A stretch of DNA of 64,000 bases from NCBI RefSeq assembly GCF_018595675.2, contig NZ_CP092333.1, forward strand, positions 1,698,001 through 1,762,000. The letters run 5' to 3'. Position numbers and translations under genes: made by a program. This document shows, one piece after another, positions 1-64,000 of the stretch (its first letter is position 1; every line of letters begins with the position of its first letter). The DNA is from Flavihumibacter fluvii. Its GTDB lineage: Bacteria > Bacteroidota > Bacteroidia > Chitinophagales > Chitinophagaceae. The notes under the pieces are model-generated. The model was not told the DNA's origin and searched no databases. It was given only the letters and a program-made list of their open reading frames with translations.

Positions 1-1928
1 GGCCACTCCTGCAGGTGCCAACTCACAGACGGAGCGTCATATACACCTGCTGTTGCCAGGGAAATAAGGTTCCATAGAGCATTCCTTTCAGGCTTTTCAA
101 TTTCCCAATGGTCTTTAATTACCCATTGGTATTGCGCCTTCAATTCGGGTGTGAACGCATAGTTGACCAAAGGCCAGTAAGTTAAAAATGCCATTTCATC
201 ATCCGAGTGATTCCAGCCACCAGAGCCAAGGTCAATACCCATTCTTATCGTGCCGGGTGTTTCATGAATTTTGGTATAACTCACCAGCATATTCTTCACA
301 TAACCATGTTCGTTGATGAGACGATATGCTTCAGTTTTGTATTTTTCCTTACCGGTTAATGTATATGCCAGTTGCAGCCCAGCCAATATATGGGCACTAC
401 CCAATTTCCTATCTTGTACAGATTCAGGAAAGGAATTTATATACTCGGGATTCCATCTTCCCCATAATGTGGGCTTGCCGTCAGCATCCACGAAATAATA
501 ATTGTTGTCAATGATATGGGTCAGAATCTTATCAATGAAATCAGCTACCCTCTTGTGTTCTGATTCTGTTTCCGCAACCATTTCATGCAATACCGATGCA
601 ATGAAAATATAACCCACAAATTCATCACTGCTGGTCGTACCCTTCCACTCCCACTCCGGGTCCTGTGAATTACGCCATGCCTCAGGATCTGATACCTTGA
701 AGCCTTTGCGTTCAAATGTGCGGGATGGGAATCCTTTTAACGGATTGATAGAAATGATCCTTTCAAAAGCTTCAAAGGCTTCCCACGCGTAACGTTTGGC
801 ATTTTTATCGCCGGTTACGGAATATCGGAAGGCCTGGCTGCCCAGGTAAAAGGCCGACCATAAACCATCATTATCGGTATCGGTCATTTTGGCTGTGGAA
901 AGATCTCCAGGTGCAGTCAGGGTTACATTCGAAATGAAGCCATAGCGGATATGCCGCTTCCTGATATTATCCTGGAACAGGTTCGCTTTATCCAGTAATG
1001 TATAATTGAGGAATTCAATTTTATTTAATCCGCTTTCAGATAATACATAGGCGTTGCCTTTGCTGTCTGCTGCAAGGCTGATCACCTTATCATCCAGCAG
1101 CCACCTGCGGCTGGCATAGTATCGGTATTGTCCGGATGCCTCTTTCATGAATGCACCAGCCGGTGTTCCTGCCCATAATTTGTTATTGATAATCTGCAGG
1201 CTATTCACGTTCTCCACAGGCAATTTCGTTTGCAAAACAAAACTGGAATCACCGTTCATTAAATTAATACCATAATATCCTTTTGCAGTACTGATCACTA
1301 TTTCATTTTCCCGAAAGGCCATTGCCTGCAGGCCATTGCCTTTGTGCAGGATGGTAAATTGATTTCCTGTAATTGAATATACTGCGCCAGCGCTCAGCGC
1401 ATAAAAATTTCCATTGAACGCCTGGATGCTGGTGATCTTATCTGCTGGCTTTTTTAGTTCCTGCAGTTTTCCATTCCTGAAAATTGCGGCGGCACCTTCT
1501 CCAACTAAGGCTACCCTGCCATCTGCAGCTACAGCTAACTGTTCAAATTTCCCTTTAGGGAATACACCATAAGGAACGCCGGCATAACCATTGGTCAGCC
1601 ATTTGTCTGCATAGAGATAAAATAAATGTCCGGACCCTTCCTGAATAGAAATATCTACAGGAATTTTATCTGCAAGGGGTGTATAACGCTGGTCTTTTAC
1701 TAACCCTTTTTCATCGGTGCGGTATACTCCTTTTGGGGTAAGTACATAGGCAATATCGTTATAATCTACAACGACTTTTTTCAGTGGTGTACCTTTTAAG
1801 GCTTCCGGTAAACTGTATTTAACGGACTTAGCCTGGGTATATGGTTGATCATCTCCAGGTGTTGCTTTTACTTTGAGTGAAGACAATAAAAGTAAAGATG
1901 CTGTGAACAGCAAAGTCGATTTGAACAT
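1..1928 (-). CDS. Secreted beta-propeller protein with C-terminal alpha-helical domain (3' end beyond window)
   Basis: The reading frame runs open from an ATG at 1928 to the left edge, so about 642 residues are visible and the C-terminus is missing. It begins with a signal peptide, then seven weak propeller repeats of the Reg_prop style (for example segments reading GNAYVLSESGL). From about residue 330 an alpha-helical domain follows. The protein is a clear paralogue of the 740-residue protein at 11598-13820: both share RHIR, TDNDG/DDNDG, SSDE, DxDG, a W-x-x-WNP/WSP motif, YxxTGKxKY and YRLIN/LRLIN-K/E-HY in the same order. It lies downstream of susD and may be co-transcribed, with a hairpin at 1965-1999 between them. 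Function is unknown. A glycan-binding or glycan-cleaving surface or periplasmic protein is my inference from fold and context. Confidence 0.85.
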   Translation of the reverse strand, partial: MFKSTLLFTASLLLLSSLKVKATPGDDQPYTQAKSVKYSLPEALKGTPLKKVVVDYNDIAYVLTPKGVYRTDEKGLVKDQRYTPLADKIPVDISIQEGSGHLFYLYADKWLTNGYAGVPYGVFPKGKFEQLAVAADGRVALVGEGAAAIFRNGKLQELKKPADKITSIQAFNGNFYALSAGAVYSITGNQFTILHKGNGLQAMAFRENEIVISTAKGYYGINLMNGDSSFVLQTKLPVENVNSLQIINNKLWAGTPAGAFMKEASGQYRYYASRRWLLDDKVISLAADSKGNAYVLSESGLNKIEFLNYTLLDKANLFQDNIRKRHIRYGFISNVTLTAPGDLSTAKMTDTDNDGLWSAFYLGSQAFRYSVTGDKNAKRYAWEAFEAFERIISINPLKGFPSRTFERKGFKVSDPEAWRNSQDPEWEWKGTTSSDEFVGYIFIASVLHEMVAETESEHKRVADFIDKILTHIIDNNYYFVDADGKPTLWGRWNPEYINSFPESVQDRKLGSAHILAGLQLAYTLTGKEKYKTEAYRLINEHGYVKNMLVSYTKIHETPGTIRMGIDLGSGGWNHSDDEMAFLTYWPLVNYAFTPELKAQYQWVIKDHWEIEKPERNALWNLISLATAGVYDAPSVSWHLQEW

Positions 1929-1964
1929 GAGAACTTTAAAATTTAAGTTGAATCGATGGATTAT

Positions 1965-1999
1965 AGCACAACCTGCCAGAAGGCCTGACAGGTTGTGCT
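1965..1999. repeat. Inverted repeat (11-bp perfect arms) between susD and propeller gene
   Basis: The arms AGCACAACCTG and CAGGTTGTGCT pair perfectly around a 13-base spacer that is itself partly self-complementary. It sits in the 104-base gap after the susD stop. No T-run follows on either strand, so a simple intrinsic terminator is doubtful. It may be an mRNA-stabilising or partial-terminator hairpin that sets SusCD expression above that of the downstream gene. Confidence 0.6.
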
Positions 2000-2032
2000 G
2001 TTATCCAATATATATCTGTCTGATTAATACAA

Positions 2033-3685
2033 TTATTGCAATAACCACATTTTGGAATACTCATTATCTACAGCTGGTGAAAGTGCGGAAACACCAGCAT
2101 CATAGGCATCCCGGTTTTGACCTAGCTCAGCACCTGGATAACGGTACCGGCTTGGAAATTCATAGGTACTCAGGTTGCCGTTATTGAACATATCAGGCAA
2201 ATGGGTCCGGCGCACATCCAGGTAAGCTTCTGTTGAAACGAAGAACAAGCCCAACCATTTCTGGTCTGCAATTTTCGCCAGTTTACCGGCATTATCAGCA
2301 GGCAATGCAATGCTGCTCTGTGACAGGTAGGTAGTGATATCTTCACTTGATACACCCCAACGCTTCAATGAATATTCAATACCTTTCCTGTAATAAGTAT
2401 CTGCATCTCCAGAAATCATTCCTTTAACAGCCGCTTCAGCCAGGATGAATTCTACCTCATCACTTTGCATCACCATAGCTTTTAACAAAGGATGACTGTT
2501 TTGCCTGAAGAGCTGAGCGTATTTGGATACTTTAAAGTTTCCAACAACACCACCATCTGTTGTGTTGTAATGTCCGTTTCCATTTTTATAGTCACCGGGC
2601 ATACCAGCAATAAAGCCGGCATAAACCTTATTGGAATCCAGGATATTAGCAGACTGGGCTGCGATTTCAGATTTACTACGATCGATAAATTCCCAGGTTG
2701 AACTGTATGTGAATCCATTAGGATCAGTTGTTGTAAAACTTTGGCCATCCTGTGCCTTGTTGCTCGTCCATGGCTGTTCAATCGGCGCAATCCAGACCTT
2801 CATCCTCGGATCATTCAGGCTGGCCAGTTTATCAACCAGGGTTTTACAAGGTCTTCTTCTATCGTACTCGCTATAATCTACCCAGTTTAAAGTTCCACCT
2901 TTCCAGGAATCATCCTTGGTTGAACCGATATAAGAAATAGATGCATTATCATCAGCTTCAGTGAAAATTGGTGTAACGGCCGGATTGGCTAAAATGGCTG
3001 CCATCTTCGCGCCAGCATCGGGAATCTTCGCAGATGCACGCATCAGGAGACGAAGTTTCAGAGAATTGGTAAACTTCTGCCATTTAACCTTATCACCCGC
3101 GAACATCAGGTCATAAGTATTGGACAGGGGATCAGTACCAGCTGCGATAAGGGCATTTGCATTGTCAAGTTCAACCAGCAGGTGGTCATAAATATCAGAC
3201 TGGTGGTCATAATTTGGATACAAAATACCTTCCCTTCCTTTCAAGGCTTCAGTGTAGTAGATATCACCATAAAAATCAGTGATATAAGAAAACAGCAGAA
3301 CCCTGAACGTTGTAAAGATGCCCTCATGGGACTTTGATCCCCTTTCCTGGGTAAGGCGTATGGAACCATCTATCAGTTTCAGGATATTGAGCGCAGCATA
3401 CAAGTCATCTGATGGCTGTTTGAAACCTGAGTATGTATTATCACCACCCTGGAAATTCCGTTGCATATATTGAACAGCAGATGGCAGTTTGCTATTATCA
3501 TAGCCAAAGCCCTGGTAAAAGAGGCTGGTTTGCTTGATAACAGAGGACAACAGGAACGGATCGTTCACAGACTCAACTGCATCCAATTGCTGCTTCTTGT
3601 CATATTCCCTAAGGGCATCTTTGCTACAGGATGCCCCGGTAGCAAGGAGTACAACAGCTAATGATTTAAGAATTAAAGATTTCAT
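2033..3685 (-). CDS. SusD/RagB-like outer-membrane nutrient-binding lipoprotein
   Basis: A 550-residue lipoprotein with a hydrophobic leader and lipidation cysteine at residue 20 (GASC). The body matches the SusD-like_2 group: an early conserved helix region (LYAALNILKLIDG), the FGDIYYTEAL segment and a C-terminal tail with PGAE and the RRTHLP region. SusD-family proteins cap the SusC barrel and bind the incoming oligosaccharide or peptide at the cell surface. It starts 28 bases after the susC stop, the usual SusC-SusD order, so the two are surely one complex. Substrate cannot be read from sequence. Confidence 0.93.
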   Translation of the reverse strand: MKSLILKSLAVVLLATGASCSKDALREYDKKQQLDAVESVNDPFLLSSVIKQTSLFYQGFGYDNSKLPSAVQYMQRNFQGGDNTYSGFKQPSDDLYAALNILKLIDGSIRLTQERGSKSHEGIFTTFRVLLFSYITDFYGDIYYTEALKGREGILYPNYDHQSDIYDHLLVELDNANALIAAGTDPLSNTYDLMFAGDKVKWQKFTNSLKLRLLMRASAKIPDAGAKMAAILANPAVTPIFTEADDNASISYIGSTKDDSWKGGTLNWVDYSEYDRRRPCKTLVDKLASLNDPRMKVWIAPIEQPWTSNKAQDGQSFTTTDPNGFTYSSTWEFIDRSKSEIAAQSANILDSNKVYAGFIAGMPGDYKNGNGHYNTTDGGVVGNFKVSKYAQLFRQNSHPLLKAMVMQSDEVEFILAEAAVKGMISGDADTYYRKGIEYSLKRWGVSSEDITTYLSQSSIALPADNAGKLAKIADQKWLGLFFVSTEAYLDVRRTHLPDMFNNGNLSTYEFPSRYRYPGAELGQNRDAYDAGVSALSPAVDNEYSKMWLLQ

Positions 3686-3713
3686 ATAATGAATGAGGTA
3701 TTAAAAAATAATA

Positions 3714-6700
3714 TTAAAAATCAAGAGAAACTTTGAAACCATAAGAACGAATGCTAGGCAATGTTGCTCTCAGCACGCCTAATCCTGTTCCTACTCCACT
3801 AAAAGCGGACTCAGGATCTTCATTTCTGCCAGATTCATTCCACTGAAACAGGTTCCTTCCAATAAGCGAAAGCGTTAAATTATTCAAGTGATATCTGCTA
3901 AGCTTGTTAGGTGGAATGGAATAAGCCAGTGAAATTTCACGCATTTTGAAATTGGTAGCACTGTATGTCCTGGTAGCTGCAAAATCCCAGATTACATCAC
4001 CATAACTATTGTATGGGATCTGGTAAAAGGTGTTATTAGGATCTGCACCATTCACGATATAATCAGCATCACCTGGAGTATCACCAGTGAAATTCGGATT
4101 AACAAATACACCCCTTGCAAAGCTGGCATCATTCCAGTCTGAACGTTGCCCGTCATTATTGGTATTGATGGCCTCATACTGGCTGGAACCAGCTGCAGGC
4201 CAAGGCTGACCGCCGTACTCAGCATCACGTCCACCCTGCCAGTAAGGATTGTTTGGTCCCGAACCCAGTGTGGTTGCTGATCTTCCGTTTGATTCCATGT
4301 ATTGTTGGTTAACAGATACATATTTTCCACCTTTCCTGAAGCTACCCACAAGGTTCAGGGCAAATTGTTTGTAACGTAAAGTTGTGTTGAATCCGAGGAT
4401 ATAATCGGGATTGAAATTACCTAATTGGCCCCTGTCTCTTTCATCACCTGACACCTGGAATTCACCACCTTCACTATCCAGGATTGGCAGGCCAATGTAT
4501 TTTCCTTCTTTAACCCTTAAGATCGGGTTTTGCTCGTAAATATTACCGATTTCTTCACCAACTGCGATTTTAACCACAGTTTTTCCATCATAACCTGCAA
4601 ATGCATATCCATTTGGTGCAAATTGATCAGAAAGGCGTGTGATCGTGGCTTTATAATGGGTAAAGCTGCCATTTATTGTCCAATTCCAGTCTTTTGTCCG
4701 AACCGGAGTAAGGGTTAAGCCCATTTCATATCCTTTGCTCCGTACATCACCGATATTGGTTAACATGCCATCATAACCAGTTCCCAATACAGTAGGTATT
4801 TTGTCGATCTGATCTTTCTGGTCTTTAATGAAATAAGTGAAGTCAAATTTAAGCAGGTTTTGCAGCATCCAAACATCCAATCCGGCTTCCTGAGTAATGG
4901 AGTGCATGGGTTTGATATTAGGATCCACCAATGATGCATTGATGCTAACTGTTTTTGCAGCGCCCCAGTTACTTGGATCATAGGAATAGGTATCCACAGA
5001 CCTTTGCCTGATAAGTCCATTACCAACATCAGCCCAGGCAAGACGACCTTTTACGAGGTTGAAAGCAGCTGGTAATTTGAAGGTTTCGGAAACCACCCAA
5101 CTTAATGATGCAGATGGGTAGAAATAATTGATTTTCTCTTCATCCAGGATTCCTTTCCAATCATTACGGCCAGTAATATCCAGGAATACCTGATTGGCAT
5201 ATCCGATACTTGCACTACCGTACAAACTATAGGTCTGCGTTGTACCCCAGGCAGAACTTGACGTGAGTGTACCAGGCATTGCATTACTAAGTGTGAACAG
5301 TTCCGGAGTAGCCAATTTACCAGCAGTAGCTTCACTGGAATTATTATTTCCATACTGGTAGTTGGCACCACCTGCGGCATTGATGGAGAATTTACCGTAG
5401 TCCTTATTAAAAGTTAAAATCAGGTCGGTTGTATACAGCCCGGTACTATTGGTACCGGTAGTATACATACCATCCCCATTCTTAAACTTATCCTTCATGG
5501 CTGTTTTACCCCATGACTGGCGATATTCATATTGCTCTTTTACATTCTCCATACCTGTGCGAACCATTAGGGATAATGGTTTGCTCAATTGCCAGTCTAA
5601 TTGAATCTTACCAAAGAAATTATCACGACCAAAACGGTTGATTCTTTCATTGGTTATCCACCATGGGTTATCCGTTCCCACATCAACACCATTGTCTCTC
5701 ATGATAGCACCATTCTGCTGGATACCTTCGTAGCCAGTCAGCCAGTAATTAGTCATCTCGGAGAGAGGTTGCAGGTTGCTCGGTAAATTGAACAATAACC
5801 CGTTAAGAACACTGTTTGAGCCAACGGTATTCGCCTTATTTGGAGAATAGGTATTGATATAGCTTGCACTAACAGAAATCTTGATTTTACTTGTCAGCCT
5901 GTAATCAGTATTCAGGTTAATTGATTTCTGGTTAGTTTTTGTATTTGGCATCACACCTTTATTATTCAGCCCACCCAATGATAAACGGAAAGAACCTTTG
6001 TCGTTATTGCCGTAAACACTGATACTATTAGAGACGGTGTTACCTGTTTGCAAGTAAGCCTCCATCCTGTTCTCAAATGAAGAAACCATTGGTTTTGTGA
6101 GCCATGCCTGTTGTTTAACATCCCAATAGTCGCTGGTAAATGAACCATCCAGTGTAGGTCCCCAGGTATCGGTGTTATCATATTGCCATTCAAAGGCTCG
6201 TTCGCCCTGGCCGGCAATTTGTTGCTCCTCCAGGAAGTTGTAAGCTTTATCCCAAACAGCAGAGGTATTGAAGCTAACGCCAAGTCCTTTTTTCTGGCCT
6301 CTGCCAGATTTTGTTGTGATCATAACAACCCCGTTTCCACCTTCTGCACCGTATAGGGCACCAGCGCTACCACCTTTAAGAATAGTAACATTGTCAATAT
6401 CTTCAGGGTTCAATTGTGACAGGATATTTCCAAAATCAACACCATTCTTAGACGTGAAAGTCTGGGCACCAACTGGAATTCCATCTACAACATATAAGGG
6501 CTGTCCACTGATGGCAACGTTTGCGTTACTTTTTGTTGGCATAGCCGTGGTACCCCTGATGTTTACCAGCACTGAAGAAGTAGGATCCGAGCTGAGATTG
6601 GTGAAATTTACACCACTCACTTTACCATCCAATGATTTCAGAACGTTAGGGTTACCAGCCTTTACAAGGTCTTCTGCTTTTACTTCACCAACAGAGTAAG

Positions 6701-7412
6701 CCAATGACTTTTTACTGCGGCTAATGCCTAATGCAGTTACCACCACACTGGAAAGTTCAGTTGTGGACAGTTCAAGAACAATATTGATATCTGACCTTCC
6801 GGACACCTGTATTTCCAATGGTTTGTAACCAACATAACTGAATACAAGTATTGCTTCAGAGGATGCAACATTTATACTGAAACGACCGTCAGAAGAGGTT
6901 GTTGTGACATTTGAGGACCCTTTTTCAGTAACTGTAACATTAGCCAACGGACCAGCTTTGTCTTTCACCGAACCCCTCACAGGAAAATCAATGGGGGCGG
7001 CTATTTCGTTTTTTATGAAAGAACCTTTAGGTTCCGGGATTTGCTTGATGATGTAAACATTACTGACTTTTTCAAACATTAATCCGGCCGAACCCAATAC
7101 CTTTTTCAGTAAAAGCTCGGGGTCCTTTTGCTTGCTTTTATCAATATCTATATCAGTCACCCTGATCTCTTTTAAGGAAGCTGCCTGGTAACTGAAATAC
7201 AAATTGAAAGTCCGCTGGAACTTTTGCATGAATTGCTCCAGTGTAATGGTTTTAGCACCCATATCCGGCCCTGTATCTTCGGGAGCATATAAAACTTCCG
7301 TAGCACCTGGTGCTAAATTTTGCCCAATTGTTTGTAAGGGCGACAGCAACATGATACCTATTGGTATCAGCAAGGCTGTAAAGATGGTCAAATAAGCATG
7401 TTTCATTTTCAT
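3714..7412 (-). CDS. SusC/RagA-type TonB-dependent transporter with N-terminal STN signalling domain
   Basis: A 1232-residue outer-membrane transporter. In order: signal peptide (1-30), STN domain (about 55-125), CarboxypepD_reg-like domain (about 145-215), a candidate TonB box (SSVVVTALGI, 221-230), plug (to about 375, ending GNGVVMITTKSG) and a long beta-barrel ending in F. Length is usual for SusC proteins bearing an STN domain. The STN domain normally contacts a FecR-type anti-sigma factor, and here fecR ends 25 bases upstream with an ECF sigma gene before that. I therefore infer substrate-triggered cell-surface signalling that induces this operon. Of the two starts MKMK, the first (7412) is used here. 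Confidence 0.95.
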   Translation of the reverse strand: MKMKHAYLTIFTALLIPIGIMLLSPLQTIGQNLAPGATEVLYAPEDTGPDMGAKTITLEQFMQKFQRTFNLYFSYQAASLKEIRVTDIDIDKSKQKDPELLLKKVLGSAGLMFEKVSNVYIIKQIPEPKGSFIKNEIAAPIDFPVRGSVKDKAGPLANVTVTEKGSSNVTTTSSDGRFSINVASSEAILVFSYVGYKPLEIQVSGRSDINIVLELSTTELSSVVVTALGISRSKKSLAYSVGEVKAEDLVKAGNPNVLKSLDGKVSGVNFTNLSSDPTSSVLVNIRGTTAMPTKSNANVAISGQPLYVVDGIPVGAQTFTSKNGVDFGNILSQLNPEDIDNVTILKGGSAGALYGAEGGNGVVMITTKSGRGQKKGLGVSFNTSAVWDKAYNFLEEQQIAGQGERAFEWQYDNTDTWGPTLDGSFTSDYWDVKQQAWLTKPMVSSFENRMEAYLQTGNTVSNSISVYGNNDKGSFRLSLGGLNNKGVMPNTKTNQKSINLNTDYRLTSKIKISVSASYINTYSPNKANTVGSNSVLNGLLFNLPSNLQPLSEMTNYWLTGYEGIQQNGAIMRDNGVDVGTDNPWWITNERINRFGRDNFFGKIQLDWQLSKPLSLMVRTGMENVKEQYEYRQSWGKTAMKDKFKNGDGMYTTGTNSTGLYTTDLILTFNKDYGKFSINAAGGANYQYGNNNSSEATAGKLATPELFTLSNAMPGTLTSSSAWGTTQTYSLYGSASIGYANQVFLDITGRNDWKGILDEEKINYFYPSASLSWVVSETFKLPAAFNLVKGRLAWADVGNGLIRQRSVDTYSYDPSNWGAAKTVSINASLVDPNIKPMHSITQEAGLDVWMLQNLLKFDFTYFIKDQKDQIDKIPTVLGTGYDGMLTNIGDVRSKGYEMGLTLTPVRTKDWNWTINGSFTHYKATITRLSDQFAPNGYAFAGYDGKTVVKIAVGEEIGNIYEQNPILRVKEGKYIGLPILDSEGGEFQVSGDERDRGQLGNFNPDYILGFNTTLRYKQFALNLVGSFRKGGKYVSVNQQYMESNGRSATTLGSGPNNPYWQGGRDAEYGGQPWPAAGSSQYEAINTNNDGQRSDWNDASFARGVFVNPNFTGDTPGDADYIVNGADPNNTFYQIPYNSYGDVIWDFAATRTYSATNFKMREISLAYSIPPNKLSRYHLNNLTLSLIGRNLFQWNESGRNEDPESAFSGVGTGLGVLRATLPSIRSYGFKVSLDF

Positions 7413-7437
7413 CCCTGTTTGGTTTGGTTTGGTGTCG

Positions 7438-8466
7438 TTACTGTTGAATGATTAACTGGTTGTTCCTAAGAACTATGTCTATATCCAAAGTCCTGGAAAT
7501 GATATTTATAAAAGCCTTCAGGTCTGTAACCGGAATTACAGCATTTATTTTCAAGTTCTTCATCTTTGGGTCACTAAAACTTGATTCAACACCGTAATAG
7601 GCATAGATCAGCGTGGTGATTTCAGCCAGTGATGTTGAGGAAAAATGCCACCTGCCATCAGACCAGGCCTGGTATATACGGGTATCTGCAGTTGATTTGG
7701 TAAACGCTTTTTTACCCGGGTCAAATTGCACCTTTTCACCTGGCAACATTAAAACCGGTTTTTGTGGATTATTGATTTCACTCACTTCAACTTTACCTGA
7801 AGTCAGCACCACTTCTGTAGCTACGCTTCGCGCATTCACATTAAATTCTGTTCCCAATACAGATACCAAAAGGCCATTGGACAGTACAGCAAACTTGCGA
7901 TGGTCTGCTTTTTTCCTGATCCTGAAAAATGCATTCCCGATTAACTGAACTTCCCGGACTGGAGAAATAGCGATATCACTGGAGTAAGTGAGGGAAGAAT
8001 TGGCATTCAGGATTACCTCAGAACTATCACCCAATAGTATTGTCCTGGTTTCATCATCTCCTGTTTTTTCGACGATGGAATAACTGCTTTGGGGGGCCAC
8101 TTTGAAATAATTCACTGCTATAAAGACCAGGCCGGCAGCAACAGCAGCAATCTTCAACAGGCGTAAGCCATTCCTCTTCCACACCTGTGCAACCGGCACT
8201 GCTGGCATGATCTGGTCAAATATTTCCTGCTTCAACGAAGATTTTTCTTCAGCTGTTAAAGGTTCAAATTCATGTTTGTTGAAATTACCCAGAACCAATT
8301 CCCTTGCCACTCGCACATTATCCTGCTGCTCAGGATATAAATGCAGGTAAGTTTCCCAGAAAAGTTCTTCTTCCGGCTGGGCAAAAATTACCCATTGCTG
8401 AAAAAATGCATCTTCTGCTAACTCCTCAGGGCTATACCCATCATAAAAGAAATAATCTGTATTCAC
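7438..8466 (-). CDS. FecR-family anti-sigma factor
   Basis: A 342-residue inner-membrane protein: cytoplasmic N-terminal part (1-100) that would bind the sigma factor, one membrane segment (about 103-121), a periplasmic FecR domain (about 136-235, including GDSSEVILNANSSL and LGTEFNV) and a C-terminal DUF4974 region. The start is a GTG at 8466. The frame has an in-frame stop 36 bases upstream and no other methionine until residue 87, and the early residues are typical of the family. It sits between an ECF sigma gene and an STN-bearing SusC, the classic three-part transmembrane signalling arrangement. Confidence 0.93.
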   Translation of the reverse strand: MNTDYFFYDGYSPEELAEDAFFQQWVIFAQPEEELFWETYLHLYPEQQDNVRVARELVLGNFNKHEFEPLTAEEKSSLKQEIFDQIMPAVPVAQVWKRNGLRLLKIAAVAAGLVFIAVNYFKVAPQSSYSIVEKTGDDETRTILLGDSSEVILNANSSLTYSSDIAISPVREVQLIGNAFFRIRKKADHRKFAVLSNGLLVSVLGTEFNVNARSVATEVVLTSGKVEVSEINNPQKPVLMLPGEKVQFDPGKKAFTKSTADTRIYQAWSDGRWHFSSTSLAEITTLIYAYYGVESSFSDPKMKNLKINAVIPVTDLKAFINIISRTLDIDIVLRNNQLIIQQ

Positions 8467-8528
8467 TATTACCTTGAGAATAGTTCCGGAGGTGGATACT
8501 CAAAAAATGCAGGATTTATTTTTAATGT

Positions 8529-9107
8529 TTAAACACAAAGCATCAGAAGTAACAGGATGTACATCAAATTGCGCAATTGATGGATCGTCCGGAAGGCCAG
8601 GTTATTAACGGATTGATAGTTGATGCTTAATTTTTCAGCAATTTGCTCATAACTGAGCCCGTCCGTGTAATGGAGTTGTAATATCTGTTTTTGCCGCTTG
8701 CTGAGCATTGAAATGGCCTTTTGCAGTTTTTTCGCGGTATCCTTTTCAAGATCTCTTGAAATGATGAGGCCCTCGATATTAAGGTCTTCAGAGATGTAAA
8801 AATCGTCCAGCTTTACATGAAAAGTGGAGTTTTCCTTTTTCATTTTTTTTAGCGTAACAGACAACAGCACCTTGGACAGATACCCCTGGGAATATTGTAT
8901 GTCGGAAAGAGTCATCCGGTATTGCCACAATTCAAGAAATACCTCCTGCACAGCATCCTTCGCTAATTCCCGGTTATTGGTCAGTCGGCAGGCTTTTTCA
9001 AATAGTTTGTCCACGTATTTATCATACAAATAACCCAATGCATCCGGATCCCCATTTTTGAGGTTGTTCCAATAGATGGCATCAATGTTTTTTATATTTT
9101 CTACCAT
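8529..9107 (-). CDS. ECF RNA polymerase sigma factor
   Basis: A sigma-70 family protein of about 192 residues with region 2 (YDKYVDKLFEKA through AVQEVFLELW) and region 4 (LSKRQKQILQLHY followed by a helix-turn-helix, GLSYEQIAEKLSINYQSV). The frame can be extended to a TTG at 9131, but the ATG at 9107 (MVENIKN) gives a more usual N-terminus. A TACATTTG element (9121-9114, minus strand) matches the Bacteroidota -7 consensus but lies very close to the ATG. The protein should direct transcription of the fecR-susC-susD genes that follow it. Confidence 0.92.
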   Translation of the reverse strand: MVENIKNIDAIYWNNLKNGDPDALGYLYDKYVDKLFEKACRLTNNRELAKDAVQEVFLELWQYRMTLSDIQYSQGYLSKVLLSVTLKKMKKENSTFHVKLDDFYISEDLNIEGLIISRDLEKDTAKKLQKAISMLSKRQKQILQLHYTDGLSYEQIAEKLSINYQSVNNLAFRTIHQLRNLMYILLLLMLCV

Positions 9108-9186
9108 GGTAATCAAATGTAACAACAGCAATCCTGTTTATTGCATCTATACAAATCGTTAAACTAAATGTAACGTAAATATTGTA

Positions 9187-10368
9187 TTAAAATAATTTTA
9201 CCACAACATGCTTGATGGATTCGCCGCCTTTATCAACCTGGTAAGAATAAGTGACGTGCAATAATCCATCTGGGGACTGGATTAGCGAAGGATAGGAAAA
9301 ACTTCCTTTGCCAGGTGCCTCAATTTCAAGGTAATGTTTTGATTTCCAACTCTTACCTTCATCATCCGATACAAATAAACCCAACCTGTGCCTGCCGTCC
9401 TCAATATCATTCCCCACAAATGCCCATCGTCCATCTTTTAATACCAGTAATTCAACGCTGGCAGTATTGGGAATGGATGATTTTTCAGCGGGTGTCCAGG
9501 ACTCGCCCTGATCGCCTGACTCACTCACCTGGACCCGTGGTGGCGCATCCCCGTTGTCGCGCATGAAAGCAACAATATGCCCGTCCTTTTTCAATGCCAG
9601 CGCGGGTTGTACATTGCCCCGGCCAACTATCGGCAAGCTTGCATGCCAGGTTTCACCATCATCATCTGATATGGCAAGTAAAGAGAAATTGAAGCCATCA
9701 GAATACAATGGAAGCAGTATCCGACCGCCAGGTAATATCAAAGGTTTGATGCGCGTCATCCAACCAATGCTGCGTTTCCGGATGTCATTACTGGCTTCCA
9801 GGATCACGTCATCATAGGCAGGTGCATAAGCAGACCAACCGATTCCACGCTCTGGCATCACTTTGAACTTTTTAGCAACTTCTGATACAAAATTGTCATT
9901 TGGCTTCAGGAAGAGATTGTCCTGCCAACTCCATTTTGGGGCACCGGGCTTTGAAAAATCGGTGGATGTTTTAATTCGTAAAACAGAAGATTCCCAGCGA
10001 TTGGCAGTAACTGCAATCCAAACCAAAAAAAGTTTTCCGGACTTGTTCAGGAATAGCACCGGATTGCAATCGGGAATATTGTATGTGTCTGCCAAAACAA
10101 ATGGCGTACTCCAAACTTTGCTGCCTTTTGTAAGGCGCGCACCCATAATCTTCACATCGTCAGCAGTGCGTTCACCACTGCCCATAAACCAGGCACAAAG
10201 AAAATCGCCATTAGGCAGGCTTACAATGCTGCTGCCGTGCGTATGCAGGCTTTGGGGCGGAAATAAAAGCTGGCTCTCAACAGGGGTAAGCTTTTGCAGA
10301 TCAGCCTGCGCATCTGCCTGCAGTACAATCGCTAAACCCAATAAGAAAATAATGACCTGTTTTTTCAT
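9187..10368 (-). CDS. Secreted BNR-repeat (sialidase-like) beta-propeller protein
   Basis: A 393-residue exported protein (cleavable leader ending ADAQA). It has three Asp-box repeats, SDDDGETW, SGDQGESW and SDDEGKSW, and resembles the BNR_2/COG4692 putative neuraminidases. The N-terminal arginine motif (F/Y-R-I-P) typical of true GH33 sialidases is not evident; the nearest segment reads HGSSIVSLPNG. Some related propellers cut other glycans, for example rhamnose-uronate bonds in GH145, so sialidase activity should not be assumed. It lies 55-80 bases upstream of the sigma factor on the same strand and diverges from the acyltransferase gene, so it likely belongs to this glycan locus. Confidence 0.82.
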   Translation of the reverse strand: MKKQVIIFLLGLAIVLQADAQADLQKLTPVESQLLFPPQSLHTHGSSIVSLPNGDFLCAWFMGSGERTADDVKIMGARLTKGSKVWSTPFVLADTYNIPDCNPVLFLNKSGKLFLVWIAVTANRWESSVLRIKTSTDFSKPGAPKWSWQDNLFLKPNDNFVSEVAKKFKVMPERGIGWSAYAPAYDDVILEASNDIRKRSIGWMTRIKPLILPGGRILLPLYSDGFNFSLLAISDDDGETWHASLPIVGRGNVQPALALKKDGHIVAFMRDNGDAPPRVQVSESGDQGESWTPAEKSSIPNTASVELLVLKDGRWAFVGNDIEDGRHRLGLFVSDDEGKSWKSKHYLEIEAPGKGSFSYPSLIQSPDGLLHVTYSYQVDKGGESIKHVVVKLF

Positions 10369-10467
10369 GATGCATGTATTAAGAATAGCATTAAGCTAAA
10401 ACTAAAATCTGAATTCAGGTTTCATAAAAATTTATTGATGGTATTGCTATTCTTCTATCTTTAATTC

Positions 10468-11598
10468 ATGCAGCTATCACAAAATACAGGGCTATTAGCA
10501 AAGCAAAGCAACCGTTTATTAGCATTGGATATTTTCAGGGGTTTAACAATGGCCGCTATGATCCTGGTAAATGACCCGGGCATTGAAACCCACGTCTATG
10601 CACCATTACAGCACACAGTGTGGAATGGTATAACCCCGGCTGATTTTATTTTTCCTTCCTTTATTTTTATCGTAGGTATCTCAATTGTCCTGTCCTCTTC
10701 AAAGCAATTGGAAAAAGGATTCACTAAAAAACAGATCGTAAAAAAAGTATTGAAACGTGCCATTATACTATTCATATTAGGCGTATTGCTCAGTGTGCTC
10801 CAAAAATTTGATCTCTCAAGAATCAGGATCACAGGGGTATTGCAACGTATCTCGATTGTATTCCTGTGTTGCTCCCTACTTCATTTATATTCCAGCCGAA
10901 AGTTCCAGGTGAGGCTGGGTATTTTTATTCTGATCGCCTATTTCTTACTCCTGACACTTGTGCCGGTTCCGGGTTATGGCTATGCCATACTTGAACCCGG
11001 ACAAAACCTTGCTGCCTGGTTTGATACGCTCATCCTACCGGGAAAATTGTATAACGGCAATTGGGACCCCGAAGGCATATCCAGCACTTTCCCGGCAATA
11101 GTTACCGGTATTGCCGGTATGCTTGCAGGTTATTTGATACTGGGCAATACATCCACCGAACGAAAAATAATCTGGTTGTTTTTTACAGGATTTGCATCTT
11201 TCACAATAGCCAATGCATGGAACTGGTTCTTCCCGATCAACAAGAATTTATGGACCAGTTCTTTTGTATTGTATACAGCCGGACTCGACTGTATGATCCT
11301 GGCGTTCCTGTATTTCTGGGTGGATGTATTGGGTTATTCAAAATGGGCAAAATTTGCCGTGGTATTTGGTTCCAACGCTATTGCCGCATATCTCGCCTCC
11401 GAAATTTTCTATGACCTCATCTATTTTAAAGTGGGTGGCCAAACAGGATATAGCCTGAACGAGCGTATCATCAATGCAACTCTTCCAGCCGGGCTATCTC
11501 CAGAAATGCTTTCACTTTTATGGGCATTATTATATGTCGGTTTATGCTTCATTCCTGTTTACTGGTTGTATCAAAAGAAAATATTCATTAAAATATAA
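10468..11598 (+). CDS. Heparan-alpha-glucosaminide N-acetyltransferase-like membrane protein (DUF5009 type)
   Basis: A 376-residue polytopic membrane protein with about ten hydrophobic segments. The N-terminal LALDIFRGLTMAAMILVN and the QHTVWNGITPADFIFPSFIF region are hallmarks of the HGSNAT/NagX family, which moves an acetyl group from cytoplasmic acetyl-CoA to a sugar amine across the membrane. His49 in QHTVWNG aligns with the active histidine of human HGSNAT (established for the family; alignment by eye). Its stop (TAATG) overlaps the start of the next gene by one base, indicating translational coupling with the propeller protein. Acetylation of an imported or periplasmic amino sugar is inferred. 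Confidence 0.88.
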   Translation: MQLSQNTGLLAKQSNRLLALDIFRGLTMAAMILVNDPGIETHVYAPLQHTVWNGITPADFIFPSFIFIVGISIVLSSSKQLEKGFTKKQIVKKVLKRAIILFILGVLLSVLQKFDLSRIRITGVLQRISIVFLCCSLLHLYSSRKFQVRLGIFILIAYFLLLTLVPVPGYGYAILEPGQNLAAWFDTLILPGKLYNGNWDPEGISSTFPAIVTGIAGMLAGYLILGNTSTERKIIWLFFTGFASFTIANAWNWFFPINKNLWTSSFVLYTAGLDCMILAFLYFWVDVLGYSKWAKFAVVFGSNAIAAYLASEIFYDLIYFKVGGQTGYSLNERIINATLPAGLSPEMLSLLWALLYVGLCFIPVYWLYQKKIFIKI

Positions 11599-13820
11599 TG
11601 GACATGAGATTTTTCTTCCTTCCGATAGTATGCTTTGTTTTACCCATTTTAACAAAAGCACAGGGAAAACCATTTACAGATACTGCGTTCTGGCAGGAAT
11701 ACCATATCCCCTATCCATTTTCACATAACATCATCGATAAGGAAGTTCGTAGCATTGCCGTTGACAATCAAAACAATGTATGGGTCGCTACAAAATCCGG
11801 CATACACGTAAAAAAATCTAATGACATTTCCTGGTCTGCCCCGATAGCAACAGCTGCTGGTCCAGCCTATGTTGTAGTAACAAATACAACAGGTGATGTT
11901 TATATGGGCACATGGAACGGTGTATACCAGTTAACAAATAATACACTGGAATTATTGACCGGAACTGATGGACCAATTTCTGCTTTATGCCTTGCAGACG
12001 AAGGAGTCTATGCAGCCGGTCCAAAAGGGATATGGATACTGAATGGCCGTACTTTCTTAAAACTAAATTTTCCTATCGCAAAATCAGTAAGGAAATTGAT
12101 TTCTGACGGGCAAAAAGGCATATGGGTAGCCACCGATGTTGGACTATACCATTGCACCCCAAATGGTTCAAGGCATTTTGTAGATACCAGTTTCCTTATA
12201 AGCGCATATGTGAAAGGGCTGGTCATTGACAACCGGAATTCACTCTGGGCTGGCGGACTGGGTGGTGTGAGTATCCTCAACAAAGAAAAAAAGGAACGTG
12301 AATTACGCCCAAAGGATGGGATTCCATCCCGTTTCGTCAGTTGTCTTACGAAGGATGCTGATGGCAGGATTTGGGTAGGCACAGAAATGGGCCTGGTTAG
12401 GTTTTCAACCAATGGCAGGCGAAGCCTGATATTCAGCAATCGTTGGTTAATCGATGACCATATCAATGATATTGCATTTGATGCAGCAGGAAATGCCTGG
12501 ATCGCAACCACCAAAGGGGTCAGTGCCATCATGAAAAATAAAATGACCCTGGCGTCCAAACAGGATTACTTCTATGATGTACTGATGAAAAGGCATATCC
12601 GGGCGCCCTGGATTGCCGGTCAGTGTCACCTGAATATTCCAGGGGATGTGAATTCATGGCAACCGGAAGATGATGATAATGATGGCGAATTTACCGGCAA
12701 CTACCTGGCAATGGAATCATTCCGTTATGGCGCAACAAAAAGTGCAGATGCCAGGGAAAAAGCAAAAAAGGCTTACCACTTTTTACAACAACTGGAAGAA
12801 GTAACAGGCGGTGATGGCTATTTCGCCCGGACCATCGTTCCGGTTGGTTGGGGTGATCGTGTGCATGATCAAAACAGGACATATACACCCGAAGAGATAG
12901 CTGAAGAAATGGTGAAAGATCCCCGTTACAAACCTGTTGAACAAAGGTGGCGTAAATCTTCAGATGGCCAATGGCTCTGGAAAGGCGATGCCAGCAGTGA
13001 TGAATGGTGTGGCCATATGATGGGCTATTACTTTTACTATGAACTGGCGGCAGACGAGACAGAAAAAGCACTGGTTCGATCCCATGTGTCCAAAATTGTT
13101 GACCACCTTATTGCCAATGATTTCAATATGATGGATATCGACGGCACACATACGCACTGGTCTGTATGGTCACCCAATTCCCTGAACCGTGATCCGGAAT
13201 GGCAACCCGACCAATTCCAGAATTCAATGGAAATTCTCACCTTCCTGAAACTGGCTTATTATGTAACCGGGAAAATGAAGTACCAGGAACATTACCTGCG
13301 CCTCATAAACAAGGAACATTATTTAGACAATATGGCAAAGGTGACCCAGCAAAATCCCGCCTGGTTCATTTATTATGATGTAACCATGCAGGCATATCTC
13401 TATCCCATTTTATTACATTGTGAAAAAGACCCAAAACTCCTGCAATTTTACAGGCAGCACCTGGAGCATTGGATGGAAAGGAGAAAGAATGACCAGAATC
13501 CACTGATCAATTTCCTGTATTGTTATTCAACGCAGAAACAGCGGGAATTAAATGCTTCCATACAATTCCTGACAGATACACCACTGGATCTGGTCGACTG
13601 GAATATTGATCACACTAAAAGGGAGGATATTTCGGTGGTTAGTAAACCTGTACTGGATGAATTACAGGTTGATCAGTTACCACCTCCCAGCATCAGGCAG
13701 GTGGTGCGATGGGACAAAAATCCATGGACTGCCGTTGGTGGGTCACCGGATATGGAAAGGGAACCAGTATTTTGGTTATTACCATATTGGATGGGCAGGT
13801 ATTTGAACATGATCAAATAG
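11598..13820 (+). CDS. Secreted seven-repeat beta-propeller fused to alpha-helical toroid-like domain
   Basis: A 740-residue exported protein (leader 1-21). Residues 48-315 hold seven Reg_prop-like repeats (for example QNNVWVATKSGI at 58-69, KGIWVATDVGL, DGRIWVGTEMGL and GNAWIATTKGV), suggesting a seven-bladed propeller. From about 330 to 740 comes an alpha-rich domain with an acidic patch (PEDDDNDGEF, 356-365), SSDEW (466-470), DIDGTHTHW (513-521), YYVTGKMKY and LRLINKEHY. The repeated helix pairs with conserved Asp, His and Trp recall alpha/alpha toroid glycosidases and lyases, but I cannot place it in a named family. It lacks the sensor-kinase half usual for Reg_prop proteins. It is a paralogue of the gene at 1-1928 and is coupled to the upstream acyltransferase gene. 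Confidence 0.88.
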   Translation: MDMRFFFLPIVCFVLPILTKAQGKPFTDTAFWQEYHIPYPFSHNIIDKEVRSIAVDNQNNVWVATKSGIHVKKSNDISWSAPIATAAGPAYVVVTNTTGDVYMGTWNGVYQLTNNTLELLTGTDGPISALCLADEGVYAAGPKGIWILNGRTFLKLNFPIAKSVRKLISDGQKGIWVATDVGLYHCTPNGSRHFVDTSFLISAYVKGLVIDNRNSLWAGGLGGVSILNKEKKERELRPKDGIPSRFVSCLTKDADGRIWVGTEMGLVRFSTNGRRSLIFSNRWLIDDHINDIAFDAAGNAWIATTKGVSAIMKNKMTLASKQDYFYDVLMKRHIRAPWIAGQCHLNIPGDVNSWQPEDDDNDGEFTGNYLAMESFRYGATKSADAREKAKKAYHFLQQLEEVTGGDGYFARTIVPVGWGDRVHDQNRTYTPEEIAEEMVKDPRYKPVEQRWRKSSDGQWLWKGDASSDEWCGHMMGYYFYYELAADETEKALVRSHVSKIVDHLIANDFNMMDIDGTHTHWSVWSPNSLNRDPEWQPDQFQNSMEILTFLKLAYYVTGKMKYQEHYLRLINKEHYLDNMAKVTQQNPAWFIYYDVTMQAYLYPILLHCEKDPKLLQFYRQHLEHWMERRKNDQNPLINFLYCYSTQKQRELNASIQFLTDTPLDLVDWNIDHTKREDISVVSKPVLDELQVDQLPPPSIRQVVRWDKNPWTAVGGSPDMEREPVFWLLPYWMGRYLNMIK

Positions 13821-13960
13821 GTATAAAACCGAACAATAACTGTATCAGAACCGGACAACTTGTCGATTAATGATTTCACAATCCTATCATAATCAATGCA
13901 ATATTATCCGGTATAATTTTTTCTGCAATTCTGGAACCTGCCAATCCTAAAACAGTTACC

Positions 13961-16366
13961 ATGTTCACAACTTACTTCAAGGTTGCCTGGAGAAATATTC
14001 TCAAGAATAAATTCTATTCCCTGGTGAATATTTTCGGCTTAGCAGTTGGAATAGCATTTACAATGCAAATAGGCATTTATGCCTGGAGTGAATTACAGGT
14101 TAATAAAAAACTTAAAAACGCCGACCGGCAATATATCATCCAATCGAAATGGAAAGATCCAAACCAGGGTTTGGAACTTACTTCAGTCGGTCCGCTTGCC
14201 AAAGCACTAAAAGAAACTTATCCCAATTTAGTAGCCAATTATTACCGCTGGGATGGCATCACGTCAACGGTTTCGAAAGGGGATAGAATATTCAGGGAAG
14301 GTTTGCAAATTGGTGACAGCACTTTGCTGCACATTTATGGATTCAGTCTTTTATATGGAAATGCCAAAACTGCTTTTGAAGCGCCCTATTCAGTTGTACT
14401 CACAAAAAACAGGGCCATAAAATATTTCGGCCGTACAAATATAGTGGGCGAAACAATAAACATTGAAAGCTTCTCCGGGACTAAACATGATTTTCTGGTG
14501 ACCGGAGTTTTGGAGAACCCTTTCCGCAATTCTATCACGCATATCACCGAGGATAACGACAACCAGGTATACATCTCAACAAAAAACCTGGATTTCTTCG
14601 GCCGGAATATGAATTGGAATAATCCATATATCGTCAGTTATATTGAATTACAGAAAGGGGTTAGTCCAAATGATCTCAAAAAACCTTTACAGGAACTTAT
14701 GAAACTGCAGGCACTTCCGCAGATTGCAGCTAACATGACACCTTTTATCGTTCCGCTGAAAGATTACTACCTCGATGCCAACAACGGCATTATAAAAAAA
14801 ATGCTCTTAGCCTTGTCAGCTATTGCATTATTCATTCTATTAATGGCTATGGTCAATTTTGTGAACCTGTCCATCAGCCGATCAACCACAAGAATGCGTG
14901 AGATTGGTATCAGAAAAGTAGTGGGTGGACTTAAACAACAAATTATCCTTCAATTCCTGATTGAGTCAACCCTGATTGTATGCTTATCCACCATGTTGGC
15001 AATAATCATCTATAGCCTTAGCTCAGATGGATTCAGTGCAATGCTATCAGTTAATATCCCATCCATTTTGACTTTACCCGCTTATTTTGTGCTCATTCCC
15101 ATCGGCGGAATCATTTTAGTAGGTTTTTTGGCGGGTTTATACCCGGCATTTGTTTTATCTTCTTTAAATACGATAGATGCTGTTAAAGGCAAGCTAAGCA
15201 GCATCAGGGAAAATATTTTTTTACGTAAATCGCTGGTAACCTTTCAATTTACCACAGCTGCTATTGTTTGCATTGCTGCTATAATTATCACGCAACAGGT
15301 GAATTTTTTCTTCAGTAAGAACCTGGGCTATGATAAAGATTTCCTCGTTTCTATACAGGTACCCAGGGACTGGACTGCAGAAGGTGTTCAGAAAATAGAA
15401 CAGGTGCGCAAACAATTTGCGCAATTGCCACAGGTCAAAAATACAAGCCTCTCATTTGAAGTGCCGGATGGAAATAGTGCCGGCAACCTCAGTGTGTATA
15501 AAAGTGGTGCGGATTCTACAACTGCCAATACTACAACACTATTAATGACGGATGAAAATTATGCAGCGACATTTAATATACCAATGGCCGCGGGGGAATA
15601 TTTTGGCAGGGCGGGCGCAGTTACCGATAATTTCAAAGTGGTGATTAATGAAACACAATCTGCACTTTTTGGCTTTTCGGCACCCCAAGAAGCCCTTGGC
15701 CAACAACTTAGGATACCTGGAGACCCGAATATCTATACTGTTGCAGGGGTAACGAAAGATTTTCATTTTGGTTCCATGCAATCGGCCATCCTGCCAATTA
15801 CTGTTTTACAGGTAAATACTACCTTTACCTACCGGGTGTTGACATTTAAGCTTCGGCCAGGCCCTATTGGTGAATCGATTGCTGCATTACAATATAAATG
15901 GAATTCACTTTTACCAGGCACCGCCTTCGAATACAGATTCATGGATGAAACTCTTTCCAAAGTTTATAAAACTGAATTACAACTCAAAAAGGCATCTTAT
16001 GCAGCCCTGGTCCTTTCCGGAATTATTGTACTATTGGGGGTACTCGGACTGGTATCCCTGAGTGTACAAAAAAGAGTGCGGGAAATAGGCATTCGCAAAG
16101 TTTTAGGTGCAGCAACAAGCAGCATTATGCGATTATTTTTGGCAGAGTTCATACAGGTTATTGCCATAGCTTCCCTGATCGCCATTCCTCTTACCTGGTT
16201 GCTCATGAGCAACTGGCTAAACAACTATGCTTACCGGATTAGTATAACACCTGTACCATTCATAACAGCTGTGTTTTCCTTAGGATGCCTGACATCAATA
16301 TTAATTATCATTCAAACGCTGAAAGCAGCCAATGCAAATCCGGTCGAAAGCCTTAAATCTGAATAA
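13961..16366 (+). CDS. ABC transporter permease, MacB/FtsX type (duplicated, orphan)
   Basis: An 801-residue membrane protein of the Bacteroidota FtsX-like permease class. It starts with FKVAWRNILKNKFYSLVNIFGLAVG, split here as the typical first membrane helix, then a periplasmic MacB_PCD-like domain, a first FtsX bundle (about 280-410, with MREIGIRKVVGG), a second periplasmic domain and a second FtsX bundle (about 685-795, with VREIGIRKVLGA). Such proteins extrude lipids, peptides or drugs, or respond to envelope stress, with a separate ATPase. No ATPase gene is next to it, so its partner must be encoded elsewhere. Confidence 0.93.
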   Translation: MFTTYFKVAWRNILKNKFYSLVNIFGLAVGIAFTMQIGIYAWSELQVNKKLKNADRQYIIQSKWKDPNQGLELTSVGPLAKALKETYPNLVANYYRWDGITSTVSKGDRIFREGLQIGDSTLLHIYGFSLLYGNAKTAFEAPYSVVLTKNRAIKYFGRTNIVGETINIESFSGTKHDFLVTGVLENPFRNSITHITEDNDNQVYISTKNLDFFGRNMNWNNPYIVSYIELQKGVSPNDLKKPLQELMKLQALPQIAANMTPFIVPLKDYYLDANNGIIKKMLLALSAIALFILLMAMVNFVNLSISRSTTRMREIGIRKVVGGLKQQIILQFLIESTLIVCLSTMLAIIIYSLSSDGFSAMLSVNIPSILTLPAYFVLIPIGGIILVGFLAGLYPAFVLSSLNTIDAVKGKLSSIRENIFLRKSLVTFQFTTAAIVCIAAIIITQQVNFFFSKNLGYDKDFLVSIQVPRDWTAEGVQKIEQVRKQFAQLPQVKNTSLSFEVPDGNSAGNLSVYKSGADSTTANTTTLLMTDENYAATFNIPMAAGEYFGRAGAVTDNFKVVINETQSALFGFSAPQEALGQQLRIPGDPNIYTVAGVTKDFHFGSMQSAILPITVLQVNTTFTYRVLTFKLRPGPIGESIAALQYKWNSLLPGTAFEYRFMDETLSKVYKTELQLKKASYAALVLSGIIVLLGVLGLVSLSVQKRVREIGIRKVLGAATSSIMRLFLAEFIQVIAIASLIAIPLTWLLMSNWLNNYAYRISITPVPFITAVFSLGCLTSILIIIQTLKAANANPVESLKSE

Positions 16367-16367
16367 T

Positions 16368-18371
16368 CTAAAAGTTTTTCAATCGCTCAATTTTCAATAA
16401 AAATCCACCACCTGGTGCAAGGTGGATAGGTAATTCTGTTTGTTGGTTCACTTTAAACTGTTCCAATAAATAATCTGCTGCGTAGTGATCGGCATTTACT
16501 CCATCCTTGCAGAAAGTTGCGGTGTAATCACCAACATTCAAAAAATCAAATTTTACATTAATATCTCTTTCCGTCCATCCCGTGATGCCACCAATATACC
16601 AATTATCCCCATGCTTCCTGGCAGTAACGATGTATTCCCCAACTTTTGCATCCAGTATGATGGTCTCCTCCCAGGTTGTAGGAAGCTGTCCAATCAGTTC
16701 CATGTAGGCCGGTTCCAAAAAGCCCTGGGAAGGGTTGCCGGCAAAAAACTGGATCGGGCTGTCGAAAATAATGGGCAATGCTGCCTGGTGGGCTCTGGTA
16801 CCCTGACTATAAACAATGCCTTCGATCATTCGGAAACTTTTCTTATTGGCATTGTACAACATGCCGGGTTCATAATCCATGGAACCTGCCAGCATCCGCG
16901 TAAAAGGCAAGATCACATCATGATCCGGTGTAACTTTTTCACTCCAGATATTATATTCAGAACCCAAAACACCTTCCCTTGTTATTGCATTGGGATAGGT
17001 TCGGTTAAAACCCTTTGGTGGATAGGTGCCATGGAACATGATCATGATCTTATGCGCCGCGCAGGCTTCGGTGATCCTTTTGTGAAAATTCACAGAGACC
17101 TGGTCATCGCGATCTATAAAATCAGTCATAATGAAATCTACCCCCCATTGATTGAATTGTTGCAATGCCGCCTCCAGCTGCCTGTCCAGCGTTAATGCCA
17201 GTGTCCACATTGCAATTTTTACACCCTTTTGTTTTGCATAGGCAACCAGGGTATCCATATCGATATCAGGATTGATTTTAAACAGGTCGTTATTGTCGCT
17301 CCAGCCTGCATCCATCATAATACGGTCAAACCCGAAACGGCTGGCAAAATCAATATAGTATTTATAGGATGCGGTATTCCTGCCCGATTTGAAAGGCACA
17401 TTAAACAGGTTAATATCAATGATCCACTCGTCTGTGATATTCCCCGGCTTTATCCATGAAACATCATTTAAACGTGATGGTGCACCCAACCGGTATACCA
17501 GGTCATTGCCTGGAAGATACCGGTCTTCTGCTGCTATAATGATTACGCGCCAGGGGAACGTCCTGGTACCTTTTGTGCGCGCTATAAAATTTGCTTTTTT
17601 GGTTACCCTTGTTTGTGAATACAAAGCTTCAGCAACTTTTTCTTCCAATGGGTACCTGGCAAAAACGCCCTGCAATCGTGATTTGCCTGTACCTTGTAAA
17701 AACATACCTGGATAATCTTCAAGGTCGGATTCAGTGATCGCAATTTTGGGATAAGATGGTGTTACCACCAGTATCGGGGTGTATGCAATTGATGTCGATG
17801 GAAACGCTGACACTTTCTTAAATGAATACAGGTCTTCAAAGCTTGTTTTGAATGGATCATCATTGCCTGCCATGGGTATCTCCGGAAAATATCCTGAAGC
17901 CTGGTCCTTAAATGCAAACCGGGCGACTTCATCTTTTACAATGATAGAATCTTTAAAGCGGGTAGATATCCGATAGGCAACGCCATCATCATAAGCCCTG
18001 AATTCTACACTATATGGCTGTTTGAATTGAAGGGTTAGCAAATTATATTGATCTGGTATAATTTTTCTTTTTTCCGGAACTGGCGAAATGATCTGTTCCT
18101 TTATTTTTTTGATGGAAAATGATCTGATTACTGCAGACTTTGAAAGTGATGATTCGTTATCCAGGAGCAGGTCAATAGCTGATGCATCAATTATTTGATC
18201 GCCAGCATATTGAATGGAATAGTGTAATTCCACTGCCAGCCAAACCTTCAGGCAAATTTTTCCGGAAGGCGAGCAAACACTTAAAGTATCCGCGCTTTGG
18301 GCCTGCTGTGTGGCAAAACACAACATTAAGATGACCGTTAAAAACTTCACTTTTTCCAGGTAGCTGTTCAT
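16368..18371 (-). CDS. Glycoside hydrolase family 97 (probable retaining alpha-glycosidase)
   Basis: A 667-residue exported enzyme (ATG at 18371; a TTG three codons earlier is also open). It shows the GH97 N-terminal beta-sandwich (SPSGKICLKVWL), the central TIM barrel (MMDAGWSDNND) and a C-terminal beta domain. The segment TDFIDRDDQ matches the retaining subgroup, in which the Asp of the DF-x-DRDDQ motif is the nucleophile (Asp417 in this numbering, by eye). Inverting SusB-type enzymes lack it. That favours alpha-galactosidase-like specificity, though other alpha-glycosides are possible. A Glu in REGVLGSE is a candidate acid/base. The gene begins five bases after the stop of the preceding lipoprotein gene. 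Confidence 0.92.
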   Translation of the reverse strand: MNSYLEKVKFLTVILMLCFATQQAQSADTLSVCSPSGKICLKVWLAVELHYSIQYAGDQIIDASAIDLLLDNESSLSKSAVIRSFSIKKIKEQIISPVPEKRKIIPDQYNLLTLQFKQPYSVEFRAYDDGVAYRISTRFKDSIIVKDEVARFAFKDQASGYFPEIPMAGNDDPFKTSFEDLYSFKKVSAFPSTSIAYTPILVVTPSYPKIAITESDLEDYPGMFLQGTGKSRLQGVFARYPLEEKVAEALYSQTRVTKKANFIARTKGTRTFPWRVIIIAAEDRYLPGNDLVYRLGAPSRLNDVSWIKPGNITDEWIIDINLFNVPFKSGRNTASYKYYIDFASRFGFDRIMMDAGWSDNNDLFKINPDIDMDTLVAYAKQKGVKIAMWTLALTLDRQLEAALQQFNQWGVDFIMTDFIDRDDQVSVNFHKRITEACAAHKIMIMFHGTYPPKGFNRTYPNAITREGVLGSEYNIWSEKVTPDHDVILPFTRMLAGSMDYEPGMLYNANKKSFRMIEGIVYSQGTRAHQAALPIIFDSPIQFFAGNPSQGFLEPAYMELIGQLPTTWEETIILDAKVGEYIVTARKHGDNWYIGGITGWTERDINVKFDFLNVGDYTATFCKDGVNADHYAADYLLEQFKVNQQTELPIHLAPGGGFLLKIERLKNF

Positions 18372-18376
18372 TTTAA

Positions 18377-19678
18377 TCAACGTTTAAATTCAATAAGATA
18401 CTCGGAAACATAAGGGCTCTTGCCATCATACTGGTCCTTGAAAAACAGGCGGGCTTTTTGTCCGAGGTTAAGTGAAGTATATTTATTTGCCTTGTCTTCG
18501 GCATTATTAACGGGTTGCAGGGAGGGATACCACACAATATGACCTGGCTTTTCCAATAATAGTTTTGGCTGCGTCCATTGCTGGGAATTATTGCCCATAC
18601 CCAGGTCAGCATTTGGATTGAAGGAGATATAAATACCACCACCTTTCCAGGAGGGGCCTTCTGCCCGGGCCATCAGCATGACCCAGCAATTCAGGTAATT
18701 ATTCCAACTCACCGATGGTCCCCAATAATATTTTGCAGTAGGTGATGAAGCCGGTCCGCCGCCTTCCTGCAAGGGAATCTGTATGGAACTGACTGGGATA
18801 CCTATACCATTAGACGGTTCATCAAACCTTTTTCCATTCCACCTTTTTGCTTTACCCACCGGATTGTCGAGGTCAGCAAGCGCGATCCTGGCCATACTGA
18901 TACATTGTCCAGCCCATTCAAAAGCTGTATCATATTTTTCCGGTTCATATATACCGGGATAACCATATTCGCCATAAAATATATACAGGTAATCACCATT
19001 GGCCACTGCAGATGGATCGCCAACTCCACCGGCAAAATTGATCCCGTTATTGTGCGGCCGAAGGATCATCCGCGGCTGGAGGTCTTCCAGGATGATTCCC
19101 CGGTCAGACCAGCTTCGTCCGCCATCGATGGATTTCATGATACCGATACGGCACACTGCTGTTTTAGTTTCCGGGCCTTTTAAACCCTGCGGCCAGTTGA
19201 CATCTTTATAGCCTTCCCCGGTAGTTGAATCAAACGGCAAAGTGGAAGGATAATTTTCATTGTGGTAGAGCGCAAACAGTGTTTTACCGGAAGTATCTTT
19301 TTTATCCTGAAAAAGTGTTTCAAACCAAACAGCACCGTGCAATCCGGGGTGGTTGACAGGCGCATTGGCCGGCATGATGGGTTCTGTAAATTCTGCTGAT
19401 GCCCTTCTGAAGGTTTCGTCCACCGTATTACCACTGGCATATTTCAATTCATGTGATTCACCCCACAAAGGGTCTTCACCATATTTTCCGGGAAATATCC
19501 TGAACGTATCCCCAACCCAGACTGTGGCCATATTACAATCCACAAATGAATTGAATACAAATGGTTCGGTTTCCACCAAAACGGCTTGAAGACCTGGTTT
19601 AGAAGGGGATTTACATGCTGAAAAAAACAGGAAACTAAGCGATAAAATGCTTTGGCAGGTTCGTTTTAGTAATTGCAT
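18377..19678 (-). CDS. Lipoprotein with predicted beta-propeller glycosidase-like fold
   Basis: A 433-residue lipoprotein (leader with FFSAC lipidation site at about residue 22). It contains one clear Asp-box-like motif (SIDGGRSWSDRG) and repeated short strands with Gly-Asp-Pro and Trp-rich turns (GGVGDPSAVANGDYLYIFYGEYG, given as GGVGDPSAV and YIFYGEYG), typical of five-bladed glycosidase propellers. I do not recognise a named family. It ends five bases before the GH97 start and is likely in the same transcript, which suggests a role in glycan binding or cleavage at the cell surface. Confidence 0.8.
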   Translation of the reverse strand: MQLLKRTCQSILSLSFLFFSACKSPSKPGLQAVLVETEPFVFNSFVDCNMATVWVGDTFRIFPGKYGEDPLWGESHELKYASGNTVDETFRRASAEFTEPIMPANAPVNHPGLHGAVWFETLFQDKKDTSGKTLFALYHNENYPSTLPFDSTTGEGYKDVNWPQGLKGPETKTAVCRIGIMKSIDGGRSWSDRGIILEDLQPRMILRPHNNGINFAGGVGDPSAVANGDYLYIFYGEYGYPGIYEPEKYDTAFEWAGQCISMARIALADLDNPVGKAKRWNGKRFDEPSNGIGIPVSSIQIPLQEGGGPASSPTAKYYWGPSVSWNNYLNCWVMLMARAEGPSWKGGGIYISFNPNADLGMGNNSQQWTQPKLLLEKPGHIVWYPSLQPVNNAEDKANKYTSLNLGQKARLFFKDQYDGKSPYVSEYLIEFKR

Positions 19679-19716
19679 CCTGTAAAATACTATTTTTTAC
19701 AGGTTCACAATGGCTA

Positions 19717-20409
19717 CTAACTATACCGGTCATTCCGCCAGGGGTACGCTGTATTGGAATACCCGCGTTCCTCCCAGAAACCCAATTTATTTTGTGTAAG
19801 GAATTCAATGTGATTGATCCATTTTGAACCTTTCCAGGCATATAATTGGGGCGTGATCATTCGTACCGGTCCGCCATGTTCTATTGGCAACGGCAAACCT
19901 TCAACACTATGCACCAATAAAACATCGGGCTTCAGTGCTTCTTCCAGGGAAAGGTTGGTTGTATAACCATCATAGCCATAACATAAGATATGTGTTGCCG
20001 ACTCTAAAGGTTGAACAAGGGCAGCGAGGTCAAGGAGCCTGACACCCAGCCAGGACATATTCAATTTGGACCAGGTGGTTACGCAATGGAAGTCAGAATT
20101 ATCTTCAATTTGCGGAAGAGCCATAAAACTTGGCCAATCCAGGCATACCGGGTATTCCACTGCCCCATCAATGACCAACTGCCAGTCGGACTGCGCTATA
20201 TCCGGCTGGATGCCCAGATCTAGCACCGGCCATTTTTGTGTGACCGTTTGTCCAACTGGCACCTGGGGCATGCCATGCCGGTTTATCGGTCCTGAACCCC
20301 TTGGGGTTGCATCGGCAACAGATGGTGTATTGCGGATCTTCTCCTCGAACCGGGCTTTTAATTTCATCCGGGCCTCAATAATTTTTTGTGTTTTTGGGCT
20401 TTCTTCCAT
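19717..20409 (-). CDS. Molybdopterin-dependent oxidoreductase, sulfite-oxidase fold (cytoplasmic)
   Basis: A 230-residue protein holding only the molybdopterin-binding domain. Cys109 in DFHCVTTWSKLNMSW is the expected molybdenum ligand, and the C-terminal ERGYSNTAYPWRNDRY is typical of the small sulfite-oxidase-like group. No signal peptide, heme or dimerisation domain is seen, so it differs from MsrP and plant or animal sulfite oxidase. The substrate is unknown. It starts close to the divergent zinc dehydrogenase gene (114 bases) and precedes the lipoprotein-GH97 pair on the same strand. Confidence 0.88.
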   Translation of the reverse strand: MEESPKTQKIIEARMKLKARFEEKIRNTPSVADATPRGSGPINRHGMPQVPVGQTVTQKWPVLDLGIQPDIAQSDWQLVIDGAVEYPVCLDWPSFMALPQIEDNSDFHCVTTWSKLNMSWLGVRLLDLAALVQPLESATHILCYGYDGYTTNLSLEEALKPDVLLVHSVEGLPLPIEHGGPVRMITPQLYAWKGSKWINHIEFLTQNKLGFWEERGYSNTAYPWRNDRYS

Positions 20410-20523
20410 AGGCGCAAAATTACATTCCGTCCTATCAAATAGTTGTAAAATATTAACCGATTGGATGCAGACTCTAAAAATTGACCGAAATTAACCGCAC
20501 ATTATTTTTGGCCTGACAATTAC

Positions 20524-21537
20524 ATGAAAGCTATTATTTGCACAAAACCAGGAAATTTAAACTTCATCAACTTACCTGAGCCTAAGTTGACGCCAGGGCA
20601 CGCTATTCTTAAAATAAAAAGGATAAATATTTGTGGCACTGACCTGCATGCCTTTGAAGGGACACAACCCTACTTTAATTACCCAAGGATACTGGGCCAT
20701 GAATTAGCCGGTGAACTGGTGGCGTTGGATGATGTGGAAGGATTTACCATTGGGGAGTCTGTAACCATAATACCCTATTTCAACTGTAATGCCTGCCTGG
20801 CCTGCAGGAGCGGCAAACCCAATTGTTGTGCTAATATCAAGGTATGTGGGGTGCATATTGACGGTGGAATGGCAGAATATTATGCTGTGCCCTCCTATTC
20901 CCTCGTCCATAGCATGGGCATCCAGACCGAAGATCTTGCCATGGTAGAACCATTGGCAATTGGCGCCCATGGTATCAGGAGGGCCGGGGTAAAGGAAGGT
21001 GAATTTGTTATTGTAATGGGTGCGGGGCCAATAGGATTGGGTACGATCGAGTTTGCCCGCCTAGCCGGGGCCAGGGTAATTGTGCTGGACGTAAATGCCA
21101 AAAGGCTGGCCTTCGCTAAAGAACATATGGGTGCGGAATTCACAATAAATGCTCTACATCCTGGCAATACTGAGGCTGTTCGTGAGATCACCCGCGGTGA
21201 TATGGCTTCTGTAGTCATAGACGCAACAGGTAGCCAAAAAGCGATAAATAATGGTCTTAATTTTCTGGGGCATGGCGGCACCTATGTATTGATAGGATTA
21301 CAGAAAGGAGACCTGGTTTTCAGCCATCCGGAATTCCACAAAAGGGAAACCACGTTAATGAGTAGCCGAAATGCTACAAGGGAGGATTTTGACCACGTGA
21401 TGTCCGTCATCCGTGAAGGATTGATCCATCCTACAAAATACATTTCGGAAACCGTACCATTTGAACAGGCCATACCAGCATTCGCTGAATGGACGGGTGC
21501 TCCCAATGACCTAATTAAACTCGCTATCCAGCTTTGA
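20524..21537 (+). CDS. Zinc-dependent alcohol dehydrogenase family oxidoreductase
   Basis: A 337-residue medium-chain dehydrogenase. Catalytic zinc ligands are Cys37, His59 and Glu60 (ICGTDLH, GHE). Structural zinc ligands are Cys88, Cys91, Cys94 and Cys102. The Rossmann motif is VMGAGPIGLG. Relatives of this type oxidise sugar acids and polyols (L-galactonate, L-idonate, galactitol phosphate, threonine). The nearby hexuronate genes make a sugar-acid substrate plausible, but this is inference. It is a single gene, divergent from the molybdenum enzyme. Confidence 0.9.
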   Translation: MKAIICTKPGNLNFINLPEPKLTPGHAILKIKRINICGTDLHAFEGTQPYFNYPRILGHELAGELVALDDVEGFTIGESVTIIPYFNCNACLACRSGKPNCCANIKVCGVHIDGGMAEYYAVPSYSLVHSMGIQTEDLAMVEPLAIGAHGIRRAGVKEGEFVIVMGAGPIGLGTIEFARLAGARVIVLDVNAKRLAFAKEHMGAEFTINALHPGNTEAVREITRGDMASVVIDATGSQKAINNGLNFLGHGGTYVLIGLQKGDLVFSHPEFHKRETTLMSSRNATREDFDHVMSVIREGLIHPTKYISETVPFEQAIPAFAEWTGAPNDLIKLAIQL

Positions 21538-21545
21538 TAAAATGA

Positions 21546-22592
21546 TCACAATTCCCAACCTACTGAGAAGCTTAGCACATAATCTGTCTCTTTCCCTTTT
21601 TCAGCCGGTCGGTTATCATAGTTAACTGTCACACCAACCCTAAGGTAGAAATCCTTCGGGAAATCGTATTTGACATCCAGCTTTACATCAGAACGCCAGC
21701 GACCACCTTCTGTAAAACTTGGATAAACAAAAACGGAATTAGACAGGTTAAGGTCACCAATATCAAACAGGTTAAGGTCAGAACCTACAAAGCCTTCCAG
21801 GCTGGTCCTTTTAGAAGTCTCGTTTGAAAATGTTTCATTGTTCAAGGATAGTCCGCCTAACGCTTTCCAGTATTTTTTATTGGTATGTATTAGGAATTTA
21901 CCAGCCCCTAATTTGGCAGTAGTACGCAATTGCAGCGCCTGTTCTGTATTGCTTAACCAGTTAATCGAAGCCCAGGCCAGCCAGTCCTTGGGAAGGTAAT
22001 AAGTATATGCTGCATTGCCTTCAAACCTCATGGTAGCATCAACACTATCCTGCATGCTTCTAAGCGCATCGAATGAAAAATCAAGGCCCCATTTATCGGC
22101 GAGATAACCAAACTTGGTTCGACCGTTTACCTGGATAAGGTTATTGGCTTTGGTAAGATCCAATCCAAAGTCCACATTTGCATAGGCGCGGCTCCAGAAA
22201 TCCGATGCCAGGCCTTTCAGGTACACAATTTCTGAAAGCTTTGATTCGAGGGTTTCTTCGGCACCATTGCCTGCCTTCCTGCCTTTCAATAATAATTTAC
22301 TGGAATCTCCTGTTGATTCAATGGTTCCATTGAACCTGAGCCCATTAGTTAGTGTGATAAGGAAAATGGTACCTGTTTTTATTGACTTTACTTTTTCCCA
22401 TTCGATATTGAAATCCTTATCTGAATAATCTGTTTCAACAATAACAATACCTTTATCCAGGCTCTTGATCTCCCCGATAATACTATTTCTATTTTTGAAA
22501 TGCAGGGTATCCTTATTAGATTGTGCCATGGTTATAATGGGAATCATAAACATGGCAACGAAAATTGCCAATTTTACTACTCTCATAAACAT
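21546..22592 (-). CDS. DUF481 outer-membrane beta-barrel protein
   Basis: A 348-residue exported protein. After the leader (ending MAQS) comes a small domain (about 25-125) rich in short strands, with ITLTNGLRFNGTIEST. A DUF481/YdiY-like barrel follows (about 135-348), ending in aromatic-rich strands and a terminal WEL. The family is porin-like or of unknown role and is often salt-induced. It lies 43 bases after the BamA-like barrel gene on the same strand, so the two may be co-expressed. Confidence 0.85.
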   Translation of the reverse strand: MFMRVVKLAIFVAMFMIPIITMAQSNKDTLHFKNRNSIIGEIKSLDKGIVIVETDYSDKDFNIEWEKVKSIKTGTIFLITLTNGLRFNGTIESTGDSSKLLLKGRKAGNGAEETLESKLSEIVYLKGLASDFWSRAYANVDFGLDLTKANNLIQVNGRTKFGYLADKWGLDFSFDALRSMQDSVDATMRFEGNAAYTYYLPKDWLAWASINWLSNTEQALQLRTTAKLGAGKFLIHTNKKYWKALGGLSLNNETFSNETSKRTSLEGFVGSDLNLFDIGDLNLSNSVFVYPSFTEGGRWRSDVKLDVKYDFPKDFYLRVGVTVNYDNRPAEKGKETDYVLSFSVGWEL

Positions 22593-22635
22593 AATTTGAA
22601 TTTAAAGTTAATTATCGATTATAAACTCAAACACT

Positions 22636-23817
22636 TCACCTGTTCCAGTTATGCCCAAAGACTATATACCAACCCCAGCTATCAGGTCCTTTAGCGACAT
22701 CAATTCCTGCACGCACGCGAAAAGCCCGCGCGATCTGGTACCGGAATCCCCCGCCATAATTATACACATTCGCGGCTTTTAAAAAACTATAATCATTTAC
22801 AAAAGTTTTTCCATATCCCAAAAAACCCACCAGGCTCCATCGGCCGGTTAGATCAAATCGTTGCTCTGTTTCGGCCACCAGGGTGGTCTGGCCCTGGTAC
22901 CGCATGGCCGGGATACCCCGTAACATAATTGAAGGCAAAAGGTAGAAAGGCGGATCCTGGAAAACATGATGTCCTTCAAGCCTTAATCCGCTGATCCAGT
23001 TATCGCGTATCGGGAAGAACCAGTTCACGAGCTCATTCATTTTTTGGTAGTTGAAATCACTTCCGGTCCAATTATCATCCATGGTATACAGCAAGTTAAC
23101 CCGGAGCCCTTTATCGGGAGTAAAAATACTGTTTCGTTTATCCCAATCCAGAAAAAAACCCAGGGTTCCGATATTGCTGACCATTTCTTTTGATGTGATG
23201 AAATCAGGGAGGTCACCACTAAACCTTGGTTTAACTACAGTATGGGCGAACATATATTGCAGTCCCGCATAAAGGTCCGTCTTTGGAATCTCTTTACTTA
23301 TGGAAACAAAAACTGGTAACATCTCAAAGTTGAATGAATATTTCTTTTCCCCGCCATCAGCAATTGTGCGGTAAAAATCAAGGTTAATATCCGCATAAGC
23401 GGCCCCTATTCGGTATTTGACACCAGCCTTGGGGAAAGAACCCATCCTGCCGCCACCGACAGCCCAACTTCCATTGGCGGTCAGCAAACCGACACCGGCA
23501 GTAATATCCGGGGGCGTATATCCCTTCCTGTTGGGTTCTTCCTTTCGGGGTGATATAAAAAGTGGGGCCGCGGCAACACCGAACCCACCTAGTGCTGGCT
23601 CTGTAATGATCATCATAACCGGTACAAAACCATTGGCTTTCAGCACAAATTCACTTAGGTCTAATTTTCCATCAAGGGTGTCCTTTATAAGTTCTTTTAA
23701 TTTCTTTTTTCCGGTTTTGTCTTGTTCCTGTGAAAGTACCGGATAGGAAAAGCAAAGCATTACTGATAGGAATATCGCTGCAAGTATAAGTCCAGAAGAT
23801 CTGTGAATGCATTTCAT
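22636..23817 (-). CDS. BamA/TamA-like (Omp85 surface-antigen barrel) outer-membrane protein
   Basis: The reading frame opens at 23946, but the first 43 codons read like non-coding sequence and the ATG at 23817 begins a good signal peptide (MKCIHRSSGLILAAIF, cleavage after VLSQ). That start gives 393 residues. A short Lys-rich linker is followed by a beta-barrel with GGFGVAAAPLF, repeated alternating strands and a final IVFGHNWNR strand, as in short Omp85-type barrels that lack POTRA domains. Such proteins are of unknown function in Bacteroidota. Confidence 0.82.
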   Translation of the reverse strand: MKCIHRSSGLILAAIFLSVMLCFSYPVLSQEQDKTGKKKLKELIKDTLDGKLDLSEFVLKANGFVPVMMIITEPALGGFGVAAAPLFISPRKEEPNRKGYTPPDITAGVGLLTANGSWAVGGGRMGSFPKAGVKYRIGAAYADINLDFYRTIADGGEKKYSFNFEMLPVFVSISKEIPKTDLYAGLQYMFAHTVVKPRFSGDLPDFITSKEMVSNIGTLGFFLDWDKRNSIFTPDKGLRVNLLYTMDDNWTGSDFNYQKMNELVNWFFPIRDNWISGLRLEGHHVFQDPPFYLLPSIMLRGIPAMRYQGQTTLVAETEQRFDLTGRWSLVGFLGYGKTFVNDYSFLKAANVYNYGGGFRYQIARAFRVRAGIDVAKGPDSWGWYIVFGHNWNR

Positions 23818-24039
23818 GTTTACGAATTTACTCAGTAAATCATTCTGAAAACAGATCATTATCCGAAAATTTATACTGCTGGTGATACTCCTGGTTACTG
23901 AATCGGGAAATTGATAATCAACAACCCTGCGAATAAAAATGAACAACTATTGGGGAAAAAATTCAATATTGCAGCATTTAAAAAATACATTTAAGCAGAT
24001 GGAATTATTCCATTGAATGAATTTTAAATAAATGGATGA

Positions 24040-25554
24040 ATGGGCAACAACATAACCATAAGACTTTCCGGTAATAATCTGGGAAACATCACAGCAGAAA
24101 ACCTTGTTAAACCATCACCTGAAATGCTGCAACTTCCCGAAAAAGTACTGCAATTTGGGACGGGAGCCTTATTACGTGGACTTCCAGATTATTTTATTGA
24201 TGAAGCCAATAGAAAAGGATTCTTCAATGGCAGGATCGTTGTGGTAAAATCAACCGGAACAGGCAGTACTGATGCTTTTGATGAACAAGATGGATTGTAT
24301 ACACTTTGTATCAGGGGTATTGAGAAAGGGCAGAAAATCAGCATGAATATTATTAATGGTTCCATCAGCCGGGTGATTGCAGCTAATGAAAACTGGATTA
24401 CAGTTTTGGACCTGGCTAAAGACCCGGCCGTGCAGATTGTTATTTCAAATACCACAGAAGTCGGCATACAATATATTGAGGAATCTATATTCGGATCTGT
24501 CCCAAAATCCTTCCCCGGCAAACTACTTGCCTGCCTGTATGCACGATACACGTCCTTCGAAGATATTACGAATGCAGGCATGATAATCCTACCCACTGAA
24601 CTGATCTCTGATAATGGGGCAACGCTGGCAGCAGTCCTGGTAAAACTGGCTGAATACAATAAACTTGACGCCCCTTTCATCCGATGGTTAACTTCAGCTA
24701 ATATTTTTTGTAATACTCTTGTTGATTGTATTGTTCCGGGCTACCCTGATGAAAGCTTCCGAAAAACCTTTGAAGCAGATTTTGGGTACACCGACCAATT
24801 GCTCACCGTAACTGAAGCCTATCGGTTGTGGGCCATCGAAGGCGACGAATCGTTGGCGCAAAAGCTCAGTTTTGCAACACTGGAAAATGGCATTGTGATA
24901 GCTCCAGATATCCAGAAATTCAAGGAACTCAAATTGCGGCTGCTAAATGGTACGCATACATTAAGTTGTGGATTGGCATTTTTCTGTGGCATCCCAACCG
25001 TTAAAGCAGCTATGGATGATCCGGCAATGGCACAGTTCATCAGTGATACGATGCTACAGGAAATAGCTCCTGCTATTCCCTATTCCATTCCAACAGATGA
25101 AGCCCTGAGTTTTGCTCACCAGGTATTGGACCGGTTCCGGAATCCGGGAATAGCCCATCCATGGTTGAGTATCACCATGCAATACAGTTCGAAAATCAGG
25201 CAGCGTTGCATTCCCGTTTTGCAGCAATATGTAAATCAATTCAACACCATACCGAGGAATTTTGCACTGGGTTTTGCTGCCTATCTGTTATTTTCAAAAG
25301 CCACAAAAAAGGAAGGGGAAAAATATTTTGGGAACCGGAAGGGAAATGACTATGTGATCAATGATGACCAGGCAGCATACTATTACGAATTGTGGCAGTA
25401 TAATTCATATAAAGACGTTGTTAAAGAGGTTTTGAGAAATCCGGGCTTGTGGGGTACAGACCTAAGCCACATCCCAGGATTTGAAGTACAGGTGACCCAA
25501 GACCTTGAAGCATTAATGAATGAAGGAGGTATGAAAGTTTTACAAAGTTTGTAG
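24040..25554 (+). CDS. uxaB: Tagaturonate reductase (altronate oxidoreductase) family
   Basis: A 504-residue member of the polyol-specific long-chain dehydrogenase family. Segments VLQFGTGALLRG, DGLYTLCIRG, ISNTTEVGI, NTLVDCIVPGYP and LLNGTHT match UxaB closely, and the ending DLSHIPGFEVQVTQDLEA does too. UxaB reduces tagaturonate to altronate with NADH. In this window the dehydratase present is UxuA (mannonate), not UxaA (altronate), so the enzyme may act on fructuronate instead or as well. The gene converges on exuT with one base between their stops, so the two are not co-transcribed. Confidence 0.88.
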   Translation: MGNNITIRLSGNNLGNITAENLVKPSPEMLQLPEKVLQFGTGALLRGLPDYFIDEANRKGFFNGRIVVVKSTGTGSTDAFDEQDGLYTLCIRGIEKGQKISMNIINGSISRVIAANENWITVLDLAKDPAVQIVISNTTEVGIQYIEESIFGSVPKSFPGKLLACLYARYTSFEDITNAGMIILPTELISDNGATLAAVLVKLAEYNKLDAPFIRWLTSANIFCNTLVDCIVPGYPDESFRKTFEADFGYTDQLLTVTEAYRLWAIEGDESLAQKLSFATLENGIVIAPDIQKFKELKLRLLNGTHTLSCGLAFFCGIPTVKAAMDDPAMAQFISDTMLQEIAPAIPYSIPTDEALSFAHQVLDRFRNPGIAHPWLSITMQYSSKIRQRCIPVLQQYVNQFNTIPRNFALGFAAYLLFSKATKKEGEKYFGNRKGNDYVINDDQAAYYYELWQYNSYKDVVKEVLRNPGLWGTDLSHIPGFEVQVTQDLEALMNEGGMKVLQSL

Positions 25555-25555
25555 C

Positions 25556-26893
25556 CTAACGTTTATTATATACCATACTGAATTGTGGAACCAGCCAACG
25601 CATGATCAGCCAGGCTGCAACATAGGCCAGTCCGCAATAGATGAATAGGATCTGGTATCCGGTTTCGATCTTACCCATCGATTTATACCAGTCAAATAAA
25701 TAACCCGCGGCCTTTGAAATGGCAATACCACCTAAACCACCGGCCATACCGCCAATTCCGGTAACTGTTCCAATAGTGGGTTTGGGAAACATATCAGATA
25801 CTGTCGTATAAATATTGGCACTCCAGGCCTGGTGGGCCGCAGCAGCAAGTCCGATGATGCCCAAAGCGAACCAGAGACTATACCCTCCCAAAAACTGAGT
25901 GACAACTACCGGTATAGCACATAGGGCAAACAAGAACATCGCTGTACGGCGAGCTTTGAATACAGGAAACCCTTTACGGATAAAATAGATCGGCAACCAT
26001 CCTCCGAAGACGCTACCGGCAGCAGCAATTATATAAACCAATGCAACGGGTATGGATATATTGGTACTTACCAGGCCATATTGTTCCTTAAGAAAATCGG
26101 GCAACCAGAACAGGTAAAACCACCATACCCCGTCAGTCATGAATTTTCCTATGGCAAATGCCCAGGTCTGTTTAAACTGAAACAGTTGTGACCAACTCAT
26201 ATTCTGGTCTTTCACTGCCCCATCCTGCTGAATAAAATCTTCTGTATCGGAATGGATGTAGGCTAATTCATTTGCACCAACATATTTGCTTTTTAAAGGC
26301 GTCTGATAGAAGATGTACCAGAAAATCAACCACACAAAACCAACGGCCCCGGTAAGGATAAAGGCCCAACGCCAGCCCCATGCTGCGGCAATGAATGGAA
26401 CGGTTAAGGGAGCTACAATGGCCCCGAAATTGGTGCCGGCATTGAAAATTCCTGTTGCAAGGGCCCGCTCTTTCTTGGGAAACCATTCCGCCATAGTTTT
26501 AATTGCCGCTGGAAAATTCCCGGATTCAGAAACACCCAGCGCTGCACGAGCAACCAGGAAACCGCCGGTTGAACTGACTAATGCATGCCCCATTGCGGCA
26601 AAACTCCATGCGACCAGCGACAATGCATATCCTAACTTGGTACCCAACCTATCAATAAGCCGGCCTGCTCCGAACATAGCAAGGGCGTATGTAACCTGGA
26701 ATGCTACAGTTATATTGGCATAATCAGTTTTAGTCCAACCAAATTCTGCATCCAGGGTTGATTTAAGCAGGCTGATCACTTGCCGGTCGAGGTAATTAAT
26801 AGTTGTAGCAAAAAACACTAATGAGCAGATGGTCCAGCGGTAATTACCGATAACTTGTTCAGCAGGGTGGATGGGCATTTTCTCAGGCATCAT
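25556..26893 (-). CDS. Hexuronate/sugar-acid MFS transporter, ExuT-like
   Basis: A 445-residue transporter of the anion:cation symporter branch of the major facilitator superfamily, with twelve predicted membrane helices. INYLDRQVISLL in helix 1, GAGRLIDRLGTKLGY after helix 2, and the ESGNFPAAIKTMAEWFPKKERALATG stretch (seen here as ESGNFPAAIK and WFPKKERA) are signatures of hexuronate and galactonate porters. The start is taken as the ATG at 26893; a TTG directly before it is also open. Context (UxaB, UxuA, UxaC) supports glucuronate or galacturonate import with protons. Confidence 0.88.
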   Translation of the reverse strand: MMPEKMPIHPAEQVIGNYRWTICSLVFFATTINYLDRQVISLLKSTLDAEFGWTKTDYANITVAFQVTYALAMFGAGRLIDRLGTKLGYALSLVAWSFAAMGHALVSSTGGFLVARAALGVSESGNFPAAIKTMAEWFPKKERALATGIFNAGTNFGAIVAPLTVPFIAAAWGWRWAFILTGAVGFVWLIFWYIFYQTPLKSKYVGANELAYIHSDTEDFIQQDGAVKDQNMSWSQLFQFKQTWAFAIGKFMTDGVWWFYLFWLPDFLKEQYGLVSTNISIPVALVYIIAAAGSVFGGWLPIYFIRKGFPVFKARRTAMFLFALCAIPVVVTQFLGGYSLWFALGIIGLAAAAHQAWSANIYTTVSDMFPKPTIGTVTGIGGMAGGLGGIAISKAAGYLFDWYKSMGKIETGYQILFIYCGLAYVAAWLIMRWLVPQFSMVYNKR

Positions 26894-26896
26894 CAA

Positions 26897-27436
26897 TTAC
26901 TTTTGCATTTTCAGGTAAAACTCACCTTCAGTAACGCGTTTGATATTTCCGGTGCTTATATAATCTTCGTAATAATCGCCACTAAATGTACCCCGTGCCA
27001 CTTTTTCATTGAGTTCAGTAATCTGGACTATAAAATGATTTTGAATAGTGACAGCATTATTGATGGCATCATTATATACCTCCTGCCCTGCACCATATTC
27101 CACATAAGTTGCAGGGTCAAAAAAACCAGACATGACTTCAAACCTGGATTCATTATCAGTATAAGTGCCAGCCGGCACCCTGACATTATCTTCCAGTGAA
27201 TTGATTACAATTCCAAATATTTTAGAATTGACAGAATCGGCATTTCGGCCACCTAAGGCAAATGCCCATATCTCAATGTCATTATCCTCGCCTGCAGCGG
27301 CATCCACATTAAATGTGGTAGGTACCCCATCTATTTTGCAACTAAGGTGATAATTGGTGTCTTCGACTACAGAATTTTCTTTACCACAGGATAAAAGCAA
27401 CGTAGCCATCAGAATCAATGGAAATATTTTTTTCAT
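26897..27436 (-). CDS. DUF6252-like lipoprotein
   Basis: A 179-residue lipoprotein with lipidation site LLLSC at about residue 17. The body (HLSCKIDGVPTTFNV, then about eight short beta-strands and a GTFSGDYYE segment near the end) fits the small beta-sandwich lipoproteins of Bacteroidota grouped as DUF6252. Function is unknown. It sits upstream of exuT on the same strand, with the exuT start three bases past its stop, so the two could share a transcript. No metabolic link is evident. Confidence 0.8.
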   Translation of the reverse strand: MKKIFPLILMATLLLSCGKENSVVEDTNYHLSCKIDGVPTTFNVDAAAGEDNDIEIWAFALGGRNADSVNSKIFGIVINSLEDNVRVPAGTYTDNESRFEVMSGFFDPATYVEYGAGQEVYNDAINNAVTIQNHFIVQITELNEKVARGTFSGDYYEDYISTGNIKRVTEGEFYLKMQK

Positions 27437-27484
27437 TCTATTTAATAAGGAGTATTAAATAGTCAAATTAAGGATATTCTCTAA

Positions 27485-29188
27485 CTATATTGCTTTTTGC
27501 GAATACTTTTCAGCAGGTGACATAGGTTGCACCCATGAATTGTCGTAATGTTTGAAGCATGGCGCTGATAATGTGGATTCCAGGGTCTGTTTCCCATCCA
27601 TATAAGCTGCAAGGGCAGTAAATGCATCCTTATTTTCTTTCTTTAATACCAGCAATGCTGCATTCGCACCGGCTTTAGCTGCAATTGGAACACCACCGCC
27701 CAATTCGGCCCAATGCCCGCCCAAAATAAGGTTCTTCACCGGTGTTTGGTAATGAGCTATATTATTCTGCATGTTCGCGCGCCCCGGACGAGCACCCATC
27801 ATTGTACCGTTCTTATTCCCGGTGTATCGGTAATGGGTAACCGGAGTAGCAACTTCGTAAAATAAAATATGCGATCGTAATCCTGGTGATACCCGTTCAT
27901 CTACTCTTTTAATGATGGCTTCGGCAATAGCATGTTTCAGTTTTTTGTATTCCTCCCCCCGCACATAATTACCTTCTCTATCCCGTGTGGTTCTCCAACC
28001 CTTTTCAAAATCCATGGTGGCCGGCATAAAAATGGTTAACGTGCCCTTGCCCTCAGCCGCCATTGTTTTATCGCGTACCGTTGGCGCAAGAATGATGATC
28101 TCTGATTTTTCAGGATCCCCTCCTGCATAATCAGTATACGGCAAACCTTCATCTGCAAGGTGGATCATTTCTTCATTAAATCCGAGCGCTTCAGTTGCAC
28201 AATCGAGGGCAATTGAAATGGTCACCGATGAACTATATAATTCAGCAGTCTTTAACCGCTGTTTGAGCTTTACCGGTATGGCCTCTTTAGGTAACATTTT
28301 CTCATACAGGGTTTCAATATCATTCGCCGCGATAACATACTTGCTCTTCACTTCATACTTTCTTCCCTTATACTCATATCTAACCCCTTTACAGCATTTG
28401 TCCTTGACCAATATTTCAGTAACACGGCTTTGGTAAAAAATTGAATTTGAATAATACCTGATTACGTGCTCCAGCCACTGGGGAATTACCTGGCTGCCCC
28501 CTTTCGGTGGGTTCTGGAAATCACCAAAATACGCCCAGCCAATAGGAACAAAACATCCGATCAACTCGTGTTCCCCTGTAAATACATCCACTAATTTCTG
28601 ATCCCTGAAAAATTTATGCAATCCCTTTTTTAAGCCTTTTTCACCACTATACATAACATATGGAATGAAGGGAATAATGAACCTGAATAAGCCGATTTTA
28701 TTCAACCAACGTTCAAAGAAGTGCATAGTCTCACCTGACCTGAAAATACTATTGAAGTTTTTTAAGGAATTCCCAATCCTTTTTGCGGTAGAAAAAAATC
28801 TCATCAGGCCTTCTTTCTCATGGGGGAAGTCAGCAATCAGCTGGTCGCGCATCAGATCCGGATTATTGGTTAACAAATAATCATACCCCTTCCCTAAATA
28901 ACGCCTGATCCGTTGCTGGGGAATGGCAGCCGGATGGTCATTACCCAGCACGTCAAACAATCGGGTCACCATGCCATCTGGACCATATTGATTTAACCAG
29001 TGAATGGCAGTATCGAAAAGGAAATCCTTCCTCCTGAATCCGGCAAGGTAACCACCAGGATGTGGTTCCTTCTCCAGAACACAAACAGACAAACCAGATT
29101 TACTCAATAAAGCTGCAGCAGTTAACCCACCAACGCCTGATCCAATCACTACCACATCATAAACATCTTTCCGCTCTGGTTTTTGCAT
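27485..29188 (-). CDS. FAD-dependent phytoene-desaturase/CrtISO-like oxidoreductase
   Basis: A 567-residue flavoprotein with a Rossmann dinucleotide site (VVVIGSGVGGLTAA, about 11-24), ending in GVPIAAKAGANAALLVLK, the FAD-binding C-terminal motif of carotenoid isomerases, phytoene desaturases and retinol saturases. No other carotenoid gene is adjacent. A polyprenyl synthase is 16 kb away. The substrate could be a carotenoid or another polyene or lipid; I cannot decide from sequence. Confidence 0.87.
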   Translation of the reverse strand: MQKPERKDVYDVVVIGSGVGGLTAAALLSKSGLSVCVLEKEPHPGGYLAGFRRKDFLFDTAIHWLNQYGPDGMVTRLFDVLGNDHPAAIPQQRIRRYLGKGYDYLLTNNPDLMRDQLIADFPHEKEGLMRFFSTAKRIGNSLKNFNSIFRSGETMHFFERWLNKIGLFRFIIPFIPYVMYSGEKGLKKGLHKFFRDQKLVDVFTGEHELIGCFVPIGWAYFGDFQNPPKGGSQVIPQWLEHVIRYYSNSIFYQSRVTEILVKDKCCKGVRYEYKGRKYEVKSKYVIAANDIETLYEKMLPKEAIPVKLKQRLKTAELYSSSVTISIALDCATEALGFNEEMIHLADEGLPYTDYAGGDPEKSEIIILAPTVRDKTMAAEGKGTLTIFMPATMDFEKGWRTTRDREGNYVRGEEYKKLKHAIAEAIIKRVDERVSPGLRSHILFYEVATPVTHYRYTGNKNGTMMGARPGRANMQNNIAHYQTPVKNLILGGHWAELGGGVPIAAKAGANAALLVLKKENKDAFTALAAYMDGKQTLESTLSAPCFKHYDNSWVQPMSPAEKYSQKAI

Positions 29189-29237
29189 GTCAGGAATTTA
29201 CAAAACAGTTGCCATTCGCTTGCAAATTGTTCAGGTA

Positions 29238-30662
29238 TTATTGCAATAATGCTGGTTTTTCGCGATATACTTTCCAGATAAATTCACCGAATATTGTATT
29301 TGCCCATGCAAACCACTTCCTGGTGAATTTGGCCGGATCATCTTTATGGGCAGACTCATGCATGAAGCCGGTTCCGGCATGGCAATGCTGCAAGGTATTC
29401 AGGCAATATTTAATTTCCTTTTCGTCATTGGAGGTCAACCCCTGCATCACAATACTCATCGGCCATACCATATCCAGTCCAATATGCGGTCCGCCTGTTC
29501 CGGCAAGTTTTGTCCCCTTAAAGTAAAAAGGATTATCCAATGATAATACATAGTTGCGGGTTTGTTTATACAATGGATCTGTTGCTTTGATTGCGCCGAG
29601 ATAAGGTAAGGAAAGCAATGACGGAACATTGGCATCATCCATCAGGTTAAAACTGCCAAAACCATTGGTTTCATAGGCAATGATATTCCCATACTTCGGG
29701 TGATGCGTAATTGCATGTGCTTTTAAAGCATCTGATACCTGCAAGGCCAGTGATTTGGCAGCTTTAGCATCCTGTTCAAGATTGCCTTTCCTCAGTAAAA
29801 TAGATTCCAGTTGCAACAGAGATTCCACTGCAAAATAATTGCTTGGAATCAGGTAGGGATATATGGTAGCGTCATCACTTGGACGGAACATGGAACAAAT
29901 TAATCCATTTGGCCTGGCCGGGTAACCATACCCGCCCATTGGCACACCATCTGTTGCCCATGCTGTATTACGCTGGAAGGTATAGGGCCCGGCACCATGG
30001 AACCGCTGTTGCTCGCGGAAGGTAGCGACAACCAATCTCATCGCAGCGACCCATTGGTCGTCAAAGACAGACATATCACCGGTTTCGGCCAGGTATCCAT
30101 GAGACAGGCGTATCGGGTAACAGAGGGAATCGATCTCCCACTTACGTTCATGGATACCTGCTTTCATCTCTGTGATGTCCGTATGTTTCCATTCACTCTC
30201 TTTGGTCTCATCCTTATAAAAAGCATTGGCGTAAGGATCTTTCAAAATATTTTTAACCTGCCGGTTAATTACTCCTTTGATCAATTGCTGCAATTCCTTG
30301 TCCTGGTGGCATAGTGGTATATAAGGCCAAACCTGGGCGGAACTATCGCGCAGCCACATAGCATCGATATCACCAGTAATCACATAGGTGTCGGGTTTGC
30401 CATCAATTGTCGTAAAATCAACCGTCGTATCCAGGGTATTGGGAAAGCAGTTCTCGAAAAGCCAGCCGAGTTCTTTATTGGCTGTTTTCCTGCGCAGATC
30501 GGAAATCAATTGTTCTACTGCTTTACTCGAAAACTTCCGGGAGGCCAGTGGAAGCCGCACATCAGGAAAATCAGCTGATCCAGAAAAACCCTGTGACCTG
30601 GCAGCGATGACCAGTCCGGCTGTTGCCAAACCTGATTGCCGGATAAATTTTCGCCTGTCCAT
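29238..30662 (-). CDS. Glycoside hydrolase family 125 (exo-alpha-1,6-mannosidase), Tat-exported
   Basis: The open frame reaches 30740, but the ATG at 30662 begins a twin-arginine leader (MDRRKFIRQSG), giving 474 residues. GH125/DUF1237 signatures include TGDIDAMWLRDSSAQVWPY, WEIDSLCYPIRLS, GYPARPNGLICSMFRPSDD (shown in parts) and GFMHES, whose Glu is a likely catalytic base. The family is a metal-independent inverting exo-alpha-1,6-mannosidase working on N-glycan-type or yeast mannans. Tat export places it in the periplasm. It is divergent from the M28 peptidase gene. Confidence 0.93.
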   Translation of the reverse strand: MDRRKFIRQSGLATAGLVIAARSQGFSGSADFPDVRLPLASRKFSSKAVEQLISDLRRKTANKELGWLFENCFPNTLDTTVDFTTIDGKPDTYVITGDIDAMWLRDSSAQVWPYIPLCHQDKELQQLIKGVINRQVKNILKDPYANAFYKDETKESEWKHTDITEMKAGIHERKWEIDSLCYPIRLSHGYLAETGDMSVFDDQWVAAMRLVVATFREQQRFHGAGPYTFQRNTAWATDGVPMGGYGYPARPNGLICSMFRPSDDATIYPYLIPSNYFAVESLLQLESILLRKGNLEQDAKAAKSLALQVSDALKAHAITHHPKYGNIIAYETNGFGSFNLMDDANVPSLLSLPYLGAIKATDPLYKQTRNYVLSLDNPFYFKGTKLAGTGGPHIGLDMVWPMSIVMQGLTSNDEKEIKYCLNTLQHCHAGTGFMHESAHKDDPAKFTRKWFAWANTIFGEFIWKVYREKPALLQ

Positions 30663-30787
30663 ATTAGAAAAATTTAATGTTGAATTTCCTGCCAAGTTAA
30701 GGTAAGCCCCGTAAAAATTACTGCAAAGTTGATGCGGCATTCACTACAACCAATTATCCTGTATTTTCGGTGTCAATACCTTCATTT

Positions 30788-32260
30788 ATGCTTAATCGTT
30801 TTTATATACTTCCTGCAATATATATTGTATTCGGTGCCCAGGTCCTGTTTGGCCAGGCCAATCCTGAATGGGCTTCAGTATTTACCAGGATTAACCAGGA
30901 AGTGCTCGCAAATTCCAAAGCCTATTCCAGTCTTAAAACAGCCACATCCACCATTGGGCACCGGCTTACTGGTTCTGAAAATGGACAAAAAGCAGAACAG
31001 TTCGCTTTTGACCTATTGAAATCCTACGGCTTTACAAAGGTCAGGTTTCAGCCTTTTGAAGTGGAGAGCTGGAGCCGGAAAACCAATTCCGTTAGCATTG
31101 GTTCATCCCCCCAGGAATTGACTGCAGTTAAATCTGTTGCTCTCGCCTATTCTCCGGTTAAAGCCGATATCACAGAAGAAATTATTGACATGGGTAATGG
31201 ATTGGAAACTGATTACCTGGCCAACCCGGGTAGGGTCAGGAATAAAATTGCGTTTGCTTACCTTGGTATCCTGGAAGGCAGTGCTGATGATGCCGTAAAC
31301 CTGCACCGTTCTGAAAAAACCGCCCTCGCAATTAAATATGGTGCAAAAGGAATTATCCTTTTCAATACAGCCGATAATGGGGTTTTACTCACCGGCACAG
31401 CTTCTGTTACCGGCAAACTGATTCCCATTCCGGCGGTTTGCATTGGAAAAGAAGACGGCTTCGCCCTGAAAAATAAGCTGGCTACCGGTAAGCAATATGC
31501 GCAGGTTAAGATGACTAATTTTTCAGGGCTGATTAAAGCACGCAATGTAATTGCCACGCTTCCGGGAAGCACAATTCCGGATGAGAAAATTGTTGTTGGC
31601 GGTCACCTGGATAGCTGGGATCTGGCTACAGGTGCTATAGATAACGGAATTGGGTCGTTTTCCGTTCTCGATATGGCCAGGACATTTAAGGCTTTGGAAT
31701 TAAAGCCGCAACGGACCGTTGAATTTGTGCTGTTTATGGGTGAGGAAGAAGGGTTGCTGGGTTCTAAAGCCTACCTTAAACAAGCTATAAAAGATAATTC
31801 AGTGAAACAATTGCGATTTATGCTGAATTATGATATGACCAATGACCCGACGGGATATGCGGCTACGACCGATGAGAGTAAGGCTTTATTTGAGGGTATT
31901 GGTGCCATAGCTAAAACAATCGACACCAGTTTTAAGAATACCTTCCAGAGTGGTGCAGGGCTACATAGTGACCACCAGCCTTTTATGCTGGAAGGTATAC
32001 CAACAGGTGGCGCCAGTGGTGGCACTTTACCCAATAACTCAGGACGCTGCTACCATGCCGATTGTGATGATTTTGCCTTGGTCGATGAAAAGGGAATGCA
32101 GAATACTGTTCGGTTCAATACCATGCTTTTATATGGATTGGCCGATGCAGCTGTTATAGCTGCCAAACGCCTGGATGATACTGCTACCAAAGAACTGATG
32201 CTTAAAAGTAACCTGAAGGAACCTTTGAAAATTGCAGGTGAATGGCGATGGAAAGATTGA
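30788..32260 (+). CDS. Secreted M28-family zinc aminopeptidase
   Basis: A 490-residue exported peptidase. The ATG at 30788 gives a good signal peptide (MLNRFYILPAIYIVFGAQVLFGQ, cleaved about residue 23); an in-frame GTG at 30770 would add six residues. A PA-like insert (about 125-250) precedes the M28 catalytic domain. Zinc ligands are visible in GGHLDSWD, AIDNGIG, MGEEEG, NYDMTND and GLHSDHQPF. It would release N-terminal amino acids from peptides in the periplasm. It ends next to the convergent doxX-like gene. Confidence 0.92.
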   Translation: MLNRFYILPAIYIVFGAQVLFGQANPEWASVFTRINQEVLANSKAYSSLKTATSTIGHRLTGSENGQKAEQFAFDLLKSYGFTKVRFQPFEVESWSRKTNSVSIGSSPQELTAVKSVALAYSPVKADITEEIIDMGNGLETDYLANPGRVRNKIAFAYLGILEGSADDAVNLHRSEKTALAIKYGAKGIILFNTADNGVLLTGTASVTGKLIPIPAVCIGKEDGFALKNKLATGKQYAQVKMTNFSGLIKARNVIATLPGSTIPDEKIVVGGHLDSWDLATGAIDNGIGSFSVLDMARTFKALELKPQRTVEFVLFMGEEEGLLGSKAYLKQAIKDNSVKQLRFMLNYDMTNDPTGYAATTDESKALFEGIGAIAKTIDTSFKNTFQSGAGLHSDHQPFMLEGIPTGGASGGTLPNNSGRCYHADCDDFALVDEKGMQNTVRFNTMLLYGLADAAVIAAKRLDDTATKELMLKSNLKEPLKIAGEWRWKD

Positions 32261-32261
32261 G

Positions 32262-32696
32262 CTATTTAAGGCGTTCATCCGATTTAAGGGACCATGGTCC
32301 ATCACCCGCAACAACAAAATACACCAGCAAAAAAAGCACGACCAGGGAAATGAGCAATTCGGGAAATGGTCGCCAAAGTTCGCTGGAAGAGTTTACAAAA
32401 AAGATAGCGCCTAATAAAATCGGAATCTGAATGACACAGGCGATACGCGAGTATGCACCCAATATCAGCAAGATACCGCCCAGAATGTGCGCTATATACA
32501 CATAGTGACCTAAAAGAACCAGTAAAAATGGTGGTAAGGGTAAATTATTGTCAACCTGGTCCATCAGGATACTCATGTTTTTCACAAACTGAATCCCTTT
32601 AATACAAAGGAAAAGACCTAACGTAATGCGAACGATATCCATCCAGCGGGGATGATGCCTGTCACCCCAAAGCTCAATACGATGAAGTAAATTCAT
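32262..32696 (-). CDS. DoxX-family membrane protein
   Basis: A 144-residue protein with four membrane helices. RITLGLFLCIKGIQFV and HILGGILLILGAYSRIA are typical of DoxX/DoxD-like proteins. The open frame can extend to a TTG at 32720, but the ATG at 32696 (MNLLHRIELWGD) is favoured. The family is linked to thiosulfate oxidation or to envelope redox and oxidative stress in some species. Its role here is unknown. It is downstream of uxuA on the same strand, 55 bases away. Confidence 0.82.
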   Translation of the reverse strand: MNLLHRIELWGDRHHPRWMDIVRITLGLFLCIKGIQFVKNMSILMDQVDNNLPLPPFLLVLLGHYVYIAHILGGILLILGAYSRIACVIQIPILLGAIFFVNSSSELWRPFPELLISLVVLFLLVYFVVAGDGPWSLKSDERLK

Positions 32697-32750
32697 ATGG
32701 CTTTTTTTTGGGTCAAACAATTAAAGAACTACCATAAATTTACGAAATAT

Positions 32751-33923
32751 TCAGCTTCTGCTGATCGCATATTCCAGTCCGCGCAATTCTGCCAAACCCT
32801 TTAACCTGCCGATCGCCGAATAACCCGGATAGCTTTTCTTACGAAGGTCATCCAATATTTCATGGCCATGGTCGGGCCGCATGGGCAGGGATATTTTACG
32901 TTCCTGCATGATGCGCCAGACTTCTGCCACCACGGCATACATATCGGTATCACCGCCAAGGTGCTCTGCTTCATAAAAATTTCCGTTAGTTTCCCTTTTT
33001 GTATTGCGCAGGTGCAGGAAATGCACCCGGCAGGCATGCTTATGTAACATTTCAATAATGTTATTATCGGGCCTCGCGCCGTAAGATCCGGTACAAAAAC
33101 ACAAACCATTGGCTGTAGACGGGATAGCATTGACCAGGTCTTCCACATCATCGGCGGTACTAAGAATTCTCGGCAATCCCAGTATCGAATATGGCGGATC
33201 ATCCGGATGGATGGCCATCTTAACGCCTACTTCTTCTGCAACCGGAATGATTTCCTGCAGAAAATGAAACAGGTTCTGTTTTAATTGGCCGGCATTTATA
33301 TTTTTATAGGTGTCCAATGCAGTGAGCACCTGTTCACGGGTAAAGGCTTCTTTGCTTCCGGGCAGACCCAGCATGGCATTGGAAAATAATTGCCTCCTTG
33401 CGGCTTCTCCCATTTGTTCAAACTTTGCCTGTGCGGCTTCCAATTCATTCGGGGTATAATCCTTTTCCGCTCCCGGCCTTTGCAACAATAAACAGTCAAA
33501 TACGATAAAGGCGATACGATCAAAGTACAAGGCCTTAGCACCAGAAGGTAAAACATAGCCAATATCAGTGCGCAACCAATCCAACACCGGCATGAAATTA
33601 TACGTAACCACTTCCAGTCCGCAAGCAGCTACATTACGCAGGCTTTCTTTATAATTTTTGATCCATTTTTCGACATCACCCGAATTTTTCTTGATGTCTT
33701 CATGAACGGGTAAACTTTCAATAACCTTCCATGTCATGCCAGCTGCTTCTATTTGTGCCTTGCGGGCATTAATGGCCACCTGCGTCCATACTTCACCGAT
33801 AGGTACCTGGTGCAGGGCAGTCACAACGCCTGTACATCCAGCCTGGCGAATATCTTCAAGACTTACGGTATCATCAGGGCCAAACCACCGCATAGTTTGT
33901 TGCATAAAAAATTGATGGGACAT
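32751..33923 (-). CDS. uxuA: Mannonate dehydratase
   Basis: A 390-residue enzyme, close to the usual UxuA length of about 394. Family motifs include MRWFGPDD, VVTALHQVPIG, VTYNFMPVLDW, IHPDDPP, VHFLHLRN and the C-terminal MRPDHGHE, whose His and Asp residues bind the metal. It removes water from D-mannonate to give 2-keto-3-deoxygluconate in glucuronate breakdown. It is divergent from uxaC across 78 bases, which likely hold shared control signals. The mannonate-forming reductase (UxuB) is not seen in the window. Confidence 0.95.
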   Translation of the reverse strand: MSHQFFMQQTMRWFGPDDTVSLEDIRQAGCTGVVTALHQVPIGEVWTQVAINARKAQIEAAGMTWKVIESLPVHEDIKKNSGDVEKWIKNYKESLRNVAACGLEVVTYNFMPVLDWLRTDIGYVLPSGAKALYFDRIAFIVFDCLLLQRPGAEKDYTPNELEAAQAKFEQMGEAARRQLFSNAMLGLPGSKEAFTREQVLTALDTYKNINAGQLKQNLFHFLQEIIPVAEEVGVKMAIHPDDPPYSILGLPRILSTADDVEDLVNAIPSTANGLCFCTGSYGARPDNNIIEMLHKHACRVHFLHLRNTKRETNGNFYEAEHLGGDTDMYAVVAEVWRIMQERKISLPMRPDHGHEILDDLRKKSYPGYSAIGRLKGLAELRGLEYAISRS

Positions 33924-34001
33924 CTTTTCAAAATATGCATCAATTTAGCGATGAATCCATTTTTGAGCAAATTCTTATCTTTCAAGCGCTAAACGGGCAC
34001 A

Positions 34002-35411
34002 ATGACAGAAAATTTCCTCCTATATAATAAGGCCGCTTTTCAACTTTACCATGAGTATGCCTCCCGGATGCCAATTATCGATTACCATAATCACCTTCCG
34101 GTTGAGCAAATCAGGTATGACCTTCAGTTTCAGAATATCACCCATGCCTGGTTGCAGGGCGATCATTATAAATGGCGGGCCATGAGGACCAATGGCATTT
34201 CTGAAAGATTTTGCACAGGAAATGCCAGCGATGCTGAAAAATTCAAAGCCTGGGCCGAAACCCTTCCTTATACATTGCGAAACCCCTTATATCACTGGTC
34301 ACACCTTGAACTAAACCGGTATTTTGGAATTCATGAAATGCTTTCTCCTGCAAATGCAGACCATATTTATGAAAATACGTCTGTTGCATTAAGGAGCCCT
34401 GAATTCAGTGTCCGAAACCTGCTTCGTAAAATGAATGTGCAACTGGTTTGTACCACTGATGACCCGACCGATAACCTGGAACACCATCGTCAGATAAAGT
34501 CGGATGGATTGGATTTTGAAGTATTACCGGGGTTTCGCCCGGATAAAGCCATCAGCATAGGTTCCCACGAAGCGTTTAATGCCTACCTCAACAAACTGGA
34601 AGCCGCCGCGAATATATCGATCCATAGTTTTGGGGATTATTTGGAGGCTTTAAAACAACGGCATGACTTTTTTGCTGAATCGGGTTGCGTGGTAGCGGAT
34701 CATGGTTTGGAAGAAATGTATGCAGCTGATTATACCCAAACAGAATTGATTAACATATTCAATACAGTTCGTTCAGGTAAAGACCCGGGGATGCATGAAG
34801 CCAGGAAATTCCAGTCTGCCATGCTGGTTCAGTTGGCTGAATGGCATTGGGAAAAAGGCTGGACCCAGCAATTTCACATTGGCGCCATCCGAAATAATAA
34901 CAGCCGGATGATGGCTAAATTAGGTCCGGATACGGGTTGGGACAGCATCGGGGATGGCAGCCATGCCAAACCCTTGTCCAGGTTCCTCGACCGCCTTGAT
35001 ATAAATAATCGGTTAGCTAAAACAATTTTATATAACCTTAACCCGGCAGACAATGCAGTTTTTGCTACCATGGCCGGCAATTTCAATGATGGTTCCCAGA
35101 TGAATAAAGTGCAATGGGGTGCTGCTTGGTGGTTCCTCGACCAGAAAGACGGTATCCGCCAGCACCTCGATACCTTATCCAATACAGGACTACTTTCCCG
35201 CTTCGTTGGCATGCTGACAGACAGCCGAAGCTTCCTCTCCTTTCCACGGCATGAATATTTCCGCCGTATCCTTTGCAATACTTTAGGTGAAGAAATTGAG
35301 AATGGTGAATTACCCGATGACCTGCCTTTTATTGGGCAAATGGTGCAAAATATTTGCTATAATAATACACGCGATTTCCTTTTCGCCAACCGTGTAGTCC
35401 CTACCAAATGA
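34002..35411 (+). CDS. uxaC: Uronate (glucuronate/galacturonate) isomerase
   Basis: A 469-residue amidohydrolase-superfamily enzyme, matching the 470-residue E. coli protein. The zinc-binding IIDYHNHLP (His29, His31), LVCTTDDPTDNLEHH and the WDSIGDG-HAKPLSRFLDRL region are family signatures. It converts glucuronate to fructuronate and galacturonate to tagaturonate, the first cytoplasmic step of both hexuronate routes. It is divergent from uxuA, and this pair is the clearest evidence for hexuronate use. Confidence 0.95.
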   Translation: MTENFLLYNKAAFQLYHEYASRMPIIDYHNHLPVEQIRYDLQFQNITHAWLQGDHYKWRAMRTNGISERFCTGNASDAEKFKAWAETLPYTLRNPLYHWSHLELNRYFGIHEMLSPANADHIYENTSVALRSPEFSVRNLLRKMNVQLVCTTDDPTDNLEHHRQIKSDGLDFEVLPGFRPDKAISIGSHEAFNAYLNKLEAAANISIHSFGDYLEALKQRHDFFAESGCVVADHGLEEMYAADYTQTELINIFNTVRSGKDPGMHEARKFQSAMLVQLAEWHWEKGWTQQFHIGAIRNNNSRMMAKLGPDTGWDSIGDGSHAKPLSRFLDRLDINNRLAKTILYNLNPADNAVFATMAGNFNDGSQMNKVQWGAAWWFLDQKDGIRQHLDTLSNTGLLSRFVGMLTDSRSFLSFPRHEYFRRILCNTLGEEIENGELPDDLPFIGQMVQNICYNNTRDFLFANRVVPTK

Positions 35412-35468
35412 ACTGCTCATCTAAGCATTCTGACCACTCATAATAATTTGGCGGTATTGTTTTTATAG

Positions 35469-35482
35469 CCAATTTAAATTGG
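35469..35482. promoter_or_regulatory. 14-bp perfect palindrome, possible operator
   Basis: CCAATTTAAATTGG is fully self-complementary and lies 39 bases before the cytochrome c lipoprotein start, in the position of a promoter or operator. AT-rich palindromes of this size arise by chance now and then, so regulator binding is only a possibility. Confidence 0.35.
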
Positions 35483-35521
35483 GTTCATTTTTAACCTTAA
35501 ATAATGAAATTTTAAACAACA

Positions 35522-36109
35522 ATGAAAAAAATCATTCTTTCATTAGCTGGTCTTTCTGTTATGCTGGTCATCGTGCTGAGCGCCTGTCAGAATAATGAAA
35601 AACAAGAAACAGCTCTTGCAACGCCCAAACTTTCCAATGAAGAACTAATTAAAAGAGGAGAATACCTGGTCAATACCATTGGCTGCGACGACTGCCATTC
35701 TCCAAAAAAAATGGGTCCACAAGGTCCAGAAGTTGACCTTGAACACCGTTTTGCTGGTCATCTGGCCGACCGCGCTTTACCAGCCAGTGATACAGCTGCT
35801 TCAAAAAAAGGCTGGGTACTATTTGGACCAGAACTTACCGTTGCAGTTGGACCCTGGGGTACCACATTTGCAGCCAATATCAGTTCTGACTCAACCGGCA
35901 TCGGAACCTGGACGGAAGCCCAGTTCTTTAAAGCAATCCGGGAAGGGAAATATAAAGGACTGGATAATAGTCGCCCGATATTACCACCTATGCCCACGAA
36001 AAATTTAGCCAACCTGACCGACGAAGACCTCAGCGCCATATTTAGCTTCCTTAAGTCCACAAAACCAATTAAAAATGTAGTACCCCAGGCCATCCTGGCT
36101 GCCAGGTAG
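35522..36109 (+). CDS. Monoheme c-type cytochrome lipoprotein
   Basis: A 195-residue lipoprotein (leader ending LSAC at about residue 22) with one heme site, CDDCH, and a likely distal methionine in PPMPTKNL. After the heme comes a long insert (GPQGPEVDLEHRFAGHLAD), and the AISEGKYKG-like segment AIREGKYKGLDNSRP precedes the C-terminal helix. It resembles cytochrome subunits that take electrons from periplasmic dehydrogenases. No dehydrogenase is adjacent. A terminator follows at 36150. Confidence 0.9.
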   Translation: MKKIILSLAGLSVMLVIVLSACQNNEKQETALATPKLSNEELIKRGEYLVNTIGCDDCHSPKKMGPQGPEVDLEHRFAGHLADRALPASDTAASKKGWVLFGPELTVAVGPWGTTFAANISSDSTGIGTWTEAQFFKAIREGKYKGLDNSRPILPPMPTKNLANLTDEDLSAIFSFLKSTKPIKNVVPQAILAAR

Positions 36110-36149
36110 AAAGCATTCACCCGCCCTGTAATACCGGCATGCAAAAAAT

Positions 36150-36177
36150 AAGGGAATGGTTTTTAAGCCATTCCCTT
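36150..36177. terminator. Bidirectional intrinsic terminator-like hairpin
   Basis: A perfect 10-bp stem (AAGGGAATGG / CCATTCCCTT) with an 8-base loop lies between the convergent cytochrome gene and the DUF1338 gene. It is followed by TTT-like bases on the plus strand and by a T-run (from AAAAAA at 36143-36148) on the minus strand. Confidence 0.75.
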
Positions 36178-36210
36178 TGTGTGTGTGTAGCTACCAGGTA
36201 GCGGGTTGAA

Positions 36211-37122
36211 TTATAGGTTCAACTTCTTCGTCTGTGTACTATAGGTACTCTCGAAAATCTTATCTGCATTACCGGCTTCAAATCCTTCCCGGCGGTGTTC
36301 CCTTTTGATATCCGCTTTATGCAAATGCTGGAAGGGTTCCAGTAATTTCCTTTCAGCAAATTCAACATAAGAGCCTGCAATGGCATGTATTTCGCCACCT
36401 GCAAATTCTGCCATCACCATTCTGGCAATTGTGGATGATTGGGCCAATTTACCATCCGGACTGGTTTTGATTTTTCCTCCGGAATCATTTAAAACAAATC
36501 CATTGCGTTCTAAAAATGCATTGAAGCCTTCCATCGTATCATACCCCGGCCGCAAGTTGTGGACACTCACGGTAAAATGGTTCAGGTAGTAGCGATTGTA
36601 GATCACCCAGGCAGCATATTCACTTTCTTTCGACAATTGCTGAAAATCGATCCAGGTGGGCGTTCGCCATAAGCCACTATGAAGAAAAGCATCCACTTCG
36701 GCAGCATTATCGAGATTAACCAGGTCCACCGGATCACTGGTCACTTCATCAGTATAGCTATGAATAATACCCTGTGCTTCCGGTGACAAATCATTTACCC
36801 GTAGTTCACTGATGAAAATTCTGGGGAACTGTGGAGTTGGTGGTGCATACCAAAATGCGTCAAGCTTTTTTTCCGGGAAAAAATAAGCTTCCCGGCGTTG
36901 GTAACCAAAATGCAGGAATATTTTCTCCAGCGATTGGATACCCAGGTGTGGTACACCCATAGTCCGAAATGCAATATGGTCATTTTCAATATCATCTGCA
37001 GAACCGATCAACCCTTCTGCGATCATGGCATTGATCACGCCCTGTACATCAGGTACCCTTTCCTGGTAACGGCGCATGAGCCCGTCCAGAATTAAGGATA
37101 GTCCATTTTTAGCTGTTTTCAT
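36211..37122 (-). CDS. DUF1338 protein, 2-oxoadipate dioxygenase/decarboxylase (HglS) family
   Basis: A 303-residue protein of the vicinal-oxygen-chelate-like HglS family. The iron triad is visible as His49 (NDHIAFRT), His182 (LNHFTVSV) and Glu254 (SYVEFAER), with Arg53 four residues after the first His, as in HglS. HglS turns 2-oxoadipate into D-2-hydroxyglutarate in lysine breakdown. This one is shorter than the Pseudomonas enzyme (about 460 residues), so the C-terminal part is reduced. It follows a saccharopine-dehydrogenase-like gene by 14 bases, which supports the pathway. Residue matching was by eye. Confidence 0.85.
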   Translation of the reverse strand: MKTAKNGLSLILDGLMRRYQERVPDVQGVINAMIAEGLIGSADDIENDHIAFRTMGVPHLGIQSLEKIFLHFGYQRREAYFFPEKKLDAFWYAPPTPQFPRIFISELRVNDLSPEAQGIIHSYTDEVTSDPVDLVNLDNAAEVDAFLHSGLWRTPTWIDFQQLSKESEYAAWVIYNRYYLNHFTVSVHNLRPGYDTMEGFNAFLERNGFVLNDSGGKIKTSPDGKLAQSSTIARMVMAEFAGGEIHAIAGSYVEFAERKLLEPFQHLHKADIKREHRREGFEAGNADKIFESTYSTQTKKLNL

Positions 37123-37136
37123 AAAAAAGGTTTTAA

Positions 37137-38198
37137 TTAATGTTGGCTTTCGTAAAGGCTACCATTTTTTGTTTTGATAAAGGCCTGGTAAGAAATTTCT
37201 TCCTGTTTGATAAAACCTTTGTTCGCCAGGGTACCATTCGCGACCATTTCCACTACTGCAGCAACAGAAGCTGCAGTAGTCCAGCTGATCGCACGCCATT
37301 CCTTGCCATTGATCAGGATCGGATGATAGGCATGGTAAAATTCTTCACGTGCCAGCTGGTCGCCTTTCCATCCTTCGACAACTGCATAAACATATACAAC
37401 ATCTTCACGTACCGGTGGTTTAGCTTCGGTTAAAATTTGTTCCACTAATTCACGTTTCTCTTTAAGGATCAGCTCATACAACAGGAACCGCATCAGTTTA
37501 GCATGACCTGGATACCGCATTGTTTTGTAATTCAGCGTATCTACCTTACCAGCGAGGGTTTCACACATGGTACCCAAACCGCCACTGGTACTGAAAGCTT
37601 CAAATTCCTGCCCTTCAATATTGATCATTTCAATGCCCTCAAGTGAAGGCACCATTTTACGTTCTCCATTGTGGATCACTTCCGCGTCATTGATATATTC
37701 ATTAATTACACCGGCCGGTGACCATGTAAATGAATACCCCATCAGCCCGTTTGGAAATCGGGGTAACGCCCCAACCCGTAATTCCACATCCCGTAATTTA
37801 GTAAAGCGGCTATACAGGTCTGCCCCCACAATACCAATAAAACCAGGTGCAAGTCCGCATTGTGGCGCCATTACCCCTTTGGAAGTCTTCGCCATTTCAC
37901 GGATGGCCGAGGTAGTGGCCACATCCTCTGTAAGGTCAAAATAGTGGATACCCAGTTTATGGGCTGCCTGGGCAACAGGCAGGTTCAGGTTATAAGGTAG
38001 GCAGGAAACCACCGCATCCTGGTTGGCTAAAAAGCTTTCCAGTTGGGCAGTATCTTTAATAGATCCCAACTGCACAGTAAAAGGTACATCAGTGGCAGGT
38101 TTATTCTGGTCAAACCCGGTAACGGTAAACAAATCGGCCAGAAGGGTTCCCACCAAAGAACCAACCTTGCCAAGTCCAACGACAGCAACGTTCTTCAT
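37137..38198 (-). CDS. Saccharopine dehydrogenase-family oxidoreductase
   Basis: A 353-residue protein with an N-terminal Rossmann motif (VAVVGLGKVGSLVG), SCLPYNLNLPVAQAA, and MAPQCGLAPGFIGI, the conserved segment of saccharopine dehydrogenase and lysine-epsilon-dehydrogenase-like enzymes. The C-terminal half (TSGGLGTMCETL, YKTMRYPGHAKLM) is also typical. With the DUF1338 gene right behind it, a step in lysine catabolism is likely: either saccharopine cleavage or direct oxidative deamination of lysine. Which one cannot be decided here. Confidence 0.87.
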   Translation of the reverse strand: MKNVAVVGLGKVGSLVGTLLADLFTVTGFDQNKPATDVPFTVQLGSIKDTAQLESFLANQDAVVSCLPYNLNLPVAQAAHKLGIHYFDLTEDVATTSAIREMAKTSKGVMAPQCGLAPGFIGIVGADLYSRFTKLRDVELRVGALPRFPNGLMGYSFTWSPAGVINEYINDAEVIHNGERKMVPSLEGIEMINIEGQEFEAFSTSGGLGTMCETLAGKVDTLNYKTMRYPGHAKLMRFLLYELILKEKRELVEQILTEAKPPVREDVVYVYAVVEGWKGDQLAREEFYHAYHPILINGKEWRAISWTTAASVAAVVEMVANGTLANKGFIKQEEISYQAFIKTKNGSLYESQH

Positions 38199-38261
38199 CT
38201 TATAGAAGTTTAATTTATATTTAAATGAATTACAATAAAATAGCCAGTAAAACAGGGTACA

Positions 38262-38426
38262 ATGGAGATCCAGCGATGGTCAGGGAATATTGGCACAGGA
38301 AGACCGCAGGTAGGACATATATGCCCCGAAGATGTTAACTACGTGATTCATGCCTGTGAAATGTGTACTTTTGAATACGGCAGCAAAATTAAGGTTTTAG
38401 AACAAAAAAAGCCTGTAATTGAATAA
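38262..38426 (+). CDS. Possible small protein of 54 residues (uncertain)
   Basis: An ATG-to-TAA frame in the 266-base gap between the divergent saccharopine dehydrogenase and DUF177 genes. It has His-Ile-Cys (about residue 20) and HACEMC (about 30-35), a spacing that could bind metal, and a Lys-rich tail. It ends just before the DUF177 promoter. I recognise no family and see no strong ribosome-binding site. It may be chance. Confidence 0.25.
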   Translation: MEIQRWSGNIGTGRPQVGHICPEDVNYVIHACEMCTFEYGSKIKVLEQKKPVIE

Positions 38427-38434
38427 TATTTTAC

Positions 38435-38442
38435 TACCTTTG
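38435..38442 (+). promoter_or_regulatory. -7 promoter element for DUF177-rpmF-plsX operon
   Basis: TACCTTTG matches the Bacteroidota -7 consensus TAnnTTTG exactly, 22 bases before the DUF177 ATG. A good -33 TTTG at the usual spacing is not obvious. Confidence 0.6.
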
Positions 38443-38464
38443 CCAACCTTTAAAAAAGGTACTC

Positions 38465-39019
38465 ATGACTAGCAGACGGGAATTTGATATAGCTTTTGTG
38501 GGATTGAAGCCTGGAATTCATGAGTTTGCATATGAAATAACGGATCGTTTTTTTGAACCGTATAAAGAGCAGGAATTCCACAATTGTTCTGCGCAAGTCA
38601 AACTGTCGCTGGACAAGAAAAACGGCTTAATCCTGTTGAAATTTGAAATTGGCGGCAAGGTTGAAGTGGTTTGCGACAGGTGCGGAAGTACAACACTCCC
38701 ATGGAACCTGTGGGACGAATTCAACATTGTGGTAAAACTGGTGGAGAATCCGGAAGAAATGAATGAACAGGAAGAAGACCCAGACGTATACTATATTTCA
38801 AGAGGGGAAAGTCACCTGCACATTGCCGACTGGATTTATGAATTCATTGTTTTAAGCCTGCCAATGCAGAAAATGTGTGCAGAAGAAGAGATCGGGCAGC
38901 CTTATTGTAATATGGAAGCGCTGGAAATGTTGAAGAAAATGGGAACGGGTGAAGAATCTGAAATTAAGGGGAACCCGGTGTGGAAAGGACTCGAGAAATT
39001 TAAAGACCTGGATAATTGA
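38465..39019 (+). CDS. DUF177 (YceD-like) large-subunit rRNA accumulation protein
   Basis: A 184-residue protein of the YceD/DUF177 family. The conserved Cys pair is in VVCDRCGS (Cys70, Cys73), with further cysteines in KMCAEEE and QPYCN near the C-terminus, and a highly acidic middle region. The family is linked to 23S rRNA and large-subunit assembly. Its place directly before rpmF (26 bases) and plsX is conserved across many bacteria. Confidence 0.93.
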   Translation: MTSRREFDIAFVGLKPGIHEFAYEITDRFFEPYKEQEFHNCSAQVKLSLDKKNGLILLKFEIGGKVEVVCDRCGSTTLPWNLWDEFNIVVKLVENPEEMNEQEEDPDVYYISRGESHLHIADWIYEFIVLSLPMQKMCAEEEIGQPYCNMEALEMLKKMGTGEESEIKGNPVWKGLEKFKDLDN

Positions 39020-39045
39020 TTTTTGTATTTATAAACTGTTGAAAG

Positions 39046-39240
39046 ATGCCAAATCCGAAACGCAGACATTCCCAGCAGCGTAGTGCTAAAAGAAGGACAC
39101 ACTACAAGGCAGCAATAGCTACCCTGAGTACTGACAGCACAACTGGTGAATTGCATGTACGTCACCGCGCACACGTGAGCGAGGGTAAATTGTTTTACAA
39201 GGGTAAGTTGGTGGCTGAGAAAGCTCCCATCAAAAAGTAA
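39046..39240 (+). CDS. rpmF: 50S ribosomal protein L32
   Basis: A 64-residue basic protein beginning MPNPKRRHSQQRSAKRRTHY, the L32 signature. The zinc-ribbon cysteines found in some L32 proteins are absent, as is common in this phylum. It is flanked by DUF177 and plsX in the standard operon. Confidence 0.97.
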   Translation: MPNPKRRHSQQRSAKRRTHYKAAIATLSTDSTTGELHVRHRAHVSEGKLFYKGKLVAEKAPIKK

Positions 39241-39273
39241 TTAACCTGTACACAATTTTATAGTTTGCCGGAG

Positions 39274-40218
39274 ATGAAAATCGGTCTGGACATGATGGGT
39301 GGAGATTTTGCACCGCTTGAAACGGTGAAGGGCCTCCAACTTTGGTTGTCTGAACATGATACTCCGGCAAATATTTTTTTGTTTGGAGATGAAGGACAGG
39401 TTCTTCCGCTCCTGGATGAATTCGCGATCCCAAAAGAACGTATCACAATGGTGCATGCCCCTGAGGTAGTCGGTATGCACGAACATCCCACCAAAGCCCT
39501 TAAGGAAAAAAAGCAGTCTTCCATTTCCGTTGGATTTTATTTCATGGCGCAGGGAAAGATTGATGCTTTTATCAGCGCAGGGAACACTGGTGCTATGCTT
39601 GTTGGTGCACTTTACAGCCTTAAAACCATTGAAGGAATCCTACGTCCAACTATCTCTACCATCATCCCAAAAGAAGATGGTCAAACTGGTTTATTACTCG
39701 ATGTTGGATTGAACGCTGATTGTAAACCAGAGAACCTGAACCAATTTGCCATTCTGGGATCGCTATATGCCCAACATATTTTAGGCATAGGTAATCCCCG
39801 GGTAGCGCTCATTAATATCGGAGAAGAAGAAGGAAAGGGAAATATCCTGGCACAAGCTGCTTATCCCCTGCTAAAAGAAAACCCCCAGATCAATTTTGTT
39901 GGAAACATTGAAGGCCGCGATGTACTACTAGACAAAGCTGATGTGATGGTCTGCGAAGGCTTTACAGGAAATATCATCTTGAAGTTAGCCGAGTCACTTT
40001 ACGAAATCACCAACCGGAAAGCCATCCAAAACGAATATTTTGAGCGATTCAATTTTGAGATTTATGGTGGAACGCCGGTATTGGGAATCAATAAACCGGT
40101 AATCATCGGCCATGGCATTTCACACGCAAAGGCATTTTCTAATATGCTGCAACTCAGTGCCAGGATGATTGAAAGTGATTTCTTTGAACAGATGCAACAC
40201 AGTTTCAGCACCACCTGA
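39274..40218 (+). CDS. plsX: Phosphate acyltransferase
   Basis: A 314-residue enzyme. The ATG at 39274 (MKIGLDMMGGDFAP) is the family start; a TTG three codons earlier is open too. FISAGNTGAMLVGAL, DVGLNADCKPENL, LINIGEEEGKGN and VMVCEGFTGNI are PlsX motifs. It makes acyl-phosphate from acyl-ACP for phospholipid synthesis. In many genomes fabH comes next, but here a CPBP membrane protein follows four bases later. Confidence 0.96.
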   Translation: MKIGLDMMGGDFAPLETVKGLQLWLSEHDTPANIFLFGDEGQVLPLLDEFAIPKERITMVHAPEVVGMHEHPTKALKEKKQSSISVGFYFMAQGKIDAFISAGNTGAMLVGALYSLKTIEGILRPTISTIIPKEDGQTGLLLDVGLNADCKPENLNQFAILGSLYAQHILGIGNPRVALINIGEEEGKGNILAQAAYPLLKENPQINFVGNIEGRDVLLDKADVMVCEGFTGNIILKLAESLYEITNRKAIQNEYFERFNFEIYGGTPVLGINKPVIIGHGISHAKAFSNMLQLSARMIESDFFEQMQHSFSTT

Positions 40219-40222
40219 TGCC

Positions 40223-41164
40223 ATGCAAGCTCTATTTACTTATTTCCAGGATTTTTTCCACCAAACGAATAAGCCTTTTCTCATTTTTTGTACGGCTTTT
40301 GCCGCATCATTGATTTTTGTGAATTTCAAATGGGATATTGAGCCCAAATGGCTGGCAACCTTACCCAACCGGCCCGTTAAATTTGCCGGTTTTTATGGGT
40401 TGTACCTTTTGGCCTTTGGAATTCCATACCTGTTCTATCTGCTGTTTGTCCGACCATCTGCCCAAAACCCATTTCCAATTGTTCTGGTTATCATTGCCCC
40501 GGCCATTTTTGCCCTAAAAGTCACCGCTGGCGGATGGCAGGAGTTGATCCGCTCTTTTGTTCCCGGAAACAATGGCCGGTTCCTCGCCATCATCAGTGAC
40601 TGGCCTATTCGTTTATTGATTACTGCCAGTATTCTTTTACTTATCCAATTCCTTTATAAAACGACTTTAATTTCAGGGGCCGAAGGTTACGGATTAACCA
40701 CACAAAACTTTAAATGGTTGCCGTACCTGCTGATGGTGATCGCCATCGTACCACTGGTTGCTTATGCTGCCGGCCAACCCGCTTTCCTGCAAACCTACCC
40801 GAAACTGAAAGCTTTGAGCTTCCTGGAACCTGGTGGCCCAACAACTATCCAGAAAATACTATATGAATTGTCCTATGGAAGCGATTTTTTCACAATTGAA
40901 TTATTTTTCCGCGGTTTTTTAGTGGTCATTTTCACCAGGTTTGCTGGTCCGGCTGCGATCTTACCCATGGCGGTTTTTTATTGTTCCATACATTTTGGAA
41001 AGCCTTTACTGGAATGCATTTCTTCTTATTTTGGCGGCATCCTCCTGGGTATTATCGCCTGTTATTCCCAATCAATTATTGGAGGGATCATTGTACACCT
41101 CGGATTGGCCTGGATGATGGAGCTCGCAGCCATTTTAGCATCTAACCGGTTTATAAAAGGGTGA
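40223..41164 (+). CDS. CPBP-family membrane protein (Rce1/CAAX-protease-like)
   Basis: A 313-residue protein with about eight membrane helices. The CPBP core is present: IELFFRGFLV (motif 1), YCSIHFGKP (motif 2) and GGIIVHLGLAW (motif 3). Motif 1 carries a single Glu where the classic form is EExxxR; the first Glu is Ile, a variant I believe is common in a subgroup. Proteolysis is therefore uncertain. The frame extends upstream into plsX, but the ATG at 40223 follows the plsX stop by four bases. Confidence 0.83.
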   Translation: MQALFTYFQDFFHQTNKPFLIFCTAFAASLIFVNFKWDIEPKWLATLPNRPVKFAGFYGLYLLAFGIPYLFYLLFVRPSAQNPFPIVLVIIAPAIFALKVTAGGWQELIRSFVPGNNGRFLAIISDWPIRLLITASILLLIQFLYKTTLISGAEGYGLTTQNFKWLPYLLMVIAIVPLVAYAAGQPAFLQTYPKLKALSFLEPGGPTTIQKILYELSYGSDFFTIELFFRGFLVVIFTRFAGPAAILPMAVFYCSIHFGKPLLECISSYFGGILLGIIACYSQSIIGGIIVHLGLAWMMELAAILASNRFIKG

Positions 41165-41186
41165 ATTATTTGCCTATTTTTAGGCC

Positions 41187-41597
41187 ATGATTGCTGATAT
41201 CACAAAGGAAATTGTTTTTCAAACTGCGCGGTCAGGAGGTAGCGGCGGTCAAAATGTGAACAAGGTCGAGACCATGGTAGAAGGTCGTTGGAATATAGAA
41301 TCTTCACGCCTTTTTTCGGGAGAACAAAAGCTAATCCTCCAACATAAACTGGCTAATAAACTAACAGCACAAGGCGACCTGCTGGTTAAGTCACAAACCG
41401 AAAGAAACCAGTTGGGAAATAAGGCCCAGGTGATATCAAAAATGAATGCGCTGGTAAAATCGGCCTTACAAAAAAAGAAATCGCGCATCGCCACAAAGCC
41501 AACAAAAGCTGCAAAAGAAAAAAGAATCGAGCACAAAAAAATACATGCCGGGAAAAAACTCAACCGGCAAAGATTGAAACCAGGCAAACACTTTTAA
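41187..41597 (+). CDS. arfB: Alternative ribosome-rescue peptidyl-tRNA hydrolase ArfB
   Basis: A 136-residue RF1-like protein with the catalytic GGQ at residues 20-22 (SGGSGGQNVNK), followed by the VETMVEG and LLVKSQTERNQ segments. The C-terminal tail is strongly basic (Lys/Arg-rich, ending RLKPGKHF), which in ArfB enters the empty mRNA channel of stalled ribosomes. It lies 22 bases after the CPBP gene. Confidence 0.93.
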   Translation: MIADITKEIVFQTARSGGSGGQNVNKVETMVEGRWNIESSRLFSGEQKLILQHKLANKLTAQGDLLVKSQTERNQLGNKAQVISKMNALVKSALQKKKSRIATKPTKAAKEKRIEHKKIHAGKKLNRQRLKPGKHF

Positions 41598-41640
41598 TCC
41601 AGCGTTTGGATGTAATGCAATTGCCTTAATTTAAAAAAAA

Positions 41641-42014
41641 TCTTCTCTCCTGTAAGCCGGATTCTGTTCCATCCAAAGATGGCCGCTATCATTTATCTGG
41701 CCGTGTCATTGCTGGCACGATCTAGCTGCCTACCCTCCGGCGTTGGCCCCTTTCGGAACCATTGGACGAGCCGCCCTCAACCACCGGTATACATGGCATT
41801 TCAGCATACAAGGTTTACCCCCATTGAGCATTGCTACCCAATGCCGTAGGCTCTTACCCTACATTTTCACCTTTTCCCCGGTTGCCCGAAGTAGTTATTT
41901 TCTGTGGCACTGTCTGTAAACGGTTACCCGCTCCCCGGCTGTTAACCGGTATATTGCCCTGTGCTGTCCGGACTTTCCTCGACACTTTCATGCCGCGATA
42001 GCGCGGAGAGAAGA
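41641..42014 (-). ncRNA. rnpB: RNase P RNA (bacterial class A)
   Basis: The minus strand carries the conserved GAGGAAAGTCCGGAC near the 5' end (about 41972-41985) and ACAGAATCCGGCTTAC near the 3' end (about 41654-41669). The outer P1 helix pairs TCTTCTCTCC with GGAGAGAAGA at the two limits given. A run of eight T follows the 3' end on the minus strand (41640-41633), fitting intrinsic termination. It processes tRNA 5' ends. The ends are set from P1 pairing and may be off by a few bases. Confidence 0.95.
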
Positions 42015-42017
42015 ATA

Positions 42018-42025
42018 CAAAGATA
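42018..42025 (-). promoter_or_regulatory. -7 promoter element for rnpB
   Basis: TATCTTTG on the minus strand matches TAnnTTTG exactly and sits four bases before the deduced 5' end of rnpB, the expected distance. No TTTG is found at the preferred upstream spacing (the nearest is 24 bases away). Confidence 0.65.
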
Positions 42026-42119
42026 GGGAATCATAAGTTGTGGGGTGTACAAACCAGTATATGGGTCATCCAAAAACTACCTGGAGAGCTCGCCTTGAAC
42101 CTTGTTTAAAGGCTTACTG

Positions 42120-43151
42120 CTAATATTGAAAATGTATCTCAGTTGCTCCATACCCATAACTCGGATGATACTGGTTCACAAAGTATTTTACGTTTTTCCG
42201 AAGCCGCAATATGCCGTGTATTTCATCGCGTAACCTGCCACTGCCTACACCATGGATGATCGTTAATATGGGCTGCATATGTGCGAGGGCCAGTTCGTAA
42301 TACTTCTCAAATTCATCTACCTGCAACATCAGGATCTCATGGTTGCTCATATTCTTCCAGTCGTCGGTGAGTTTCTCAATATGCAGATCCACTACTGTTC
42401 GTGCCGGTGGCAGGTATTGCCGGGCTTTGGATGCCTCGTATACTTTATACCCCGCAGCAGCCAATTTGCCGAGCTCCATTTTATCCTCTTCCACCTTATT
42501 GGGATAATCCTTAAATAATTGGTAAGAAAATGTGGGCTCACCCTTAGCCTGGATCTCCTGGATCTTCATAAATATCTGCTTTGGCTTCAGTTTCAGGGAT
42601 GCCTCAAAATAAGGCGCCTTACCTTTATCAGGTGTTAGTAAAGAAAACTCCACATGAAACGATGGACTATCATTCAGACTTGAAAAGGGAATGTCATGAA
42701 GGTAAAAATCCTGGAAGGCAAGTACCTGGTTCTTTAATTCAAAATCAGTTTCCCCAAAGTATTTCAATTGGTAGGTAAACTGGTACCCGGTTTCATTCTG
42801 GTTGTGCAGGTGTATCTTAAGCAAAGTCACTACATCATCCCCAAAATCATCCTGTTCGAACTTAGGAATAAAAGTGATCCAGACACCATTGGGATCGCGT
42901 TTCGGTAATTGCCTGATCTTTTCTTTGGGTACCTGGTCAATAAAGGTCTTTGGTATTGCAGCTTTTTTCTCCGGCACCAGCTTTTGCTTTGAGAACATCT
43001 TGTAATAAGGGAAATCCAGCTGGTCAGTATAGGCCGGGAATTTTACACCGCGCACATCCACCACCACCATGTTGTCATCAATAATCTCCGCTACCACACC
43101 ATCTTCATTGGTGATCTTTACCACCACCTTATCGCCAACTTCAAATTTCAT
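42120..43151 (-). CDS. DUF2027 and Smr domain protein
   Basis: A 343-residue cytoplasmic protein. The ATG at 43151 (MKFEVGDKVVVKI) is the natural start; the frame extends 18 codons further. An N-terminal KOW/DUF2027-like region (1-60) precedes a beta-rich middle, and a C-terminal Smr domain (about 260-343) has VDLHIEKLTDDW and IIHGVGSGRLRDEIH. Smr domains nick or bind nucleic acids (MutS2 and ribosome-collision proteins). The role of this Bacteroidota type is not known. Confidence 0.87.
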   Translation of the reverse strand: MKFEVGDKVVVKITNEDGVVAEIIDDNMVVVDVRGVKFPAYTDQLDFPYYKMFSKQKLVPEKKAAIPKTFIDQVPKEKIRQLPKRDPNGVWITFIPKFEQDDFGDDVVTLLKIHLHNQNETGYQFTYQLKYFGETDFELKNQVLAFQDFYLHDIPFSSLNDSPSFHVEFSLLTPDKGKAPYFEASLKLKPKQIFMKIQEIQAKGEPTFSYQLFKDYPNKVEEDKMELGKLAAAGYKVYEASKARQYLPPARTVVDLHIEKLTDDWKNMSNHEILMLQVDEFEKYYELALAHMQPILTIIHGVGSGRLRDEIHGILRLRKNVKYFVNQYHPSYGYGATEIHFQY

Positions 43152-43164
43152 GGCGCAAAGATAA

Positions 43165-44847
43165 TCAGTTTGAGGAAGCTGCCAGTTTGCTTTTCCTGTA
43201 ACCATAGAGGAAATATACCGTCAAGCCCAGGGCCATCCAGCCAAAAAAGACCATCCAGCTTTTTGCCGGGATCTCGATCATCAGGTACAAACAACATAAC
43301 ATACCCAATACCGGTATCAGGGAGTATTTTCGAAGGAAAGAAAAGAGCCCTATCAGCCAGGCGCCCACCATAAAGACCAGGAACAACACTTCCTGGTACC
43401 CTTCAGCGCCAATATTCCCGATAGCATCGCTAATCCTGTCTTTAAATAATACAGTGAATATTATGATAATAACAGGAATAATCCATTTTCCATTGATATA
43501 GGGAAGGTTAAACTTACCGGGTTTGCTGGCTAGCCTCGGCAATACCAATACACCGCCGCAAACCAGCACAAATGCGAATAAGGTGCCGATACTTGTTAGG
43601 TCAGTCATTAGTTTGTCATCCGCAAATAACACTGGAATCCCAACTACCAAGCCAGTTACCAGGGTAGCAAACCATGGGGTTTGGTATTTCTTGTGAATCT
43701 TTGAAAATGATTTTGGCAATAGTCCATCGCGGCTCATGCTCATCCATATGCGCGGCTGGCCAATCTGGAAGACCAGCATTACACTTGTAGCAGCCACAAC
43801 GGCACTAATAGAAATAAAAGTACCCACTTTCTGCATGTTGATCTTCTCAAATACAAAAGCCAGCGGATCGGTTACACCTTCAAACTCCTTATAATTCACA
43901 AGACCAGTGATCACAAGCGTTGTGACCACATAGATGATCGTACATAAAATCAGCGAATTGATCATTCCCCGCGGCATATCGCGCTGCGGATTCGCACATT
44001 CTTCCGCTGTAGTTGAAATAGCATCAAAACCAATATAGGCAAAGAACACCGCTGAAACACCTTTCAACACACCTGTCATCCCATTGGGCAGGAAAGGTGT
44101 CCAGTTGCCTGTTGTATTTTCTGAAAAAATAATCCAGATACCCACAATAGCAATAAAGATCAGTACGCATATCTTCAAACCCACCATAAAATTGGCCGTA
44201 TTCTTACTTTCTTTGATACCGATGTACGCCAATAGCGTAATGATACACACGATAAAAAAAGCAGGCAGATTAATCACCAGGGGAAACCCTAATAACTTCG
44301 GTGCAGTAGCATAGATCAGGGCATCAGCCGGTTGCCCGGCTTCAATCGCGGCATCATAAGCGTGTTTCGCTGTTGCATAACCGGTAGTGAGGTAATCGGG
44401 CAGGGATATATGAAAAACATTGTGCAGGATATTATTAAAATAACTGCTCCAGCTGATCGCCACAACAATATTGCCTATGCTGTATTCCAGGATAAGCGCC
44501 CATCCTAAAATCCAGGCGATTAATTCACCAAAAGTCACATAGGAATAAGTATAAGCACTACCGGATACCGGGACCCGGGAAGCAAATTCCGCATAACACA
44601 GGGCAGTAAATCCACAGGTCACAGCAGTGATCAAAAATAAAAAGATAACACCCGGCCCTCCATTAAATGCCGCTGACCCAATGGTTGAAAATATACCGGC
44701 GCCAATCACCGCCGCAATACCCATAAAAGTCAGGTCGCGTACATTCAGCACTTTTTTCATCCCGGTTTCATGGCCATCAGCCAATCCCTGTTCATGGTCA
44801 CGGATGATTTTATCGATCGATTTTTTTCGGAATAAAGAAGTCGACAT
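43165..44847 (-). CDS. APC-family amino-acid permease
   Basis: A 560-residue transporter with twelve or more membrane helices. VRDLTFMGIAAVIGAGIF (helix 1 with the unwound GAGIF segment), SGSAYTYSYVTFGELIAW, FAYIGFDAISTTAEE and PRDMPRGMI are typical of cationic or branched amino-acid permeases (YfnA/CAT type). The substrate is not certain. It lies 13 bases before the DUF2027/Smr gene on the same strand and 37 bases after the prenyl synthase. Confidence 0.92.
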   Translation of the reverse strand: MSTSLFRKKSIDKIIRDHEQGLADGHETGMKKVLNVRDLTFMGIAAVIGAGIFSTIGSAAFNGGPGVIFLFLITAVTCGFTALCYAEFASRVPVSGSAYTYSYVTFGELIAWILGWALILEYSIGNIVVAISWSSYFNNILHNVFHISLPDYLTTGYATAKHAYDAAIEAGQPADALIYATAPKLLGFPLVINLPAFFIVCIITLLAYIGIKESKNTANFMVGLKICVLIFIAIVGIWIIFSENTTGNWTPFLPNGMTGVLKGVSAVFFAYIGFDAISTTAEECANPQRDMPRGMINSLILCTIIYVVTTLVITGLVNYKEFEGVTDPLAFVFEKINMQKVGTFISISAVVAATSVMLVFQIGQPRIWMSMSRDGLLPKSFSKIHKKYQTPWFATLVTGLVVGIPVLFADDKLMTDLTSIGTLFAFVLVCGGVLVLPRLASKPGKFNLPYINGKWIIPVIIIIFTVLFKDRISDAIGNIGAEGYQEVLFLVFMVGAWLIGLFSFLRKYSLIPVLGMLCCLYLMIEIPAKSWMVFFGWMALGLTVYFLYGYRKSKLAASSN

Positions 44848-44884
44848 GCAGTGTGTTTATGTTGTCAAGTTAGGAAAATATTGA

Positions 44885-45850
44885 TCAGTAGTCTCGTTTC
44901 ACCAGGAACTCTGCTAATTCTAAAAGGGGTAGTTTACGCTTACTCACCACCGCAATATCTTCAAGGTGCCGGAAAGCTGCGGCACTGTAGGTGGTTTTTA
45001 ATTCACGCGCCCATTCATCCACACCACACTGGCGGAAAAGGGCCAATACCCGCTGTACTTTATCAGGCGGATTAGAAGCCATTAAACCATATAATTCTTC
45101 ACGCTGCGCAGCATTAGCCGTTTCCAGCGCTTTGATCAGTAAAAATGTTTTTTTATTGGCCAATATATCACCGCCCACCTGCTTACCGAACTTTTCGGGA
45201 TCCCCAAAGGCATCCAGGTAATCATCCTGAACCTGGAAAGCAATTCCCAGGTTACGGCCGAATTGGTACATATGTTGTTGGTTGCCTTCACCAGCCCCAC
45301 CCAAAATTGCCCCCAGCTTCAGGCTTGCCGCCAACAAAACAGAGGTCTTCAATTCAATCATATGCAGGTAGGCAGAAAGGGAGACCTGCTCCATTTTCTC
45401 AAAGTCCATATCGATCTGCTGACCTTCGCAAACTTCCTTGGCTGTTTTATTAAACAGGTAAATGATCCTATGCAGGTGTTCAGATTTGATCTTGTTCAGG
45501 TAATCATAGGCCACTACCAGCATCACATCGCCTGCCAGCAAGGCCGTGGGCTCACCAAATTTGTTGTGCACCGTTTCCATACCCCTTCTCAAGGGCGCTT
45601 TATCCATGATATCATCATGTATAAGGGTGAAATTATGGAAGAGTTCTATGGCTGTGGCAACATGCCAGGTATCAGCATTGATGGTATCAAACAATTCATT
45701 GCCCATGAGGCAACAAACCGGCCGCACCCTTTTCCCACCCAGCCCCAGGAAATAATTTGCTGGCTGGTAAAGGCTTGCCGGATGCTCAGGGAAATGGGCT
45801 GTCTGGAAGTATAGGGCAAAATCCCTCGACAATTCTTCAAAAGAATGCAT
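44885..45850 (-). CDS. Polyprenyl diphosphate synthase
   Basis: A 321-residue trans-prenyltransferase. The first aspartate-rich motif is Asp79-Asp80-Ile-Met-Asp83 (LIHDDIMDKAPLRRG) and the second is Asp209-Asp210-Tyr-Leu-Asp213 (QVQDDYLDAFGD); GGKRVRP near residue 40 binds diphosphate. It joins isopentenyl units to make farnesyl, geranylgeranyl or longer diphosphates. Chain length cannot be set with confidence, because the residue five before the first motif is Phe74 but Thr75 follows. Confidence 0.92.
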   Translation of the reverse strand: MHSFEELSRDFALYFQTAHFPEHPASLYQPANYFLGLGGKRVRPVCCLMGNELFDTINADTWHVATAIELFHNFTLIHDDIMDKAPLRRGMETVHNKFGEPTALLAGDVMLVVAYDYLNKIKSEHLHRIIYLFNKTAKEVCEGQQIDMDFEKMEQVSLSAYLHMIELKTSVLLAASLKLGAILGGAGEGNQQHMYQFGRNLGIAFQVQDDYLDAFGDPEKFGKQVGGDILANKKTFLLIKALETANAAQREELYGLMASNPPDKVQRVLALFRQCGVDEWARELKTTYSAAAFRHLEDIAVVSKRKLPLLELAEFLVKRDY

Positions 45851-45920
45851 ACTCGATCGCGTATTTGTTGCGAACGGCTAAAATAATGGATTTAGTGAGA
45901 AGCCCGTCATATTAAAAATG

Positions 45921-47330
45921 CTATTGTGGTGTCGTCACAATTACCGTATCGGTGGGCAAAGTTGGAACAAGGTAATTGCCCGTATCAAGTGTTATTCCCT
46001 TTAGGTTCTGTTGCAGGATCGTCCAGTCACCTGCCGCCATCGACGTTTTATAGATATAGATTGTTTTCAGGTGTGGCAACCTGGCAAGGGATAACAATCC
46101 TTTCGGTGTAACGGCAGTGCCTACAAGGTTGATGGATTGCAGATTGGTCAGGGTCGCCAGGTTGGTCAACTGCTGGTCGGTAAGACCTGTGTTATTGAGT
46201 TGAAGCCGCCGCAACTGTGTACATTTTGACAAAACCGCAATGGCAGAATCACTCAACTTCACACCATCCATTTTTAACCAGACCAGTTGATCCTTTAAAG
46301 GTTCCAGAAGGCGGATCAAGGTATCATTCACGACCAGGGCTGAAATGAAATTCACGGATAAATAATTGCTGTTCTGTGCTACAGGTATCACCGATACACC
46401 TGACTTTTGAAGAGCAGCTATAGAATCCTTATTACCAGCTATTACGGGCGTTTCCGGAACATCAGGGATTTTTTTAACAATAACGCCTGTTTTTCCGGTT
46501 TGAAGCGCCAATAAAACGGGCTTAATGGATTCAGGCTGTTCAATATCTTTCACTTTTTTACTAAAATCCGCCCCCTTGTTTACCCACCAATGCAACAGGG
46601 CAATTTCCTCTGCGGTTAGCTGGGACTTGTTTTTAGGAGGCATATGCTTTTTAGCATCCATCGAAAGTAACAACCTTTTGATCAGTTCACTTTCCTCTGG
46701 CTTTCCAGGCACAAGTACATCCCCTTCTTCACCGCCCTTTTCAATACCAGATTTTGAGTCGAGCCGTAATTTGCCTTTTTGCTTGGTGGCACCATGGCAA
46801 CCATAACACCTGGCTTCCAAAATCGGGTTAACCACATCTTTATATAATTGAACTTCCTGAATTTGTGGAATGGGTGCCAATGCTACTTGTTTTTCCGTAC
46901 CGAAACTCCATAACTCCGTCAGGTAATCTTCGCCATGGGTCAACGACCCGCCGATATGGCCAGTGATCGTGATAAGGCCGAATAATCCAACCGTCATCCA
47001 TTTTACAATGGATTCAGCCACTCTCTTTTGGTACAGGTAATAGATTCCCAAAGAAGCAGTTGCCGTTATAATTCCTAACCATTTGTGGCTGAATACCAAT
47101 TCTTCATTATAGTCAGCCGATTGCGATAAAAAGTATCCGGTGATACAGGAAAAAAAAGCACAAATGCCACCCCATAATAACATCAATGGTATGGCTGGCT
47201 TTAATCCGGTGAATTTTTCCCGGACAGCTATCCACTGAAAAATACAAGCAATCATTAAAATGCCGATCGGCAGGTGAACCAGGGCAGGATGAAAACGACC
47301 CATCAATTCCCCAATGGACAAAAACAGCAT
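45921..47330 (-). CDS. DUF2231 membrane domain, cytochrome c and LRR fusion
   Basis: A 469-residue three-part protein. A four-helix DUF2231-like domain (1-140) has membrane histidines (FHPALVHLPIG, SHKWLGI, GHIGGSLTHGEDYL). A Planctomycete-type cytochrome c domain follows, with CYGCH at 175-179 and likely Met230 (HMPPK). Then come leucine-rich repeats (about 340-440, for example LTNLQSINLVGTAVTPKGLLSL, seen as LTNLQSINL). It is the last gene of the five-gene operon. The arrangement suggests membrane-anchored electron transfer with a protein- or glycan-recognition tail. Confidence 0.87.
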   Translation of the reverse strand: MLFLSIGELMGRFHPALVHLPIGILMIACIFQWIAVREKFTGLKPAIPLMLLWGGICAFFSCITGYFLSQSADYNEELVFSHKWLGIITATASLGIYYLYQKRVAESIVKWMTVGLFGLITITGHIGGSLTHGEDYLTELWSFGTEKQVALAPIPQIQEVQLYKDVVNPILEARCYGCHGATKQKGKLRLDSKSGIEKGGEEGDVLVPGKPEESELIKRLLLSMDAKKHMPPKNKSQLTAEEIALLHWWVNKGADFSKKVKDIEQPESIKPVLLALQTGKTGVIVKKIPDVPETPVIAGNKDSIAALQKSGVSVIPVAQNSNYLSVNFISALVVNDTLIRLLEPLKDQLVWLKMDGVKLSDSAIAVLSKCTQLRRLQLNNTGLTDQQLTNLATLTNLQSINLVGTAVTPKGLLSLARLPHLKTIYIYKTSMAAGDWTILQQNLKGITLDTGNYLVPTLPTDTVIVTTPQ

Positions 47331-47339
47331 AGGCGAAAA

Positions 47340-48275
47340 TTATTGGTATCGTTTACGAAGGAATTGCATCATGAATACATTAATGGCCCATTGGTCTGCC
47401 AGTGGCTGGCGGGTATAAGCCAGTGTAGGCATATAATCCGGTGGACCAAATTCAGTAAGGATGGTCACTCTTTCGCCCGCTTTCTTTTTGCGCTGAACGA
47501 TAGTATCCCACCAGGTAACATGCTGTTTCAATACATCAGCCCATTCCGGGGCCCTCGGATCATTTACCTGTGGCCCTTCCGGATGGCCAATACGAGCATG
47601 TATATGCGAAACTCTTTCCAGAGCAATTGCAACTGTCTCAGCCTGGTCAGCCAGCATACTTTCATGCACATTACACCAGTGTGAAACATCAAATGTTAAA
47701 CGCAGGTCCGCATATTCTTTTATAAATGCACGGGTTACATGTGCAGCAAACAACATCCTTCCACGGTGTGTTTCATGACAGATCGGAATTCCGGTCTTAA
47801 CAGACTGGCGATTTGTGAATTCTATAAATGGACGGTTAAGTTCCTGGCTAAAATGGTCGCGACCAGAGTGGCAATTGATATATAATGGTTTTTGGATAGT
47901 TTGAGTTGTAGCCGCAGTCACCATTTCCATAAAGGTTTTCAGGTGGGCGGGTTGTTCTGCCTGCGACCCACCGCATAAAAAACCCACTGCCAGCTTATGC
48001 TTTTTGAGTGCTGTAAATAATTCATCCTGCTCTTTCTGTCCTGTGGGCCACCAGACCTCAATACCATCATACCCTTCTTTTTTTGCGGCGGCACAAAATT
48101 GATCAATGCTACCGGTAAAGCCCCAGTTCGTAGCCAGGATGATGAGTTCATATCCTGTTTCCCCTGGTCCGGTTATGGCTGGTGACAGATCGGCAAAACT
48201 TTCAAGTGATGATAACATAAATGCTGCGGTTGTTGTGGCGGTGGTTTGCAGGAATCTCCTGCGATGAATACTCAT
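47340..48275 (-). CDS. Tat-exported TIM-barrel sugar isomerase/epimerase-like protein
   Basis: A 311-residue protein with a twin-arginine leader (SIHRRRFLQTTATT). The AP_endonuc_2 fold is shown by GYDGIEVWWP, ICHETHRGR, LTFDVSHWC, HIHARIGHP and ILTEFGPP, whose Glu, Asp, His and Glu form the usual metal site. Cytoplasmic relatives are xylose-isomerase-like sugar epimerases; export suggests action on a periplasmic sugar. It overlaps the end of the DUF1501 gene by four bases (ATGA) and is nine bases from the cytochrome-LRR gene. Confidence 0.88.
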   Translation of the reverse strand: MSIHRRRFLQTTATTTAAFMLSSLESFADLSPAITGPGETGYELIILATNWGFTGSIDQFCAAAKKEGYDGIEVWWPTGQKEQDELFTALKKHKLAVGFLCGGSQAEQPAHLKTFMEMVTAATTQTIQKPLYINCHSGRDHFSQELNRPFIEFTNRQSVKTGIPICHETHRGRMLFAAHVTRAFIKEYADLRLTFDVSHWCNVHESMLADQAETVAIALERVSHIHARIGHPEGPQVNDPRAPEWADVLKQHVTWWDTIVQRKKKAGERVTILTEFGPPDYMPTLAYTRQPLADQWAINVFMMQFLRKRYQ

Positions 48276-49786
48276 GCTAAAATTTCATTAATGACTTTTC
48301 CTCCAACGTCGGTTAACCTGAATGGACGTCCCTGGAATGGATAGGTGAATTCTTCATGGTTAAAACCTAACTGGTTCAGGATGGTGGCCTGTATATCAAA
48401 TGCTTCGACTTTTCCACTTATACTACTATAGCCAATTTCATCTGTTTCACCATAACTGAATCCTTTCTTTATTCCGCCGCCTGCCATCCATATGGTAAAT
48501 GCTTCTGTGTGATGGTCACGGCCTTTATAAGGCATTTCAACACCATTCCGGTTTTCCATCATGGGTGTACGGCCAAATTCGCCACCCCAAACGACCAGGG
48601 TCTCTTCCAGCAATCCCCTTTGTTTCAGATCAAGCAGTAAAGCCGTGATCGCTTTATCAATTGAACGGCATTTGTTAATGATTCCTATATTAAGGGAATT
48701 ACTGGGTCCATCACCATGGGCATCCCAACCCCAATCAAACAATTGCACATACCGAACCCCTTTTTCTACCAGTTTCCTGGCCAGCAAGACGTTATTTGCA
48801 AAACAGGCCTTACCGGGTTTGGTGCCATACATCTCGTGTATATATTCGGGCTCATCATTGATATTCATCACCTCAGGCGCAGTGATCTGCATGCGATAAG
48901 CCATTTCATATTGAGAGATGCGTGATAAAATTTCGGGATCGTTATACTCAGCATATTCTTGCTGGTTCGCAGCATTAATCGCTTCAATAGATGCCTTGCG
49001 CAGGTTTCGATTCATGCCTTCAGGGTCTTTGATAAACAATACAGGGTCACCTTCACTCCTGCATTGTACGCCCTGGTAAACAGATGGCAGGAAACCACTT
49101 CCCCATACGCTTTTGCCGGCATCAGGAAAACTTCCCCCACTGGTTAAAACCACAAATCCGGGCAGGTTTTGATTTTCGGTACCTAATCCATAAGTCACCC
49201 AACTACCCATACTTGGCCTGCCCAACCGGGCACTGCCGGTATGCATCAGTAATTGAGCAGGCGCATGGTTGAATTGGTCGGTGCTTACTGATTTTAAAAA
49301 GCTGATCTCATCAGCAACGGTTGACAAATGGGGTAAATTATCACTGATCCAGGCCCCACTTTGCCCCCGCTGTGAAAATTTTGCCTGTGGTCCAAGCATT
49401 TTAGGAACACCGGTAATAAAGGCAAATTGTTTACCGGCAAGTAATGAAGGCGGGCAATTCTGGCCATCCATTTTCGCCAATTCCGGTTTATAATCAAACA
49501 ATTCAAGCTGGGATGGCGCACCAGCCATGTGGAGGTATATAACAGATTTTGCCTTTCCCACAAACTGTGGAGCCTTGGGCAATAAGGGATGGGCCGGATC
49601 AAATACTATTGGTGCTGTATCAATGGCTGTTTTTTTGGATTCACAACCACCCAACAAGGATCCCATCGCCAGGGCACCCAATCCCATGGCACTTTCCTTC
49701 AGGAAATGCCTGCGGGTATGCATACGCATAACAGCCTCCTGGGCTTCTTTAACTAATCGCTGCTGATGTAATTCCTGTTGTGTCAT
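48272..49786 (-). CDS. DUF1501 protein (sulfatase-fold), Tat-exported
   Basis: A 504-residue protein with a twin-arginine leader (HTRRHFLKESAMG) followed by a lipidation-like LLGGC. DUF1501 motifs are seen in KSVIYLHMAGAPSQLELFDYKP (as AGAPSQLELFDYKP), DWGWDAHGDG, VVWGGEFGRTP and GRDHHTEAF. The alkaline-phosphatase/sulfatase-like fold has metal-type Asp and His residues, but activity is unknown. The family is almost always paired with a DUF1553 cytochrome protein, here one base upstream. Confidence 0.92.
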   Translation of the reverse strand: MTQQELHQQRLVKEAQEAVMRMHTRRHFLKESAMGLGALAMGSLLGGCESKKTAIDTAPIVFDPAHPLLPKAPQFVGKAKSVIYLHMAGAPSQLELFDYKPELAKMDGQNCPPSLLAGKQFAFITGVPKMLGPQAKFSQRGQSGAWISDNLPHLSTVADEISFLKSVSTDQFNHAPAQLLMHTGSARLGRPSMGSWVTYGLGTENQNLPGFVVLTSGGSFPDAGKSVWGSGFLPSVYQGVQCRSEGDPVLFIKDPEGMNRNLRKASIEAINAANQQEYAEYNDPEILSRISQYEMAYRMQITAPEVMNINDEPEYIHEMYGTKPGKACFANNVLLARKLVEKGVRYVQLFDWGWDAHGDGPSNSLNIGIINKCRSIDKAITALLLDLKQRGLLEETLVVWGGEFGRTPMMENRNGVEMPYKGRDHHTEAFTIWMAGGGIKKGFSYGETDEIGYSSISGKVEAFDIQATILNQLGFNHEEFTYPFQGRPFRLTDVGGKVINEILA

Positions 49787-49787
49787 A

Positions 49788-52493
49788 TCAATTTTTTGTC
49801 ACTACTTCATCCAGGTTCATCATGGCATTGGCCACCACAAACATGGCTGCAGCTGCGCTATCCTTCCTGCCCTTATATTCATCCAGGGCCTGGTTATACA
49901 ATTTAACAAAAATCGGGAGTCTGGCTGGTGGTATGGGTTTAAATAATAATAACTCATACCCTTTTGCGATCTTCTGCTCAACCTGCTGTTCATGAACGGC
50001 CAGCATCCTTCTGGCAAAATGGCCTGCCAGGTCTATATACGCGGAGTCATTAAGGGTTACAAGGGCCTGCAAGGGCGTATTTGTGCGAATCCTTCGGGCT
50101 GAGCATACAACTCGCTGCGCCCCGTCAAAACTGATCATAGAAGGGTAAAGGGCCGTTCTTTTAAGGTAGGTATACACTGACCTCCGGTATTGCTCTTCAC
50201 CTTTGCTGTTTTCCCAACGGGCACCATTATACGGAGATAACCAGATGCCTTCGGGTTGCCAGGGCATTACACCCGGGCCATACATTTTTGCACTTAGTGC
50301 TCCGCTGATGGATAAGGCCTGGTCCCGGATCTGTTCTGCGCTTAACCGTACCCGTGGTCCACGGGCATACCATTTATTGAACAGGTCTTTTCTTTTGTCT
50401 TCTTCCGTTAGTTTCGAATCCTGCTGGTAAGTTGCACTCATCACTATGCGCTTAAGCATTTTTTTCATATCCCACTTATCTGTATGCATAAACGTATAAG
50501 CCAGGTAATCCAGCAATTCCTGGTGTGTTGGGGTTATTCCCTGCGTACCCATATCTTCCAGTGTTTCCACGATACCGGTCCCGAAAAGCTGCTCCCATAA
50601 ACGGTTTACCATTGTTCGCGATACCAGTGGATGACGGGGATCAGTAAGCCATTGCACCAATCCGATCCTGTTTTTAGGTGCATTCACAGGCATGGCAAAA
50701 CTGAGTGAAGCAGGCACTGCGGGTCCAACTTTTTTTCCCTTGGTTCGCCAGTTACCCCGTTCGAATACCTGTGTGGTACGGTGCAAATGGTCTGGGTTCT
50801 GCAGCAAAATCGGTGTGCCGGGGATATTTGCGGTAAGTAAACGCCAATAACGTTTTTGTTGCGAATCATATCCAGGCTGTCCTTTTCCAGGGAATTCGCG
50901 ATTAAATGAAATCCAGTCAAAACTCAGTGCAAAGTCCTCTAATCCCTTTGTGATCGATGGATTTTCATACTCGATGAAAATGTCATGGATGCCCGATTGA
51001 ACAGGGTAGGAAACTGCATCATACCTGGATTGATCACTTGCCTTAATGTTCGTTGTTGCAATAACAGGCCCGTCCCTTTTATCCAGCCTGAATTTCACCA
51101 CTCCGCCTTTCCTGTTTGAATTATAGTGCCAAACCAGTTGATTTGAATTCTGAAGGTTTACCTGCCTAAGTCGGGCACTCCCGTTTTTCATCAGTCCCAG
51201 GTCAGCATTATTACCATAAATGGTGCCTTTTTGTATAGAATCTGCATTTGTGGAATTTTGTGCAGGTTGATAGGTACGCAGGAAATGTTTCACCCTTTTT
51301 GCATCATCATCACCTGCATTTTTCATCACCCAATCAATCAGGCCATCCAATTCTTTTTGCATAGAATCGGGAAATTGCCGCAGCAGAGGAAATTCACCCG
51401 GCACATCTTCATCCCTTGTATCATTGAAATAAGCCAGGAATTTATAGTATTCATCATGCCGGAAGGGATCGTATGGATGGCTATGGCACTGTACGCAGGA
51501 AAATGTAGTTCCCATCAATGCTTCCCAGGTTGTATTCACCCGGTCAACTACTGCAGAAGTCCTGAATTCTTCATTATTAGTCCCACCTTCGTCATTGGTC
51601 ATCGTATTGCGGTGAAAGGCTGTGGCAATATAATCCTCATCTGTGGGTTCTGGTAGGAGGTCACCGGCGATCTGCTCTTTAATAAATCTGTCATAGGGCA
51701 TATTATCGTTGAAAGCCCTTATCACCCAATCCCGGTAAGGCCAGATATCCCGGCCATTATCAGCTTCATAGCCCTTGGTATCAGCATACCTGGCAAGATC
51801 CAGCCACATAGAAGCCCAGCGTTCGCCAAATTGTGGTGAAACCAGTAGTGAGTCTACCAGCTTTTCATAGGCAGAAGAATCGTTGCTTTGAAGATATTCC
51901 TGCACCAGTTTTTCTGAAGGATATAATCCAATAAGGTCAAGACTGACCCGCCGCAATAAAGTGGCTTTGTCAGCTTTGGCCGAAGGCTTCATCAATTTTT
52001 CCTGCAACTTTTGAAGGATAAAATTGTCGATATCATTCTTTACCCAGCTATCATTTACTGCAGGTACAGATATTTCCTTTACCGGAAGGTAAGCCCAATG
52101 GTCGCCCCATTTTGCACCCTGGTTAATCCAGTTCCTGAAAAGGTTGATTTCATCTTTGGTAAGCGGCTCATGTTTATAGGGCATTCGCTCTTCGGGATCA
52201 TTGTGTGTAATCCGCCGCATCAGCTCACTCCCATCAGCATCTCCGGGAATGATCGCAGGCTTTCCCGATTCTGTTGCCGCAAGTGCTTCCTCACGGAATA
52301 GTACACTGAACCCGGCTTTAGCCTTTACGCCACCATGGCAGGTAATGCACTTTTTATTAAGGATAGGCTTGATTTCAGCACTGTAATCAACCTGTTTCTC
52401 CTGGTTGAAGAAAATAAAAACACCAACGGCTGCCACCAGCAGCGCAAGCACTAACCATTTGCGTTGATTATTGAAAAAATTTCCACCACTCAT
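49788..52493 (-). CDS. Planctomycete-type cytochrome c, DUF1549 and DUF1553 protein
   Basis: A 901-residue membrane-anchored protein (helix about 13-30). PSCyt1 heme site Cys49-Ile-Thr-Cys52-His53, DUF1549/PSCyt2 (about 145-350) with a second site Cys333-Val-Gln-Cys336-His337, and DUF1553/PSD1 (about 590-870, with [21 protein letters not shown], seen as [10 protein letters not shown], and [13 protein letters not shown]). Between them (about 430-560) is a beta-rich insert ([14 protein letters not shown] to FDWISF) resembling a CBM6-like sugar-binding module. It works with DUF1501 in an unknown, probably oxidative, glycan reaction. Confidence 0.9.
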
Positions 52494-52539
52494 GCCTTAA
52501 TAATTGTCTTGGGTGCAGCTACAATTTACAGTTTAAATA

Positions 52540-53466
52540 CTACAGGAAAGCATCTGCTTCGCGATAGGCCTTAATTAAGGCGATTTCGCCGGCCTTACCA
52601 TCTATGGCGTTGCCATGTTCCATACCCAAAATACCCTTATAGCCTTTTGCATGTATATGTTTGAAAATATTTTTGTAATTCATTTCGCCAGTTCCAGGCT
52701 CATTCCTACCCGGATTATCGCCAATCTGGAAATAACCGGTCTCGGACCATACCCGGTCAATATTTGCGATGATATCCCCTTCATTGCGCTGCATATGGTA
52801 CATATCGAAGAGGAATTTACAAGCCGGACTATTCACAGCCTGGCAAATCATATAACTCTGGTCGGTATGCCGCAGGAATAAATCCGGATTATCACTTAAC
52901 GCTTCCAGTACCATCACCAATCCATGCGGGGCCAAAATATCAGCCCCTTTGCGCAAAGCATTGATTACGTTGGCGGTTTGGAATTCATGAGACTGGCTAT
53001 TATCATAATTGCCAGGTACAACAGTCATCCATTTAGCCCCGCATCGTTTGGCAACTTCAACGGCTTCCTTACAGTCTTTGATCATCAGGTCTGTGAATTC
53101 TTTTTTACCCGTAGCAAGTGAAGTCTTCCAATGCCAGTTCTGTGAAGTGACCACAAAAACCCCCATAGACATGCCCAGTTTGGCGAGGGTCTCCCCTATT
53201 TTCTTTTGCTGGTCCACAGGACGGCCCATCATGCCATTATCTTCGATGGCCCGGAAACCCATACTATGGCCAAACTTGATCTGCTCAATAAAATCCTTTC
53301 CTGCATGATTTTCAAACATTCCGTCATGAAAAGCATATTTCATATTAAATGGCTGCTCAGCCGGGGTAAATGCAGGATCTCTCTTATCCCTGGCTCCGGA
53401 CATCGCTGAAGTTAGGAGGGCGCCGCTGGCCAAAACCGATTGTTGTACAAAAGCTCTTCTACGCAT
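52540..53466 (-). CDS. Exported hydroxypyruvate isomerase-like TIM-barrel protein
   Basis: A 308-residue protein with a twin-arginine-like leader (MRRRAFVQQS). The hydroxypyruvate isomerase pattern is clear: VLEALSD, LFDMYHMQ, IGDNPGRNEPGTGEMNY and GMEHGNA, containing the metal and substrate residues. The family isomerises small hydroxy-keto acids or sugars. It heads the five-gene minus-strand operon, 46 bases before the cytochrome/DUF1553 start, and is divergent from apbE. Confidence 0.88.
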   Translation of the reverse strand: MRRRAFVQQSVLASGALLTSAMSGARDKRDPAFTPAEQPFNMKYAFHDGMFENHAGKDFIEQIKFGHSMGFRAIEDNGMMGRPVDQQKKIGETLAKLGMSMGVFVVTSQNWHWKTSLATGKKEFTDLMIKDCKEAVEVAKRCGAKWMTVVPGNYDNSQSHEFQTANVINALRKGADILAPHGLVMVLEALSDNPDLFLRHTDQSYMICQAVNSPACKFLFDMYHMQRNEGDIIANIDRVWSETGYFQIGDNPGRNEPGTGEMNYKNIFKHIHAKGYKGILGMEHGNAIDGKAGEIALIKAYREADAFL

Positions 53467-53593
53467 GGCAAAATGGTTAGTGCGTTTAAAATTAATGTCT
53501 TCCGGGTAGAAGGATTGAACTATTTCTGCAATTATTTTACCTATTACTACGCCAAAATTAATACAGCTGGAAGTTTAACAAATTGATGAAATT

Positions 53594-54652
53594 ATGAATC
53601 CTATATTTTCAGCCATGTTTTTCCGAAATCAAAATAGGCTAAAACCCATTTTCTGTACCATCCTGCTGGCATTATTCCACTATAACATTTATGCGCAACC
53701 GAAAAGATATTCTTACTCCCGGCAAAAAATGGGTTCGCCGTTCAACATCATATTATATGCCGAAGACAGCACCAGCGCTGCAACTATCGCAAATAATTGT
53801 TACAACCTCACCGACAGCCTGGTCAATATTTTTAGCGACTATATAGATAGCAGTGAGCTGAACAGGTTATGTGCCAATGCCGGTAATTTCCACCAACCCT
53901 TTGCAGCGTCACCCGCCCTGTTCGACATCCTTAGCTTATCCAAATCTGCATATGAATATAGCAAGGGTAGTTTTGATATTACCCTGGGGCCCATCACCCG
54001 CATGTGGCGAAAGGCCCGCCGGGAAAACTCCTGGCCATCGGACCAGGAAGTAGCGGAAAACTTATCCCTCACAGGTTTTGATAAAGTATACCTCGACCCC
54101 AAAAACCACCTGGTAGTATTGAAAAAACCAGGCATGAAATTAGACCTTGGTGGTATTGCGCAAGGATATATTGCCCAAAAGGTGATAAACAGGATTCGTA
54201 ATATGGGGATTTCCATTGCATTGGTTGATGTTAGCGGTGATATTACCGTCATAGGATCTCCACCGGATTCAAAAGGCTGGACAGTTGGCGTGAACCTACC
54301 GGAACAAAAGGAACTGCTGATGCAAAAGGTGCTGCTCATACAAAATACTTCCGTCACTACCTCGGGGGATGCCTACCAGTTCATGTTACATGATGGTAAA
54401 AAATATTCCCATGTTGTTGATCCTGCTTCCGGTTATGGATTGACCAGCAGGAGAAATGTTACGGTAATTGCCAAAGATTGCACAACCGCAGACTGGCTCG
54501 CCAAAGCCTGTAGTATACTGCCTTTACCTCAGGCGAAAAAACTCGCCAAACAGCTACAGGCTGAATTCCTGATCGCCGAATTACATAACGAAACACTTTC
54601 CATTCACCAGACCAGACATTTTAAAGAATATTGGAAAGCAGCCCGGTATTAA
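53594..54652 (+). CDS. apbE: FAD:protein FMN transferase
   Basis: A 352-residue exported flavin transferase (leader ending IYAQ). DLGGIAQGYIAQK, LVDVSGDI, TSGDAYQFM and SHVVDPASGYG are ApbE motifs that bind Mg and FAD. It attaches FMN to Thr or Ser of target proteins such as NqrB, NqrC or RnfG, and periplasmic FMN-binding proteins. No obvious target is encoded nearby. The distance to the next gene (52 bases) would allow one transcript. Confidence 0.92.
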   Translation: MNPIFSAMFFRNQNRLKPIFCTILLALFHYNIYAQPKRYSYSRQKMGSPFNIILYAEDSTSAATIANNCYNLTDSLVNIFSDYIDSSELNRLCANAGNFHQPFAASPALFDILSLSKSAYEYSKGSFDITLGPITRMWRKARRENSWPSDQEVAENLSLTGFDKVYLDPKNHLVVLKKPGMKLDLGGIAQGYIAQKVINRIRNMGISIALVDVSGDITVIGSPPDSKGWTVGVNLPEQKELLMQKVLLIQNTSVTTSGDAYQFMLHDGKKYSHVVDPASGYGLTSRRNVTVIAKDCTTADWLAKACSILPLPQAKKLAKQLQAEFLIAELHNETLSIHQTRHFKEYWKAARY

Positions 54653-54704
54653 ACAGTCATCCCGAAATATCTCTTATTTTAGACCACTAAAAACAAAATA
54701 AAAA

Positions 54705-55667
54705 GTGACAAGAAGCACCGGCATTTTAATGTTGACCGTAAGTAGTTTAGCCCTTTACGCACAACCTGGCTCCGAAAATTTCAAAAAATACCAGCAGGAT
54801 ATCCCCGGATCATCCATCAGTTTTACCATGGTGCCCATTCCGGCTGGCAGTTTTACTATGGGCAGCATTGCCACTGATAAGGACAAAAAAGCCGACGAAA
54901 TGCCGCAAAGAACCATTTCAATTTCTGCTTTCTGGATGGGTTCCTTTGAAGTAAGCAGGGATGCGTTTGACCTTTTCTTCCGGGATGAAACCATAAGCCA
55001 GAATTCCACCGTAGACGCCATAACAAGGCCAAGTGCGCAATATATTGACCTTACCTGGGGAATGGGCAAGGAAGGTGGCTTTCCTGTAAATAGTATGTCA
55101 CAGCTTGCCGCCCTGATGTATTGCCGTTGGTTATACAATAAAACAGGCGTTTTTTACCGCCTGCCCACAGAAGCTGAATGGGAATATGCCTGCCGTGCAG
55201 GAACCAAGACCGTGTATTTTTTTGGAAATGACCCAAAAGACCTTGGGCAATACGCCTGGTTCAATAAAAATAGTGGCAATAAATACCATAAGTCCGGACA
55301 AAAAAAACCAAACCCATGGGGCTTGTATGACATATTGGGTAATGTTAGCGAATGGACCCTGGACCATTACCTGCCCGATGCATTAGAAAATACACCCGAT
55401 CAATCAAAAGACCCGGTAGCGCCAGTTAACAAATCGAAATATCCAAAATCTTTAAGGGGTGGCGGCTACATGGATGATGCGCCGGCCATGCGCAGCTCCA
55501 ACCGTATAAAATCTGATCCGACATGGAATAAGCGCGATCCCCAGAACCCAAAAAGCAAATGGTGGTTAACTGATGGCATGTCTGTCGGCTTCAGGCTCGT
55601 CCGTCCGTTTGTACAACCTGGTCCGGATGAAGTAAATAGCTTTTTCCAGCAATATTTGGGTAAATAG
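54705..55667 (+). CDS. SUMF1/FGE-fold exported protein lacking catalytic cysteines
   Basis: A 320-residue exported protein. GTG at 54705 is taken as start because it gives a 20-residue signal peptide (ending LYAQ); the later ATG at 54729 leaves too short a leader. FGE-sulfatase fold motifs: IPAGSFTMGS, RLPTEAEWEYACRAGT, NPWGLYDILGNVSEW, SLRGGGYMDD and VGFRLVRPF. The C-terminal segment that holds the copper-binding cysteine pair in true formylglycine enzymes reads MDDAPAMRSSNR, with no Cys. It is therefore unlikely to make formylglycine. A structural or ligand-binding role is possible. Confidence 0.88.
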   Translation: MTRSTGILMLTVSSLALYAQPGSENFKKYQQDIPGSSISFTMVPIPAGSFTMGSIATDKDKKADEMPQRTISISAFWMGSFEVSRDAFDLFFRDETISQNSTVDAITRPSAQYIDLTWGMGKEGGFPVNSMSQLAALMYCRWLYNKTGVFYRLPTEAEWEYACRAGTKTVYFFGNDPKDLGQYAWFNKNSGNKYHKSGQKKPNPWGLYDILGNVSEWTLDHYLPDALENTPDQSKDPVAPVNKSKYPKSLRGGGYMDDAPAMRSSNRIKSDPTWNKRDPQNPKSKWWLTDGMSVGFRLVRPFVQPGPDEVNSFFQQYLGK

Positions 55668-55733
55668 GTGCAATTCACCAATCAATAAGTATTGATATAA
55701 ATAAACTAAATTAGCTCACTCCAAACAACAAGT

Positions 55734-57083
55734 ATGAATAACGAAGCTTCCCCAAAAAACAACCCATCACGACGGGATTTTGTAAAGAACAGCAGCCTTA
55801 TAGCAGGCGGATTAATGGCCGCTCCACTATTATCCAGCGCCAACTTTTTTTCTGGATCTGAAGCGACCATAAAAATTGCCCTTGTAGGCTGTGGTGGTCG
55901 TGGAACCGGTGCTGCCATGCAGGCTTTATTGTCCAAGCAAAAAGTAAAACTGGTGGCAATGGCCGATGCTTTCAGGGACCGGCTGGATGAATGTTTCAAC
56001 ACCCTGAATGCAGATGATATTTCTGAATACTCTTCTACGGTCAAAAATCTGAAAGACATGATTGATGTGCCGGAAGAAAGGAAATTTACCGGCTTCGATG
56101 GTTACCAGAAAGCCATTGCTTTGGCAGATGTGGTACTCCTGACCACACCACCGGGATTCCGTCCCATCCATTTTGAAGAAGCGATAAAGCAAAATAAGCA
56201 CGTATTCATGGAAAAACCGGTAGCAACAGATCCGGCCGGCATTCAGCGTGTCCTTGCGGCAGCAGCAATCGCAAAGCAAAAAAAATTAAACGTAGTGGTT
56301 GGCCTTCAAAGGCATTACCAGAATTCATATCGTGAACTTTTCAAGCGCAAAGACCTTATTGGCGATATAACCTCGGCGCAAGCCTGGTGGAACAACGATG
56401 GAGTATGGGTAAGGCCAAGGCAAGCAAACCAGACAGAAATGGAATACCAGATGCGCAACTGGTATTATTTCAACTGGCTTTGCGGTGATCATATCAATGA
56501 GCAACATATCCATAATATTGATGTAATCAACTGGTTCAAAAACGGCTACCCGGTAAAAGCCCAGGGAATGGGTGGCCGCCAGGTCAGGAAAGGAAAAGAT
56601 CATGGAGAAATTTTTGATCACCATTATGTTGAGTTTACCTATGCTGATGGCAGCATACTGAATAGTCAGTGCCGACACATTCCTGGGACTATGAGCCGGG
56701 TAGATGAATTGCTCGTTGGCACAAAAGGAAAAATCCTTTGTGGCGCAGGAAGCATAGTTGATTTAAAAGGCAAATCATTGTACAAGTTTGATTCTTCCAA
56801 GGAAAACAATCCTTACCAGACCGAACATGAAGAATTATTCGCAGCTATAGCAAAAGGTGAATATAAATTCGCTGATGCCGAGAATGGTGCAAAAAGCACA
56901 ATGACGTCTATCCTGGGAAGACTGGCCACTTACAGCGGACAAATCATTGAATGGGATAAAGCGATCAATAGTGGTCTGGATATCCATCCAAAAGTCTATG
57001 CATGGGATGCTACCCCTCCTATCGTACCAAATAGTGATGGCTACTACCCTGTTGCTGTGCCCGGAGTTTCCAAATATTTCTAA
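55734..57083 (+). CDS. Tat-exported Gfo/Idh/MocA oxidoreductase
   Basis: A 449-residue protein with a twin-arginine leader (SRRDFVKNSSLIAGG). NAD(P) Rossmann motif VGCGGRGTGAAM, catalytic-site EKPVATDPAGI (EKP) and the DHINEQHIHNIDVINW segment fit exported family members. Such enzymes carry their cofactor folded in before Tat export and oxidise or reduce sugars in the periplasm, including at C3 of glycosides in recently studied systems. The gene follows the FGE-like gene by 66 bases. A terminator follows at 57103. Confidence 0.92.
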   Translation: MNNEASPKNNPSRRDFVKNSSLIAGGLMAAPLLSSANFFSGSEATIKIALVGCGGRGTGAAMQALLSKQKVKLVAMADAFRDRLDECFNTLNADDISEYSSTVKNLKDMIDVPEERKFTGFDGYQKAIALADVVLLTTPPGFRPIHFEEAIKQNKHVFMEKPVATDPAGIQRVLAAAAIAKQKKLNVVVGLQRHYQNSYRELFKRKDLIGDITSAQAWWNNDGVWVRPRQANQTEMEYQMRNWYYFNWLCGDHINEQHIHNIDVINWFKNGYPVKAQGMGGRQVRKGKDHGEIFDHHYVEFTYADGSILNSQCRHIPGTMSRVDELLVGTKGKILCGAGSIVDLKGKSLYKFDSSKENNPYQTEHEELFAAIAKGEYKFADAENGAKSTMTSILGRLATYSGQIIEWDKAINSGLDIHPKVYAWDATPPIVPNSDGYYPVAVPGVSKYF

Positions 57084-57102
57084 CCCGCTTCGTATTATAG
57101 CA

Positions 57103-57136
57103 AAGCCTTGCAGTAGTTGAACTGCAGGGCTTTTTT
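57103..57136 (+). terminator. Intrinsic terminator after Gfo/Idh/MocA gene
   Basis: A 12-bp stem (AAGCCTTGCAGT / ACTGCAGGGCTT, one G-T pair) with a six-base loop is followed by a run of T. It lies 20 bases after the stop. Confidence 0.85.
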
Positions 57137-57203
57137 ATTTGATCTATAAATAACTTAAATTGTATTTGAACGCAGGAATACAACATCAATTATTTTACGG
57201 TTT

Positions 57204-57872
57204 ATGAAGCACAGAAATCCCCAACATGGCAGGAGAGATTTTTTAAGGACAACACTCTCCTTATCCACTGCATTTGCAGGTCTCACTTCATTTAGCCCTA
57301 TTACGGAGCATATACCCGAAATTGCACCGGGAAACCTTTACGTCATCGGGCCGATGGAAGGATATAGTCCGCATATCGGAACCATCGTTTCCATGCTGAA
57401 TTATAACCGCGAAACGATCCTGCGTATTACCAAGGGGCTTTCTATAGCCGATCTCGACTTTCTACTCGACGCTAAAGCCAATTCAATAGGAGCACTTCTT
57501 ATGCATTTAGGTGCAGTCGATAAGTATTACCAGGTCAACACATTTGAAGGAAGGAGTGAATTTAATTCTGCCGAATCGAAATTATGGAACGATGGCATGG
57601 AATTGGGAGACCTAGGAAGGAAAAATATTAAAGGGAAAGAACTGAAATACTATATAGACCTGATTACCGAAGTACGGCAGAAAACATTGGAAGAATTTAA
57701 AAAGAAAGATGATCAGTGGCTTTTGGCAATTGATCCTTCTTTTGGTGAAGGGAAAGAACCATTTAATACCTATTGGAAATGGTTTCATGTATGTGAACAC
57801 GAATCAAATCACCGTGGGCAAATGTCTTTTTTGAAAAGCCGGCTACCTGGTGCTAAAGATTCGAAAGAATAA
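57204..57872 (+). CDS. Exported DinB-fold protein
   Basis: A 222-residue protein with a twin-arginine leader (HGRRDFLRTTLSLS), then a DinB/YfiT four-helix bundle (about 55-215). The three metal histidines are visible: one in LLMHLGAVDKYY and two in HVCEHESNHRGQM. DinB-type proteins are usually cytoplasmic thiol-dependent metalloenzymes, so export is unusual. Substrate unknown. It starts a plus-strand series of closely spaced genes running to 60505. Confidence 0.87.
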   Translation: MKHRNPQHGRRDFLRTTLSLSTAFAGLTSFSPITEHIPEIAPGNLYVIGPMEGYSPHIGTIVSMLNYNRETILRITKGLSIADLDFLLDAKANSIGALLMHLGAVDKYYQVNTFEGRSEFNSAESKLWNDGMELGDLGRKNIKGKELKYYIDLITEVRQKTLEEFKKKDDQWLLAIDPSFGEGKEPFNTYWKWFHVCEHESNHRGQMSFLKSRLPGAKDSKE

Positions 57873-57889
57873 CAGTATATCAATCCTTC

Positions 57890-58414
57890 ATGAAAAGTAT
57901 TGAGACAAAAAGAACCATAATATCTGCCCTCCAACCGCTTGATGCTCCATTTATTTATTCCCTGCTAAATTCCCCTGGTTGGTTACGGTTCATTGGTGAC
58001 CGTGGTATAAGGACTTTAGATGATGCCCGTAATTTCATCATCAATGGCCCAATGAAAAGCTACCAGGACAACGGTTTTGGGCTTTGCCTGGTGCAGGAAA
58101 AAGAGAGTGGCAATAAAATGGGACTATGCGGATTACTGAAACGGGAACAATTAGATAATTTGGATCTGGGCTTTGCTTTTTTGCCGGAATACCATGGAAA
58201 AGGCTATGCAAAGGAAGCTGCCACCGCTATGATAAACTATGCCCGTGAAGCACTTAAACTAAACTATTTACTGGCTTTTACAGACGCAGATAATATAAGG
58301 AGTATCCAACTTCTCGAAAAACTTGGTTTTGTTTTTGACAAAATGATTCCCTGGCCAAACTCCGAAGACTTAAAATTATTCGCCATTAACTTATCCCTTT
58401 ATGCATCCGAATGA
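57890..58414 (+). CDS. GNAT-family N-acetyltransferase (RimJ/RimL type)
   Basis: A 174-residue acetyltransferase. It opens with IETKRTIISALQPLDAPFIYSLL, like RimJ/RimL-type enzymes that acetylate protein N-termini or small amines. FAFLPEYHGKGYAKEAATAM is the acetyl-CoA binding loop, and IRSIQLLEKLGFVFD the C-terminal motif. Its last 14 bases overlap the start of the next gene. Confidence 0.9.
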   Translation: MKSIETKRTIISALQPLDAPFIYSLLNSPGWLRFIGDRGIRTLDDARNFIINGPMKSYQDNGFGLCLVQEKESGNKMGLCGLLKREQLDNLDLGFAFLPEYHGKGYAKEAATAMINYAREALKLNYLLAFTDADNIRSIQLLEKLGFVFDKMIPWPNSEDLKLFAINLSLYASE

Positions 58415-58868
58415 AGAACTGATCGAACGCTTTTATACCTGCTTTCAGCAAAAAAACTACAAGGGAATGCAGGACTGTTATGCAAGTGATGCCCATTTTT
58501 CAGACGAAGCCTTTACCAATCTTAATTCCAGCCAGGTGTGTGCCATGTGGGAAATGCTGATCAAAAGAGGCAAAGACCTGCAAGTGGAATTCAGCGATAT
58601 AAAGGCCAATGATGTTGAAGGATCAGCAGACTGGATCGCAAAATATACTTTCTCCGCAGCCCGCAGGCCAGTTGAAAACCATATCCATGCACGGTTCCGA
58701 TTTGCCAATGGAAAAATAATTGAACATATTGACCAGTTCAATTTTTATACATGGAGCAGGCAGGCGCTTGGTTTCCCCGGATGGCTCCTTGGCTGGACTA
58801 CATACCTGCAGCATAAAGTGCAAAAATCAGCCATGCAAGGTCTTGCAGATTTTATGAATAATCAATAA
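58401..58868 (+). CDS. SnoaL/NTF2-like protein
   Basis: A 155-residue protein of the NTF2-like superfamily: ELIERFYTCFQQKNYKGMQDCY with a downstream HFSDEAF, and a final HIHARFRFANGKIIEHIDQFNFYTWSRQALG sheet region (seen as RFRFANGKIIEH). The fold often makes a ligand pocket or an isomerase or hydratase site. Function unknown. It is translationally coupled to the acetyltransferase gene and 5 bases before the amidase gene. Confidence 0.85.
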   Translation: MHPNEELIERFYTCFQQKNYKGMQDCYASDAHFSDEAFTNLNSSQVCAMWEMLIKRGKDLQVEFSDIKANDVEGSADWIAKYTFSAARRPVENHIHARFRFANGKIIEHIDQFNFYTWSRQALGFPGWLLGWTTYLQHKVQKSAMQGLADFMNNQ

Positions 58869-58873
58869 AAATA

Positions 58874-60505
58874 ATGCTTAATATAACTAAGATGGATAGA
58901 CGTAATTTCCTTCGGAACAGCTCTTTAGCCACACTTTCTTTAACTGGCTTAACCATCAGTTCAAAACTCCCTGCAACAAAGACTTTTCACGACAGAAACT
59001 TAAGTGCTGCCGATTTTGATATTAATGAAACCACTATTGATGACTTACAGAAAAAAATGCAGTCCGGCACCTTAACTGCAACAACAATTACCCGGCTTTA
59101 CCTCGACCGGATTAAAAAAATAGATGCATCAGGACCAAAACTTAATTCAGTGATTGAAGTAAATCCGGATGCCTTGCGAATTGCTGCCGAACTAGATAAC
59201 GAAAGAAAAAATGGCAGGGTCCGGGGTCCCCTGCACGGTATACCAGTCCTGATCAAAGACAATATTAATACTGCAGACAAAATGCAAACTACTGCCGGTG
59301 CGTTAGCCCTGGAAGGTAATATTGCAGAAACAGATGCATTTATTGTTACCAGATTGAGGCAGGCTGGAGCTGTGATCCTGGGTAAAACCAATCTATCCGA
59401 ATGGGCCAATTTCCGAAGTTCAAAATCATGTTCAGGCTGGAGCAGCCGGGGATTGCAAACCAAAAACCCCTACCTGCTTACACATAACCCCTGTGGCTCA
59501 AGTTCAGGTTCAGGTGTTGCTGCATCTGCCAACCTTTGCACTGTTGCAGTGGGTACTGAAACAGATGGTTCAGTAACCTGTCCGGCATCGGTGAATGGTA
59601 TTGTTGGCATGAAGCCAACAGTTGGTTTATTGAGCAGGACAGGTATAATCCCCATTTCACATACCCAGGATACAGCAGGGCCAATGGCCCGAACTGTAAG
59701 GGACCTGGCTATTTTATTGGGGGTACTGGCCGGTGCGGATCCAGTGGATGTAGTTACTGCTGAAAATGCAGGTAAGATTGCAGGCGACTATTCGAAATTC
59801 CTGGACCCCGGAGCTTTAAAAGGGAAACGAATTGGCGTTGAAAGGAAATTCCAGGGTGATAACCATTACCTGATCGCCCTCTGGAACAAGAACAAAACAA
59901 TTCTTTCCAAACTAGGTGCAGAAGTTATTGAAATTGATTATATCGATAAAATCGATGCACTGGGCAAAAGTGAATTCATTGTGCTGAAATATGAATTCAA
60001 ACATGGCGTCAATAAATACTTATCAACATCAAAAGCAAAACCAAGGAACCTGCAGGATGTTATCAACTTCAACAAGGAACACGCTGATAAGTCATTACCT
60101 TATTTCAACCAGGACACCCTTGAAGCCTGTGAAAAATTGGGCGGATTAGACAGTCCGGAATATCTTGAAGCCCTGAATAAATCATTTGATGGTTCCCGTG
60201 AGATCATCAATACTGTTATGTTGGAAAATAAACTGGATGCTATAACCGGATTAACCATGGGACCTGCCTGCAGCATAGATCGTTGGTACGGTGACCGTTG
60301 GGGGGATGTATCACTCACATCACCGGCAGCCGCTTCCGGGTACCCACATATTACTGTGCCATGTGGACAAGTATATGGCCTCCCGGTAGGTCTGTCCTTT
60401 TTTGGAGGTGCCTACACTGAACCGCTATTGATCGGACTTGCCTATTCCTTTGAGCAGGCTACTAAAAATCGCATCCAGCCTTCCTTTAAACAAAGTTTTG
60501 AATAG
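58874..60505 (+). CDS. Exported amidase-signature hydrolase
   Basis: A 543-residue amidase with a twin-arginine leader (KMDRRNFLRNSS; ATG at 58892 is another possible start). The Ser-cisSer-Lys triad is visible: Lys in PVLIKDNIN, Ser in NPCGSSSGSG and Ser in ETDGSVTCPAS. It is related to GatA but exported, so it is not the tRNA amidotransferase. It would cleave amides, perhaps peptide or sugar amides, in the periplasm. Confidence 0.92.
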   Translation: MLNITKMDRRNFLRNSSLATLSLTGLTISSKLPATKTFHDRNLSAADFDINETTIDDLQKKMQSGTLTATTITRLYLDRIKKIDASGPKLNSVIEVNPDALRIAAELDNERKNGRVRGPLHGIPVLIKDNINTADKMQTTAGALALEGNIAETDAFIVTRLRQAGAVILGKTNLSEWANFRSSKSCSGWSSRGLQTKNPYLLTHNPCGSSSGSGVAASANLCTVAVGTETDGSVTCPASVNGIVGMKPTVGLLSRTGIIPISHTQDTAGPMARTVRDLAILLGVLAGADPVDVVTAENAGKIAGDYSKFLDPGALKGKRIGVERKFQGDNHYLIALWNKNKTILSKLGAEVIEIDYIDKIDALGKSEFIVLKYEFKHGVNKYLSTSKAKPRNLQDVINFNKEHADKSLPYFNQDTLEACEKLGGLDSPEYLEALNKSFDGSREIINTVMLENKLDAITGLTMGPACSIDRWYGDRWGDVSLTSPAAASGYPHITVPCGQVYGLPVGLSFFGGAYTEPLLIGLAYSFEQATKNRIQPSFKQSFE

Positions 60506-60522
60506 AAACATAACTGTTATGA

Positions 60523-63015
60523 ATGGATAAAATAATTGGACTAAACACAGGTGAAGTCGAGGCCGCCCGGGCAAAATACGGACTTAACCAGATTGAGCAA
60601 AAAAAGGAAAATGCGCTTTTCCGTATTGTGCGGGACCTTGCTAAAGAGCCCATGTTCTTGTTGCTTTTAGCAGCAGCTATCATTTACTTTATTAGTGGCC
60701 AGACTTCAGAAGGCTTATTTATGGGCATCTCGATAATCCTGGTGGCCACGATTTCCATTTACCAGGACACCAGAAGCAGGAATGCCCTGGATGCCCTGAA
60801 AAAATTGACCCAACCCAATGCTTATGTGATCAGGAACGGCGAAAAAATGGCAATTCCCAAAGAAGAAATTGTCGTGGGCGATTTCATGATCATTGAGGAA
60901 GGCAGTTCTATCCCTGCGGATGGTATTATTGTCCAGGCCAACGATTTTTATGTGAACGAATCCATCTTAACAGGTGAGTCATTTCCAGTGGCCAAAAACG
61001 AGACCAGCGACAATACACAGGTGTTCCAGGGAACGACTGTTACCGGTGGTTTAGCCATTAGCCGTGTACAGTCAATCGGGAATAGAACCCGGTTGGGACA
61101 GATTGGAAAACAATTGGAAAGCATTCAGGAAGAAAGCACGCCCCTCCAAAAACAGATCAGGAACTTTGTCAAAAAAATGGCCACCGGAGGCATTTTGGTT
61201 TTTATTATTGTGTGGGCCATAAATTTCTCCCAATCAAAAAATATATTGGATAGCCTGTTAAAAGCCCTGACCCTTGCGATGAGTATCCTTCCTGAAGAGA
61301 TCCCGGTGGCTTTCACCACATTTATGGCCCTGGGAGCATGGCGTTTAATGAAAATGGGCATTGTTGTAAAACAAACCACCACCGTGGAAACACTGGGTTC
61401 TGCTTCCGTGATCTGCATCGACAAAACTGGTACCATTACAGAAAACAAAATGAGCCTTGCGGCGGTTTACCTGCCAGATAAAAATCAATTGGCTGATACG
61501 GGCATTTCCTGGGACGAAGACCAGCAGCAACTCATCACTACTTCCATGTGGGCCAGTGAACCTATACCATTTGATCCTATGGAAATTGCGATTCATGAAG
61601 CTTATAGCAAATTCACCAAATCGGATGATCGTCCATCCTATACCCTTATCCATGAATATCCACTCGAAGGTGTCCCCCCCATGATGACGCATGTATTTGA
61701 AAATGCTGCCGGTAATCGCATCATTTCTGCAAAAGGTGCGCCTGAAGCAATATTTACTTTGTCAGCTCTCAATGATAAAGAATTAAAAAATGTGATCACA
61801 GCCATGGAACAAATGGCCAGCAAAGGATACCGTGTATTGGGCGTTGCGTCAACCGTATTTGAAGGAAATGACTTTCCGGCGAAACAACAGGATTTTCCAT
61901 TTAAATTCTGTGGCCTCATTGCATTTTATGATCCGCCAAAAAAGAATTTCAATAATGTGTTGCAATCATTTTATAACGCAGGAATAGATGTAAAAATCAT
62001 AACAGGCGATAATGCTTTAACCACTGCCACAATAGCCAGGCAAGTAGGATTCAGGGGTGCTGAAAAAAGTATGGATGGTGTTTCATTACAGGAATTACCG
62101 GTACAATCCAGGAATACTACAATTGCAAATACCAATATTTTTACCCGGATGTTTCCTGAAGCAAAACTCACCATAGTTAATGCATTAAAAGATTCCGGGA
62201 AAATTGTTGCGATGACAGGTGATGGAGTAAATGATGGTCCGGCATTAAAGGCTGCACATATCGGGATAGCGATGGGCAACAAAGGATCAGAAATCGCAAA
62301 ACGCGCAGCATCATTAATCCTGACAGATGATGACCTTGCGAAAATGGTTGATGCGATCGCCATGGGCCGGCGCATTTATACCAACCTGAAAAAAGCCATC
62401 CGTTATATTATTTCTATCCATATCCCCATCATTCTTACGGTTTTTTTACCCCTGGCCCTTGGCTGGATCTACCCGAATATCTTTACACCGGTACACATCA
62501 TTTTCCTGGAACTCATAATGGGGCCAACCTGCTCCATTATTTATGAAAATGATCCTATGGAAGAAAATATGATGGAACAACCCCCGCGAGCCGCCAGCAA
62601 TACATTTTTTAACTGGAAGGAATTATGGGTCAGCATTATCCAGGGACTTGTTATTACTTCTGCAGCTTTATTGACTTACCAATATGCTATTAAAGGGGGA
62701 AAGGATGAAAATGCTACCCGTACGATGGTATTTTTGGTATTAATTGCTGCAAATATCTTTCTGACCCTCATAAACCGTTCATTCTACTATTCCCTTCTTA
62801 AAACAGCACGATATGTCAACCGACTGGTTCCATTGATCATTGGCATCACTATCGCATTGGTCGCGGCATTATTGTTATTTGCACCACTTACCCGCTTTTT
62901 TAAGTTCAGCCGGTTAACCTGGCAGGATTTATTATTCAGCATTGCCGTTGGCATCCTGTCGGTCATCTGGTTTGAAATCATAAAATTGATCAAAAGAAAA
63001 TACCTGCAGCCATGA
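60523..63015 (+). CDS. P-type cation-transporting ATPase (P2 type)
   Basis: An 830-residue membrane ATPase. TGES at 150-153, PEEIP in the fourth helix (257-261), phosphorylated Asp300 in CIDKTGTIT and the hinge TGDGVNDGPALK are all present. Ten membrane helices are predicted. The sequence is P2A-like (calcium or manganese), yet the PEEIP motif differs from the PEGLP typical of calcium pumps, so the ion is uncertain. Its stop overlaps the next start by four bases. Confidence 0.92.
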   Translation: MDKIIGLNTGEVEAARAKYGLNQIEQKKENALFRIVRDLAKEPMFLLLLAAAIIYFISGQTSEGLFMGISIILVATISIYQDTRSRNALDALKKLTQPNAYVIRNGEKMAIPKEEIVVGDFMIIEEGSSIPADGIIVQANDFYVNESILTGESFPVAKNETSDNTQVFQGTTVTGGLAISRVQSIGNRTRLGQIGKQLESIQEESTPLQKQIRNFVKKMATGGILVFIIVWAINFSQSKNILDSLLKALTLAMSILPEEIPVAFTTFMALGAWRLMKMGIVVKQTTTVETLGSASVICIDKTGTITENKMSLAAVYLPDKNQLADTGISWDEDQQQLITTSMWASEPIPFDPMEIAIHEAYSKFTKSDDRPSYTLIHEYPLEGVPPMMTHVFENAAGNRIISAKGAPEAIFTLSALNDKELKNVITAMEQMASKGYRVLGVASTVFEGNDFPAKQQDFPFKFCGLIAFYDPPKKNFNNVLQSFYNAGIDVKIITGDNALTTATIARQVGFRGAEKSMDGVSLQELPVQSRNTTIANTNIFTRMFPEAKLTIVNALKDSGKIVAMTGDGVNDGPALKAAHIGIAMGNKGSEIAKRAASLILTDDDLAKMVDAIAMGRRIYTNLKKAIRYIISIHIPIILTVFLPLALGWIYPNIFTPVHIIFLELIMGPTCSIIYENDPMEENMMEQPPRAASNTFFNWKELWVSIIQGLVITSAALLTYQYAIKGGKDENATRTMVFLVLIAANIFLTLINRSFYYSLLKTARYVNRLVPLIIGITIALVAALLLFAPLTRFFKFSRLTWQDLLFSIAVGILSVIWFEIIKLIKRKYLQP

Positions 63016-63500
63016 TCCGTACATTCCAACCCGCTGATTTCGAATGGCTTCAAAAATGGGTATCAGATCCAAAAGCATTGTTCACTTTTGCAGGGCCATC
63101 CTGGACTTTCCCTATTACCCTTAACCAGATTATTGAACATCAGATAAAATTTCCTGATAAGCAATTGTTTGTTGGTGTTGATGAAAATCATGAACCATTT
63201 GCAATCGGCGAAATCATCCTCAATGAAGAACATGCGCCAAGGCTAGGCAGGCTCTTAATTGGTGACCCGGCTAAAAGAGGCCTCGGATTGGGGGAAAAAT
63301 TCATTCGGGAATTAATTCACCAGTGTATCCATTTGCAGCAGTACACAAGGGAAATCTGCTTATTTGTTCTGGAAGAAAATACTTCTGCCATCCATACCTA
63401 TAAAAAAATAGGATTTGTATTTTCTGATGAAAAAATACCGGATATGATCTTTAATAACCAATCATATCCGGTAAAGAAAATGATATTACAAACCAGTTAA
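63012..63500 (+). CDS. GNAT-family N-acetyltransferase
   Basis: A 162-residue acetyltransferase with RLLIGDPAKRGLGLGEKFI (acetyl-CoA loop) and NTSAIHTYKKIGFVF near the C-terminus. It is coupled to the P-type ATPase gene through an ATGA overlap. The substrate is unknown. Confidence 0.9.
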   Translation: MIRTFQPADFEWLQKWVSDPKALFTFAGPSWTFPITLNQIIEHQIKFPDKQLFVGVDENHEPFAIGEIILNEEHAPRLGRLLIGDPAKRGLGLGEKFIRELIHQCIHLQQYTREICLFVLEENTSAIHTYKKIGFVFSDEKIPDMIFNNQSYPVKKMILQTS

Positions 63501-63519
63501 GTATCAGCGCCTACCAGAC

Positions 63520-64000
63520 CTACTTGAGTTTTTCCATGGCCGCTTCAAGCACTTTATCCTGGCCAGCCTCTATGTCTTTTGAGCTGTTGATACTATAAAT
63601 TTTGGGGGCAACGCCAATACCTTCCTCACTTATACCTGCTGCATTCCTGAAATCGCCTACTCCTACAAAATACAACCAGCTGTTTGGTAATTCCCTTGAA
63701 ATCACATCAGTGAATCCACCTGCAGTTGTATCACCCATGTGTAATACATTGCTTTGTGTATTCATTGCCCAGGTGTAGGTTTCACCGGCACTTGCTGTCC
63801 ACCTTGTAGTTAACAGAACTATCTGTTTTACATAGCGGTCACCGGCAGACGGATCAACATACCAGTTTTCGGTTGGCGTAAAATCATCCGGTGCAATACC
63901 ATTACGTTTCCTCACCATCATGAATAATTTTCTCTCAGAGGCAAATAATCCTGCAATATACCTGCTCACCTGGTCGTCGCCGCCGCCATGGTTTCTGATG
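63520..64000 (-). CDS. S41-family (C-terminal processing) peptidase, C-terminal part
   Basis: The frame is open to the right edge (5' end outside the window), leaving about 160 residues. RNHGGGDD near the edge and the catalytic serine in TTRWTASAGETY (Ser-Ala-Gly-Glu) identify an S41 tail-specific-protease-like enzyme. It has a C-terminal segment about ISEEGIGVAPKIY. A PDZ domain cannot be judged here. Confidence 0.88.
   Translation of the reverse strand, partial: IRNHGGGDDQVSRYIAGLFASERKLFMMVRKRNGIAPDDFTPTENWYVDPSAGDRYVKQIVLLTTRWTASAGETYTWAMNTQSNVLHMGDTTAGGFTDVISRELPNSWLYFVGVGDFRNAAGISEEGIGVAPKIYSINSSKDIEAGQDKVLEAAMEKLK

Follow-up and report, generated by a model that had tools for sequence, protein, structure and literature searches.

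Two kinase-less propeller–toroid paralogues beside a SusCD/ECF-sigma operon of Flavihumibacter fluvii are candidate enzymes for an amino-sugar glycan

Introduction

Reg_prop repeats form the propellers of hybrid two-component sensors such as BT4663 (PDB 4a2l). In the window (the whole 64,000-nucleotide stretch of Flavihumibacter fluvii DNA analysed here), two genes on either side of a glycan-uptake operon encode propellers related to this repeat type, each followed by a predicted helical toroid domain. Toroid proteins without a named family are a likely place for new carbohydrate chemistry, and the question raised by this locus is what the two proteins do there.

Results and discussion

Gene arrangement and distribution

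P1 lies at 3–1928 on the minus strand, as determined from its open reading frame and the paralogue alignment. Its last 79 codons extend beyond the window edge, and the full gene (L009:9764-11929, in the genome stretch L009 that spans this edge) encodes 721 amino acids. P2 (11598–13820, plus strand; 740 amino acids) was defined by its open reading frame, Pfam and an AlphaFold model. The preliminary description had placed both reading frames at these positions and had called them paralogues bracketing a SusCD/ECF-sigma locus. Protein alignment (29% identity over 540 amino acids, E 2e-61) and Pfam matches to the neighbours confirmed this arrangement, with one paralogue on each side of the SusCD/FecR/ECF-sigma operon.

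The genes on the minus strand encode a SusD-like protein (2033–3685; SusD-like_2, 4e-76), a SusC-like TonB-dependent receptor (3714–7412; CarbopepD_reg_2 and Plug in Pfam), a FecR-type anti-sigma factor (7438–8466; Pfam), an ECF sigma factor (8529–9131; Sigma70_r4_2 and r2) and a sialidase-superfamily (BNR_2) protein (9187–10368; Pfam), a homologue of which is encoded by 10 of the 40 related loci. On the plus strand, a NagX-like transmembrane glucosamine N-acetyltransferase (10468–11598; HGSNAT_cat 4e-10; NF046061 4.5e-59, scoring 200 bits where the cut-off is 480) precedes P2, and its stop codon shares one base with the P2 start. The adjacent SusC and SusD genes (2033–7412) mark the region as a polysaccharide utilisation locus. 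Among the stretches of 40 relatives, SusC was found in 29, SusD in 27, both in 26 and NagX in 14. The N-termini of P1 and P2 are hydrophobic, suggesting that both proteins are probably exported.

Of 395 genomes from the phylum, seven, our own included, carry the family, and a search for close relatives of P2 returned 40 that were all named as Bacteroidota. Two old clades of the family, A (P2) and B (P1), are found together on one stretch in 27 of the 40 relatives. Moreover, the A-type protein is fused in frame to a GH20 beta-N-acetylhexosaminidase in two loci (L015 and L045), giving proteins of 1408 and 1406 amino acids.

The propeller

The P2 propeller (residues 31–316; 11688–12545, plus strand) was identified by Reg_prop, the AlphaFold model and Foldseek. 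Pfam matched Reg_prop over its cut-off in three stretches (2.2e-16), and the 27 strands of the model can be read as seven blades. The P1 propeller region (about residues 27–305; 1014–1850, minus strand) gave no Reg_prop match in Pfam, even among sub-threshold matches; among the 10 full-length B-type proteins, a set that contains P1, 3 others had a sub-threshold match. Profile–profile comparison nevertheless related the A and B propellers at 99.5% probability (E 9e-23, 284 columns). The seven Reg_prop-like repeats previously proposed for both proteins are supported for P2, and for P1 a propeller is predicted from the profile match.

As the preliminary description had noted, the propeller comes without a sensor kinase: the Pfam scan found no histidine kinase domain in P1 or P2. 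Unlike BT4663-type sensors, each protein has a single propeller, no kinase and then the toroid. Propellers dominate the best 50 Foldseek matches listed for the whole P2 model; sensor domains, BT4663 among them, are the closest relatives of the propeller with a solved structure. A further likeness is to virginiamycin B lyase, an enzyme, so catalysis could sit in the propeller rather than in the toroid. PorZ (NF052228; PDB 5m11), an LPS-delivery protein, shows a weak likeness to the propeller only (48 of 260 bits, below cut-off; E 0.0044) and none to the toroid.

The propeller type, together with the position of P1 downstream of the ECF, FecR, SusC and SusD genes on one strand, would fit kinase-less sensors or signal-input proteins that report substrate to the FecR/ECF system. 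However, FecR systems receive their signal via SusC, an ECF gene is present in only 19 of the 40 stretches, and a natural fusion joins the propeller–toroid unit to GH20, so we regard a sensory role as very improbable.

The toroid fold and its family

In the AlphaFold model of whole P2 (pLDDT 89), the propeller is followed by a helical domain comprising residues 318–740 (12549–13817, plus strand). Because propellers dominated the whole-P2 Foldseek matches, the P1 toroid (residue 306 onward; 3–1013, minus strand, cut by the window edge) was folded on its own, and the model (mbb7daba6d516; pLDDT 77.7) showed an (alpha/alpha)6-like layout; residues 348–403, which include several invariant residues, fall below pLDDT 50. 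Both helical-domain models contain 12 main helices in order (16 helices listed for P2, 15 for P1), which we read, from helix order and low-scoring Foldseek matches to toroid proteins, as six hairpins of an (alpha/alpha)6-like toroid.

The helical domain passed no cut-off in Pfam or NCBIfam, had no sequence relative in a PDB sequence search and, as the P1 toroid, had no Foldseek match to the PDB at E ≤ 0.001. The nearest folds among the 50 of 478 Foldseek matches listed were those of carbohydrate-active proteins, namely GH9, cellobiose 2-epimerases and GH76, with GH88 at rank 41 and Smlt1473, a polysaccharide lyase that we take to be PL5, at rank 50. The GH9, cellobiose 2-epimerase, GH76 and GH88 toroids share the predicted helical-ring topology, with low TM-scores (query TM-score at most 0.42 among these best 50 of 478).

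Of six toroid families compared by hhalign, GH127 (PF07944) scored best (70%, E 4e-5 for a single comparison), over 183 columns that cover the N-terminal half of the domain at 13% identity. The other values were 24% for PL5 (25 columns only, from a set of one sequence), 11% for AGE (set without L154), under 1% for GH76, 0.4% for GH9 (13 sequences) and 0.3% for GH88 (three sequences only). Between accepted toroid families, the same test gave 81% for GH76–AGE, 37% for AGE–GH127, 15% for GH76–GH88, 8% for GH127–GH88 and about 1% for two further links, one being GH9–GH88 (1.3%). Low scores are therefore weak evidence of difference, since most links between accepted families are missed. Negative controls (GH20, SusD, NagX and BNR_2) scored 0.1–1.6%.

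The GH127 score, which exceeds five of the six measured links between accepted families, raises the possibility that P1 and P2 belong, very remotely, to the GH127 family or clan. Pfam GH127 matches point the same way. Among 35 full-length rows (P1, P2 and 33 of the 40 relatives, with L029, L031, L037, L040, L041, L044 and L049 left out), 6 had such a match at E ≤ 0.1. When toroid rows (42 of 73 toroid stretches, L049 yielding none) were scanned up to E 10, 4 of the 42 had one, the best at E 0.001. Nevertheless, the likeness is confined to about half of the domain, neither P1 nor P2 matched Pfam GH127 at E ≤ 1, and no GH127 was named among the best 50 of 478 Foldseek matches of the P1 toroid. 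Moreover, GH127 catalysis uses a zinc-bound catalytic Cys, and no Cys is found among the invariant or nearly invariant toroid columns. We consider this assignment improbable. Overall, Pfam, NCBIfam, PDB, Foldseek and hhalign linked the domain confidently to none of the characterised families, in agreement with the earlier view that the domain order could not be assigned to a named one.

Conserved residues and a predicted calcium loop

Conservation was evaluated in an alignment of 52 toroids. In WxxWxP, both W and the P are invariant, as are the first S and the D of SSDE (P1 residues 433–436, 621–632, minus strand; P2 residues 466–469, 12993–13004, plus strand), and in 51 of the 52 sequences the later DxDG likewise opens with D (D481 in P1). 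Of the other motifs listed previously, TGK we judge to be a common hairpin motif, and conservation of RLIN does not extend to the whole family. In total, all 52 toroids share 20 invariant residues of polar, charged or aromatic type, including D468, D594, D664, D677, E720, R335, R411, R675, N530, W521 and W524 (P2 numbering), and H333 is present in 51. Of the 31 invariant residues that are polar or aromatic, 23 fall in loops counted as one rim, but this rim makes up 223 of 422 residues.

A motif scan additionally revealed a feature absent from the preliminary description, Dx[DN]xDG, in P1 (DTDNDG; 865–881, minus strand) and P2 (DDDNDG; 12669–12686, plus strand), a predicted calcium loop that in P1 lies before toroid helix 2. 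All 40 of the A-type rows carry the motif, as do 28 of the 33 B-type rows; it is missing from all five rows of a third type (B2), in which the E of SSDE is also replaced by Q. According to PMC3123361, Escherichia coli YgjK (GH63), an alpha/alpha toroid, carries a Dx[DN]xDG calcium loop, and the motif occurs in about 7% of YgjK homologues; as a motif, it is far commoner in the P1/P2 family.

The B2 rows and the sensor-like relatives of the propeller would suit non-catalytic proteins, whose propeller and toroid bind or scaffold the glycan while GH20 does the cutting. However, the 20 invariant residues are, in our judgement, more than binding usually needs, and most stretches (27 of 40) have retained A and B side by side. 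We hold this reading to be unlikely, though it deserves more weight than the other alternatives.

Genomic neighbourhood

Neighbours were scanned in 76 of 147 neighbour proteins plus 12 from other loci, those of L093, a G+C-rich stretch, being left out; cluster names come from one or two scanned members each. The stretches of the 40 relatives contain GH20 in 11 cases plus the two fusions, MurQ (MurNAc-6-P etherase) in 7 and a NagP-like MFS transporter in 6; those of Emticicia, Dyadobacter, Telluribacter and Runella had no GH20 of the clustered kind. The P1 operon itself holds a gene for a GH20 with the HxGGDE motif, and genes for YhcH-family, DHDPS-family, HUMPS-family, SDR and Zn-dehydrogenase proteins. 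The NagX–MurQ–NagP trio of this genome lies about 1.1 Mb from the P1/P2 locus, which, like the stretches without clustered GH20, weighs against the model proposed below. Since the relatives adjoin or are fused to an amino-sugar-cutting GH20, P1 and P2 are probably glycan-degrading enzymes. Furthermore, the fusion and the neighbouring MurQ, NagX and NagP genes restrict the likely substrates to amino-sugar glycans, making the function testable with few substrates.

The HUMPS-family, DHDPS-family, SDR and Zn-dehydrogenase genes, together with UxuA in 2 of 88 scanned neighbours, might instead reflect a glycan in which hexosamine and uronate alternate, and which P1 and P2 would attack as polysaccharide lyases or as enzymes that act on uronates (PL5/PL8/GH88-like toroids). 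For the HUMPS-family protein, 3-hexulose-6-P synthase was the best model and 3-keto-gulonate-6-P decarboxylase was matched too, all below cut-off. The rank-50 Smlt1473 match and an Alginate_lyase match (E 0.035, 1 of 42 toroid rows) agree with this proposal. The hhalign values for GH88 and PL5, from three sequences and one, speak against it, as does the distribution of the HUMPS gene, which lies nearby in our genome and in just 1 of the 40 relatives. A lyase or uronate-directed activity is accordingly doubtful.

The amino-sugar glycan possibly contains MurNAc. No peptidoglycan amidase or muramidase was found among the 25 listed of 108 families matched by the 88 neighbours, and the NamZ of the genome is located elsewhere, so MurNAc stays a lead. 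Tannerella salvages MurNAc by MurT–MurK–MurQ, and both this system and the relatives of P1/P2 place a MurQ-type etherase beside a transporter gene; the available part of PMC5790795 mentions no propeller–toroid protein. A literature search by title and abstract opening likewise found no description of this architecture among the matches listed.

A working model

We propose, with roughly even confidence, that P1 and P2 are exported toroid enzymes of an unassigned family that act on an amino-sugar glycan together with GH20, NagX and SusCD. The earlier suggestion of a new class of glycan-active enzyme is thereby supported in part, by a kinase-less propeller plus helical toroid without a library family name, a glycan-uptake locus and the GH20 fusions of relatives. 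The adjacent SusCD pair would capture an amino-sugar-rich glycan, which P1 and P2 would cleave together with the GH20 beta-N-acetylhexosaminidase. The seven-bladed propeller may serve as a platform that binds or positions the glycan, and the (alpha/alpha)6 toroid would bear the active site on the rim with most of the invariant Asp, Glu, Arg, His and Trp residues, stabilised by the putative calcium loop (DxDNDG) before helix 2. A (P2) and B (P1) may address different linkages of one glycan, and NagX might re-acetylate glucosamine, serving GH20 and uptake. A bolder version, which we put forward only as speculative and unlikely in its full form, is that P1 and P2 belong to a new glycosidase family with a calcium-dependent (alpha/alpha)6 toroid, Reg_prop-guided and GH20-coupled, whose members degrade the MurNAc/GlcNAc glycans of other bacteria, the toroid being an exo- or endo-muramidase in a TonB-dependent, cell-wall-eating locus.

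Ten matches came from plasmid records; none of them covered more than 41% of the query, and all lay within the propeller region or just beyond. Propellers of the P1/P2 type bear the name 'two-component regulator propeller' in these records, and the occurrence of such a propeller on a probable enzyme means that the label may hide other such enzymes.

Predicted architecture of P1 and P2

The paralogues P1 (3–1928, minus strand, cut by the window edge; 721 aa when complete, at L009:9764–11929 in the surrounding genome stretch) and P2 (11598–13820, plus strand, 740 aa) were 29% identical across 540 aa. In the predicted P2 model (mean pLDDT 89.2, pTM 0.89), 27 strands at residues 31–316, which can be read as seven propeller blades, were followed by helices at 318–735. 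Reg_prop was the only Pfam family above cut-off in P2, and P1 had no Pfam match; the propeller profiles of the B type (clade of P1) and the A type (clade of P2) gave a 99.5% match. The C-terminal domain of P1, modelled alone (pLDDT 77.7; residues 348–403 under 50), contained 15 listed helices, and the 12 main ones appear to form six hairpins, with the first helix pairing with the last. Of the A proteins, 24 of 30 had a hydrophobic run of at least 10 within the first 70 residues, and of the B proteins, 25 of 26; a lipobox-like motif occurred in three A and two B proteins. Judging from these N-termini, both types are predicted to be exported.

Relation of the toroid to known families

The toroid had no match above cut-off in Pfam or NCBIfam and no relative among PDB sequences (best E 0.58). 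Foldseek analysis of the P1 toroid gave no match at E ≤ 0.001, with GH9 6dht (1.5e-3), cellobiose 2-epimerases, BT_3782 and GH76 as the top matches. Against six toroid families, the toroid profile matched GH127 at 70%, confined to the N-terminal half of the toroid, PL5 at 24% (25 columns), AGE at 11%, and GH9, GH88 and GH76 below 1%. Six control comparisons among these known families gave 81, 37, 15, 8, 1 and 1%, indicating that the test misses most links between toroid families and that the match to GH127 is on a par with the stronger inter-family links.

Conserved residues

Among 52 aligned toroids, 23 columns did not vary, and 20 of these hold a polar, charged or aromatic residue; they included both W of WxxWxP, D468, D594, D664, D677, E720, R335, R411, R675 and N530 (P2 numbers), and H333 was kept in 51. 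Of the 31 polar or aromatic residues that were invariant in a second alignment (42 toroid stretches), 23 lay in loops preceding the first helix of each hairpin, a modest excess because this region, drawn by hand on the predicted P1 model, spans 223 of 422 residues. Both proteins have Dx[DN]xDG (P1 DTDNDG, P2 DDDNDG) at the start of predicted helix 2. The motif occurred in all 40 rows of the A type and in 28 of the 33 B-type rows (cut and full P1 both counted); the five B rows lacking it were all of the third type, B2. The corresponding degenerate DNA pattern, picked after the motif was seen, matched only the P1 and P2 sites in 64 kb (0.37 expected; two matches reached in 4 of 100 shuffles). 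According to PMC3123361, the same motif is carried by the YgjK toroid.

Gene neighbourhoods and putative function

In the 5.0-Mb single-contig genome, the minus-strand run within the window comprises a sialidase-superfamily BNR_2 protein, ECF sigma, FecR, SusC, SusD and P1, and continues past the edge with a HUMPS-family protein, Zn-dehydrogenase, SDR, xylose-isomerase-like TIM barrel, YhcH-family protein, DHDPS-family protein, GH20, Gfo/Idh/MocA and ApbE. NagX and P2, overlapping by one base at the P2 start, lie divergently on the plus strand. By eye, the DHDPS- and YhcH-family proteins (L009:4613–6300) have export-signal-like N-termini, uncommon in such enzymes.

Neighbours of 40 relatives were counted in fetched stretches of up to 10 kb each side (several contigs were shorter), ignoring relatedness, and families were BLAST clusters named from one or two scanned members each. 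A and B shared a stretch in 27 of 40 relatives, including L049 with broken frames. Five loci (L017, L027, L031, L047, L048) showed the full order, with NagP-like MFS and MurQ on one strand and DeoR, SusC, SusD, GH20, A, B and NagX on the other; L026, L038 and L043 showed most of it. BNR_2 lay between A and B in Emticicia, Dyadobacter and Telluribacter, joined by YdjC in Emticicia and one Dyadobacter. B was doubled, with two propeller–toroid units per chain of about 1500 aa, at L015:12243–16697, L026:12227–16771, L045:12189–16715 and L047:12260–16861. The strongest functional clue is the in-frame fusion of GH20 to an A-type propeller–toroid at L015:8003–12229 (1408 aa) and L045:7952–12172 (1406 aa).

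Given the predicted fold, the residues that are conserved, the fusion to GH20 and the neighbouring genes, P1 and P2 are best read as glycan-active enzymes (hydrolase or lyase), a reading to which we give even chances; its main rival is that they bind glycans non-catalytically. For the putative substrate, the neighbouring genes support an amino-sugar glycan, possibly with MurNAc specifically (7 of 40 loci). The scanned MurQ (L031) reached 315 bits with NF003915, whose cut-off is 168, and passed NF009222, but it fell under the TIGR00274 equivalog cut-off. The window NagX and the match to NagP (L027, truncated at the edge of its locus) likewise stayed under their own equivalog cut-offs. The window's own genome carries, at a distance of about 1.1 Mb from P1 and P2, a NagX–MurQ–NagP-like trio (L169:5084–8265, G000:C1:2813083–2816264; 63, 72 and 65% identical to the relatives' counterparts) adjoining a divergent GH20-like protein. 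It also encodes a second MurQ.

Distribution and phylogeny

The 40 loci were all named Bacteroidota (one genome per species scanned) and, since P2 was the search query, all hold an A copy by design. Of 395 genomes sampled from the phylum, 7 had relatives, as did 2 of 15 from the genus, own genome counted in both. In a tree of 81 toroids, a long, fully supported branch parted A from B, with 40 A rows and L088 on one side and B2 as a clade inside B; the row nearest P2 came from Flavihumibacter.

Other observations

In 9 of 40 loci (including L020:17001–18353), B was directly followed by a DUF3748/PD40 protein. Mutually related proteins of about 800 aa occurred in toroid loci (L016:4215–6671, L085:136–2562, L086:11399–13729), with a weak GH20 domain-2 match in L016 and none in L086. 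In the window, a 433-aa protein (18377–19678) without a Pfam match at E ≤ 1 adjoins GH97, as does its homologue in Flavihumibacter (L010), and a class A RNase P RNA lies at 41637–42014 (minus strand).
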